Shown here one piece after another: positions 1 to 52,774 of a DNA stretch of 52,774 bases. The position numbers and the translations under genes are program-made. Under the pieces are notes generated by a model. The model was not told where the DNA came from and searched no databases. It saw only the letters and a program-made list of their open reading frames with translations. Positions within the stretch are counted from its first letter, which is position 1. Each line of letters starts with the position of its first letter. The stretch comes from Flavobacteriaceae bacterium (GTDB taxonomy: Bacteria > Bacteroidota > Bacteroidia > Flavobacteriales > Flavobacteriaceae), in assembly GCA_015494075.1 (NCBI GenBank), contig WGBX01000016.1, positions 1 to 52,774 on the forward strand, in the 5' to 3' direction.

Positions 1-83
1 AAATAAACTTCAATAAATAGAAAATTAAAACGTTATAAAAGTAGTTTTATTAGTATATTTGCAAGTTTTAATTTTTATTTTAA

Positions 84-809
84 ATGATAAAATACATTTT
101 CATCATATTTGCAAGCTTATATTTTAGTATAAGCATTCAGGCTCAAGCCTACGAAATCGGCCTTATGGGCGGTGCAGGAAATTACATTGGTGACATAGGA
201 CGCGAAACCTATTTTTATCCCAATAAATTAGGTGGCGGTGTCTTGTTTAAAAAAACTATAAACCCATGGTTTTCTTTTAGAGCAAACTTCCATTATTTTC
301 AAATCTATGCCAATGATTTAGACTCTGATAACTTAGGACGACAAGCCAGAAGATTTGCAACCAAAGGAAAAATTTACAATTTTTCATCCGGTATAGAATA
401 TAATTTTATGCCCCGAAACCCTTTCAATCTGCACGAAAGTATTCATAAATTAACGCCTTATATGTTTGTAGGTATAGGCATTGGTTCTTTCAACACCACC
501 TTATACAAAGTTGCCAATGACAATACACTATCCGGCAGTCTGAAATATGATGGCGCTAACATAAATATCCCTATGGTTTTAGGGATTAAATATCGTTTAA
601 GTCATCATTTTATTATAAGTATAGAATCAGGTGCCTATTATTATTTCTCAGATAATTTAGACAGCACCGGCTTATATTATCGCAATGTAGATCTTCCCGG
701 TAGTACCATTTTACCTACAACCAATACCAATGCCAATGATTGGTATACTTTTTCTTCAATTGGACTTATTTATACATTTGGCGATTTAAATTGTTACTTT
801 AATTTGTAA
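84..809 (+). CDS. porG: PorG-like (DUF6089) outer-membrane beta-barrel protein, putative T9SS component
   Basis: Signal peptide, beta-barrel-like strands, GGAGNYIGDIG start; located directly upstream of uppS-bamA-skp-skp, matching the remembered Bacteroidota porG neighbourhood. Confidence 0.7.
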   Translation: MIKYIFIIFASLYFSISIQAQAYEIGLMGGAGNYIGDIGRETYFYPNKLGGGVLFKKTINPWFSFRANFHYFQIYANDLDSDNLGRQARRFATKGKIYNFSSGIEYNFMPRNPFNLHESIHKLTPYMFVGIGIGSFNTTLYKVANDNTLSGSLKYDGANINIPMVLGIKYRLSHHFIISIESGAYYYFSDNLDSTGLYYRNVDLPGSTILPTTNTNANDWYTFSSIGLIYTFGDLNCYFNL

Positions 810-815
810 AGGAAT

Positions 816-1565
816 ATGACTCAAGTTGAAAAATTAAAGACTTCAAAATTGCCAAAACATGTAGCAATAATCATGGATGGAAATGGCCGGTGGGCTAATA
901 GACAAGGCAAAAAAAGAGTTTATGGCCATCATGCCGGTGTAGAAACCGTACGGCAAATAGTTGAAGCATCAGCACAATTAAACATCAAGTTTTTGAGCCT
1001 GTATACCTTCTCAACAGAAAATTGGAATCGACCAAAAGAAGAAGTTGATGCTCTGATGAATCTTTTGGTAGAAACACTAAACGAACAAGCTGATGAATTG
1101 ATTAAACAAAACATTAAATTAAACGTTGTTGGTGACTTAACCATGTTACCGAAAAAAACGTTTACAACCTTGCAAATTGTGCTTAAAAAAACAGCACAAA
1201 ATAGCGGCATGACACTTAATATTGCTTTAAATTACGGAGGTCGTGACGAAATAGTTAAAATGACCCGCTTAATTGCAAAAAAAGTTAAAAATAATATAAT
1301 TTTGCCCGAAAGTATTGATGAAAATAAAATAAATTTGCACCTTTACAGCCATAATTTACCCGATGTGGATTTTATGATTAGAACAGGAGGTGAAAAAAGA
1401 ATCAGTAATTTCCTCTTATGGAAATTAGCATATGCCGAGTTGTATTTCACAGATATTCTTTGGCCTGATTTTAACAAACAACATTATTATGAAGCTTTGG
1501 CAGATTATCAAAACAGAGAAAGAAGATTTGGAAAAACAAGTGAACAAATTAACAATGAGAAATAA
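816..1565 (+). CDS. uppS: Isoprenyl transferase / undecaprenyl diphosphate synthase
   Basis: Motifs IMDGNGRWA, FSTENW, RTGGEKRISNFLLWKLAYAELYFTD. Confidence 0.95.
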   Translation: MTQVEKLKTSKLPKHVAIIMDGNGRWANRQGKKRVYGHHAGVETVRQIVEASAQLNIKFLSLYTFSTENWNRPKEEVDALMNLLVETLNEQADELIKQNIKLNVVGDLTMLPKKTFTTLQIVLKKTAQNSGMTLNIALNYGGRDEIVKMTRLIAKKVKNNIILPESIDENKINLHLYSHNLPDVDFMIRTGGEKRISNFLLWKLAYAELYFTDILWPDFNKQHYYEALADYQNRERRFGKTSEQINNEK

Positions 1566-4110
1566 ATTAAGTCTATTTAGCCTTTTAAGCCTATTTTTTT
1601 TAGGAAGTATATACAGTCAAAAAGTCCCTGGCGGCGACTATCAAATATATCAAATAGAAGATATTAAAATCAATGGTTTAAAACAGTTTAACCCCGAAAC
1701 CGTCAAGGCTTTTATTGGATTAGACAAAGGAGACGTTATTGAAGTTCCCGGAGAAAAAACTGCTGATGTTATCAACAAACTTTGGGATCTGGAATACTTT
1801 TCTGATGTTGACCTCTATATAATTCCAACCGGTGAGAATAAAGGAATTTTAGAAATAGATTTAAAAGAATTACCTAAAATATCAGATGTCATAATTACAG
1901 GCTTGTCAAAATCTAAACGCAAAGAACTGAAAAAAGATTTAATTCTTCGTAAAAATACCATTTTGACTGAAAACCTGAAAGCTCGTATTCAAGAAGACAT
2001 TAAAACCAAACTCTTAAAAAAAGGATTTTTAAAAGCAAACGTTCAACTTAAAACCGTAAAAGATTCAATTGACTATGTCAAACTTTATATTGATGTAGAT
2101 AAAGGCTACCGCGTTAAAATCAAAAAAATAAACATTACAGGTAATAAAGACATTAGTGCTCGTAAATTAAAAAAACAATTTAAACACACCAAAGAAGAAA
2201 GATTTTACCGCTTTTGGAAACGTTCCAAATATATTCCGGATGATTTTAAAGAAGACTTAGTAAAACTTGAAACCTATTACAAAGAAAAAGGTTATCGTAA
2301 TGCACGCGTCCTGTCTGACACTGTATATTTTGGACCCGATCAAAAACTTCGTATAGATGTCAAAGTAGAAGAAGGGCCTAAATACTATTTTGGAAATATT
2401 GACGTAGTTGGCAATCAACATTATACAACCCGGTTTATTAAAAAAATATTAGGTATTAAAAAAGGAGACGTTTATAATGGTTCTCTTATCAGTAAACGGG
2501 TTGATGATCCTACAAAACCCGATGCTGAAAGTGTCGCCAACCTTTATCAAAACAACGGTTATTTATTCTCTCGTATAAATTTGGTTGAAAAAGGTGTTCG
2601 AAAAGATACTATCGATTACGAGTTGCGTATTTACGAAGGCAAACCGGCCAAATTTAACAACATTACCGTCAATGGAAATTTAAAAACTAATGACAGGGTT
2701 ATTTATCGTGAATTACGAACCATTCCTGGTGCTACATATAGTAAACAAAACATTATACGTACAATCCGCGAATTGGCTCAAATGGGCTTTTTCGATGCCG
2801 AAAAAATAACACCCGATTTGAAAAATATCGATTCAAATGCCGGAACTGTTGATGTTGATTGGCATGTAGAAGAATCAGGAAGTAGCCAAATACAATTACA
2901 AGGAGGATATGATGGTAGATATTTTATCGGTACACTTGGATTAACATTAAATAATTTTTCCATTCAAAATATTTTTAATGGAAAAGAATACAAACCACTT
3001 CCAATGGGTGATGGTCAAAAACTTTCATTAAACTTGCAGGTTTCTCAACAGTATGAAACTTATAGTTTATCTTTCTCCGAACCTTGGTTTGGAGGCAAAA
3101 AACCACAAGCATTCTCTGTATCGACCTACTATTCAACATATTATGGTGTAGATTATACAGATTATACAACGCAATATGCAGAGATTGATCGCGATAAAAA
3201 ATTTATTATTACAGGTTTGACCGTAGGGCTTTCCAAAAAATTGCAATGGCCTGATGATTATTTCTTCGTAAGCCAATCTGTCAGCTTAAACCATTATAAT
3301 ATTAAAAATTACGGTTCAATCGCTACATTTGGATTTGATACCGGAACCTCAAATAACTTTTCTTATAACATAGTCTTTGGTCGAAATTCAAGTGGGCCAA
3401 ACCCTATTTATCCTACTGTGGGGTCAGATTTTAACCTTACACTAAAATTGACACCGCCTTATTCATTGTTCAGTAGACTAGATTATGCTACAATTGAACA
3501 AAATCCGGATTATTTGAATGAAGACGGCACACCGGACTATGAAGAAATCAATCGACAACGCTATAAATATATAGAATACTATAAAGTCAAAATGAGTGGT
3601 ACTTGGTATACAAGCTTATATAAAAAAATGGTGCTGCGATCAAAAGGAGAATTTGGCTATTTGGGTGCTTACAACAGTGACTTAGGAACACCTCCTTTTG
3701 AACGGTTTTATGTTGGTGGTACATTACCCACGGGCGGCAATCTGGACTCTCGTGAAACCATTCCTTTAAGAGGCTATCTAGACCAATCATTAAACCGTGA
3801 CTTTGGCAATGGCGGTGGTACCGTATATAACAAATTTTCAATGGAGTTGAGATATCCTATTACTTTGAAACCCCAAGCATCAATCTATTTATTAGCATTT
3901 GCCGAAGGTGCCAATACCTATGACAATATTAAATATTTTAATCCGTTCTCATTAAAAAAATCTGCCGGAGCCGGCATACGTATTTTTATGAGTGCCTTTG
4001 GGTTACTTGGTATTGACTTTGGCTATGGGTTTGATCGTGTTCCTGATGCAACCGGTGTACCGCAAGTATCCGGATGGCAAACTCATTTTATTATGAATCA
4101 ACGCCTATAA
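1555..4110 (+). CDS. bamA: Outer-membrane protein assembly factor BamA (start refined to MRNKLSLFSLL; the track start at 1432 lies inside uppS)
   Basis: POTRA repeats plus C-terminal Omp85 barrel (IPLRGYLDQ, GAGIRIFMSAFGLLGIDFGYGFD); refined ATG precedes a signal peptide and overlaps uppS by 11 nt. Confidence 0.93.
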   Translation: MRNKLSLFSLLSLFFLGSIYSQKVPGGDYQIYQIEDIKINGLKQFNPETVKAFIGLDKGDVIEVPGEKTADVINKLWDLEYFSDVDLYIIPTGENKGILEIDLKELPKISDVIITGLSKSKRKELKKDLILRKNTILTENLKARIQEDIKTKLLKKGFLKANVQLKTVKDSIDYVKLYIDVDKGYRVKIKKINITGNKDISARKLKKQFKHTKEERFYRFWKRSKYIPDDFKEDLVKLETYYKEKGYRNARVLSDTVYFGPDQKLRIDVKVEEGPKYYFGNIDVVGNQHYTTRFIKKILGIKKGDVYNGSLISKRVDDPTKPDAESVANLYQNNGYLFSRINLVEKGVRKDTIDYELRIYEGKPAKFNNITVNGNLKTNDRVIYRELRTIPGATYSKQNIIRTIRELAQMGFFDAEKITPDLKNIDSNAGTVDVDWHVEESGSSQIQLQGGYDGRYFIGTLGLTLNNFSIQNIFNGKEYKPLPMGDGQKLSLNLQVSQQYETYSLSFSEPWFGGKKPQAFSVSTYYSTYYGVDYTDYTTQYAEIDRDKKFIITGLTVGLSKKLQWPDDYFFVSQSVSLNHYNIKNYGSIATFGFDTGTSNNFSYNIVFGRNSSGPNPIYPTVGSDFNLTLKLTPPYSLFSRLDYATIEQNPDYLNEDGTPDYEEINRQRYKYIEYYKVKMSGTWYTSLYKKMVLRSKGEFGYLGAYNSDLGTPPFERFYVGGTLPTGGNLDSRETIPLRGYLDQSLNRDFGNGGGTVYNKFSMELRYPITLKPQASIYLLAFAEGANTYDNIKYFNPFSLKKSAGAGIRIFMSAFGLLGIDFGYGFDRVPDATGVPQVSGWQTHFIMNQRL

Positions 4111-4160
4111 AAATACAAAAAATCGACTTTGGCATAATTATTTCTTAATCTATACCAAAT

Positions 4161-5141
4161 ATGAAAAAAATATTACTTTTAACATTCTTAATCATTTTTG
4201 TCTTAAATAGCAACGGACAAAGGAGAATGCGAATTGCCTCAGTCGATATGGAATATATTTTAGAAAAAATGCCGGAATACCAATCGGCTATTAAAGAGTT
4301 GGATGCTCGAGCTGAGCGATGGAAAAATACTATTGAAAGAAAAGAAAAAGAAATTAAAGAACTTAAATTAAAATTAGAACAAGAAAAAGTACTATTAACC
4401 AAAGAATTGTTACAAGAAAAGCAAGAAGAAATAGCATTTAAAGAAAAGGAACTTCTAAAATATCAATTGGCAAAATTTGGACCGGAAGGAGATTATATTT
4501 TACAAAAAGAGCATTTAGTTACACCTGTTCAAGACCGGGTGTTTAATGCTGTTGCCAAACTGTTACAATCAGCCAAATATGATATTGTTTTTGACAAATC
4601 AAATGATCAATTAGGGCTAGTTTATACATCTCCAAAACTAGATATCTCAGACAAAGTATTAAAAATAATAAATAAAGACCGAAGTAAAGAAGAAAGAGAA
4701 AAGAATGCCGAAAAACGCAAGAAAAAGAAAAAAGAACAACTAAATGCAGCAGCAAAAGCTCGTAAAGAATTGGCCGAAAAACGAAAAAAAGAAAGAGAAG
4801 CTAAAAGAAAAGCAGCATTAGAAGCACGCTTAAAACAACGTGAAGAAAAAAAACAAGAAACACAAAAAATATCTAATACAAAGCAAACCGTAAAAGATCA
4901 AAAAAATAACTCTAATATCAAATCCTCAGACAGCATACCACAAAAAGCTAACGCTGACTATGGAACTAAATTAACACCGGAACAGCTTAAAGCATTTGAA
5001 CAACAAAAGGAAACGCTAAGTAAAGAAGAGTTGGCTAAGAAACGCAAGAAAGAAAGAGAAGCCAGACGTCAAAAAATTCTCGAAGAACGTCGTAAAAAGA
5101 AAGAAAAGAAAAAAGAAGAAGAAAATCAAGAAACTAAATAA
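4161..5141 (+). CDS. OmpH/Skp-family protein with an unusually long, charged, repeated C-terminal extension
   Basis: Signal peptide, SVDMEYILEKMPEYQSA... Skp-like start, coiled coil, KRKKEREA(K/R)R repeats. Confidence 0.85.
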   Translation: MKKILLLTFLIIFVLNSNGQRRMRIASVDMEYILEKMPEYQSAIKELDARAERWKNTIERKEKEIKELKLKLEQEKVLLTKELLQEKQEEIAFKEKELLKYQLAKFGPEGDYILQKEHLVTPVQDRVFNAVAKLLQSAKYDIVFDKSNDQLGLVYTSPKLDISDKVLKIINKDRSKEEREKNAEKRKKKKKEQLNAAAKARKELAEKRKKEREAKRKAALEARLKQREEKKQETQKISNTKQTVKDQKNNSNIKSSDSIPQKANADYGTKLTPEQLKAFEQQKETLSKEELAKKRKKEREARRQKILEERRKKKEKKKEEENQETK

Positions 5142-5171
5142 AATAAAGATTAAACATTAAAATTAAATATT

Positions 5172-5675
5172 ATGAGACACTTAAAACTAGTATTAGCTGC
5201 ATTACTAATATGGATGGGAACAACCAATACAAATGCACAAAAAATTGCGCATATCGATGTGCAAAAAATTATGGTTGAAATGCCTGAATTTAAAGCAGGT
5301 CAAGCAGAATTGAAAAAACTTTATGCTACTTATCAAAAAGAGTTTAAAGAAATGCAAGATGCTTATCAAGCTAAATTACAAAAATATCAAACTGAGGCCA
5401 AAACAGTTTCTGAACAAGAAAACCAAAGAAGAGTGAAAGAATTAATGGCTATGGAAAAAAATATTGCCAAAGCCCAACAAGATATTCAACAAGAAGCGCA
5501 AAAAAAGGAAGCTGAATTGATGAAACCCATTCAAGATAAACTTTTAAAAGCAATCAAAGATGTAGCCAAAGAAAAAGGTTATGAATATGTTTTTGATAGC
5601 TCAGGCCCAACCAACCTAATTGTTGCGAATGGCCCTGATTTATATAGCGCTGTAAAAGCTAAATTAGGATTCTAA
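5172..5675 (+). CDS. OmpH/Skp family periplasmic chaperone
   Basis: Signal peptide, IAHIDVQKIMVEMPEFKAGQAELKKL, typical length; tandem with the preceding homolog. Confidence 0.9.
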   Translation: MRHLKLVLAALLIWMGTTNTNAQKIAHIDVQKIMVEMPEFKAGQAELKKLYATYQKEFKEMQDAYQAKLQKYQTEAKTVSEQENQRRVKELMAMEKNIAKAQQDIQQEAQKKEAELMKPIQDKLLKAIKDVAKEKGYEYVFDSSGPTNLIVANGPDLYSAVKAKLGF

Positions 5676-5690
5676 AAAAATCAGATATTT

Positions 5691-5741
5691 TTAAGTCAAA
5701 TAAAAAGTCCGGAAATTTTCCGGACTTTTTATTTGACTTAA
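5691..5741. terminator. 51-bp perfect palindrome, rho-independent terminator
   Basis: TTAAGTCAAATAAAAAGTCCGGAAA-T-TTTCCGGACTTTTTATTTGACTTAA: 25-nt perfect arms around one T, 3' of the second skp gene. Confidence 0.85.
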
Positions 5742-5837
5742 GACCAAATGTAACAATTATAACATAAAAATTATAATCATAAAATGATATTTGTTATTTA
5801 TCACCATATTAATAAATAAAAAAAGCTTTATATTTCG

Positions 5838-5845
5838 TAAATTTG
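5838..5845 (+). promoter_or_regulatory. Candidate Bacteroidota -7 element (TAAATTTG) for citrate synthase
   Basis: Matches TAnnTTTG 29 nt before the ATG; no clear TTG at -33. Confidence 0.4.
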
Positions 5846-5873
5846 AAGACTAAACAATTTAAATCATAACATT

Positions 5874-7184
5874 ATGAAGTGTTTAAAAGAAAAATTATAT
5901 AAAAAAATTGAAGAGCATCGTCCAAGAACCAAACGTTTGGCTAAAGAATATGGCGATGTAGTAGTTGATCAAGTTAAAGCAGGCCAAATTATTGGTGGTA
6001 TGCGTGGTATTAAGAGTTTAATCTCTGATATTTCTTACTTAGATCCCTACGAAGGAATTCGTTACCGTGGCTACACACTACCGGAAGTATTTGAAAAATT
6101 ACCAAAACCGGCTGGTGCCGAAATGCCCTATGTTGAAGGCTTATACTACTTATTATTAACTGGTGATATCCCAACAAAAGAACAAGTAGACGCCTTAATA
6201 ATGGACATGAACAATCGTCGTATTATCCCTAAATATGTATGGGATGTTATCGACTCATTCCCTAGTGAAAGTCACCCTATGGCTATCATGTCAGCTGCTG
6301 TCATGAGTCTGGAACGTGAATCTTTATTCAACGTAAAATACCGCCAAGGTATTAATAAAATGGATTATTGGGATCCTACCTATGAAGATGCTACCAACTT
6401 ATTAGCAAAAATTCCTCTAATTGGAGCTTATATTTATAATAAGTTATACAATCCCGAAGGTGGTCATCGCTACCCTGATCCAACTTTGGACTTAGGTGCC
6501 AATTTTGCATATATGATGGGTAAAGATAAACCCTATGATGATGTTTCAAGAATGTATTTTATTATTCATGCTGACCATGAAGCCGGTAATGTAAGTGCAC
6601 ATACCGGTCACTTAATTGCCAGCTCGTTGTCTGATGTATATTATGCTATTTCAGGTATGATTAATGGTTTGGCAGGTCCATTACACGGTTTAGCCAACCA
6701 AGAGGTATTAAGGTGGTTGCAAAAACTTTATGACAAGTTTGGTAACCAAGTTCCTGATAAAAAAGAATTGGAAAAATATGTTTGGGATACCTTAAATAGC
6801 GGTCAAGTTATACCGGGATATGGTCATGCCGTATTACGTAAAACAGACCCGAGATATAGTGTTCAGCGAGAATTTTGTTTAACACATATGCCTGAAGATC
6901 CGTTGTTTAAATACGTATCAGCATTGTATGATGTTGTGCCGGGTATTTTACAAGAACATGGTAAAGCCAAAAATCCTTGGCCTAATGTTGATGCACAGTC
7001 TGGTGTTGTTCAATGGCATTATGGTGTGAAAGAATATGACTTCTATACTGTATTATTCTCTATCGGCCGCTCAATAGGAGTATTATCTAACATTATTTGG
7101 GATAGAGCTTTAGGATATCCAATTGAAAGACCTAAATCAATTACAACAGACATGTTAGAAGAAATGGTTGGTATTAAAAAATAA
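5874..7184 (+). CDS. gltA: Citrate (Si)-synthase, eukaryotic/mitochondrial sequence type
   Basis: NGLAGPLHGLANQEVLRWL, DTLNSGQVIPGYGHAVLRKTDPRYSVQREF, GKAKNPWPNVDAQSGV, IERPKS. Confidence 0.95.
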   Translation: MKCLKEKLYKKIEEHRPRTKRLAKEYGDVVVDQVKAGQIIGGMRGIKSLISDISYLDPYEGIRYRGYTLPEVFEKLPKPAGAEMPYVEGLYYLLLTGDIPTKEQVDALIMDMNNRRIIPKYVWDVIDSFPSESHPMAIMSAAVMSLERESLFNVKYRQGINKMDYWDPTYEDATNLLAKIPLIGAYIYNKLYNPEGGHRYPDPTLDLGANFAYMMGKDKPYDDVSRMYFIIHADHEAGNVSAHTGHLIASSLSDVYYAISGMINGLAGPLHGLANQEVLRWLQKLYDKFGNQVPDKKELEKYVWDTLNSGQVIPGYGHAVLRKTDPRYSVQREFCLTHMPEDPLFKYVSALYDVVPGILQEHGKAKNPWPNVDAQSGVVQWHYGVKEYDFYTVLFSIGRSIGVLSNIIWDRALGYPIERPKSITTDMLEEMVGIKK

Positions 7185-7197
7185 TATATTCCATATT

Positions 7198-7240
7198 TAA
7201 TTAAAAAAGGCAACCTTAGTATGGTTGCCTTTTTTAATTA
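7198..7240. terminator. Bidirectional terminator between convergent genes
   Basis: TAATTAAAAAAGGCAACC-TTAGTAT-GGTTGCCTTTTTTAATTA, 18-nt perfect arms. Confidence 0.9.
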
Positions 7241-7242
7241 AA

Positions 7243-8844
7243 CTAATTGAATTGTAATTTAAAATACTTTATGTAATTATGGTTTTTGGCAGGTATTATA
7301 GCTATTGTTGGTGTAATCATGGTGCCTTCAAGTGGAATAAAAAGAAATTTGTTTCGCTTTTCCTGCCATAAAATACTAGAATTTGTCGTGCCGTTTAAAT
7401 CAATTTTCAGCCCAAGCAGGTTTCTATGGTTAGCAGATGCACCTGATTTTTTATTTGTTATATCCTTTAAATCGATCAACGAATCGGATAAAGCAATAAA
7501 ATTAGAATTTCCAATCATAGTAGTAAAAAAAGAATGAGTAGCCAGTCGCGGTTTAACTATCTGTTCCTTTTCTATCTGTCTCAACCAATTGATAGTGCCA
7601 TCAGGCGCAACTTTGAAAATAAAAATATTACTGGCAAATTCACGAACATCCTCTTCGCGATGCTTTTTTTTAAAAACCAACGGTACATATAAATCTTCAG
7701 CATTCAGCAACAAACTCCCGTCGGACAGTAAAAAATGTTTTCTTATGAGCATCCAATGGTTTTTTACTTTCTTAGATAAAACAGTGCTTTTAGATTGTAA
7801 GAGTTGGTGTTTGAATAAATTGTAAGACTGTTTTAACAAACCCAAACCGGCAGATAAATCTAAACGATAAATGCCATCAACTTGATTGAGCTCAGATGGG
7901 TTAGTGTGGTAAAATCCGAAAACTGTAACCTGATTTGATAAGTGTAAATGCATTTTGTCAAGAACAGCCTTAGGTTTGATGCTGTATGTATCAATGTCGT
8001 GGGCAGTAATGCGGTATATTTTTATATTTTTGGTATTATCAAAAGCAGAAAGAGACTGTTTTTTGGAAAAATGTTTTTTAAAAATGTGAGTTACTAAATA
8101 AACATCGGCATTATTATCAGAAACCGCAATATCATCAATTTTAAAATTGTCAGATAAAACTCCGGGCGATATCTGATTATTATAAAGAGATTCGAAATTT
8201 TGATTAAATACTTGAATATGATATGAATTAGGTATCAGTTTAGGATCACGATAAATAAAAGCAAAAAAGCGATTGTTTTGAGAAAAGACAATCCAGATTT
8301 TAGGCGAAAAATAATTAACATCAGTATAATATTTCATCTTCCGGCTAAACAAAGAATTAGGGTTTACTATTAGATTTACACTCGTCTTCGGATACATAAA
8401 ATCTAATTTAAAGAAAGTACTATCTGTCATAATTAATCCTTTATCAATATAACCTTCCAGATGCTTAAATGTATAAGATTTTTGTCTCAAGTTTTTTTCT
8501 AATTTAATCAAATGCAAACGGCCTTCTTTTATAAAAGCGCCTTTAATATCAGACTTAACGGCTCCATTATTTAACTTAAACTTTTTCTTATTAAGCAAAT
8601 TCATTTCACTATCAAAATGCATCACATAAGATTCTAATGTTAAAGGATCTGCTAAAAAACCACTTCGCTTAGTACTAATGGTAATAAAACCACCTTTTTG
8701 ATCAGGTAAAATGTAATCATTTTGGACTCGCGCCGTAGTTAAGGTATAAACAGGTCCCTGTGTAATTTGAACATCAAGATTTTGTGCAAACATAGCACTA
8801 CCCCACAGCAGGCATATGCTGAAGATAACAGATTTGTAATACAT
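7243..8844 (-). CDS. Hypothetical secreted/periplasmic protein (533 aa)
   Basis: Long ORF with N-terminal signal peptide (MYYKSVIFSICLLWGSAMFAQ); no family recognised. Confidence 0.75.
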   Translation of the reverse strand: MYYKSVIFSICLLWGSAMFAQNLDVQITQGPVYTLTTARVQNDYILPDQKGGFITISTKRSGFLADPLTLESYVMHFDSEMNLLNKKKFKLNNGAVKSDIKGAFIKEGRLHLIKLEKNLRQKSYTFKHLEGYIDKGLIMTDSTFFKLDFMYPKTSVNLIVNPNSLFSRKMKYYTDVNYFSPKIWIVFSQNNRFFAFIYRDPKLIPNSYHIQVFNQNFESLYNNQISPGVLSDNFKIDDIAVSDNNADVYLVTHIFKKHFSKKQSLSAFDNTKNIKIYRITAHDIDTYSIKPKAVLDKMHLHLSNQVTVFGFYHTNPSELNQVDGIYRLDLSAGLGLLKQSYNLFKHQLLQSKSTVLSKKVKNHWMLIRKHFLLSDGSLLLNAEDLYVPLVFKKKHREEDVREFASNIFIFKVAPDGTINWLRQIEKEQIVKPRLATHSFFTTMIGNSNFIALSDSLIDLKDITNKKSGASANHRNLLGLKIDLNGTTNSSILWQEKRNKFLFIPLEGTMITPTIAIIPAKNHNYIKYFKLQFN

Positions 8845-8862
8845 AATTATATGAATTTTAGG

Positions 8863-9690
8863 TTATTTTTCGTGGGTAGGTGATAATAAAGGCAATTCAA
8901 AAAAATGTTCTATTGGCACAAAATCAGTTGTATCTTTAGATACAAATTCGACAGCATAATCTGTTCGATTAAGTAATATGCGCATAGTATTTTCCATTTG
9001 TTGATATAATGGTTTTAACAACCATTGAATCTCTTCCGGCCCTTGTTTTACTTCGTCATATAAGGCATGACGCTTCTCCTCCATTTTTTGAGTTAACAAT
9101 GATTGGTATTGTTCGGATTTTTTCCAATAATTACGCATTATCCAAGGCCGTTTTTTATGTTCCATCAGTTCTGCTATTTTCCATTCGTGATTAATGGATG
9201 CAAAAGACAAAAACTTAGGTTTTAAATTAGCCACCGAAATAATTTTATTCGTATGATCTATTTTTATTTTAAGCTCTTGTAAATTAATACCATATTTTGC
9301 AATTAAGTGAATCTGTAGGGCTCCTATAAAATGCAGATCAATATCATTCTCCATAAACTTTTCATTCCAAGTTCTAGTAAAATTAGTATCAATTTGAAGT
9401 AAGCTAACTTCTAACACAGGCTTATATCCGGCAATATTAAGCTTTCGGTTTTTTAAATTTGCAATTTCATTTTGTTGATTTATGATCTGTTGTTTCAAAC
9501 TTTTAAGTTCATTTGATTTAACCGGTTTTAATTTTGTGTACAAATAGAATAAAACACCTATAGTTATCAAGCCAAAGCCTACTGAAGATAGTCTTGAAAT
9601 TAAGGCTAGAAAACCGGTTAGCAATACGGCTAAAAAAAGTAATTCTTTCCAATATTTTTTCCAAATAACTTTTAACATCCGGTGCAACAT
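8863..9690 (-). CDS. Hypothetical membrane protein with coiled coil, possibly DUF4230-like
   Basis: N-terminal hydrophobic segments, LKQQIINQQNEIANLKN coiled coil, soluble region ...GINLQELKIKIDHTNKIISVANLKPKFLS; TAATG overlap with the upstream gene. Confidence 0.6.
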   Translation of the reverse strand: MLHRMLKVIWKKYWKELLFLAVLLTGFLALISRLSSVGFGLITIGVLFYLYTKLKPVKSNELKSLKQQIINQQNEIANLKNRKLNIAGYKPVLEVSLLQIDTNFTRTWNEKFMENDIDLHFIGALQIHLIAKYGINLQELKIKIDHTNKIISVANLKPKFLSFASINHEWKIAELMEHKKRPWIMRNYWKKSEQYQSLLTQKMEEKRHALYDEVKQGPEEIQWLLKPLYQQMENTMRILLNRTDYAVEFVSKDTTDFVPIEHFFELPLLSPTHEK

Positions 9691-10508
9691 TAATGATCAG
9701 AATTAAATTTGTTTTTTAAAGCTTCCAATTGGTCTTGCTCGTAACGTAACTTTATACGGTCATAAACGTTTTTTATGATCTTTTTAGTATATAAAGGAAA
9801 GTCGGCTCGCATAATCCATCCGTAATATCCGGGATCTTTTTGTAAGACATCGGCTACTTTTTGGCCTTTATATTTTCCAAAATTTATAACTTCTTCGTTT
9901 TTATCATTGTAAATAATTCGTCCCTGAAAATCAGCAGCTTTAAAATAAGCGCTAAAATTACTTAAAGCCTTCATGTCTTTTGGGAGATCTTCATATTTAT
10001 CTAATTGTGCCTTAAATATTTCATAAGTAGCTTTTGTATCAGCTTCAGCTGAATGTGCATTTGTTAGATCGCCATCACAATAAAATCTATAAGCTGCTGT
10101 TAAATTTCTAGGTTCCATTTTATGAAATATATTCTGAATATCTATTAAATGGTTGGTTTTCAAGTCAAAATCAATGCCTGCTCTTAATAATTCTTCTGCT
10201 AGTAAAGGTACATCAAATCTATTTGAATTAAAACCTGCTAAATCTGCATCAGCAATTAAATTAAAAATATCCTGAGCAATTTCTTTAAATGTCGGCGCAT
10301 CTGCAACATCAGCATCGTATATACCATGTATTTTAGAAGCTTCTACGGGGATAGGCATTTCAGGATTGACACGCCATGTTTTTGTGATTTCTTGTCCATT
10401 AGGTTCAACTCGTATAATGGCAATTTCAACAATACGGTCCTTAGCTGTGTTAACACCTGTAGTTTCTAAGTCAAAAAAGCAAATGGGTCTGGTTAATTTT
10501 ATATTCAT
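9690..10508 (-). CDS. 3'-5' exonuclease, DnaQ/ExoX-like
   Basis: FFDLETTGVN (ExoI), AGFNSNRFDVPLL (ExoII), NAHSAEADTKATYEIF (ExoIII); C-terminal FGKYKGQKVADVLQKDPGYYGWIM resembles ExoX-like C-terminal domains; start refined to MNIKLTRP. Confidence 0.88.
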   Translation of the reverse strand: MNIKLTRPICFFDLETTGVNTAKDRIVEIAIIRVEPNGQEITKTWRVNPEMPIPVEASKIHGIYDADVADAPTFKEIAQDIFNLIADADLAGFNSNRFDVPLLAEELLRAGIDFDLKTNHLIDIQNIFHKMEPRNLTAAYRFYCDGDLTNAHSAEADTKATYEIFKAQLDKYEDLPKDMKALSNFSAYFKAADFQGRIIYNDKNEEVINFGKYKGQKVADVLQKDPGYYGWIMRADFPLYTKKIIKNVYDRIKLRYEQDQLEALKNKFNSDH

Positions 10509-10513
10509 CATAA

Positions 10514-11203
10514 TTATTTTGGTGGTATTGGTAAGACCTTTTTGGTCCATTTATTTTGCAAATCTATGAATTTATAACCCAATTTGTTAGGTTGTGGTTC
10601 TAAAATTTCATCTTGAAAAGCTTTTTGTAAAATATATTCAATCCAATAATCTTCTTTATTGTTAAACGGGTCAAACTCAACTTTTAAGTCAATATGATAT
10701 AATTTTGCTATATTTTGATACCAAAAAGCCGTCCAACCATTTTTATATTTTTTTAAAAATTGGTATACGGTTTGTCCGGTTTGTCGATGAAATAATTTAG
10801 ATAAAATACGACCCTCAGACTGTGTTAATTTTTTTAATTTAGGTTCAAATTCTTTTTTTATCCATCGTTTAACGATTCGCATATAACGTTTGCGTTGTTT
10901 CGGTGACATCTTAGCCAAACGTTTATCTAACTTAAAAACATTATCACCAGACAATTTTGCAAATGGATAAACTTTATAAACTTTATAACGTATCCACCGA
11001 TATCTTTTAATATCGCGAGAATTAGTAAATTTAATACGTGGTAAAATAGTTATGGGAGTCAAATCAAATACCGGGATAGAATCAATTGATTTATAAATAA
11101 AACCACTTAAACTATCATTTGTTTTTGATAAGTCTTGACCAAAAGTCTTGCCAACCAATAAAAAGGCAAATAATATTGACAGTATAAGATACTTTTTTTT
11201 CAT
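10514..11203 (-). CDS. DUF4294 domain-containing protein
   Basis: Signal peptide, IRYKVYKVYPFAKL...MSPKQRKRYMRIVKRWIKKEFEPKLKKLT, as remembered for this Bacteroidota family. Confidence 0.75.
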   Translation of the reverse strand: MKKKYLILSILFAFLLVGKTFGQDLSKTNDSLSGFIYKSIDSIPVFDLTPITILPRIKFTNSRDIKRYRWIRYKVYKVYPFAKLSGDNVFKLDKRLAKMSPKQRKRYMRIVKRWIKKEFEPKLKKLTQSEGRILSKLFHRQTGQTVYQFLKKYKNGWTAFWYQNIAKLYHIDLKVEFDPFNNKEDYWIEYILQKAFQDEILEPQPNKLGYKFIDLQNKWTKKVLPIPPK

Positions 11204-11284
11204 TGAAAAAAAGAAATTGTGTTAAAAATTTATTCAAAAATACGTAAAGCAATTATAAATCTATCCTTTGCTTTGATTTTTTTG

Positions 11285-11292
11285 TACTTTTG
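11285..11292 (+). promoter_or_regulatory. Candidate -7 element TACTTTTG for the M23 peptidase gene
   Basis: TAnnTTTG match 28 nt before the refined ATG at 11320; overlaps the track's start, which supports the later start. Confidence 0.4.
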
Positions 11293-11319
11293 ATGTTTAT
11301 GTTGATCTTATCAAGAATA

Positions 11320-13005
11320 ATGCCCAAACAATTTTTGTTTCTTTTTATTATATTTTGTCTTTTTCCCCAAGTAAGAGGACAAAGTGACAGTTTAAGAATG
11401 CCATTAGATATACCTTTATATTTATCGGGGACTTTTGGCGAACTAAGATCTAATCATTTTCATTCCGGCATAGATATTAAAACAAATAATGAAGAGGGCT
11501 TACCGGTTTATGCCATAGAAGATGGGTTTGTATATCGTATAAAAATATCAAGAGGTGGTTATGGTAAAGCATTGTATATACAACATTCTTCGGGTTTGAC
11601 TTCTGTATACGGTCATTTAAAATTTTTTAATGACAAAATTGAAACTTATATTAAACAAAAGCAATACAAAAAACAACAATATGAAATTGAAGTTTTTCCT
11701 TACAAAATAGAACTTCCTGTAAAAAAAGGAGAAATTATTGCTTATACAGGTAATACAGGTCGTTCATCAGGGCCGCATCTGCATTTTGAAATAAGAAACA
11801 GTCTCGAACATCCCTTAAATCCGATGCAATTCGGGGTTAAAGTAACAGACACACAAAAACCGGTTGTTAAAAATGTCTATTTATATCCATTAGATAACAA
11901 TAGCCAAGTCAATAAATTTGCGCAACGCGTTAAATTAGGATTAAAACGGCTTAATGATAGTTTATATCTTACTGATACCGTTGTAGCTTCCGGAAGAATT
12001 GCAGTTGGCATTGAAGCTTATGACCGGCAAGACTTTGTTAAAAATCATAACGGACTATACAAAATAGCTATGAAAGTTAACGGCCTGCCGGTTTTTGAAC
12101 AAGTCATGGATGAATTTTCGTTTGCACATTCTAAAATGCTTAACACCACCATTGATTATCCTTACTATTTAAAATATCACAAACGCATACAACTTTTATG
12201 GGTTAAACCATACAATTTATTAGAGATATACACCCAACTGGTAAATGATGGCAGTATAAACATATTGCCGAAAAGGAATTATCAAATCGATATCATTTTA
12301 TCAGATTTTGAAAATAATAAAACACAAATAAAAATTCCAATTAAGGGAGAAAAATTGACGGTACAAACAAAAAGTAAAATTATTAAAACACCATATCATA
12401 TAGTCCCTAAAAAAACAAGTTACTTTGAAGTTAAACCTTGGCGTGTTAAGTTTTTACCAAATACCTTATACGAAGATGCTTTTATCAAACTCGAAGCTAC
12501 GCCAAATTATTTACACATAGCAAAACTTTACCAGCCTTTGCAAAAAGCATATCATATATCTTATCCTTTAAAAAAAATAAAACCAAACTTGGTAAATTAT
12601 GCTTACATAGCATTATTAGGAAATAATAATCGTGCTTATTACATATCTAGTAAAAAAACTAAGGATAGCCTACACGGATCTACACGAAGATTTGGATATT
12701 TTACAATTAGATATGATAGTATAGCGCCTTATATTAAAGCGCTAAATTTTAATGCAAAAGCTGATTTAAGTAATTATAGATTTTTAAAACTACGCATTGG
12801 TGATAAAAAAAGTGGTATTAAATCGTATCAAGCATATATTGATGGACAGTGGGTTTTAATGGAATATGATTATAAAAAAGGAACTTTAACCTATGATTTT
12901 TCGGATATTAAACTAGAAGGTAACCGACATAACTTATTGGTTTTGGTTACAGACCGTTTAGGAAACACCCGACAGTACCGCACCACATTTTATCGCAAAA
13001 AATAG
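11320..13005 (+). CDS. M23 family metallopeptidase (LytM-like)
   Basis: SNHFHSGIDIKT and GRSSGPHLHFEIRN motifs; signal peptide after refined start MPKQFLFLFI. Confidence 0.88.
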   Translation: MPKQFLFLFIIFCLFPQVRGQSDSLRMPLDIPLYLSGTFGELRSNHFHSGIDIKTNNEEGLPVYAIEDGFVYRIKISRGGYGKALYIQHSSGLTSVYGHLKFFNDKIETYIKQKQYKKQQYEIEVFPYKIELPVKKGEIIAYTGNTGRSSGPHLHFEIRNSLEHPLNPMQFGVKVTDTQKPVVKNVYLYPLDNNSQVNKFAQRVKLGLKRLNDSLYLTDTVVASGRIAVGIEAYDRQDFVKNHNGLYKIAMKVNGLPVFEQVMDEFSFAHSKMLNTTIDYPYYLKYHKRIQLLWVKPYNLLEIYTQLVNDGSINILPKRNYQIDIILSDFENNKTQIKIPIKGEKLTVQTKSKIIKTPYHIVPKKTSYFEVKPWRVKFLPNTLYEDAFIKLEATPNYLHIAKLYQPLQKAYHISYPLKKIKPNLVNYAYIALLGNNNRAYYISSKKTKDSLHGSTRRFGYFTIRYDSIAPYIKALNFNAKADLSNYRFLKLRIGDKKSGIKSYQAYIDGQWVLMEYDYKKGTLTYDFSDIKLEGNRHNLLVLVTDRLGNTRQYRTTFYRKK

Positions 13006-13070
13006 TTAGTATAAAAAATGCGTATTATTAAAAGTACAAAAGATTTATAAACATTGAATAAGCCTGATAT

Positions 13071-13676
13071 ATGGCCACAGATACATATTTAACAATAGAG
13101 CAAGCACCTAAGCCGGCATTATTTAAAGATCGAAAAAGTAAATTTGTCGGATACGCTTTTCCGGTACAAAATTCGAAAGATGTCAAAAAATATATTGATT
13201 TACTTAAAAAAGAACATCATAGCGCACGCCATTGGTGCTATGCATATCGCATTGGTATAGAAACAGTTGAAGAAAGAGCTAATGATGACGGCGAACCTTC
13301 AAATTCGGCCGGCATGCCAATTTTAAACCAAATAAAGGCTAAAAATCTTACCAATATTTTGGTAATAGTTGTCCGGTATTTTGGTGGTGTCAAATTAGGT
13401 GTCGGCGGTCTGATCAATGCTTATAAAACTACTGCTCAAATGGTCTTAGATCAAGCAAAAGTTATAGAAAAAATACGCACTAAAAATTTACAAATAAGTT
13501 TCGACTATCCGGACATGAACAAAGTTATGCGTATCATTAAAGAACATCATTTACAGATAATACAACAAGAGCTGCAAGCGCATGGTAAAATTATTGTTTC
13601 GATTAGATTAGATAATTTCGAACAATTACAAAAAACTTTTAACAACATCCATACTTTAAAGGTTAAAACCCTATAA
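13071..13676 (+). CDS. YigZ/IMPACT family protein (UPF0029)
   Basis: KSKFVGYAFPV, HHSARHWCYAYRIG, NDDGEPSNSAGMPIL, VVRYFGGVKLGVGGL. Confidence 0.9.
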   Translation: MATDTYLTIEQAPKPALFKDRKSKFVGYAFPVQNSKDVKKYIDLLKKEHHSARHWCYAYRIGIETVEERANDDGEPSNSAGMPILNQIKAKNLTNILVIVVRYFGGVKLGVGGLINAYKTTAQMVLDQAKVIEKIRTKNLQISFDYPDMNKVMRIIKEHHLQIIQQELQAHGKIIVSIRLDNFEQLQKTFNNIHTLKVKTL

Positions 13677-13679
13677 AAC

Positions 13680-13710
13680 AAAAAAGACAGCAATATTGGC
13701 TGTCTTTTTT
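13680..13710. terminator. Bidirectional terminator between yigZ-like gene and tRNA-Leu
   Basis: AAAAAAGACAGC-AATATTG-GCTGTCTTTTTT. Confidence 0.88.
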
Positions 13711-13715
13711 TGAAG

Positions 13716-13799
13716 TACCTCGGGTGGGAATCGAACCCACACTCTGTTGCCAGAACTGGATTTTGAATCCAGCGCGTCTACCAATTCCGCCACCGAGGC
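13716..13799 (-). tRNA. tRNA-Leu (CAA anticodon)
   Basis: Reverse complement GCCTCGGTGGCGGAATTGGTAGACGCGCTGGATTCAAAATCCAGTTCTGGCAACAGAGTGTGGGTTCGATTCCCACCCGAGGTA: 7-bp acceptor (G1-U72), CTGGA-TTCAAAA-TCCAG anticodon arm, class II variable arm, GGTTCGATTCC T arm; CCA not encoded. Confidence 0.95.
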
Positions 13800-13813
13800 T
13801 TTATTTGGGATTG

Positions 13814-13843
13814 CAAATATAAAAAGAATTTACATTATATCAA
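13814..13843 (-). promoter_or_regulatory. Consensus Bacteroidota promoter for tRNA-Leu
   Basis: Minus strand TTG-n19-TATATTTG; -7 box ends 15 nt before the tRNA 5' end. Confidence 0.7.
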
Positions 13844-13861
13844 TCATCTCTTTTAAAAAAA

Positions 13862-14743
13862 TTACATCTCTGCTTTTTGGCCTGAAACTTTTCTATCAAT
13901 TTTACGCAATAAGCCTAAAAGGACTTTTCCCGGACCAACTTCAACAAATTCTGTTGCACCATCAGCAATCATATGTTGAATGGTCTGCGTCCATTTAACC
14001 GGAGCCGTTAACTGTTTGTTTAAATTTCTTTTAATATTTACAGGATCTGTTTCAGGACGAGCTGTTACATTTTGATAAACCGGCGCAATAGGTTTATGAA
14101 AAACAGTTTCTGATATGGCCTTAGCCAATTCTTCACGAGCCGGTTCCATCAAGGGTGAGTGAAAAGCACCGCCAACAGGCAACAATACAGCCCTTCGTGC
14201 GCCGGCAGCTATTAAAGCTTCATTAGCCTTTTTGACGGCTACAGTTTCACCACTAATAACCAATTGTCCCGGACAATTATAATTTGCAGGGGCCACAATT
14301 CCATCTACTTTACGACAAATTTCCTCTACAATCTCATCTGGCAAATTTAAAATTGCAGACATTGTAGAATTAACTAACTCAGTTGCTTTTTGCATGGCTT
14401 GCGCTCTTTTGGACACCAATTGGAGACCATCTTCAAAACTTAAGGATTTACCGGCTACTAAAGCTGAAAACTCACCTAATGAATGTCCTGCCAACATATC
14501 CGGGTTAAAATTATCTCCTAATAATTCGGCCATAATAACTGAATGCAAAAATATTGCAGGCTGGGTAACTCTTGTTTGTCTCAAATCCTCTGCCGAGCCC
14601 TCAAACATTATTCTTGCAATATCAAATCCCAAAATTTCATTGGCTTGATCAAAACGTTTTTTTGCTAAGTCATATTGCTCATAAAGGTCTTTGCCCATTC
14701 CTTCATATTGCGCACCTTGCCCCGGAAAAATATATGCTTTCAT
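13862..14743 (-). CDS. fabD: ACP S-malonyltransferase
   Basis: FPGQGAQYEGMGKDLY, GHSLGEFSALV, GGAFHSPLMEPA. Confidence 0.95.
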   Translation of the reverse strand: MKAYIFPGQGAQYEGMGKDLYEQYDLAKKRFDQANEILGFDIARIMFEGSAEDLRQTRVTQPAIFLHSVIMAELLGDNFNPDMLAGHSLGEFSALVAGKSLSFEDGLQLVSKRAQAMQKATELVNSTMSAILNLPDEIVEEICRKVDGIVAPANYNCPGQLVISGETVAVKKANEALIAAGARRAVLLPVGGAFHSPLMEPAREELAKAISETVFHKPIAPVYQNVTARPETDPVNIKRNLNKQLTAPVKWTQTIQHMIADGATEFVEVGPGKVLLGLLRKIDRKVSGQKAEM

Positions 14744-14921
14744 TTTTAGTTTTTTTAATAATTACATTGGCAAAAATACATATTTTTTAAATATACTATT
14801 GCAGATTAATCCCCTTCTGTAAACGGTCGCTAAACAAATGATACCGGCTAATATATTATAGTAATTAAAAAATTAGAAGTTCTTATTTTTTTTGTATTTT
14901 TACAGCATTGTAATCTTACTT

Positions 14922-15503
14922 ATGCAAAAACTATTTCTGCTTTTAACGGGACTTTTATCCGGCTATATTTTGCAGGGGCAAACCACATCAGCACCTATTG
15001 ATGTCTATATTAAGCAGGGTTTAGACAGTTTGATTTTAAATAATAATACTGTTAAGCTAAAGAGAGAACCTTTTACTTTAATAATTGTATATAATCAACC
15101 GGAAAAATACAATGGTTTGTTTGTAAACACCTCTTTTACTAAAAATTATTACAAATTAGAACCTTCTGAAACTATAAAAGATTTGAACTATTTGCCACAA
15201 AAGGTCTACTCTGAACATAAATTTAATCCTAAAAAAGAGCTCAAAGTAAATCCTGAATTTTTTCAATATTTTGGCTATAATCCTGCTTCTAATTGGAACA
15301 AATTTGATAGGATTATTAAAAAAAACGGTAAAGTTATGGCTTACCGTAAGGTGAAAAATTTCTATTTAGTAGATGAAAAGGAAAATATTCCGGTAGAAGA
15401 AATGCGTTTTAGCATTTATATGATTTTTGAAGTAATTGATCAAAACACCGGACATTTTTTTAATAAAGAAATATACCGCACAAAAGCAAAACTCAAATTT
15501 TAA
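14922..15503 (+). CDS. Hypothetical secreted protein
   Basis: Signal peptide MQKLFLLLTGLLSGYILQGQ; no family recognised; refined start. Confidence 0.65.
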   Translation: MQKLFLLLTGLLSGYILQGQTTSAPIDVYIKQGLDSLILNNNTVKLKREPFTLIIVYNQPEKYNGLFVNTSFTKNYYKLEPSETIKDLNYLPQKVYSEHKFNPKKELKVNPEFFQYFGYNPASNWNKFDRIIKKNGKVMAYRKVKNFYLVDEKENIPVEEMRFSIYMIFEVIDQNTGHFFNKEIYRTKAKLKF

Positions 15504-16291
15504 ATAGTGACTCCGACAACATAGCCTGAATGATTGCGAATATTAAGAACATGACCATCATCAAATATAAGATATTGACCTTTAATTCCGGATAATACAC
15601 CTTTAAAATCAGGCATCTTTTCCAGATTTATACTTTTAACCTTTTCAGGATTTTTTAAAACCGGATATTGTAAGCTTAATATTTCCGGTTTTTCAAGCCA
15701 ATAATTTATTAAATCTTTTGAAAGGTAAGCTTTCACCTCTTCTCTAATTGCTAATAAATCTTTATCTGTAGAAATACCTTTTAACATTTTTTGCCATCCG
15801 GTTTTATCGGTTATATGTTGTTTAATTAAGACCTCTGCTTGTCCGGCCAAATAACGATTGGGCGTTTCTAAAATAGGCAATGCTGCATCCGCACCTTGAT
15901 CTATCCATCGAAAAGGAATTTGTGATTTACGGGTTACGCCTACCTTAACATCGCTCGTTTTCGCCAAATAAACAATATGAGGTTTTAATTGTACAGATTG
16001 TTCATATGCCAAATCTCGATCTTCAATTCCCAAATGTGCTTGACTTTTTTCAGGTTTCATTACCCACGCGCCTACCTGTGGGCTTTCAAAATAACATTTT
16101 TTACATAAACCTTGCGCAAATACAGGCAAATCTTGACCACAATTTAAGCATTCATATTTTTTAAAACTAAAGTGTATTTTTCGGCCTAATAAATTGTTCA
16201 AAATAATAAAGTCATCACCCATATCAAGATAATATTGTATAGGTTGTCCCAACTCAGTAGGCATCCTTCTTAAAACACTTTCGTAGTACAT
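15500..16291 (-). CDS. DUF2797 domain-containing protein
   Basis: CLNCGQDLPVFAQGLCKKCYFESPQVGAWVMKPEKSQAHLGIEDRDLAYEQSVQLKPHIVYLAKTSDVKVGVTRKSQIPFRWIDQGA; start refined to MYYESVLRRM. Confidence 0.85.
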   Translation of the reverse strand: MYYESVLRRMPTELGQPIQYYLDMGDDFIILNNLLGRKIHFSFKKYECLNCGQDLPVFAQGLCKKCYFESPQVGAWVMKPEKSQAHLGIEDRDLAYEQSVQLKPHIVYLAKTSDVKVGVTRKSQIPFRWIDQGADAALPILETPNRYLAGQAEVLIKQHITDKTGWQKMLKGISTDKDLLAIREEVKAYLSKDLINYWLEKPEILSLQYPVLKNPEKVKSINLEKMPDFKGVLSGIKGQYLIFDDGHVLNIRNHSGYVVGVTI

Positions 16292-16331
16292 AATTTTATT
16301 GTAAATTGAATGTTTAAATATACACAAAAAT

Positions 16332-17858
16332 ATGCAGATTGGTTTTATAAATTCAATTGCTACGTGGTGGTTAAATAAACGATTATCAGATTTGAGATTG
16401 TTTACCAAAAATCCTTTAAATACACAAGAAGAACAACTCAATATACTAATTGAAAAAGGTCGTAATACCCTATATGGCCAAAATTTAGGTTTTGAAAATT
16501 TTAAAAATTATGAAAATTTTAAAAATCGTGTTCCATTAAACAACTATGAATCTTTATCACCTTTTATTCAAAAAATGATGAAAGGTGAAAATAATATTTT
16601 ATGGCCGGGAAAAGTAAAATGGTTTGCTAAATCAAGCGGTACAACCAGTAGTCGTAGTAAGTTTATTCCGGTTACACAAGACATATTACAGTTAACACAT
16701 TTTCAAGGTGCAAAAGATGTTTTGGCTTATTATTTTTATCATAACCCCAACACTAAATTACTTAAAGGCAAAACTTTAAAGTTAGGTGGTAGCAAAAAGT
16801 TACATAAACATGGACAAGCTTATGTTGGTGATTTGTCTGCAATTATGATTGATAATATGCCTTTTTGGACCAATTTGGTTACAGTACCTGAAAAAAAAAC
16901 AGCTTTGCTGGCAGATTGGGAGATAAAACTACAACGTATTATTCAAGAAGCTTTAAGTAACCAATTGACAGGCTTAGCAGGTGTCCCTTCGTGGATAATG
17001 CTTTTTTTAAAAGAAGCATTGCAACAAACAGGTAAAAAACATATTTTAGAAATATGGCCGGATTTAGAAGTGTTTTTTCATGGTGGTGTCAGCTTTAAAC
17101 CTTACAAGGAATCTTTTAGACAGTTCTTCCCTTCTGAAAAATTTAATTATCTAGAAATTTACAATGCATCGGAAGGTTTTTTTGCCTTACAAGACCAGCC
17201 TGAACGTTCTGATATGCTTTTGATGCTAGATTATGGTATTTTTTATGAATTTATACCATTATCGGCTTTTAATGAGGTCGATTCAACTCAAGTATTAACA
17301 TTAAATGATGTACAACCTAATGTTAATTATGCAATGGTAATTACAACTATGAGCGGGTTGTGGCGTTATATTATCGGTGATACAATTCGTTTTACCTCAA
17401 TAAGACCTTACCGGATTGAAATTACAGGTCGAACAAAACATTATATCAATGCCTTTGGCGAAGAAGTTATTATTGCACAAACTGACAAAGCCTTAACTAA
17501 AGCAGCTCAACAAACCGGTGCTTTAGTGAAAGAATATACCGTAGCGCCTCTATATATGGATGCTAACAAACAAGGTAGACATGAATGGCTGATAGAATTT
17601 GAAAAATTACCTGAGAATATAAACCGGTTTAGCTACTTACTTGATCAATATTTGCAAAGCTTAAATTCTGACTATCAAGCAAAACGATATAAAAACATTA
17701 CGATGGCCGCTCCTAAAATAAATATAGCTTCGCAAAACTTATTTTATCTATGGTTAGAAAAAAAAGGTAAATTAGGCGGACAAAACAAAGTGCCTAGGCT
17801 TTTAAACAATAGAAAAATTATAGAAAGCCTACTTAAGCTTAATGATTATTCTTTATAA
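16332..17858 (+). CDS. GH3 family acyl-acid-amido synthetase-like protein
   Basis: ANL/GH3-like SSGTTSSRSKFIPVT phosphate-binding motif, YNASEGFFALQD, LWRYIIGDTIRFTS, ITGRTKHYINAFGEEV. Confidence 0.88.
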   Translation: MQIGFINSIATWWLNKRLSDLRLFTKNPLNTQEEQLNILIEKGRNTLYGQNLGFENFKNYENFKNRVPLNNYESLSPFIQKMMKGENNILWPGKVKWFAKSSGTTSSRSKFIPVTQDILQLTHFQGAKDVLAYYFYHNPNTKLLKGKTLKLGGSKKLHKHGQAYVGDLSAIMIDNMPFWTNLVTVPEKKTALLADWEIKLQRIIQEALSNQLTGLAGVPSWIMLFLKEALQQTGKKHILEIWPDLEVFFHGGVSFKPYKESFRQFFPSEKFNYLEIYNASEGFFALQDQPERSDMLLMLDYGIFYEFIPLSAFNEVDSTQVLTLNDVQPNVNYAMVITTMSGLWRYIIGDTIRFTSIRPYRIEITGRTKHYINAFGEEVIIAQTDKALTKAAQQTGALVKEYTVAPLYMDANKQGRHEWLIEFEKLPENINRFSYLLDQYLQSLNSDYQAKRYKNITMAAPKINIASQNLFYLWLEKKGKLGGQNKVPRLLNNRKIIESLLKLNDYSL

Positions 17859-17868
17859 TGATTTGATT

Positions 17869-18783
17869 ATGATAAAATTAGAAAAAAATGACTATCAACT
17901 TCCTAATCTTGAATGGCTGGCAAAACAAGTTGTTGAAGGTAGCTTGGCAGGATTGCATAAAAGTCCGTTTCATGGCTATTCTGCCGAATTTTTAGAACAT
18001 AAAATTTATACCCCCGGCGAAAGCACCAAATTTATTGATTGGAAACTCTATGGTAAAACAGATAAATTATTTACAAAAAAATTTGAAGATGAAACCAATT
18101 TACGGGCCCATTTTATCATAGACAATTCTTCATCAATGCATTATCCGCAACGTAATAATTTTAATCTTTCACAATTAAACAAAATACAATTTGGTGTTTT
18201 GAGCGCTGCTGCCCTTATGGAAATCTTAAAAAAACAACGCGATGCTATTGGCCTAAGTATTTATGCTGAAAATTATGAGTTTTTTGCCAAAGAAAAAAAT
18301 AGTGCAGCACACCATAGAATGTTACTACACCATTTGGAAAAAATTTTACAAAAAACCTCTCTCAAAAAAAAGACTAAAACCTACCAGCATTTACATGAAA
18401 TAGCTGAAAATATTCACCGCCGCAGTCTCATCATTTTGATAACTGATTTATGGGAAGTCCGGAAAAATAAGACAGAATTATTTGATGCCTTGCGTCATTT
18501 AAAATATAATAAACACCAAGTTTTGCTAATTCATGTTTATGATTATAAAACAGAATATGCCTTTGAGTTTGAAAATAAACCAACAAAGTTTGTTGACATC
18601 GAACATCTTACAACTATCAATCTTTATCCTGAACAAATTAAAGCAACTTACCAAAAGGCTGTACAAAATTATTTTAAAAAAATACAAGAAAGTTGCTATC
18701 AATATCAGATAGATTATTTGCCTGCTGACATACAAGCCGGTTTCAAACCGGTATTATGGCCTTTTTTATATCGCCAAAAATAA
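17869..18783 (+). CDS. DUF58 domain-containing protein
   Basis: SPFHGYSAEFLEHKIYTPGESTKFIDWKLYGKTDKLFTKKFEDETN, vWA-like IIDNSSSMHYP; refined start MIKLEKNDY. Confidence 0.9.
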   Translation: MIKLEKNDYQLPNLEWLAKQVVEGSLAGLHKSPFHGYSAEFLEHKIYTPGESTKFIDWKLYGKTDKLFTKKFEDETNLRAHFIIDNSSSMHYPQRNNFNLSQLNKIQFGVLSAAALMEILKKQRDAIGLSIYAENYEFFAKEKNSAAHHRMLLHHLEKILQKTSLKKKTKTYQHLHEIAENIHRRSLIILITDLWEVRKNKTELFDALRHLKYNKHQVLLIHVYDYKTEYAFEFENKPTKFVDIEHLTTINLYPEQIKATYQKAVQNYFKKIQESCYQYQIDYLPADIQAGFKPVLWPFLYRQK

Positions 18784-18787
18784 ATAC

Positions 18788-19195
18788 TTATGATTCTAAA
18801 CTTTCAAAAGTTGTCTTAACGGCTTGTTGAATTTCTTCAAAATCTTTTGCTGATAAGGTTACTTTTTTTCTAAAGTCCATATCACGCATCTCATTTAAAG
18901 GAATTAAGTGAACATGAACATGTGGCACTTCCAGACCTACAACAGCGACACCTATACGTTTGGCACCGGTAAAAACCTGTTCTAAAGCTTTGGCTACTTT
19001 TCTGGAAAATTTCATCAATGCCATATATTCTTGCTCCGGCATGTCAAATAAATAATCTATTTCTTTTTTGGGAACTACCAGTGTGTGCCCGGTAGCATTT
19101 GGGGAGATGTCTAAAAAAGCAATATGCTCATCATCTTCTGCTACTATATAAGCAGGTATTTCACGATTGATAATCTTAGTAAATATTGAAGCCAT
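18788..19195 (-). CDS. HIT family protein
   Basis: HxHxHxx motif HVHVHLIP; SIFTKIINREIPAYIVAEDD. Confidence 0.95.
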   Translation of the reverse strand: MASIFTKIINREIPAYIVAEDDEHIAFLDISPNATGHTLVVPKKEIDYLFDMPEQEYMALMKFSRKVAKALEQVFTGAKRIGVAVVGLEVPHVHVHLIPLNEMRDMDFRKKVTLSAKDFEEIQQAVKTTFESLES

Positions 19196-19210
19196 AATAT
19201 TGTTTTTAAA

Positions 19211-19930
19211 TTATTTTCTAACAATTTGTTTTTCATTGAGTAATTCTTTGCCCATATAGCGCAACATCACCTCAGCAATGGCAATTACATCATTTTCACA
19301 ATAATTTTTAATACGCGGCAAATCTTTTTCTTCATAATATACACGAGCTACATCTTTGCCATCTATATCTTGTTTTGGTGAAGGAATTCCCAAAATATGT
19401 GTTAACAATTCTAATGAAGTGTAGTGTTTATAATCTCCAAAACGCCACAGCTCCATAGTGTCACAAAATGGTGTTTCCCAAGGTTTTTTACCAAAAACTT
19501 GTAATTGTTTAGGCAGTTGAATCTGATTAATAATCATGCGTCTGGCAATGTAAGGAAAGTCAAATTCTTTACCATTATGTGCACAAAGTTTTAGATCGTT
19601 ACGTTGAAAATATTTAGTGTTTAGCAAATTAGCAAATTCATTGAGTAGCGCCTTTTCATTATCTGATGCAAAGGACTTTAAACGAAACTCACTACCATCG
19701 TCCTTAACAAAAAAACCAACAGAAATGACAATAATTTTACCGAATTCAGCCCAAATTCCGGCTTGTTCATATAATTCCTCAGCCGTTTGTTCGTCTTTAA
19801 GCCGATATTGTACTTTCTTTTCAAACAACTTTTGTTTTACTTCAGGCAACTGATCAAACTTGTAGATCTCAGGTACTGTTTCTACATCTAAAAATAAAAA
19901 TTGTGATAATCGGGCGTTATTTAACATCAA
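19211..19930 (-). CDS. Predicted PolB-like 3'-5' exonuclease (RNase H fold)
   Basis: FLFLDVETVPEI, CAHNGKEFDFPYIARR, DGKDVARVYYEEKDLPRIKNYCENDVIAIAEV. Confidence 0.85.
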   Translation of the reverse strand: MMLNNARLSQFLFLDVETVPEIYKFDQLPEVKQKLFEKKVQYRLKDEQTAEELYEQAGIWAEFGKIIVISVGFFVKDDGSEFRLKSFASDNEKALLNEFANLLNTKYFQRNDLKLCAHNGKEFDFPYIARRMIINQIQLPKQLQVFGKKPWETPFCDTMELWRFGDYKHYTSLELLTHILGIPSPKQDIDGKDVARVYYEEKDLPRIKNYCENDVIAIAEVMLRYMGKELLNEKQIVRK

Positions 19931-19991
19931 ATCATTACCTTTTGTAAATCAAAGATATTATTTTTGACGTAGATTTACAAAATATAAATAA

Positions 19992-20249
19992 ATGAATAAT
20001 TTAACCTTTGCTTTTTTAGTTTTTCTTATAGCCTTTCCTTTTGGTTTTTGGCGGGTCAAAAGCAGATTCAAATCAAGAGATTGGATGCTGGCAATTCACA
20101 TTCCGGTTATTTTCATAATTTTGTTGCGTATTTATAACAAAGTTCACTTCCATATGGGTTTTTCGTGGCTTTCTGTTATTTACAATTTGATTGCTTTTAT
20201 GTCAGCTCAATTCTTGGCAGGACTTATATATAAAAAATGGAAAAAATGA
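19992..20249 (+). CDS. Small hypothetical membrane protein
   Basis: 85 aa, about three hydrophobic segments; just upstream of and near-overlapping the ABC ATPase gene. Confidence 0.55.
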   Translation: MNNLTFAFLVFLIAFPFGFWRVKSRFKSRDWMLAIHIPVIFIILLRIYNKVHFHMGFSWLSVIYNLIAFMSAQFLAGLIYKKWKK

Positions 20250-21145
20250 ATCGGATCAAATTAGAAAATATTAATAAATCATACGGTCAGCAAAAAGTTT
20301 TAGATGATATCAACATTGAAGTGAATCAGGCAGAAATTATCGGCTTATTGGGGCCTAATGGTGCCGGAAAATCAACTTTAATGAAAATAATGACCGGATA
20401 TATCCAACCTGATAGTGGCGTAGTCAAAATTTTAGGTAACAATGTTCAGAAAAACGCATTAGAAATTAAAAAGCATATCGGCTATTTGCCTGAACACAAT
20501 CCTTTATATTTAGATATGTATGTACGCGAATATTTAGAATTTACAGCAGCTATTTATAAAGTTTCCGGTAGTCGGATAGAAAATTTAATTAAACTGACAG
20601 GACTTTTACCTGAATCTCATAAAAAAATAGGACAGCTCTCAAAGGGATACAGGCAAAGACTGGGATTGGCAGCCGCTTTAATACAAGATCCTGAAATATT
20701 AATATTAGATGAACCAACAACAGGACTTGACCCGAATCAATTAGTCGAAATTAGGCAACTCATTAAAGACCTCGGACAAAACAAAACCATAATTCTTTCA
20801 ACACATATTATGCAAGAGGTAGAACAAATGGCAGATCGTGTGTTAATTATAAACCATGGTAAAATATTGGCTGACACACCATTGAAAAAATTACAGCAAG
20901 GCCAACAACAAATTATTGAAGTTGAATTCGATTTGCGTATTGAGCCTGAATATTTAGACCAATTGCCTCATCTTGAAGCTGCTGAAAATTTAGTGGATCA
21001 TATTTGGTGTCTTGCTTTTGGAACAGAAAAAGATATGCGCCCTACTATTTTTGATTTTGCCAATGAACAAGGTTTAAAAATTCTTCAAATGCATAAAAAA
21101 AATAAAAATTTGGAACAATTATTTAAAGAAATAACCCATAAATAA
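20246..21145 (+). CDS. gldA: ABC transporter ATP-binding protein, GldA-like
   Basis: Walker A GPNGAGKST, signature LSKGYRQRLGLAAAL, Walker B ILILDEPTTGLDPNQ; similarity to gliding GldA recalled; start could also be 20237. Confidence 0.75.
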   Translation: MNRIKLENINKSYGQQKVLDDINIEVNQAEIIGLLGPNGAGKSTLMKIMTGYIQPDSGVVKILGNNVQKNALEIKKHIGYLPEHNPLYLDMYVREYLEFTAAIYKVSGSRIENLIKLTGLLPESHKKIGQLSKGYRQRLGLAAALIQDPEILILDEPTTGLDPNQLVEIRQLIKDLGQNKTIILSTHIMQEVEQMADRVLIINHGKILADTPLKKLQQGQQQIIEVEFDLRIEPEYLDQLPHLEAAENLVDHIWCLAFGTEKDMRPTIFDFANEQGLKILQMHKKNKNLEQLFKEITHK

Positions 21146-21156
21146 CCTTTAAATTT

Positions 21157-21190
21157 AAAAAATGCAGCTGAATATTCAGCCGCATTTTTT
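21157..21190. terminator. Bidirectional terminator between convergent genes
   Basis: AAAAAATGCaGCTGAA-TA-TTCAGCcGCATTTTTT. Confidence 0.85.
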
Positions 21191-21214
21191 ATTAATTATA
21201 ATTACCTTAAAGTT

Positions 21215-22621
21215 TTATTTCACAATAAGCTTTTGAACCAAACTGTTTTGTCCAGAAACAATTTTAATTAAATAAATACCTTGTGGATAATCAGCCACTC
21301 TGATCTGCATATTCTGATCTGATTGGCCTCGATATACTTCTTTACCGGTTAAATCATTTATAAAAATTTGATACGGTAAATTGTTATTGTGAATAATATG
21401 TAAATTTGTACTAACCGGATTGGGATATATATGGAATTGATTGGCTAAATTATTTTCAATAGCTGATACAGAACCATTATGATAAAGTTTAGCGGTTCCG
21501 ACATAATTAGCAGTTAAACCGGTTTCAAACAAATCCATTTTTCCATCATTATCATAATCTATTGCATGTGCGTCAACATATTGCAAAGGCTCTAAAATAG
21601 CATCTGTATTTTCAGAGAATGAAGCAGCAGTATTAAGATAAATTTTGGCAATTAAAGTAGAAGTATTGTTACTATAATTATTTCCAGCTATAAATATATC
21701 CAGAGTCTGATCATCGTTAAAATCGGCCAGTTCAATATTAGACAATTGTTGGGCGCCTATAACATTAAAATTTGAATCCTCATCAAAAGAAGTCGTGTTG
21801 TTTATAAATAAATGCGCTTCACTTTCGCCTGTTGCAGTTCCGGTTATAACTAAATCAACTTTACCATCATTATTGACATCGCCCCACTCTATATCACCTT
21901 CTTTTAATTGCGGTAAACCAAAATTTTTCTCTGTAAAATTAGCATTCCCGTCATTTTCCCAAATTTTAGTATAGGGACTATTGGTTGAAGTATTTTCACC
22001 ATATAAAACTAAATCTGTATCGCCGTCATTATCATAATCGGCAAATTTAATATGACCATAAGAAATAGGAGGCAATGCTACATTGGTTAATTCGGTAAAA
22101 TCACCATTGCCGTTTCCTGAATAAAGTTTAGTTAAATTGGTATTGACAGACATATTCAAACCTGTAAGGCCCAAATCTATATTACCATCAGCATCAAAAT
22201 CAGCTAATTGAACTTCACCATAACCAACATCGGCTAGTGTAGTTGCATGCAAGCTAAAAGTGTCGTTACCATTGTTCAAATAAACTTCGGCAACGGTTGT
22301 AGCGCCATCATAACCCATAATAACAATATCTGATTTACCATCATTATTGACATCGCCCCAAACTGCGGAGCCGTTACTCCTCGTTGGCAAACCAGAACCG
22401 GTCAATAAGGTAAAACTGCCTTGATCATTTTTGTATAACCCACCGGTATTATTATTATTTAATTGCCCTGTAAAATATAAGTCTAAATCGCCATCATTAT
22501 CATAATCACCCCATGCAGAAAACCCATATGATAATTGTGGTAAATCGGCGGTTGCATCAACAAAACTTTGACCAAACATGCTTAAACCGACCCATAAAAA
22601 TAAGAAAGTAATTTTTTTCAT
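21215..22621 (-). CDS. Secreted FG-GAP/VCBS-repeat protein with T9SS type A C-terminal sorting domain
   Basis: Seven Dx(D/N)xDGxxDL-type repeats; C-terminus FHIYPNPVSTNLHI...GIYLIKIVSGQNSLVQKLIVK; refined start MKKITFLFLW. Confidence 0.9.
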   Translation of the reverse strand: MKKITFLFLWVGLSMFGQSFVDATADLPQLSYGFSAWGDYDNDGDLDLYFTGQLNNNNTGGLYKNDQGSFTLLTGSGLPTRSNGSAVWGDVNNDGKSDIVIMGYDGATTVAEVYLNNGNDTFSLHATTLADVGYGEVQLADFDADGNIDLGLTGLNMSVNTNLTKLYSGNGNGDFTELTNVALPPISYGHIKFADYDNDGDTDLVLYGENTSTNSPYTKIWENDGNANFTEKNFGLPQLKEGDIEWGDVNNDGKVDLVITGTATGESEAHLFINNTTSFDEDSNFNVIGAQQLSNIELADFNDDQTLDIFIAGNNYSNNTSTLIAKIYLNTAASFSENTDAILEPLQYVDAHAIDYDNDGKMDLFETGLTANYVGTAKLYHNGSVSAIENNLANQFHIYPNPVSTNLHIIHNNNLPYQIFINDLTGKEVYRGQSDQNMQIRVADYPQGIYLIKIVSGQNSLVQKLIVK

Positions 22622-22776
22622 ATACGCTTTTTTTGTTTGTGTTTTAAACAAAATTACTAAAAAATATTTAACTATTCTTTATATAATTACAAATATCCTT
22701 AATAAAAAATCAAAACCAAACTCTAACTCTCTGTATATAAAGCTTTTTTAATAACTTTACAGAAACTTAACCGAGC

Positions 22777-23250
22777 ATGAAATCTCAAACACAATGGTTT
22801 AATGAGTATGCTGAAAGCCATCAAAACTCATCAAATCAACATATTCATTATATTTGTGTCTCATTAATTTTTTTTAGTATTGTTGGGATACTAACAAGTA
22901 TTGACAATCCCCGGTTACAAAATATTTTGCCTGTTCACCATCCACTTATTGCCAATTGGGAAACAGTCGTATTATTTTTTATACTTTTATTTTACACTCA
23001 ATTTTTATTCAAAATATTTATAGAGATGTTTATTTTATCGGTTATAGCACGCCTTGGTAATTATTACTTATCAAAAGTTATACCGCTGTATTATACAAAC
23101 TTAATTATATTTGTTTTGACTTGGGTTGGCCAATTTTATGGTTATAAAATTGAAGGTAAAAAACTTTCCTTTTTAAGGATATGCAATTTTTGTTTATTGC
23201 CCCTGCCTAGGTTTAAAAAAAATATTGGGTTAGATTCAAATTTAATATAA
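22777..23250 (+). CDS. Mpo1-like (DUF962, YGL010W-like) membrane protein, C-terminus apparently frameshifted
   Basis: WFNEYAESHQNSSNQHIHYICVSLIFFSIVGIL and TWVGQFYGYKIEGKK match the family; expected KDxQFLxIxPAW motif is found in another frame at 23175-23207. Confidence 0.78.
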   Translation: MKSQTQWFNEYAESHQNSSNQHIHYICVSLIFFSIVGILTSIDNPRLQNILPVHHPLIANWETVVLFFILLFYTQFLFKIFIEMFILSVIARLGNYYLSKVIPLYYTNLIIFVLTWVGQFYGYKIEGKKLSFLRICNFCLLPLPRFKKNIGLDSNLI

Positions 23251-23255
23251 CTACT

Positions 23256-23654
23256 ATGAAACACATTAGAATTGTCCAAACACTCTGCCTTTTTGTAGGT
23301 GGATATTATGCCATCAGTTTGTTACTTTCTATGATTTATTTGATTTTTCAAACAGAGTCAAATACCATGCTGGTTTTGGGGGCTGTCTTAGGTTTAACAG
23401 CTGCCTATTTATTTTTTAAAGTATTTAATTTTTTTGAAAAACTTCCTAAAAAACAAAGTCTACGGACATTATGCACTATCAGTCTAATTTTAGTTGCTCT
23501 TCAAGTTATAATTAATTATTATATCGCAGAAAACAATTTGATTTCACCTGTTATTGAGGCTACTAAAACTATGAATATCACTTTAGCCGTTGACATTTAT
23601 GTCATCAGTTTAGTTCTCGGCGGGCTTTATTTAGGTCATCAACAAAAAAAATAA
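23256..23654 (+). CDS. Hypothetical membrane protein
   Basis: 132 aa, about four hydrophobic segments. Confidence 0.55.
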   Translation: MKHIRIVQTLCLFVGGYYAISLLLSMIYLIFQTESNTMLVLGAVLGLTAAYLFFKVFNFFEKLPKKQSLRTLCTISLILVALQVIINYYIAENNLISPVIEATKTMNITLAVDIYVISLVLGGLYLGHQQKK

Positions 23655-23706
23655 TTTTATTATAATTATTAATAACGGAAATGTTATTTAAAATAGTTGC
23701 GATTTT

Positions 23707-25791
23707 TTATTTCAATTTTTCTAAATAATAATCATATAAAGCAAATTGTGATCGGAGAGTTTTTTTTCCGTTTCTTTTATATTGATTGTCTTGAATTTGA
23801 TTAAAAATCCGTGCTTTAACATTGTCATTCCATGAAATATTAAATGTATCTATTAGTTGTCGTTTGATATGTTTATCGTAAACAGGACTGGTTACTTCTA
23901 CGCGCCGATCTAAATTTCGCGGCATAAAGTCTGCCGATCCGATAAAAACTTTGGCGGCATCATCAGTTCCGAAAATAAATAGTCGCGGATGCTCTAAAAA
24001 TTTGTCTACAATACTGATAGCTTGTATATTATCACTCATACCTTTTACTCCGGGAATTAGCCTGTTAATTCCGCGTATAATCAAATTAATTTCTACGCCG
24101 GCCTGACTAGCTTGATAGAGTCTATTGATTATTTTTCGATCTGACAAGCTATTCATTTTCAGCCTTATTAAAGCTTTTTTTCCTTGTTTGGCCCGTTTAA
24201 TTTGTTCATTAATTAAAGCATACATTTTACGCCTGAAATAATGTGGCGATACCAACAAGTGTTTATATTTCGGTATTTTATAGTTGATATCAAAAAAATC
24301 AAAAACTTTTGATACATCTTCTAAAATGCCTTGATTGGCAGTAAACAAGGTGTAATCTGTATAAATTTTAGCTGTTTTTTCGTTAAAATTACCGGTGCTA
24401 ATAAATCCATATCTTTTAATCTCACCTTGTTCTTCGCGCTCAATCATACAGATTTTACTATGCACTTTTATATCAGGTAAGCCAAAGACAAGATTAATAC
24501 CTTCATTTTTAAAAATTTCGGCATATTTGATATTTTGAGCTTCATCGAAGCGGGCTCGTAGCTCTATTTGAACAGTTACTTTTTTGCCGTTTTTTGCGGC
24601 ATTGATAAGCGAACTGGCTATTTGAGAGTTTTTTGCCAAACGATAGATCGTAATTTTAATCTCTTTTACTTTTGGGTCTAAAGCAGCTTCGCGCAAAAAT
24701 TTGACCACATATTTATAATTGTGATATGGTGCATAAAGCAAGTAATCTTTTTCTTTAATTTGTTTAAGAATACTGCCTTCAAGAGATAAATCTTTGATTG
24801 GTAAGGGTGGGTATTGTTTGTAAAGCAAAGTTTTTTTGCCTAAATCAGGGAAGCCCATAAAGTCGCGGTGATTATGAATACGCCCCCCCGGAATTAAACT
24901 ATCTAACTCATCGATTCCCATTTTTTGTTTTAAAAATTCGAGCGTATCTTTAGCTATGGCTTCATCATAAATAAGCCGTACCGGTTCGCCTTTTTGCCGT
25001 TGTCTGACATAAAAACTGACTTTTTCCAAGACACTTTTAGTACGGTCGGTATCTTCTTCAAACTGTGCATCACGTGATATCTTTATTACATGAGCTTCGA
25101 TCTTATCATAGTCAAAAATATTAAAAATTTCATCGAGATTATAACGGATGACATCATCTAAAAGCATAATATAATTTTTATTGCCTTCTTTGGGTAATAC
25201 AACAAAACGACCCAAATCATCCGTAGGAATTTCGACTAAGGCATATATAGGTTCGGTAATATCATCTTTTATTTCGCGCCCTTTTTTCTTGCTCATTTTT
25301 ACAGCCAAATAAACTGATGAGTCTTTAATGATGGGAAATTCGGGAAGGTCATTTAAAACTATCGTTACCAGTGACGGGCTAACTCTATCGATAAAATATT
25401 TTTTTAGAAACTCGCCTTGTGTTTTATTAATTTCCCGTTCGTCAATCAAATGAATATCGTGTTGTTTTAATTCTTCGAATATACCACGACGCACACGCCT
25501 CATTTCATTTTGCTGCTTAATCGCAATTTTAGTAATTTCTTTTAAAAGTTTTTTGGCTTGACGAACTTCAAATTTGCTTTTTTCAGGAAATTTACCCAAG
25601 CTGATACGTTGTACTTTAGCATATCGAACTTTAAAAAATTCATCCATATTATTTGAGAAAATTCCTACAAAACGCAAGCGCTCTAATAGTGGTACTTTAG
25701 GATCAGAAGCTTCTTGCAGTACCCGTTCATTAAAAGACAACCAACTTATTTCTCTATTTATATATTTATTATTACGGTTATTTTCAATCAT
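23707..25791 (-). CDS. ppk1: Polyphosphate kinase 1
   Basis: NREISWLSFNERVLQEA, IKITIYRLAKNSQIASSLINAAKNGKKVTVQIELRARFDE, KVHSKICMI, GSADFMPRNLDRRVEV; refined start MIENN since the track start is a TTG overlapping the likely promoter. Confidence 0.96.
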   Translation of the reverse strand: MIENNRNNKYINREISWLSFNERVLQEASDPKVPLLERLRFVGIFSNNMDEFFKVRYAKVQRISLGKFPEKSKFEVRQAKKLLKEITKIAIKQQNEMRRVRRGIFEELKQHDIHLIDEREINKTQGEFLKKYFIDRVSPSLVTIVLNDLPEFPIIKDSSVYLAVKMSKKKGREIKDDITEPIYALVEIPTDDLGRFVVLPKEGNKNYIMLLDDVIRYNLDEIFNIFDYDKIEAHVIKISRDAQFEEDTDRTKSVLEKVSFYVRQRQKGEPVRLIYDEAIAKDTLEFLKQKMGIDELDSLIPGGRIHNHRDFMGFPDLGKKTLLYKQYPPLPIKDLSLEGSILKQIKEKDYLLYAPYHNYKYVVKFLREAALDPKVKEIKITIYRLAKNSQIASSLINAAKNGKKVTVQIELRARFDEAQNIKYAEIFKNEGINLVFGLPDIKVHSKICMIEREEQGEIKRYGFISTGNFNEKTAKIYTDYTLFTANQGILEDVSKVFDFFDINYKIPKYKHLLVSPHYFRRKMYALINEQIKRAKQGKKALIRLKMNSLSDRKIINRLYQASQAGVEINLIIRGINRLIPGVKGMSDNIQAISIVDKFLEHPRLFIFGTDDAAKVFIGSADFMPRNLDRRVEVTSPVYDKHIKRQLIDTFNISWNDNVKARIFNQIQDNQYKRNGKKTLRSQFALYDYYLEKLK

Positions 25792-25809
25792 AAAACTAAC
25801 TTTATGATT

Positions 25810-25840
25810 CAAAAATACATATTTAGAATGAAAGGCACAA
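25810..25840 (-). promoter_or_regulatory. Candidate promoter for ppk1
   Basis: Minus strand TTG-n20-TATTTTTG upstream of refined ATG. Confidence 0.5.
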
Positions 25841-25843
25841 TAA

Positions 25844-25871
25844 AAAATCCCGTTTATACAAACGGGATTTT
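25844..25871 (-). terminator. Terminator downstream of the lipoprotein gene
   Basis: AAAATCCCGTTT-ATAC-AAACGGGATTTT. Confidence 0.87.
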
Positions 25872-25892
25872 AAAAGAATAGAAAAAGTTTAA

Positions 25893-26363
25893 TTATTTTT
25901 TAAAATAGTAAATATATTTCTCATTTACACCGTCAACAATTTCTTCTATATAAAATGTAAGCTTGTCTGTGGTTAATGTTTCTACTTTTAAATCCAATGT
26001 TTCTGATGCTTTATTATTTGTAGGTATATAAAATACAGGCTGTTCAACCTTAGGCGGGGCTATTGGTGTTATCCTGATAATATCAGGAGAACCACTTATG
26101 TATTCCCATTCGTCTTGTTCATCAAGTATGCCCTCTCTATAAACAAATAAATCATGGTTTACTGCAAACAAAAATGTAAAAATAGACAAGTCTAATGTGT
26201 CAACCGCTGTACCATCTTCGTATGCAACAGCTTCAATTCCCTGCCATTCATGAGCTACTAATAATTCAGTTGGAGATGGTTCGACCGGATCATCGTCTTT
26301 ATCACAAGCGGTAAAAATTCCCATTACAACTAAGAAACTTAAAAATAATAGTGTTTTTTTCAT
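25893..26363 (-). CDS. Hypothetical lipoprotein
   Basis: Lipobox-like signal peptide ...GIFTAC followed by DKDDD, resembling a Bacteroidota surface lipoprotein export signal. Confidence 0.7.
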   Translation of the reverse strand: MKKTLLFLSFLVVMGIFTACDKDDDPVEPSPTELLVAHEWQGIEAVAYEDGTAVDTLDLSIFTFLFAVNHDLFVYREGILDEQDEWEYISGSPDIIRITPIAPPKVEQPVFYIPTNNKASETLDLKVETLTTDKLTFYIEEIVDGVNEKYIYYFKK

Positions 26364-26483
26364 AATATTTAGTTTTTATGATGCAAATTTAAATATTATT
26401 AAACAGCTAATTAATTGCTTTTTATATCCTGTAAAGTTTACTTTATAAACTCTCAGGTTTATTTTACCAATAGCATTTTAATA

Positions 26484-28670
26484 TTAAAATGTCATATTAA
26501 TACCAATAATAATATTGCGGCCTTGATTAGGAATACCTTCTTCTCTTAAAACGGATAGATTAGAAACATAGGTTTGATTAAATAAATTATGAATACTCAG
26601 GTTTAAAATAGTTTTTGTTTTATGATACTGCATATTTATGCCCACACCTGTATTTATTAGCGTGTATGCCGGATAAACTGCTTCATTAGGGTTGTTTCGT
26701 GCTTTAAAAGTGTGATTAAATTCGGCAAACCAGTAATATTTTTGCCAAATTTTATGTGGTAATTTATTAGTTAATCTAATTTCATTTTTCCATTGATCCG
26801 CAGGAATTAAAGGCAAATACTCTCCTGTTTGTTTTTTTCCAACAACCATTTCAAAACTACTTTTGACATGCAACCAATCCCAAGGATGTGGATGAAAATG
26901 CAAACCTGCTTCCCCACCATACAAATAGGCATTGTCTTGTTGATAAGAATAAACCGGCAAAGAATCTATTTGATATGATAAAGGCTGCAAATATATATAC
27001 TTGTTTATATGGTTATAAAAGCCATTAACAAAAAATTCAATGTGTGTGCTATTATATTCCCAATTAAAATCTGCTTGTATATTTTGCTCATTTTTTAAAT
27101 CCGGATTTCCAATTTCTATTCGCCCTTCATGTTCGCCATTTGAAGTAAGCTCTGCCAAATTAGGTGCTCTAAAACCTGAGGCTAAATTAATTCGAAGCGT
27201 CATTTTTTCATTCAAATCTTGTTTGTAACCTAATGCACCGGAAAGACTTCCTGTATTTTTATCAAATCCAATTCGGGTAGCATCAATTGTTTCAGTATGA
27301 GTATTTCTAAAATCGTAACGTATGCCGCCTTGCAAAATGCTTTTATTAAAAGTCCGATTCACATTAGCAAAAACACCAACACTAAATATCTGGGCATCAG
27401 GAAGTAAAAAATGCTCGCCTGTATTAGAATTAGATTGCAACATCAGTTGTGTTCCTGTTATCCACTCCCAGTTTTGTTTTTTAGGTGCATACCATTTAAT
27501 ATCAGCATTAAATGTGTTAAGTGTCATATCAATGAAGGGGCGATCATTATTAATTAGTGCACGCCGTACATTTGAATAGCCCAAGTTGGTTTTAAAATGT
27601 GATTTGTTCAAACGAATATCGTTTTTCCAGCTAATATTATGAGTTGTTAAATCTTGGTATTTTCCGGTTATATCATAATTGGTTTTTTCTATACCAATGC
27701 CTGAGGCTAAGCCATTTAAAGTATGATTAAAATTATATCGCAAAGCTGTTTTATAGCCGGTTTTATGATAACCAATTCCTAATTTTAGATCCGTATCATT
27801 ATTGGCAGTATTCAAAACACTTTCACCGGATGGTATCAGATAATCTGCATTTTGTTTCCAACTTCCACGTGTAATAAACTGCCAATTATTTTTAGATGAT
27901 TTTACTCCAACACTCGTATGAATACCCTTAGTATTGCTAAAATATTTTCCATTAATATTATAAACTATTTGATTGTTTGGGGCAAACTTTTCCGGTATTA
28001 AATAAATAACTCCTCCTAAAGCATCCGAACCATAAAGTAAAGAAGCCGGGCCTTTGATCACTTCTACCCCTGATATTCCGGAAGGGTCAATCCCCATTCC
28101 GTGCTCTGCGCCAAATTGATAATTTTCAAGTCGTACCCCTTGATTATAAACTAAAACCCGGTTACCACTCAGACCTCTTATTACAGGTTTGGTAATAGCC
28201 GTGCCGGTACTTAAATTAGATACACCGGGAACTTGCGCTATACCTTCCATTATATTTTGCATACCTTTTTGTTCTAAGTTTGTCATACTTTTATGAGATA
28301 CCTTCATAACATTATCTTTCTGAAGCTTATTAAATCCCGTAGACACAATCACTTGATCTATCTCAAATACAGCTTCTTTCATCAGTATTTGTATTGTTTT
28401 ATAAGGCGTATCAAAATGAATTTTTTTATAAATTGTTTGATATCCTTGAGAATAAAACACAACTTCGATATCTGGCGTTTTAATATTTTCAAACTTAAAC
28501 CGCCCTTCTAAGTCTGACACGGTTTTTAAGTTTATTGCCGGTATATGTATATTAATGCCTGCTAAGGGCGCCTCTGTATCTGCATCCTTTATTGTCCCTG
28601 ATAAAGTATATTGTCCAAATGACGATGAAAAACTAAAAATGATAATAATAATTGCTATGATATTTTTCAT
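26484..28670 (-). CDS. TonB-dependent receptor with N-terminal carboxypeptidase-regulatory-like domain
   Basis: GTIKDADTEAPLAGINIHIPA, plug PVIRGLSGNRVLVYNQGVRLENYQFGAEHG, GPASLLYGSDALGGVI, SGFRAPNLAELTSNGEHEG...IGNPDLKNEQ. Confidence 0.92.
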   Translation of the reverse strand: MKNIIAIIIIIFSFSSSFGQYTLSGTIKDADTEAPLAGINIHIPAINLKTVSDLEGRFKFENIKTPDIEVVFYSQGYQTIYKKIHFDTPYKTIQILMKEAVFEIDQVIVSTGFNKLQKDNVMKVSHKSMTNLEQKGMQNIMEGIAQVPGVSNLSTGTAITKPVIRGLSGNRVLVYNQGVRLENYQFGAEHGMGIDPSGISGVEVIKGPASLLYGSDALGGVIYLIPEKFAPNNQIVYNINGKYFSNTKGIHTSVGVKSSKNNWQFITRGSWKQNADYLIPSGESVLNTANNDTDLKLGIGYHKTGYKTALRYNFNHTLNGLASGIGIEKTNYDITGKYQDLTTHNISWKNDIRLNKSHFKTNLGYSNVRRALINNDRPFIDMTLNTFNADIKWYAPKKQNWEWITGTQLMLQSNSNTGEHFLLPDAQIFSVGVFANVNRTFNKSILQGGIRYDFRNTHTETIDATRIGFDKNTGSLSGALGYKQDLNEKMTLRINLASGFRAPNLAELTSNGEHEGRIEIGNPDLKNEQNIQADFNWEYNSTHIEFFVNGFYNHINKYIYLQPLSYQIDSLPVYSYQQDNAYLYGGEAGLHFHPHPWDWLHVKSSFEMVVGKKQTGEYLPLIPADQWKNEIRLTNKLPHKIWQKYYWFAEFNHTFKARNNPNEAVYPAYTLINTGVGINMQYHKTKTILNLSIHNLFNQTYVSNLSVLREEGIPNQGRNIIIGINMTF

Positions 28671-28779
28671 AAGTTTTAATGTTTTAATTATAATGTAAAT
28701 CTGCCCTTCAAGATTTTTAGAAAAAAGAAGGCTAAATAAAATTGTTGGTATTCTATATCTTATGACAAACCTATTATAC

Positions 28780-28818
28780 AGTTTTCACTCAATTAGTTGA
28801 ATTAATTAAGTGAAAACT
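28780..28818 (-). promoter_or_regulatory. Long stem-loop / inverted repeat in the leader of the TonB-dependent receptor gene
   Basis: AGTTTTCACTCAATTA-gttgaat-TAATTAAGTGAAAACT, 16-nt arms with one mismatch, no strong T tract. Confidence 0.5.
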
Positions 28819-28870
28819 TTATAGTTTAGCATAGAATTTTAAATAACCGATAAAAAATTGTATAATAAGA

Positions 28871-29194
28871 TTATGCACTTTTGGGAGGCGCTCTCAATAC
28901 AAACGTACGAAGGCTAAAGATATAAGGCTTTTGAGGTAATAAACTGTTTTTTTTAACCGAAGATTTTAGCTCTAAGGTTTGAAAAAAAAACACATTATAA
29001 ACTGAATGAAATTGAAAATGTTTGTGCAATGGCGCACATGAATTATCATAAACTGAATGAATAGTATCTGCGTTTTGATGATACAAAACACCATGACTAT
29101 TGTTAAAAGTATGTTCTAATTGCCAAAATGGCGGCACTATTAATACAAACAAAAGTAAACGTGTCAGAATAATATGTTTAGTTTTGTGTGCCAT
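28871..29194 (-). CDS. Small hypothetical membrane-anchored/exported protein with His/Cys-containing ectodomain
   Basis: MAHKTKHIILTRLLLFVLIVPPFWQ hydrophobic N-terminus; CAPLHKHFQFH; ends FVLRAPPKSA; refined start. Confidence 0.5.
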   Translation of the reverse strand: MAHKTKHIILTRLLLFVLIVPPFWQLEHTFNNSHGVLYHQNADTIHSVYDNSCAPLHKHFQFHSVYNVFFFQTLELKSSVKKNSLLPQKPYIFSLRTFVLRAPPKSA

Positions 29195-29231
29195 AGAATT
29201 TATAAGAACAAAATTACAAATAAAATCAAAA

Positions 29232-29254
29232 GCAGCCACCTAAAAGGTGACTGC
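29232..29254 (-). terminator. Terminator downstream of the HPF-like gene
   Basis: GCAGcCACC-TAAAA-GGTGaCTGC followed on the minus strand by a T-rich stretch. Confidence 0.6.
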
Positions 29255-29276
29255 CGAAATACTGTTTAATAAAAAT

Positions 29277-29612
29277 TTAACGTCTGTTTTTCCGTTTATA
29301 TTCATAATCTTTTCTTTCGAGCTCATACTGCCGTTTGACGGCTTTTTTAAATTCATTAAATAAGCTACGAAGTGCTTTTAACACATCTTTGTTTTCTTCT
29401 GCAATAAGGATTTTTTTACTTTTCAAATCAATAGAAGCACTTACCGTATAAGTTTTTGCTGACTTATTAATTATAACTTCTAATGTTAAATCTTTGTCAT
29501 ACTTCTTAAATAAATTTTGATAAAAATCCAGTTTCTCTTGACAGATTTCCTCAGCTTCATTACGGAAAGGCTCTTCAACCTCTTTTAAATTTTTAATAAT
29601 TAATTTTACCAT
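29277..29612 (-). CDS. Putative ribosome hibernation promoting factor/RaiA-like protein
   Basis: beta-alpha-beta-beta-beta-alpha pattern ...EEPFRNEAEEICQEKLDFYQNLFKKYD...YTVSASIDLKSKKILIAEENKDVLKALRSLFNEFKKAVKRQYE; very basic C-terminus. Confidence 0.6.
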   Translation of the reverse strand: MVKLIIKNLKEVEEPFRNEAEEICQEKLDFYQNLFKKYDKDLTLEVIINKSAKTYTVSASIDLKSKKILIAEENKDVLKALRSLFNEFKKAVKRQYELERKDYEYKRKNRR

Positions 29613-29615
29613 GTT

Positions 29616-30182
29616 TTATCCTTTAAATGCTTTATCTAATTTTTTCAATTCTAAACCGAAAGAAATTGACATTAAGCCTGTTAAGAATGCAGCAAAACTG
29701 ACTAGATATACTGCACTAAACATACCAATAATCGGATTTAAAATTATTATAAAAGCAGCAATTAAAACAAAGATACCTCCTAATAAAGTCCAGCCCCAAT
29801 TTTTCATTCCCATATCTTTCATTACAAAGGCAAAACTAATGCGTGAAATACCGATAAAAGTAAACCAAAATCCTAGATATAAGACTAAAGCTCTTGCTGC
29901 TAAGGCCGGTTGAAATAAAAGATAAGCACCTAAGGCCATTTCAATTAACCCAAACATTAAATACCAAAGCCAGCCTTTAAATGATGATCTGTTTCTTATT
30001 GCAAAAACAAAGTTTAAACCACCATAAACGAATAAACCCCATCCGAATAATATAGCTAAGCCTGCGAATGAGGCGATAGGGAAAAAGATCATTAATAGTG
30101 CACCTATTATTAATAATGAACCTGTCAATACAGGCATCCACCAATGTTTTACATTTGCTTGTAATTTGTAAATTGCTTCCAT
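29616..30182 (-). CDS. HdeD family acid-resistance-like membrane protein
   Basis: Six-TM pattern, WWMPVLTGSLLIIGALLMIFFP, LYLGFWFTFIGISRISFAF. Confidence 0.85.
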   Translation of the reverse strand: MEAIYKLQANVKHWWMPVLTGSLLIIGALLMIFFPIASFAGLAILFGWGLFVYGGLNFVFAIRNRSSFKGWLWYLMFGLIEMALGAYLLFQPALAARALVLYLGFWFTFIGISRISFAFVMKDMGMKNWGWTLLGGIFVLIAAFIIILNPIIGMFSAVYLVSFAAFLTGLMSISFGLELKKLDKAFKG

Positions 30183-30230
30183 AATTTTTGTTTTTAGTTT
30201 TTAGTTATTAATTATATCTGTGTTTTAGTT

Positions 30231-30313
30231 TGCAACAAATATTCCAAAACTATAAAACAGTCATTATGTCCCTTTAAGCTGTCCTTTTGACGTTAAAACC
30301 AGCAATTTGACAT
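30231..30313 (-). promoter_or_regulatory. Candidate sigma-54 promoter with upstream activator half-sites before hdeD-hpf
   Basis: Minus strand TTGGAATATTTGTTGCAA has GG-N10-GC spacing; upstream ATGTC (30266-30270), TGTCC (30080-series: 30280-30284), TGACG (30288-30292), GACAT (30309-30313) on the plus strand. Confidence 0.55.
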
Positions 30314-30317
30314 AAAA

Positions 30318-30339
30318 AAAGCCGGCCATAGCCGACTTT
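30318..30339 (-). terminator. Terminator downstream of murF
   Basis: AAAGcCGGC-CATA-GCCGaCTTT followed on the minus strand by T7. Confidence 0.75.
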
Positions 30340-30357
30340 ATATAAAGAATATATGTC

Positions 30358-31638
30358 TTATTGTTTAGAAAGTATTTTTTCTAAAGCCATACCCCGTGAT
30401 CCTTTGATAAGTAGAGTTGTGTCTCTTAAATTCTCTAATATATTTTGATTAATAAAATCTTGTGTGGTCTCAAATTTAGGGAAATCTGTTTTAGTTTTAG
30501 CAAAATTAGATCCAATTAAATAAGCTTCAATTCCCATTTTTTTTACCAAATCGGCAATAGCTTGATGTTCTTTTGCCGCAGCTTCTCCCAATTCAAACAT
30601 ATCGCCTAAAATAGCCATTTTTTTTGATCCGGTCATTTGATGTAAACTTTCTAATGCAACCTTCATACTCGTCGGGTTGGCATTATAAGCATCCAAAATG
30701 ATAAGATTCCCATTTTGTTCTATTATTTCAGAACGCATATCTTTAGGAACAAAATTTTCTAATGCTACTTTAATCTCATTATCAGATAAGCCAAAATATT
30801 TGCCTACAGTAATAGCGTATCCAATATTTGAAAGGTTATATTTACCATTTAATTTGGTTTGGATATCTGTATTATTTAAACGTATTTTTAAAGGGCCTGT
30901 ACCTGAAATATCCTTTAATTGGACAGTAGCTTCCGGATAATTTAGGTAACTAAATCCAACTATTTGTGCCGCTTCTGCTGCTTTTATAATTTCGGGGGCG
31001 TCAAAATTGACAAAAAGCACGCCGCCTTTTTGACGGACATGGTCAAAAAGTGCTTTTTTTTCTTTCAACACACCATCTTTATTTTTAAATGAAGCTAAGT
31101 GCGCTTTGCCTATACCGGTAATAATACCAAAATCAGGATCAGCAATTTTTGCTAAGGTTTCTATTTCTCCAAAATTATTAGACCCCATTTCAATTATTGC
31201 CACATCAGTATCTTCGGGGATTTCCAATAAACTCAAAGGTACTCCAATATGATTATTTAGGTTTTTAAATGTCGCTGCTGTATTATATTTTTGAGCTAAA
31301 ACCGCATTAACCAACTCTTTGGTTGTAGTTTTGCCGTTACTTCCGGTGATACCAATAGTTGGCATTCCAACATAATGCCTATGAAAATTTCCAAAATCTT
31401 GTAATGCCTTTAATGTGTTTTCAACAAGAAAATACCTTTTATTTTTCAATTTGGGATTGTCAACCACTGCAATATGTGCTCCTTTATCTAAGGCTTCTTT
31501 GGCAAAATTGTTACCATCAAATTTCTTACCTTTTAAAGCCCAAAAAATATCCCCTTCTTGCACAGTTTTACTATTATGAGTGATTTTCGGGTGTGTTAGA
31601 AAAATTTCATGTAATTCTTTAAGTTCTTTCTCTGTCAT
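30358..31638 (-). CDS. murF: UDP-N-acetylmuramoyl-tripeptide--D-alanyl-D-alanine ligase
   Basis: [49 protein letters not shown]. Confidence 0.95.
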
Positions 31639-32635
31639 ATTTTTTTATATATTTTTCAATTTTTTGTACCATTTCTGTATTTCCGACATAAAAAGGCACG
31701 CGTTGGTGCAAAGTTTCCGGACTTAATGTCATAATACGTTGATGTCCGTTTGAGGCTTTCCCTCCGGCTTGCTCTGCCAAAAATGCTATTGGATTACATT
31801 CATATAGTAAGCGTAATTTACCATCAGGATAACGACTTGAATTAGGATATAAATAGACACCGCCTTTTATCATATTACGATGAAAATCTGATACTAATGA
31901 TCCTATATATCGCGATGTGTAAGGACGATCAGCTTCTTCTTCTTGGCAATATTTGATAAATTTTTTAATGCCTTTTGGAAAATGTCGATAATTTCCTTCA
32001 TTAATAGAATAAATTCTACCTTTTTTTGGAAAATGCATGTCAGGATGCGAGAGGTAAAAAACACCCAATGCCGGATTAAGCGTAAAACCATTTACACCAT
32101 GACCAGTGGTGTAAACAAGCATAGTAGAAGTTCCGTAAATTACATAGCCTGCTGCTATTTGATTAACGCCGGGCTGTAAAAAATCATTCTTAGTTACGGG
32201 TTGTCCCACCGGACTTATACGTCTGTAAATTGAAAAAATGGTACCAACCGATACATTGACATCAATATTTGAAGAGCCATCAAGAGGGTCCATCAATACA
32301 ATATATTTGTTATTATTTCCTTGGTCTTTACCAACTATATTAATATAAGAGTCTTCCTCTTCAGATGCAATACCACAAACAATTTCACGATTGACCAAAG
32401 CTTGAATAAAGACTTTATTGGCAAAAACATCAAGTTTTTGTTGTTGCTCTCCTTGAATATTTTCATTTTCAGCTGCACCAATAATATCTACTAAGCCGGC
32501 TTTATTTACTTCATGATTCACAACTTTGGCTGCCAATCTGATGGAATTAAGCAAACTACTTAATTCTCCTGTTGAATATGGAAAATGCGTTTGCCTGTCA
32601 ATAATAAATTCACCTAAGGTGATATGTTGTTTCAT
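31619..32635 (-). CDS. fbp: Class 1 fructose-1,6-bisphosphatase
   Basis: [66 protein letters not shown]. Confidence 0.96.
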
Positions 32636-32647
32636 GAGAAATGATAT

Positions 32648-35098
32648 TTAAAAATGTGTCACAATCTGAAATTTTAAATTACGCCCCGGGGCACTTATTG
32701 CTGAAGCAAATTCTTTATAATGAATATCAAAAATATTTTCTACCGCTACATCTACTGAAAAGTTTTTATTAAAATGATAAGTTCCATACCAATTAAATAT
32801 TTGCCATTTAGGAAAGCCTAAATATTCACCGGTTACAGGATCAATCGGTGATTCTTCAATATTATCAACGCCTCCTATTATATCATAAGTATCAAGTGAT
32901 TTTTCCAACATGAACCGATATTGTAATGCAGTTTCAAAATTGACATATTTGTAAGTTAACTTTGTATTACCATACACCGGTGGAATAGAAGGCAATGGAC
33001 GTTGCTGATCAAGCATGCGGCCATGTGTATAAAAAACTCCGCCTGACAAACTCCAATTATGAGTTAATTTACCATCAAAACTTATTGAGCCGCCATATAT
33101 TTCAGCATCTCCTAAATTAACATTTGCATAAGTATCAACCCATTCTCCATCATATAGAATTTGCGTTTGTCCGGGTTGCAATTCAAATTTATCGCGAGCG
33201 ATGTAATCATATAAATAGGAATAAAAAAATCCTGCCGATATACTAAATTTATGACGGTTAAAATAACGGGTAATAGCTGTTTCACCGTTATAAGCATATT
33301 CAGGATCAAGAAAAACATTGGGGACCACAACTTTGCCGTTTTTTTCTCTAATCTTACCAATATCATCGACATTAGGCGAACGAAAACCGGAAGACAATAA
33401 GAAGTTGAATTTCCAATTTTCAGGTGTAAAAATATAGCTTACATCTCCGGTAAAAGCAAAGTTTGCCAATTCATTGACATTATAAGGTAGTGTAATGAAT
33501 GTGTTATCCTCCCAGATTACACTTACATAAGTTTGTGTAAATCTAAGTCCGGCATTAAAACTGGATTTTTTATTGAGAATATATTTATAATTGGCATACG
33601 CTGCCAAACTGGAATAGTGACTTCCGCCATCCGGATAGCGAGTTGGTACCGGTGGTCCGTCTGTATATCCGACAATATCATGTCCATCTACCTGCAAAAT
33701 TTTACTATAGGCATTAGATTTTACCTCGTTATATGTGGCTTCCAGTCCGTAAGAAAAAATCTTTGAAGCAGTAAATTTGGTATTAAAATCGGCATTTAAA
33801 GAATAAACCTTGACATTTTCTTCCTGATAATTTCGAGTAAAGCTTCCAAATTTACGATAAATACGGCTTTCATCCCAATCTTGATAAGCTAAAACAATAT
33901 TTGCTTTTTTAAGCCATTTGGTATCGAAATTTAATCTTAATTGTGGTGAAATAAGTAATCGCTTAGCAGGCCCATATCGCCATTCAGCATATTTTAAAGT
34001 CCCATCTTTGGTCTCTGTAAGTTTATCAAAACGGTTGACATCTGAGGTCAGATTTAATTGAGTTTCAAAAATAAATTCATTATCATTTCCAAAAGCATAA
34101 ACGGTTTTTTGAAAAAAATCTTGCTGTGAAAAGGCTGTGTTTGGCTGAATAGATTTATCGGTATTTTCAACTGGTTCTGCGTCAAAATATGTTTCAGTAT
34201 TAGTAGAATAGAAATCAATGATGCCCCAATCAGAATAGCCATGCTGACGGTTAGTACCCATACGTATATTACCAAAATCACTATATGAAAAGGCTAAAGT
34301 ACTAGCCCATTTTCTAAAACTTAAATCGGTATTAAAGTGAAAAGATGTTTCATCGGTTGCAGAAGCATACCTTGCTATTGCACCACCTGAAATAGATTCA
34401 TAATTATTTATTATAGGTGTTTTGGTATAAAAATTAATCACCCCTCCTAAGGCGTCCGAACCGTAGATTGCAGAAGGCCCATAAATGATTTCTGTACGGT
34501 CAAGAATAAGAGGATTGATACTAATAGCCGTATGCAAATGGCCTGTACGAGAAATAGCATTATTCAAACGTATACCATCCATGACTAAAAGGACACGGTT
34601 GGCTTCCAAGCCTCTTATAATAGGACTCCCCGCACCTCCTTGTGTTTTTTGCACAACTATATTTCCGGCCGATTCTAATAAATCGGCAGTTGTTGCAGGT
34701 TGTATTTTTAATGTTTCATTATAATCTATTACTTTTACTTGTTTGGCTATTGATTTTTTTGAACTTTTCGTTCTTGATACAGATAAAATAACATTATCGA
34801 GTTTCTGATATTTTTTTATTAATTCGACTGTGAAGTTGTTCTTAATAATTTCTGCCTTAGTTACTTCATAAGGTTCATAAAGCGGGTGCTCAAATATTAT
34901 AGTATCTTTTTTCTTAAAATTTCTAATATTAACAATACCATTGTCATTGGTATGAAATATATATACATCATCGGTACTCAAGACGGTAACATTAGTAATT
35001 GGAAAACTATTTTCCATATCAATTACAACAATATCTTGGGCTTTGAGTGTTGAAATAAATAAGAATATCGCTATATAAAAAAGTAATTTTCTTTTCAT
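32648..35098 (-). CDS. TonB-dependent receptor
   Basis: Signal peptide; plug SPIIRGLEANRVLLVMDGIRLNNAI, GPSAIYGSDALGGVI; C-terminal VAVENIFDIHYKEFASAISAPGRNLKFQIVTHF. Confidence 0.93.
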   Translation of the reverse strand: MKRKLLFYIAIFLFISTLKAQDIVVIDMENSFPITNVTVLSTDDVYIFHTNDNGIVNIRNFKKKDTIIFEHPLYEPYEVTKAEIIKNNFTVELIKKYQKLDNVILSVSRTKSSKKSIAKQVKVIDYNETLKIQPATTADLLESAGNIVVQKTQGGAGSPIIRGLEANRVLLVMDGIRLNNAISRTGHLHTAISINPLILDRTEIIYGPSAIYGSDALGGVINFYTKTPIINNYESISGGAIARYASATDETSFHFNTDLSFRKWASTLAFSYSDFGNIRMGTNRQHGYSDWGIIDFYSTNTETYFDAEPVENTDKSIQPNTAFSQQDFFQKTVYAFGNDNEFIFETQLNLTSDVNRFDKLTETKDGTLKYAEWRYGPAKRLLISPQLRLNFDTKWLKKANIVLAYQDWDESRIYRKFGSFTRNYQEENVKVYSLNADFNTKFTASKIFSYGLEATYNEVKSNAYSKILQVDGHDIVGYTDGPPVPTRYPDGGSHYSSLAAYANYKYILNKKSSFNAGLRFTQTYVSVIWEDNTFITLPYNVNELANFAFTGDVSYIFTPENWKFNFLLSSGFRSPNVDDIGKIREKNGKVVVPNVFLDPEYAYNGETAITRYFNRHKFSISAGFFYSYLYDYIARDKFELQPGQTQILYDGEWVDTYANVNLGDAEIYGGSISFDGKLTHNWSLSGGVFYTHGRMLDQQRPLPSIPPVYGNTKLTYKYVNFETALQYRFMLEKSLDTYDIIGGVDNIEESPIDPVTGEYLGFPKWQIFNWYGTYHFNKNFSVDVAVENIFDIHYKEFASAISAPGRNLKFQIVTHF

Positions 35099-35129
35099 GG
35101 TAAGTTAAATTGAGACAAATTTAGATAAA

Positions 35130-35843
35130 TTATTCATAAATTTGGTTAAGGATTGTCAATGATTTCGGTATTTTAAATTGTGCAATATGTAAAACATAAT
35201 ACTGCATAAGAATATCTATAAGTTTTTTTCGTTGGCCTTGTTCTAATTTAATTTTTTTTGCAGCAAAAATCATACCCGAAACATATTTAAATAAAGATGT
35301 TTCGGGCTTGTTTAGATAAGGGCCCAAAGGCATATGATTTGTAAAGCAACCATCAACCAAATCAAAATAATCGCCATTAGTATCCAAATCCGGAGAAAAA
35401 CCAAGTTTTTCCGTTAGCTCAAACAAAAATTCAAGATGGAAATTTGCTGAAAAATGCTGCTGATCTAAAATGATAAATTTTGCCTTGATAAAATTGAACA
35501 ATGCAATATCTGCTTGCTCATTTTTGAGGCTTTCTAAAAGCACTTCTCGCAAAAATGTAGAAACATTGAGTTTGTCAAAATCAAAATTTAAGTTTTTGTA
35601 GTGGTAAATTAAACCGGCATCTTTAAGATATGCCAATCCTCCTGTATTTTTATGATGAAATTGGATTTCAATTATGGCATTAGGTTGAAAAAGGGCTTTT
35701 TTTTGTCGGGCTTTGTTCCCTTTAAAATAACCTTTGATAAAAAAAGAAATAAAACCGGTTTGAGCTGTGTAGGTTTTAAGGATAGCATCAGTATCATTAT
35801 ATTTGATTACTGCCAAAACTATGGCCTCAGTACTGATTATCAT
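35130..35843 (-). CDS. recO: DNA repair protein RecO
   Basis: STEAIVLAVIKYNDTDAILKTYTAQTGFISFFIKG; typical length; TAATG overlap with porZ-like gene. Confidence 0.9.
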   Translation of the reverse strand: MIISTEAIVLAVIKYNDTDAILKTYTAQTGFISFFIKGYFKGNKARQKKALFQPNAIIEIQFHHKNTGGLAYLKDAGLIYHYKNLNFDFDKLNVSTFLREVLLESLKNEQADIALFNFIKAKFIILDQQHFSANFHLEFLFELTEKLGFSPDLDTNGDYFDLVDGCFTNHMPLGPYLNKPETSLFKYVSGMIFAAKKIKLEQGQRKKLIDILMQYYVLHIAQFKIPKSLTILNQIYE

Positions 35844-38086
35844 TATTTTATCACTAGAATTTTAGTTGTTTGAGTTTGGCTGCCATCTTCATTCGTAATT
35901 AAAGCTATATAGACACCACTCGCAATTTTATATCTTCCAAAGGCTGTCAAATCCCATTGCATACTGCCGCCTTTGGCTGTACTTTCATAAACCAAATTTC
36001 CGGCGACATCTACAATTTTGACATTGACACCCTCAATAAGTCCTCGTATCGTAACAAAGTTATGCTTTTTTAAATTTACCGGATTAGGGAAGGCATAAAC
36101 ATCATTCAAATTTGGAGCACTATCTGTTGCCAAACCTTTAAAAGCCGTTAAACCATTTAACGTTGCAAAATACACCAAACCTTGTGTGCCGTCAATTGCA
36201 ATATCATAGACATCATTATCAGGTAAAGGCGAATTTTCTTTGGTAAAATGATAAATCGTTTGTGTACCGTCTTCATTAAAATAATAAACGCCACTTCCTA
36301 AGGTTGCAATCCATTTATTATTTGCACCATCTACTTTTATTTTAGTAATATTCTGACCTTCCATTAAAAGTTGCACAGCATCTTCATATACTATTTTTAT
36401 GGGTTTAAATTCCAAATCGGTTCGGGTAAATAATTCTTCTGGCTGATTTAAAATTCTTAAACCTTCTCTATTTCCCACCCACAAAACTCCGTTTTTATCC
36501 AAATCCATAGTTTCTATTTGCGGATAAGCAGTCGTTTGCAGACCATTGGTTAAATAAACCTTTGATTGTGTTTGAGGGTTATATCCCAATAGACCGAAAT
36601 ACTCTGTCCCCATATAAATATGACCTTCTTGATCAGCCAATATAGTACTGGTACCGTGATATACATCAAAACTATATAAAATAGAGGACAAATCAACCGA
36701 TTCCCAAGTATCATCAGGTTTTAACTTGGCTAATGCAGGTGTTACAACATGGCTTACCCATAAATTATTTTGCGTATCAAAATCCATAGCAAAAACCCGA
36801 ACACCATCATTTAAAAACATGCTTAAAGGGCTATTATTTTGATTAAATATTTTATCAACTTGATTATCTTTAATGCGTATTAAACCATTTTTTGGAGAAG
36901 AAAAATACACAATGGACGGATTTGACGGGCTTATTTTCACAAAACTGATATCACTTATTTGAAAATCTTCATAAGGAATATTAATCCATTTATTCTGTTG
37001 ATATGAACTCAGCCCACCTCTAAAAAGTGGATAAGGATTGAATGCATTACGATCGCCATAGGCCATCCACAATATATGATCTGCGGCATCTATGGTAAAT
37101 ACATGATTACTCAAAGGACTGTCAGGGTGAATAAATTCAGTTGTAAAAGAAGTTAAATCATAATTTATTAAGCCATGCTTTGTACTGGCTACCAATAAAT
37201 TATTACCGTTATCAACAGCTTCAAAAAATTGTTCGCCAGGCAAATTTACAGTATCAAAAGAAGCAATAATTATAAAATTTTTATCAATCAACTTTACAGT
37301 TTCAGGGAAACAAGCACTTATAAATTGTCCTGTTTTAATACCTGTTATAGCTATATCAAAATGAATAAGATTTTGAATTGATTGAGGAGAAATCAGTGCA
37401 ATATCTTTATGTCGCACGCCCAACAATTTTCCGTCAAAAATAGCTAAATCTTGCCAAGCTGCTGTGTCTCTTTGCAGCCAAACTGCCGGATCTATCAAAT
37501 TGGCATTCAAATCAGCTTCAAACAAACCTTGATCAGTAGCGGCATAAATTTTATCTTGAAAAACAAGAACAGCATTTACATTGAGCAGATCTGCCGAGTT
37601 TTGTATATAATAAGTGTCGCCAAATTCATTAGCAGCCAAATTATATACCGAAACACCATAGCCTGTTGCCATATACAGCAAGTCATCTTTTTCAAAAACT
37701 TGATTTACAATTTTATTTTGTTGCGGAATAAATGCATTATAAGACAATTCGGGTGAACGAAAAACTTTTTGTTGGGCATCTAATATTTCTATTAAACCAC
37801 CGGTATGGAATACCCATAATTTTTGCAGACTTTCGTCATAATAAAAATTATTAATTTCTTCTCCTGTCAGGCCTTGAATACTTGATATCTTTTCTATTTC
37901 ACCTGATGTTGGATAGTAGACAAAAAAAGCATTTTCAGATTGTGCATATATCTTATTCTGAGTGATTTGAATATGTTGCACTTTTAAATATGAAAACAAG
38001 TCAAGCCAAGCTTTACTTTGCCCATACAAAAAACTTGAATAGGATAAAAGTGTAACAAAAAAAACCGTTAAAGACTTCAAATACAT
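35843..38086 (-). CDS. porZ: PorZ-like T9SS protein (two-component-regulator-type beta-propellers plus T9SS C-terminal domain)
   Basis: Repeated LWVGNREGLRIL / IYMGTEYFGLLGYNP propeller motifs, C-terminal AFPNPVNLKKHNFVTIRGL...GVYIALITNEDGSQTQTTKILVIK; refined start MYLKSLTVFF. Confidence 0.78.
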   Translation of the reverse strand: MYLKSLTVFFVTLLSYSSFLYGQSKAWLDLFSYLKVQHIQITQNKIYAQSENAFFVYYPTSGEIEKISSIQGLTGEEINNFYYDESLQKLWVFHTGGLIEILDAQQKVFRSPELSYNAFIPQQNKIVNQVFEKDDLLYMATGYGVSVYNLAANEFGDTYYIQNSADLLNVNAVLVFQDKIYAATDQGLFEADLNANLIDPAVWLQRDTAAWQDLAIFDGKLLGVRHKDIALISPQSIQNLIHFDIAITGIKTGQFISACFPETVKLIDKNFIIIASFDTVNLPGEQFFEAVDNGNNLLVASTKHGLINYDLTSFTTEFIHPDSPLSNHVFTIDAADHILWMAYGDRNAFNPYPLFRGGLSSYQQNKWINIPYEDFQISDISFVKISPSNPSIVYFSSPKNGLIRIKDNQVDKIFNQNNSPLSMFLNDGVRVFAMDFDTQNNLWVSHVVTPALAKLKPDDTWESVDLSSILYSFDVYHGTSTILADQEGHIYMGTEYFGLLGYNPQTQSKVYLTNGLQTTAYPQIETMDLDKNGVLWVGNREGLRILNQPEELFTRTDLEFKPIKIVYEDAVQLLMEGQNITKIKVDGANNKWIATLGSGVYYFNEDGTQTIYHFTKENSPLPDNDVYDIAIDGTQGLVYFATLNGLTAFKGLATDSAPNLNDVYAFPNPVNLKKHNFVTIRGLIEGVNVKIVDVAGNLVYESTAKGGSMQWDLTAFGRYKIASGVYIALITNEDGSQTQTTKILVIK

Positions 38087-38148
38087 TTTATTGAAAAGTT
38101 TAGAACTCAAATATAAACGAAAAATATCAATACTTCATATGCTCTATA

Positions 38149-40182
38149 TTAAGCTTTTAATCCGGCTCTTTTTAAAAGTGCATCCACTTTTGGAGGACGT
38201 CCCCTAAAATCTTTATATAAATTCATAGGATGTTTGGTCCCACCGGATTGTAAAAGCTTCTTGAATTTTTGAGCAACTTCCCGATTAAAAATACCTTGTT
38301 CTTTAAATAGTTCGAAAGCATCTGCATCTAAAACTTCGGCCCATTTATAAGCATAATAACCAGCCGCATAACCTCCCGGAAATATATGGCTAAAAGCAAC
38401 GCTCATATTATTATCATGGTGAAAAGGTAAAAGTTGTGTTTTAGCCATTTGTTGCTGTTCATAATCAGATACATTCTGCACTTTATCGGGATTAAATAGA
38501 TAATGCCACCCCATATCCAAATACCCGAAACTAAGTTGTCTTGTGGTAGCATAACCTTCCATGAATTGCAATGATTTTTTTAAGCTTTTTAAATATTCAG
38601 ACGGCAAATTTTCATTTGTAATATAATGCTTTGCAAATAGCTCTAAGGCTTCGGGCTCATAAGCCCAGTTTTCCATAATTTGAGAAGGTAACTCCACAAA
38701 ATCCCAATATACATTAGTGCCAGACAGACCGGGATAAGTAGTTTGAGCCATCATACCATGTAGTGCGTGGCCAAATTCATGAAATAAGGTCGTTACTTCG
38801 TTAAAAGTTAACAAACTGGGCTTTGATGCACTTGGACGACTAAAATTAGTGACAATAGAAATGTGCGGGCGTGAATCTTTGCCGTCTTTTTGCCACTGGC
38901 CTTTATAAGCAGTCATCCATGCGCCTTGACGTTTGCCCGGACGAGGGAAAAAGTCGGCATAAAAAATTGCTTTAAATTGCCCTTGATCATCCCAAACTTC
39001 AAAAGAACGAACTTCGGGATGGTATGTATCTATTTGCTTATTTTCTTTGAATTGTAAACCGTATAATTTATTTGCAATTTTAAATACACCTTCCAAAACA
39101 GTTTCTAATGAAAAATATTCTTGAAGTTTCTCTTCATCTAAATTCAGCTCTTGCTTTTTCAAAATATTCATATAATAAGATATATCCCATTTTTCAAGCT
39201 TCTCAATACCGTCTTTTTCAGCTAAAACAGCTAACTTTTTAATATCTTCTTGCGCTTTGGGATATGCCGAATTATACAAACTATCTAAAAAAGATAAGAC
39301 GGCTTCGGGTGTTTGCGCCATACGCTCTTCTAAAACATATTGTGCATGAGTCTTATAGCCCAATAAGCGTGCACGTTTTAATCTTAACCGGGCTATCTGC
39401 AATACATTCTCTTCATTATTATAAGCATTTGTTTTAAACGCTCTCGACCCAAAAGCCAAAGACATTTGACGTCTTAATTGCCGGTTTTTAATATATTTCA
39501 TAAAAGGAATATAAGAAGGTGCATGTAAACTAAACAACCAGCCATCCTTATTGTTTTCTTGAGCTAATTGTCGTGCTGCTTCAATTACAGATTGAGGCAA
39601 ACCTTCTAAATCAGAAAATTCGGTTATATGTAATTTAAAGGTATTGGTTTCATGCAAAACATTTTTATTAAATACCAATTTTAAACTTGTTAATTGTTGG
39701 TCTATCTTTGTTAATTTAGCCTGATCTTCGTTACTTAGTAAAGCGCCATTACGCACAAAATCCTTATAGGTTTTATCTAAAAGCATTTGTTGTTCATCAT
39801 TTAAAATTTTTCTATCGGTTTGATGATAAACTTTTGAAATCCGCTCAAAGAGGGCTTTGTTTTGTCTGATTTCATTATAAAAATCATTTAACATAGGTAA
39901 TATTTCTTCTGTAGTATTTTGCCAAATGTCAGAAGTTTCAGCCGAATTGATATTCAACAAAATATTTTGTATTTGTTGCAAATACAAACCTGAAAATGCT
40001 AAGGCTTCAATGGTATTTTCAAAGGTTGGTGGTAGTGAATTACCGGTAATTTTATCTATTTCTTGCTTTGTCAGCAATATTTGTTTTTCAACAGCCGGTT
40101 TGAATTGACTAGGTTTTATTTCAGAAAAGGGTGTTGTCCCTAGATAAGTATTAAAATCTGCTAATAAAGGGTTTGATTTCAT
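38149..40182 (-). CDS. M3 family metallopeptidase (Dcp/oligopeptidase-like)
   Basis: HEFGHALHGMMAQTTYPGLSGTNVYWDFVELPSQIMENW; refined start MKSNPLL. Confidence 0.95.
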   Translation of the reverse strand: MKSNPLLADFNTYLGTTPFSEIKPSQFKPAVEKQILLTKQEIDKITGNSLPPTFENTIEALAFSGLYLQQIQNILLNINSAETSDIWQNTTEEILPMLNDFYNEIRQNKALFERISKVYHQTDRKILNDEQQMLLDKTYKDFVRNGALLSNEDQAKLTKIDQQLTSLKLVFNKNVLHETNTFKLHITEFSDLEGLPQSVIEAARQLAQENNKDGWLFSLHAPSYIPFMKYIKNRQLRRQMSLAFGSRAFKTNAYNNEENVLQIARLRLKRARLLGYKTHAQYVLEERMAQTPEAVLSFLDSLYNSAYPKAQEDIKKLAVLAEKDGIEKLEKWDISYYMNILKKQELNLDEEKLQEYFSLETVLEGVFKIANKLYGLQFKENKQIDTYHPEVRSFEVWDDQGQFKAIFYADFFPRPGKRQGAWMTAYKGQWQKDGKDSRPHISIVTNFSRPSASKPSLLTFNEVTTLFHEFGHALHGMMAQTTYPGLSGTNVYWDFVELPSQIMENWAYEPEALELFAKHYITNENLPSEYLKSLKKSLQFMEGYATTRQLSFGYLDMGWHYLFNPDKVQNVSDYEQQQMAKTQLLPFHHDNNMSVAFSHIFPGGYAAGYYAYKWAEVLDADAFELFKEQGIFNREVAQKFKKLLQSGGTKHPMNLYKDFRGRPPKVDALLKRAGLKA

Positions 40183-40195
40183 ATAAAAAGTGTTT

Positions 40196-40816
40196 TTATT
40201 CAAAAAAGATAGCTAATCCCAAAAGTATGAGAATAACACCAAAAATTTTTAATATATAAGGTTCGTATTTTTCATAATAGCTTACAATTTTTTTATGGGT
40301 AAAAATGACCGATACCAATGCAAACCATAAAAAAGTAACAACGATAAGCATTAAACTTATACCTAATAAAATATTCCAAGGTAAATTTGGAGGGATGAGC
40401 ATACTGAATAAACTCAAAAAAAATAAAGAAGCTTTGGGATTAAGAACATTAGTAACAAAACCTATTTTTAAAGCCTCCCAATTAGTAATGGAATTTGAAG
40501 CTACTGTATCTACTTGTTGTATTTGCACAGGTGAGGATTTTAAAGTTTTATAACCTATGTAAATAATATAAATAGCTCCTGCTATTTTAATTATTTGAAA
40601 TAAAGCCGTATTTTTTTGCAAAAGATAAGCAATACCTGCAACTGAATAAAAAATATGTATTGCGATACCTAAACTAATTCCCAAAGCCGTAAAAATTGCT
40701 ATTTTTCGGTTGTATTGTAGTGCATTGCGCAATACCATCACAAAATCAGGTCCGGGACTCATTACTGCCATCATATGAATACCAAAAATTAAAGCAAATA
40801 ATTGTAAATATGACAC
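40196..40816 (-). CDS. LysE family translocator
   Basis: SPGPDFVMVLRNALQYNRKIAIFTALGISLGI, NPKASLFFLSLF; start codon is GTG. Confidence 0.93.
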   Translation of the reverse strand: MSYLQLFALIFGIHMMAVMSPGPDFVMVLRNALQYNRKIAIFTALGISLGIAIHIFYSVAGIAYLLQKNTALFQIIKIAGAIYIIYIGYKTLKSSPVQIQQVDTVASNSITNWEALKIGFVTNVLNPKASLFFLSLFSMLIPPNLPWNILLGISLMLIVVTFLWFALVSVIFTHKKIVSYYEKYEPYILKIFGVILILLGLAIFFE

Positions 40817-40833
40817 AGGGGCGCTTTTTTTAA

Positions 40834-40849
40834 TATCTTTGCAAAGATA
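40834..40849. promoter_or_regulatory. Opposed overlapping -7 elements (16-bp palindrome) between lysE-like and ybbR-like genes
   Basis: TATCTTTGCAAAGATA; each strand reads TATCTTTG, matching TAnnTTTG. Confidence 0.6.
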
Positions 40850-40874
40850 CTGGTATTTTTTAGATAATTAGAAG

Positions 40875-41816
40875 ATGAACCAAGGCTTTAATACAATTTT
40901 AAACTTTTTTATGCGGAACAATAAATTAAGGACTTTTGTCTTTTTTTTCTTGGTTTCAAGTTTGTTATGGATAGCCTCTCAACTCACAAAAAACTATTAT
41001 TATACTTTTAAATTACCCATAGTTTATCAACATTTGCCTGATGCATATTATAAAGGATTTTTACCTAATGATACATTACTTGTCACCATTAAGACCAGTG
41101 GCTATCAAATCATAAAGAACAAAATTAGCAAACCTGAACTCAAAATTGATGTACAAAAACACCACTTACTCAAAAGTCATCAATGGCAACCTGTTAATTT
41201 TAAAAATAAAATTCAAAATTTACTAGGAAACAACAGTCAAATTATTAATTTGAATCCTAAAAAAATTCCATTTAAAATTCATCATGTCAGCAAAAAGCAT
41301 GTCCCTGTTTATCCGGATATAAATCTCAATTTTAAACCCGGTTTCAAAAACACAAAACCAGCAGAAATTTCACCCGATAGTATTTGGATTTATGGAAATA
41401 AAAACATTATAGATACTATAAAACAACTCAAAACAAGACATTATGACATAAAAAACCTCGATCGTGATTTGGATATGACTCTGGAACTCATAAAAATAGA
41501 CGGTTCAAAATATAATACCGATAAAATTAATTATCATATACCGGTCTCTGAAATAATCGAAGGAGAAACAGAGGTCAAACTTAAAGTAAAAGGCGCGCCA
41601 GAACATTTTACCATTTTGTTATTTCCTGAAAAAATTAAGTTAAAATATAAATATTTCAAAGACCATTCATCAGTGATTGAACCCAGGACTTTTACTGCCA
41701 TAGTGCAATATCAACCAAAACAAAAATATTGGCAGCCTATAATCACAACAAAACCCGACAAAGTTTTTGATTTACATATACTTCCTAATAAAATTAACTA
41801 CTTAATAAAACAGTAA
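40875..41816 (+). CDS. YbbR-like domain-containing protein
   Basis: N-terminal TM segment KLRTFVFFFLVSSLLWIASQLTKNY, followed by YbbR-like beta regions; immediately upstream of coaE. Confidence 0.7.
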   Translation: MNQGFNTILNFFMRNNKLRTFVFFFLVSSLLWIASQLTKNYYYTFKLPIVYQHLPDAYYKGFLPNDTLLVTIKTSGYQIIKNKISKPELKIDVQKHHLLKSHQWQPVNFKNKIQNLLGNNSQIINLNPKKIPFKIHHVSKKHVPVYPDINLNFKPGFKNTKPAEISPDSIWIYGNKNIIDTIKQLKTRHYDIKNLDRDLDMTLELIKIDGSKYNTDKINYHIPVSEIIEGETEVKLKVKGAPEHFTILLFPEKIKLKYKYFKDHSSVIEPRTFTAIVQYQPKQKYWQPIITTKPDKVFDLHILPNKINYLIKQ

Positions 41817-41819
41817 AAC

Positions 41820-42413
41820 ATGTATAAAATAGGGCTTACCGGCGGTATTGGCAGTGGCAAATCAACAGTTGCTAAATTGTTTGAACAACTAAATATTCCT
41901 GTATATTATGCCGATGACAGTGCAAAAAAATTAATGCATACGCCCCCCTTAAAGAAAGCTATTAGTAAACTATTAGGGCCACAAGCATATAAAGATAACC
42001 GACTAAATGTCAGTTATATAAGCGGTATAGTTTTTGATAACAAAAAAATATTGAAAGCTCTGGAAGACATTGTACATCCGGCAGTGCGAAAAGATTTTAT
42101 CAACTGGACCAGCCGACAAAACAGCCCGTATATTGTTGTTGAAAACGCTATTTTGCATAAAACAGGAATGGACCAAATGGTTGATAAGATTATAACAGTA
42201 ACGGCAGAAGACAAATTAAGAATTGAACGCCTAAAAAAACGTGATGGAAAAAATGAAGAAGAGTTAAAAAAAGTGATGCAAGCACAAAACAAACCTGAAT
42301 TTTTATTAAAAAACTCAGATTTTATCATTGAAAATAATGGTAATTTAAATAAATTGCGTCAAAAAGTAGAAGAAATTGATTTTGAAGTTAAAAAAATGTT
42401 AATTAAAAGTTAA
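41820..42413 (+). CDS. coaE: Dephospho-CoA kinase
   Basis: IGLTGGIGSGKSTVAKLFEQLNIPVYYADDSAKKLM; HPAVRKDF. Confidence 0.96.
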   Translation: MYKIGLTGGIGSGKSTVAKLFEQLNIPVYYADDSAKKLMHTPPLKKAISKLLGPQAYKDNRLNVSYISGIVFDNKKILKALEDIVHPAVRKDFINWTSRQNSPYIVVENAILHKTGMDQMVDKIITVTAEDKLRIERLKKRDGKNEEELKKVMQAQNKPEFLLKNSDFIIENNGNLNKLRQKVEEIDFEVKKMLIKS

Positions 42414-42464
42414 TTAAAGTGGAAAAATATCGTTTTTTTATTTAATTTAACATAATTTTGCTTA

Positions 42465-44033
42465 ATGAAAAGGAAGAGCATTATACTTTTGGTGGTTTTT
42501 ATGACCATTTCAGTCATAGGAATCAGAATGATGCAAGTACATTTGCGTGAAAATGATATAAAATTGCGAAATCAGCGATTTTATTATTTGATGAAACAAA
42601 TACTTTATGCAGTAACATCCAAGGCGCAAAATTATGAATATGACAAATATTACCAAAAGTTTAAAGATGCTAATGTTAAAGAGAGTGAAAATAACGCTTA
42701 TGAGTTTGTCTATAAAAAGGAAAACAAAAACAGTAGGGAGGTTTTTGCATATAAGCATTTAGTTTTAGAAAAAGGGATTAATTTAAAGTTCCCGATTTCA
42801 GAGCAGCAATTTGACTCGGTATTTGGAAAGCTGAGTATGTCAAAAACCAAAACGAGTTTTTATAGAAATAGCCATATTAGACAAGCTAATGAGTTTAACG
42901 GTGCTGATATTGACAAAATTGATAATAGATACCTTCAATCGACTTTTCAAGATATCTCAGTAATTGAGCCTATCTACAAAAGAGTTTCGATTGATAGTCT
43001 AAACAATTGGATTAAAGACGAATTATCTCGTAGAGGGATTAAATATAAATACGAATTCGGTATACTGAACGACGGTATTTTAACAAAGGTGCACTCTAAG
43101 CATTTTAAGCCTGACAGTAAAGAATTTAAGTATTATAAGTTTAGGATTTTTCCTGATAAATCAGGATTGACAAAATTTGAATTAGTTCTTGCATTTAATA
43201 AAAATGAGCTCTTTAAGCATGAAAATATGCGGGTTCAGTTTTTGTCTGATTTATTAATGATGGTAATTTTAATTGTTTATATTTTAACCATTTATTTTAT
43301 CATCCGACAAAAAAAGATATCTCAGATGAAAACAGATTTCATCAACAATATGACGCATGAATTTAAGACACCGATTGCCACGATAAACTTAATTGTTGAT
43401 GCCATGAAATCCCCGCGGGTTATTAAAGATGAAAATCAATTAAAAACCTATTTAAACATGCTTAAGCAGGAAAATAAGCGTATGCTCAATCAAGTTGAAA
43501 GCGTTTTAAGCTTGTCGGTATTAGACCGTATTGACTTAAAAACTGATAAACATCCGGTAGATATACATGAGATTTTGGACGTAGCCATACAACATGTCAG
43601 CCTGTTAGTCAAAGATAAAAACGGTCGTTTATCAACCGCGTTTGAAGCAGACCAAACAAATGTTTTAGGAGATGAAACCTTACTGACAAATGTCTTTGTT
43701 AACATTTTAGACAATGCTGTAAAGTACTCAAAAGAACAACCTGATATTAAAGTCAGAACATATAATGATAATAAAGGTTACTTAATAGTTGAAATCAGTG
43801 ATAAAGGTATAGGAATGAGTAAGTCGGTTCAAAAAAAGATTTTTAATAAATTTTATCGGGAGACAACCGGCAACATTCATAATGTTAAAGGTCATGGCTT
43901 AGGGCTTACATATGTACAAAAAGTTATTCACTCTCTCCGTGGAAAAATTAGTGTTAAAAGCACTAAAGGAGAAGGTAGTACTTTTATTATAAAATTGCCA
44001 TTGGCATACACAAACAATAAAATAGAATATTAA
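42465..44033 (+). CDS. Sensor histidine kinase
   Basis: MTHEFKTPIATINLI H-box, NVFVNILDNAVKYS N-box, DKGIGM, GHGLGLTYVQ; two TM segments. Confidence 0.95.
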   Translation: MKRKSIILLVVFMTISVIGIRMMQVHLRENDIKLRNQRFYYLMKQILYAVTSKAQNYEYDKYYQKFKDANVKESENNAYEFVYKKENKNSREVFAYKHLVLEKGINLKFPISEQQFDSVFGKLSMSKTKTSFYRNSHIRQANEFNGADIDKIDNRYLQSTFQDISVIEPIYKRVSIDSLNNWIKDELSRRGIKYKYEFGILNDGILTKVHSKHFKPDSKEFKYYKFRIFPDKSGLTKFELVLAFNKNELFKHENMRVQFLSDLLMMVILIVYILTIYFIIRQKKISQMKTDFINNMTHEFKTPIATINLIVDAMKSPRVIKDENQLKTYLNMLKQENKRMLNQVESVLSLSVLDRIDLKTDKHPVDIHEILDVAIQHVSLLVKDKNGRLSTAFEADQTNVLGDETLLTNVFVNILDNAVKYSKEQPDIKVRTYNDNKGYLIVEISDKGIGMSKSVQKKIFNKFYRETTGNIHNVKGHGLGLTYVQKVIHSLRGKISVKSTKGEGSTFIIKLPLAYTNNKIEY

Positions 44034-44052
44034 CACAAACAAAAATAGCGAT

Positions 44053-44778
44053 ATGACACAAACAAAAAAGAAAATTCTACTTGTAGAAGATGATATTAAT
44101 TTCGGCATCATTCTCAGAGATTATTTGAGATTGAACGATTTTGATGTGACTTTGGCCCGTAATGGTATGGAAGGCTTCGAAAAGTTTAAAAAAGATTATT
44201 ATGATCTTATTATTTTAGACGTAATGATGCCTTACAAAGACGGCTTTACACTAGCCAAAGAAATTAGAGCCCGCAACCAACAGGTACCACTTGTCTTTTT
44301 GACGGCAAAAACCCTAAAAGAAGATATGGTAAAAGGTTACCAAATTGGAGCAGATGATTATGTAAACAAACCCTTTGATTCCGAAGTTTTATTATACAAA
44401 ATAAAAGCCTTATTAAATCGTAGAGCTGCGCCTGTTAAAGAAGAAAAACCAGAAGCTATACAATTTAAAATCGGAGACTTTAAATTTGACTCTAAATTAC
44501 GCCAATTATTTTATCAGAACGAAAAACCGGTAAAATTGTCCCCCAAAGAAAATAAATTGCTAAAAATGTTGGCAATTCATAAAAATGATTTAATGCCAAG
44601 AGAAAAAGCATTAACAAAAATTTGGCAAGATGATAATTATTTCACCTCTCGAAGCATGGATGTATATATTGCAAAATTAAGAAAATTGTTGCAACGAGAT
44701 CCACAAGTTAAAATTGTGAATATTCATGGTGCCGGTTTTAGATTGGTCGACGAATCTGAAATTAAAGAAAATGCTTAA
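44053..44778 (+). CDS. Response regulator, OmpR-type winged helix
   Basis: LLVEDDINFG, LIILDVMMPYKDG, LTAKT, SRSMDVYIAKLRKLL...IHGAGFRL. Confidence 0.96.
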   Translation: MTQTKKKILLVEDDINFGIILRDYLRLNDFDVTLARNGMEGFEKFKKDYYDLIILDVMMPYKDGFTLAKEIRARNQQVPLVFLTAKTLKEDMVKGYQIGADDYVNKPFDSEVLLYKIKALLNRRAAPVKEEKPEAIQFKIGDFKFDSKLRQLFYQNEKPVKLSPKENKLLKMLAIHKNDLMPREKALTKIWQDDNYFTSRSMDVYIAKLRKLLQRDPQVKIVNIHGAGFRLVDESEIKENA

Positions 44779-44811
44779 TTAAAAATATTTTAGGTTAACA
44801 CAACAAACAAC

Positions 44812-44846
44812 AAAAAGGGAAAGATTCAAATGAACTTTCCCTTTTT
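44812..44846. terminator. Terminator between convergent genes
   Basis: AAAAAGGGAAAG-attcaaatgaa-CTTTCCCTTTTT. Confidence 0.87.
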
Positions 44847-44876
44847 ATTTGAAATAAATTTATCCAATTTTATTAT

Positions 44877-45956
44877 TTATAGATTATTTAAAAAATCGGC
44901 TGTATTAACCCCGTCGGCATAATCCCATAATTGCGGGTGCTGTGTTTGACCAAAATCAATATGATCTGATATCACACCTTTTTTACTTACTACTGTTTGG
45001 ATTTTATCTTTATCATGCGCAATAATTTTTTTTACGGCACTTATGTCATTATAAGTCTCATAAAATAATGTTCCGATGGGCGAAGCATAACCGACATCTT
45101 TCTTTAGCAAAACCAAACCGTTGTCTAACAAACTATCTCTAACAGCTTTGTCTACCGACATTAAATAAACCGCTTTATTATAATCATAATTGTTAGCATA
45201 TTTAGGATAGTTAATTAAATCCTTATATTTTAATAAAGCGCTAAACAAAAGATCAAAATTATAATTATCAGGCACAAAAATTTTAGATACATTACGACAG
45301 CCCAATCCAAAATAACGCATTATATCATCAGCTAAAGCATCCAATTCTTTGGCTGACTCTTCTCCGGTTAGAACGGCAACAGAATTACGATTTTTTCTAA
45401 TAATATGCGGATATTTGCCAAAATAATAATCAAAATACCTGGCAGTATTATTACTTCCGGTTGCAATTACGGCATCCATATCGTTTAGAGTCTCATCTAC
45501 AAAAGTAATATATTGTTTATAAGCCGCATTTTCAGCAATTAAATACTTGGCCAATAAAGGCAACAAAAGTTTATCATTAGAAGAGAGCTTTGCTTTAACC
45601 CTGTGTCCGCTTGCCAATACAGTCAAAAAATCATGAAAGCCGACCAAAGGAATATTTCCTGCCATCACTACGCCAACTGTTTTAGGCTGTGTTTGTGCTT
45701 TGAAATGTTCCGTGTCAAACCAATGGTCTATTTTATCAGACTGCAAAGCGTCAGCCCAAGATTCTATGGCAAACAAAACATTGTCACGCGTAAACCAGCC
45801 ATTATTTTCATGGGCTCTATCAATCAACATTTTAAGAGCCTCAAAGTAAGGATCGTTGTTTTGAACATCAGGATTTTTATTGATTCCGGAGCGTTTAAAT
45901 TGTGATAAAAATTTACCTAAACTTTTCAAAGATTTTTTTCGTTCTTTTATTGTCAT
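44877..45956 (-). CDS. Acyl-CoA reductase, LuxC-like
   Basis: VGVVMAGNIPLVGFHDFLTVLASGHRVKAKLSSND, RYFGLGCRNVSKIFVP. Confidence 0.88.
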   Translation of the reverse strand: MTIKERKKSLKSLGKFLSQFKRSGINKNPDVQNNDPYFEALKMLIDRAHENNGWFTRDNVLFAIESWADALQSDKIDHWFDTEHFKAQTQPKTVGVVMAGNIPLVGFHDFLTVLASGHRVKAKLSSNDKLLLPLLAKYLIAENAAYKQYITFVDETLNDMDAVIATGSNNTARYFDYYFGKYPHIIRKNRNSVAVLTGEESAKELDALADDIMRYFGLGCRNVSKIFVPDNYNFDLLFSALLKYKDLINYPKYANNYDYNKAVYLMSVDKAVRDSLLDNGLVLLKKDVGYASPIGTLFYETYNDISAVKKIIAHDKDKIQTVVSKKGVISDHIDFGQTQHPQLWDYADGVNTADFLNNL

Positions 45957-45979
45957 ATTGAAAAATGGTCTTATATTTG
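45950..45979 (+). promoter_or_regulatory. Consensus Bacteroidota promoter for the ferredoxin gene
   Basis: TTG-n19-TATATTTG, -7 box 40 nt before the ATG; -33 box overlaps the divergent luxC-like start codon region. Confidence 0.7.
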
Positions 45980-46019
45980 TCTACAAAATTAAACTTTTAA
46001 AACATAAAAACTAAGAACT

Positions 46020-46337
46020 ATGGCACTATTTATTAACGAAGATTGCATCAATTGTGGCGCCTGCTTGCCAGAATGTCCTAACACGGCTATTTATGAGCCC
46101 GGTGAAGAATGGAACATGGCTGACGGTACTTGCTTAGACGATGATACCGCACAAGATCCAATTTCTGATGAATTTTATTATATTGTTCCTGACAAATGTA
46201 CGGAATGTATAGGTTTCTTTGACGAGCCTCAATGTGTGGCTGTTTGTCCGGTTGATGCTATTGACAAAAGCCCTGACTATCCGGAAACACCAGAGCAATT
46301 AACAGAAAAATACAAAAAATTACACTGTGTGGACTAA
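46020..46337 (+). CDS. 4Fe-4S dicluster ferredoxin
   Basis: [12 protein letters not shown] and [18 protein letters not shown]. Confidence 0.95.
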
Positions 46338-46359
46338 TCCATAAACAATTGTCCAAATA

Positions 46360-46389
46360 AAAAAGCAATGCTTATAAGCGTTGCTTTTT
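46360..46389 (+). terminator. Terminator downstream of the ferredoxin gene
   Basis: AAAAAGCAATGC-TTATAA-GCGTTGCTTTTT (one G-U pair). Confidence 0.82.
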
Positions 46390-46620
46390 ATTTATACGAA
46401 AAAGTAATATAGCCAATATTTAATATGCGACTGACATACAAGCATGGTTTGTATGTGAAGATTATTAAAATTAAATGGAAAAATTCCCTTAGTCGTTTTT
46501 TTAAATTTTAAAACAAAATATTTTTTATATAGACAATATATAATTTAAACAGTCCGATGCAAGACAAGGATTAGATAAATTGCTAAATGATCAATTATAC
46601 CTAAATACCAGATTTGAAAA

Positions 46621-47700
46621 CTACAATTTAAAAATTTTGAAACTCTGGTGAATTTTTTTTACCAACGCTTCAGTTCGATCTGCATGGGTGTCCGAAATGA
46701 AAATTTGGCCAAAATCCTTATTGTTAACCATTTTTATAATTTGTTCTACTCTGCTTTCATCCAGTTTATCAAAAATATCATCAAAAAGTAAAATTGGAAT
46801 TTGTTGTGATTTGCGTTTTAAAAATTCAAATTCAGCCAATTTAAGAGCTATTAGAAATGACTTTTGTTGACCTTGACTTCCAAATTTTTTGATGGGTTTA
46901 TCTTTAATTTCAAAAAGAAAATCGTCACGGTGAATACCTTTTGTCGTATGTTGTAAAAGTCGATCTTTTTGAATATTATCAAACAAAAGCTTTTGTAATG
47001 GCCGACCTGTTAAATCTGAATAGTAAGAAATACCCACAGTTTCTTTACCCTGCGACAATATTGCATATTTTTCTTTTAAATATCTTGAAAAATCGACCAT
47101 AAAGGCTTTTCTCTTTTTAAAAATATGAGAACCATAATCTTCTAATTGAGAATCATAAATAGCTAAAGTATCAGCGTCAAAAGTGTTATTAGATGCAAAA
47201 TACTTTAATAATCGGTTGCGTTGTGCCAATACTTTTTGATAATGTATCAAACCGGACAAATATTGACTATCAGCTTGTGAAATAATCCGATCAATAAACT
47301 TCCGGCGTGTATCACTACTTTCGGAAATTAAATCACGGTCATAAGGTGAAATCATCACAAGAGGTATAAGTCCTACATGATCAGATAACCTGTCATAAGT
47401 TTTATTATTACGCTTAATAGTTTTTTTTTTGTCAATTTGATAACTGATATGAATTACCTCAATTTTGCCTTCAAAGTCGAACTTCCCCTTAACACTAAAT
47501 GCCGGTGCTTCAAATTTTATCAACTGACGGATATTATGATTAAAATAAGATTTGCCTAAGGCCAAAAAATAAATAGCATCGAGTACATTCGTTTTGCCAA
47601 CACCATTATGACCTACTAAGCAGTTAATTTTAGCATCAAAATCAAAGAATTTATCTCCAAAATTTTTAAAATTATATAAGCTGAGTTCTTTTAAATGCAT
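46621..47700 (-). CDS. recF: DNA replication/repair protein RecF
   Basis: [78 protein letters not shown]; refined start [11 protein letters not shown]. Confidence 0.95.
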
Positions 47701-47765
47701 GGTGAAAATAATAAGTTTAAAGTTAAACAAAGCAAAAAAATTATGCAAGTTTTAGAGATATAAGT

Positions 47766-47773
47766 TATCTTTG
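47766..47773 (+). promoter_or_regulatory. Candidate -7 element TATCTTTG for DUF4834 gene
   Basis: TAnnTTTG match 19 nt before the ATG; no clear -33 TTG. Confidence 0.4.
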
Positions 47774-47792
47774 TTTAATAAAATTTAATACT

Positions 47793-48062
47793 ATGATCAT
47801 GGGACTTTTAAAAACAATTATATATATCTTGGTTTTTTACTACATTTTTAAAATCATTATGCGTTTGGCGGCACCTTTTATGGCTAAAAAAATGATGGAA
47901 AAAGCTTCAAAAAATTTTGAAAACCAATTTAATAATCCGTATTACAAAGAACGACCGAAAACCAAAGAAGGCGAAACTTATATAGAAAAAAAACCTGAAG
48001 AAAAAAACGTCTCTACGCGAAACAATGAAGGAGAATTTATTGACTATGAAGAAATAGATTAA
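47793..48062 (+). CDS. DUF4834 family small membrane protein
   Basis: N-terminal TM helix, KKPEEKNVSTRNNEGEFIDYEEID C-terminus as remembered for this family. Confidence 0.7.
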   Translation: MIMGLLKTIIYILVFYYIFKIIMRLAAPFMAKKMMEKASKNFENQFNNPYYKERPKTKEGETYIEKKPEEKNVSTRNNEGEFIDYEEID

Positions 48063-48065
48063 GAC

Positions 48066-49043
48066 TTAAAAAATTTCAGGGCAACTCATTTTGACCAGTT
48101 GTCGCCTACAATTAAAATTGTAACCTAAACTAATTTGATGAAAACCTACTGTACTAACAGGTGTAGGTGTCATATCGTAGGTAAAAATATAGGCTAAACT
48201 TAACTTGCCTAAGTTTAGACCAACAAGCGGTGATAATGTTTGATAGGTATTTTGCTCAAAATCTTGCTGCCAATCTTTTCGGTATGAAGCGCCTATGTAA
48301 AATAAATTATCATTTGACATGGTCCAGTACATTTTCATATTAATATCTGAAATAACATCTCCCGAATAATCTTTATATTGAATTAAAAAAGACGGTTCGA
48401 TATGAAATTTCGAACTGCCTGTATAAAGACCTGTAGAAACTACAAAATTTCTTAAATTATTATTTTGAAAAGTTCCGGATGAGTTTTGGCTGGTAAGCAA
48501 GGCATTTTTAAGTGTTGCATTAAAGAAAAAACCTTTTAAATGATAAGAAAAACCAAAGTCAAGGTTATAATACATATCACTTTGCACAATCCCTGCCACT
48601 ACAGGATCAAATCGTGTTGGGTCAAAACTTGTGGCATCAAATTGATTTTGTACAAGTGTGCCGGCTAATCCAAAAGAAAGCTTGTTAACATAAGCTCCAT
48701 TACCAAAATTAAGATGATGTGCAAAAGCTAATTGTAAACCTTTTTGTGAGTGGTAACCATTACGATCATTAAAAATAATAGCTCCTATACCATTATTACC
48801 TTCTTGTCCTAAATGTGTTTGAAAACTAAAGGTTTGTAAAGACGGTGTGTCAGAAACATCTAGCCATTGCATGCGTTGGGTCAAACGAATTTTTGCACAA
48901 TTGCTAGCTCCTGCCATAGAAGGATGTAAAAGATATAAATTGTCTGTTAGATAATCATGATAAATTGGTATACCAGCTTGACCACTAAATTTGATTGGAA
49001 TTATAAAGCTTACAAATAAAACCAAGTATAGAAATTGTTTCAT
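48066..49043 (-). CDS. PorP/SprF family type IX secretion-associated membrane protein
   Basis: GIPIYHDYLTDNLYLLHPSMAGASNCAKIRLTQRMQWLDVSDTPSLQTFSFQTHLG; C-terminal SLGYNFNC. Confidence 0.9.
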   Translation of the reverse strand: MKQFLYLVLFVSFIIPIKFSGQAGIPIYHDYLTDNLYLLHPSMAGASNCAKIRLTQRMQWLDVSDTPSLQTFSFQTHLGQEGNNGIGAIIFNDRNGYHSQKGLQLAFAHHLNFGNGAYVNKLSFGLAGTLVQNQFDATSFDPTRFDPVVAGIVQSDMYYNLDFGFSYHLKGFFFNATLKNALLTSQNSSGTFQNNNLRNFVVSTGLYTGSSKFHIEPSFLIQYKDYSGDVISDINMKMYWTMSNDNLFYIGASYRKDWQQDFEQNTYQTLSPLVGLNLGKLSLAYIFTYDMTPTPVSTVGFHQISLGYNFNCRRQLVKMSCPEIF

Positions 49044-49133
49044 AAAAATATATGATATATGCTTAAATTGTTAGAAAAAAAATAAATAATAGAATAAAAA
49101 TGTAAATTTATAAATAAAATCTTTTATAAAAGC

Positions 49134-50081
49134 TTATTGTTTAAAAAATGAATCAACAAACAAATTTTTATCAAATTCTTGCAAATCATCTATTTGCTCT
49201 CCCACTCCTATATATTTAACCGGAATTTGAAATTGGTCAGAAATACCGATAACAACGCCACCTTTTGCTGTACCATCTAATTTGGTTACTGCCAATGCAT
49301 TAACCTCTGTTGCTTTAGTAAATTGTTTGGCTTGCTCAAAAGCATTTTGTCCTGTTGAACCATCTAAAACAAGTAAAATTTCATGTGGCGCTTCCGGTAC
49401 AATTTTTTGCATCACTTTTTTTATTTTACTCAATTCATTCATCAAATTTACTTTATTATGTAAACGACCGGCGGTATCAATCAAGACAATGTCTGCCTTA
49501 TTAGCTACTGCTGATTGCAACGTGTCAAAAACTACAGAGGCCGGGTCACTTCCCATTTTTTGTTTTATAATAGGAATACCGACACGGTCTGCCCATATTT
49601 GTAATTGATCAATGGCTGCTGCTCTAAAAGTATCTGCTGCGCCCAACATTACATTTTTCCCTTCGGATTTAAATTTATGCGCCAGTTTTCCAATAGTTGT
49701 GGTTTTGCCTACACCATTTACACCAACAACCATCACAACATAAGGTTTTATAGTTTCTATCGAATGTTTGATTTGATTATTAGCTTCATTTTCAGATAAT
49801 AATCCGGCAATTTCTTCTCTTAAAATTTTATTAAGTTCGGCTGTTCCCAAATATTTATCCTTGGCAACCCGCTTTTCAATACGATCAATAATTTTAAGAG
49901 TTGTATCGACACCTACATCGGAGGTAATTAAAATTTCTTCTAAATCATCTAAAACCTCATCATCAACTTTTGATTTTCCTGCGACAGCTTTGGAAAGCTT
50001 TGAGAAAAAACTTTTTTTAGATTTTTCCAATCCCTTATCGAGACTTTCTTTTTTTTGTTTGGAAAATATTTTTTTAAACAT
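49134..50081 (-). CDS. ftsY: Signal recognition particle receptor FtsY
   Basis: GVNGVGKTTTIGKLA, AADTFRAAAIDQL, LIDTAGRLHNKVNLM, TKLDGTAKGG. Confidence 0.97.
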   Translation of the reverse strand: MFKKIFSKQKKESLDKGLEKSKKSFFSKLSKAVAGKSKVDDEVLDDLEEILITSDVGVDTTLKIIDRIEKRVAKDKYLGTAELNKILREEIAGLLSENEANNQIKHSIETIKPYVVMVVGVNGVGKTTTIGKLAHKFKSEGKNVMLGAADTFRAAAIDQLQIWADRVGIPIIKQKMGSDPASVVFDTLQSAVANKADIVLIDTAGRLHNKVNLMNELSKIKKVMQKIVPEAPHEILLVLDGSTGQNAFEQAKQFTKATEVNALAVTKLDGTAKGGVVIGISDQFQIPVKYIGVGEQIDDLQEFDKNLFVDSFFKQ

Positions 50082-50156
50082 ATTTATTTTAAGCTATTTA
50101 GGACAACGAAAATACTATTTTTTAAAGCAAAAACCAAACGATATATCAAACTAAAA

Positions 50157-50184
50157 AATCCGGCCGGTAATTTCCGGTCGGATT
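50157..50184 (-). terminator. Terminator downstream of DUF4295 gene, before ftsY
   Basis: AATCCGgCCGG-TAATTT-CCGGTCGGATT with T6 tail on the minus strand. Confidence 0.78.
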
Positions 50185-50209
50185 AAAATATTTACATTTT
50201 TTTTAAAAA

Positions 50210-50359
50210 TTATTTTTTAAAAAAATCTTTGGCTGCCGCAGCATTTACCATTTTTTCTTCAAAGACATATGCACCTGTTTTTGGTGACTTCTTCATACGG
50301 ATCACTTTTGTGAATTTTTTAGAACCTGTTTGTAAGGTTGCAACTGTTTTCTTTGCCAT
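50210..50359 (-). CDS. DUF4295 domain-containing small basic protein (49 aa), absent from the supplied ORF track
   Basis: Manual translation MAKKTVATLQTGSKKFTKVIRMKKSPKTGAYVFEEKMVNAAAAKDFFKK; 9 nt downstream of rpmG. Confidence 0.88.
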   Translation of the reverse strand: MAKKTVATLQTGSKKFTKVIRMKKSPKTGAYVFEEKMVNAAAAKDFFKK

Positions 50360-50368
50360 GTCTTAGTT

Positions 50369-50557
50369 TTATTTAATTTCTTTATGTAAAGTATATCTAC
50401 GCAAGATGGGATTGTATTTTTTCAATTCTAATCTACCCGGGGTATTTTTTCGATTTTTGGTAGTAATGTATCTTGAAGTTCCCGGAAGTCCACTATCTTT
50501 GTGCTCGGTACATTCTAAGATGACTTGCACTCTATTACCTTTTGCTTTCTTTGCCAT
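50369..50557 (-). CDS. rpmG: 50S ribosomal protein L33
   Basis: [61 protein letters not shown]. Confidence 0.96.
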
Positions 50558-50569
50558 TTCTTTCTAAAT

Positions 50570-50815
50570 TTATACGTTTCTTGTTAGATAGCCTTTTGCT
50601 TTTGCTTCTTTCATTGCAGCAGCAACACCTTTTTTATCAATAATTTTTAATCCTGCCTTTGAAACTTTTAAGGTTACCCAGCGGTCTTCTTCAGGAATAT
50701 AAAATTTCTTTTTAAAAAGATTGATATCAAACCTTCTTTTGGTTTTGTTGTGTGCATGCGAAACATTGTTTCCCATCATCACTTTTTTTCCTGTTATTTC
50801 ACAAACTCTCGACAT
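50570..50815 (-). CDS. rpmB: 50S ribosomal protein L28
   Basis: [33 protein letters not shown]. Confidence 0.96.
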
Positions 50816-50849
50816 CTCGCTATATTTTTAACTTATTCAAAATTGAGTG

Positions 50850-50880
50850 CAAATTTATAAATTATTTTTTATTTGACAAA
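50850..50880 (-). promoter_or_regulatory. Consensus Bacteroidota promoter for rpmB-rpmG-DUF4295
   Basis: Minus strand TTTG-TCAAATAAAAAATAATTTA(19)-TAAATTTG, 35 nt before the L28 ATG. Confidence 0.75.
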
Positions 50881-50944
50881 TATTTTCAGGATTAAATTCA
50901 TTTTATTTATTAAAACAAAATTTACAACAACCCAAATAAGCTGA

Positions 50945-52015
50945 TTAAAGCATTTTATATCCCAAATTTAAGCCTAATCCGCCGTAATCGGCTATATTAT
51001 AATTGACTTGTACATAAAATTTTGACCAATCTCCCCTTATTCCAAGTTCATATTTTTGACGATCATATGTATTTGAAATATCTAGCGGGTCATCAATATC
51101 TTCTGCTACTACACTTCCTGATCCTGTTGGATCTGCCACATAAACCGGATAAGTTCCTTTGACTAATATACTGACACTTCCGGCATTATATCCAGCTCCG
51201 GCAAAAAAACTGAAATGACGTGTTAAATCATAATTAAAATAAACTGCCAAATTAAAACTGGTATAATAAATATCTATGACTTGATTGTCATAAGGGCCGG
51301 TAGTATTACCATCAATAGTTACTGGCGAATAAACCTCACCGGGCTGAATATCTAAATTGGAATGTCCATACAAATAAGAACCGCCTCCTTGTACACTTAT
51401 ACCATAATTTTTATCACGTAAGCTTTTAATAAATAAAGCCAAATCTTGCTGTATGCCTAAACCTAACATGCCAACTTTAAAATCTGAACCCGGCACCGTA
51501 ATATAGGGAATAAATTGCCCTGTCAAGTTTGTATATTCAAAACGATATGCTGCACCTAAAAAAGGCAAAGGCATAGATGAGCTCTGGCTACCGCCGGGCG
51601 TGTCAAATTCAATTAATGGTCTGCCAAGCAAATCCTTTTCTTTTGAAACTAATGTTATATATTGTAAAGAATCACCAAATACTGTAGGTGTCATCACTTT
51701 TGCAGGATCTTTTGGCTCAAAATTTTGTAAATCCAACTTCGTAACATCAAATGTTAAGTCTTCTGTTGGTATATTAATATTAGCCAATTTTAATGATAAT
51801 GTCAAACGGTGTGCTCTATCTTTACGAATCTGCGTATAATCAACATTAGTCAATCCAAAAACAATAGCTTTGTTTAAAGGCTTGATATATGCATCAACCA
51901 ATTTATTACCATCCTCTACACCTCCTTGAATGAGCGTTCCTAAATTTACTAAATCTTGCGCCATTAAAGACCCGGAATAAAAACCGAATAACAACAAAAG
52001 TAAGTATTTTTTCAT
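50945..52015 (-). CDS. Putative outer-membrane protein, DUF6588-like
   Basis: Signal peptide, PLNKAIVFGLTNVDYTQIRKDRAHRLTLSLKLANINIPT, beta-rich C-terminal half; family assignment from memory. Confidence 0.65.
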   Translation of the reverse strand: MKKYLLLLLFGFYSGSLMAQDLVNLGTLIQGGVEDGNKLVDAYIKPLNKAIVFGLTNVDYTQIRKDRAHRLTLSLKLANINIPTEDLTFDVTKLDLQNFEPKDPAKVMTPTVFGDSLQYITLVSKEKDLLGRPLIEFDTPGGSQSSSMPLPFLGAAYRFEYTNLTGQFIPYITVPGSDFKVGMLGLGIQQDLALFIKSLRDKNYGISVQGGGSYLYGHSNLDIQPGEVYSPVTIDGNTTGPYDNQVIDIYYTSFNLAVYFNYDLTRHFSFFAGAGYNAGSVSILVKGTYPVYVADPTGSGSVVAEDIDDPLDISNTYDRQKYELGIRGDWSKFYVQVNYNIADYGGLGLNLGYKML

Positions 52016-52128
52016 ATCATATATTTTTAAATTATATACAAAATTATTAAATACAATTTAGTTATTCGCAACTTTTGTTGCTAATATTTAGATAAAAACT
52101 AAGGAAAATCATTTTTGCGATAATTTAA

Positions 52129-52774
52129 CTATTTGATTAAGTTAAGCTTTCCTTGATGTTTAAAGCGGTTATGTGTCCATAAATAATATGCCGGTTGCTG
52201 TCTTATTTTTTGCTCTGCTAAAGTTAAAAACCGGTCGGTTAATTGATAATCAGGATAAGAGTTAGGATCTTTTGTTATCAATTCAAAATCAACTGAATAA
52301 TAACCTCTTTTTTTCTTATTCACATTAAAAAAAACCAAGGCCGCATCATGATCTTTTGCCAATTTTTCAGGACCTGTAAAAACCGGCAAATCTTGCACAC
52401 CTAAAAATGAACGCCAATATTGGGCACGATGTAATTGAGGCGACTGATCTGCTAAAAGTGCGACAATAAATTGTTGTTTATTTTTTTTAAACTCTTTCAA
52501 AGATTTAGTTAACTTTTTAGTTTCAATCAATTTAGCGCCAAATCGTCCACGGTTTTTAAGTATGAATTTTTCAAAATACGGGTTGTTAATTTTCAGATAA
52601 GTTGCTATTGGCACAACCTTCGCTTTGCTAGCTACTGAAAAAAGCCATTCCCAATTTCCATAATGACTACCTACTAAAACTACATTTTTTCCCTGATCAG
52701 TTAATTTATTGATTAATTCAGTATTTATATAATCAAAGCGCTTTTCCATTTCAGATAAAGATAAACTATAAGCT
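52129..52774 (-). CDS. LpxL/HtrB-like lysophospholipid acyltransferase family protein (5' end outside window)
   Basis: GSHYGNWEW (HX4D/E-like), LLADQSP, PVFTGPEKLAK, YYLWTHNRFK; frame remains open through the window end (AYSLSLSEMEKRF...). Confidence 0.85.
   Translation of the reverse strand, partial: AYSLSLSEMEKRFDYINTELINKLTDQGKNVVLVGSHYGNWEWLFSVASKAKVVPIATYLKINNPYFEKFILKNRGRFGAKLIETKKLTKSLKEFKKNKQQFIVALLADQSPQLHRAQYWRSFLGVQDLPVFTGPEKLAKDHDAALVFFNVNKKKRGYYSVDFELITKDPNSYPDYQLTDRFLTLAEQKIRQQPAYYLWTHNRFKHQGKLNLIK

Follow-up and report, generated by a model that had tools for sequence, protein, structure and literature searches.

Mpo1 of yeast is a dioxygenase that depends on Fe(II) and takes one carbon off 2-hydroxy fatty acids. 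By analogy with it, the long Bacteroidota form of the Mpo1-like membrane protein (PF06127, 2-hydroxy-palmitic acid dioxygenase Mpo1-like, formerly DUF962) is presumed to be, when intact, the same kind of enzyme. Among the top hits of the literature searches, no paper dealt with the catalytic residues of the Mpo1-like family, and no solved structure related by sequence was found.

The stretch of DNA analysed here (the window, 52,774 nucleotides) corresponds to the complete contig 16 in an environmental Flavobacteriales draft genome (2.16 Mb, 187 contigs, 94.6% complete). At positions 22777-23250 it contains a mechanically called ORF of 157 aa that belongs to the Mpo1-like family (PF06127) and departs from the family consensus at about position 23170. 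From the comparison with intact orthologs, this ORF is most probably a recent and real pseudogene of the long Bacteroidota Mpo1-like membrane protein (probability roughly 0.87).

Orthologs and the displaced C-terminal motif

The closest named relative for the Mpo1-like locus was contig JALWTX010000008.1 of a Flavobacteriales MAG, and the scan of genome contigs revealed no Mpo1-like locus beyond the one congener locus. In the congener G004 (comparison contig C8, 233,013 bases), an intact Mpo1-like gene lies at the same locus as the window ORF (G004:C8:34200-34655). Positions 84-52749 of the window are colinear with this contig along its full length, with no evident rearrangement. A stop flagged in the partner of the gene at 42465-44033 proved to be the natural stop codon, which the congener has at a slightly earlier position.

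Against the PF06127 profile, the window ORF scored 38 bits (cut-off 24) and matched profile positions 1-73 of 95 only, while the intact congener protein scored 74 bits over positions 1-91. In the ortholog search of 151 family genomes and 13 genus genomes, 21 intact orthologs were found in addition to the copy in the window, and every one of them was full-length, with an unbroken QF[YI]GHxxEGxKPSFxxDxxFLxIGPxW and a stop some residues further on. The window ORF does not carry the motif EGxKPSFxxDxxFLxIGPxW in frame; the motif was observed only in another frame, where it is cut by a TAG at the Trp.

A profile was built from the C-terminal motif of the 21 orthologs and scored on all 105,484 six-frame 11-mers of the window. 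The shifted-frame peptide KDMQFLFIAPA ranked first with 20.8 bits, against -21.7 bits for the annotated frame at this position. Since no other 11-mer exceeded the 8.1 bits of the runner-up, the presence of the motif in another frame is not due to chance. The letters and coordinates of the original prediction were correct, namely a T5 run at 23170-23174, an annotated frame reading ...EGKKLSFLRICNFCLLPLPRFKKNIGLDSNLI, and a frame from 23175 that reads KDMQFLFIAPA up to a TAG at 23208-23210. The family motif that it had expected was also found, with the 21 orthologs carrying a KDLQFLLIGPAW-like sequence following PSFx. Neither of the results that it had named as refuting was observed: in the ortholog alignment nothing like LRICNFCLLPLPR occurred in any ortholog, and the motif was present. 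The features of the locus are collected in Table 1.

Table 1. Features of the Mpo1-like locus and its neighbours, in window coordinates.
Feature	Position	Strand	Remark
FG-GAP repeat protein gene, T9SS C-terminal sorting domain	21215..22651		also L047 5-1435
Still-open part of the Mpo1-like pseudogene (probable)	22777..23172	+	codons 1-132; aligns colinearly with the intact orthologs (65% identical to G004)
Codon 123, TAT (Tyr)	23143..23145	+	His in 21/21 orthologs
First one-base loss	23170..23176	+	T5 here, T6 in both congeners
Out-of-frame tail of the called ORF	23173..23250	+	LRICNFCLLPLPRFKKNIGLDSNLI; no counterpart in any ortholog
C-terminal motif KDMQFLFIAPA	23175..23207	+	start codon is in another frame
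TAG in the ancestral frame (TGG to TAG)	23208..23210	+	Trp in 21/21 orthologs
Second net one-base loss	23211..23222	+	TTTAAAAAAAA in the window, TTCTTAAAAAAA or TTTTTAAAAAAA in congeners
TAG at the orthologs' stop position, ancestral gene end	23231..23233	+	alignment judged by eye
Gene for 132-aa predicted membrane protein	23256..23654		directly downstream of the Mpo1-like gene

Lesions and lost invariant residues

Compared with the two congeneric orthologs, both net one-base losses are in the same direction and do not cancel, and the annotated tail ends past the ancestral stop position. The base missing from the first site is most simply a T, because a run of six T is present in both congeners; a loss from the following A run is also possible, given that in some of the more distant orthologs an A4 run comes after T5 (TTTTTAAAA). 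The original prediction of a pair of compensating indels was not borne out, since the orthologs point to two non-cancelling net losses and a separate Trp-to-TAG substitution. At 23209, where an extra A had been proposed, simple substitution of G by A (TGG to TAG) agrees better with the orthologs: with the A removed, the stretch after the Trp would still be one codon short relative to VLKKIFG. These disabling lesions are absent from the intact orthologs, one of which lies at the same locus.

Upstream of the shift, over 132 codons, four otherwise invariant residues are altered in the window copy only (P29S, L76F, H123Y, and P130L). When each sequence was scored for changes at sites where all the others agree, the window copy had lost 4 of 24, and each ortholog 0 or 1 of 20-21. 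Among the invariant histidines, H15 (SH[QK]) and H24 ([IV]H) are kept in the window, and H123 (GH) is replaced by Tyr. The change from GH to GY had been noted in the original prediction and taken as a sign that the metal site may be relaxed. This agrees with the data, His being present at this site in 21 of 21 orthologs; His123 is a putative ligand. H15, H24 and H123, which all orthologs keep, are natural candidates for metal ligands, judging by their conservation; a structure prediction from two sequences (mean pLDDT 50) was too poor to place His123 relative to H15 and H24.

The three separate lesions (two net losses and the nonsense codon) fall inside 53 bases, at which point an assembly or sequencing error has to be weighed, with a gene that is intact in the organism and a miscalled T run. 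Such an error is improbable here. Homopolymer runs are the site of both indels, the draft genome is fragmented, and one of the three lesions may still be an error; however, two indel errors and one nonsense error would be required in this short span, and among the 51 contig genes with a syntenic partner in G004, 50 were without frameshift and only the Mpo1-like gene departed from its partner in this way. The four missense changes and the excess in evolutionary rate (see below) would also be left unexplained. Scattered sequencing errors would not produce three lesions so close together along with missense losses.

The T run could also be a site of programmed -1 frameshifting or transcriptional slippage, by which a nearly full-length enzyme would be made, and a -1 step at CTTTTTA would indeed join both halves of the conserved protein. 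This is very improbable. Translation of the joined product would stop at the TAG, short of the invariant Trp and the last residues, and His123, Pro29, and Pro130 would still be missing from it. In addition, C TTT TTA departs from the standard X XXY YYZ heptamer, a T5 run is short for slippage, and no ortholog is frameshifted, so that conservation of the slippery site was not found. Programmed recoding is therefore unsupported: a TAG closes the recovered frame ahead of the invariant Trp, and further invariant residues have been lost. Of the three options that the original prediction had left side by side, real mutation is the most probable, and sequencing error and recoding are both unlikely.

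Evolutionary rate, constraint and distribution in the genus

With the congener G007 as outgroup, 25 private changes were counted in the window copy of the Mpo1-like protein versus 8 in that of G004, and the window copy exceeded G004 with every other outgroup too. In the adjacent polyphosphate kinase (PPK), 14-21 changes fell on the window side versus 19-33 on the other side; as the neighbouring gene shows no excess on the window lineage, the window genome is not faster-evolving in general. Relaxed constraint of the kind shown by pseudogenes was thus observed both in the invariant-site losses and in the rate contrast with PPK.

The Mpo1-like gene appears to have been constrained for most of the window branch, because a branch codon model rejected omega = 1 on this branch (2dL 12.9), although with saturated synonymous distances this is a weak test that cannot date the decay. 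The differences between the shifted-frame motif and that of the congener are largely silent, indicating that the frameshift is recent. Taken together, the codon model and the largely silent motif differences suggest that the decay is recent.

The altered ORF might instead encode a truncated membrane protein that has acquired a new role other than enzymatic, given that 132 codons are still open and that the branch as a whole shows constraint. This is highly improbable, since the same truncated form was observed in no relative among the 13 congeneric and 151 family genomes, the lost residues are those that every ortholog keeps, and many genomes of the genus are without the gene. It is likewise very unlikely that, once the His presumed to bind metal had been lost, the ORF stayed expressed with a new role (or is joined by slippage at a low level), the shifted form being kept by selection in this species.

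The long ortholog was found only in the window's genome, G004, and G007, and was absent in 10 of the 13 genus genomes searched, although individual absences are uncertain because some of the other genomes are incomplete. At the same locus in G003, the FG-GAP/T9SS protein gene adjoins the PPK gene, with neither the Mpo1-like gene nor the 132-aa gene between them. In several other congeners the gene after the kinase is another one, apparently for a MATE-like transporter. Most searched members of this small-genome Flavobacteriales genus being without the gene, the Mpo1-like gene seems dispensable there.

The downstream gene for the 132-aa protein accompanies the Mpo1-like gene only in the window and in G004 (59% identity), and it is still open despite its broken upstream neighbour. 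Its product matched no family above cut-off (PF17629, 17.5 bits versus a cut-off of 27). A short PF06127 paralog is intact on contig 170 of the window's genome and is also present intact in G004. In another congener, G002, the short PF06127 paralog (L050, G002:C94, about 1470-1735, minus strand) gave two overlapping matches in different frames and also looks frameshifted, since past FEK, where an A run lies, it no longer follows the family consensus; this may be either real decay or an assembly error.

For the reading of the window ORF as a recent pseudogene, the following course can be proposed. Selection on the gene would have been relaxed late on the window lineage, and activity was perhaps lost first through His123, with the homopolymer-run indels and the nonsense change following or accompanying this loss. 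The decay would then be one step in the disappearance of the gene from the genus, with the window copy on its way out. The significance of the broken gene goes little beyond annotation: automatic pipelines will call a 157-aa Mpo1-like protein, though the C-terminal motif and the invariant His are missing.

Comparison with known systems

The window ORF is homologous to the long Bacteroidota form of PF06127 over codons 1-132, with the same start and at the same locus as the intact gene of G004. It differs from this form in that the frame is lost after codon 132, a nonsense codon stands at the conserved Trp, and His123, Pro29, Leu76, and Pro130 are changed.

With programmed -1 ribosomal frameshifting of the dnaX type, the window shares a T-rich run where two frames join. 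In contrast to that system, the window is without a canonical heptamer, its downstream frame is cut by TAG, and the arrangement is conserved in no ortholog.

The closest likeness is probably to ordinary bacterial pseudogenes with one-base homopolymer indels, from which the window copy differs in nothing of note: frameshift and nonsense lesions are clustered, the amino-acid rate is raised, invariant residues are lost, relatives are intact, and the gene is missing in much of the genus.
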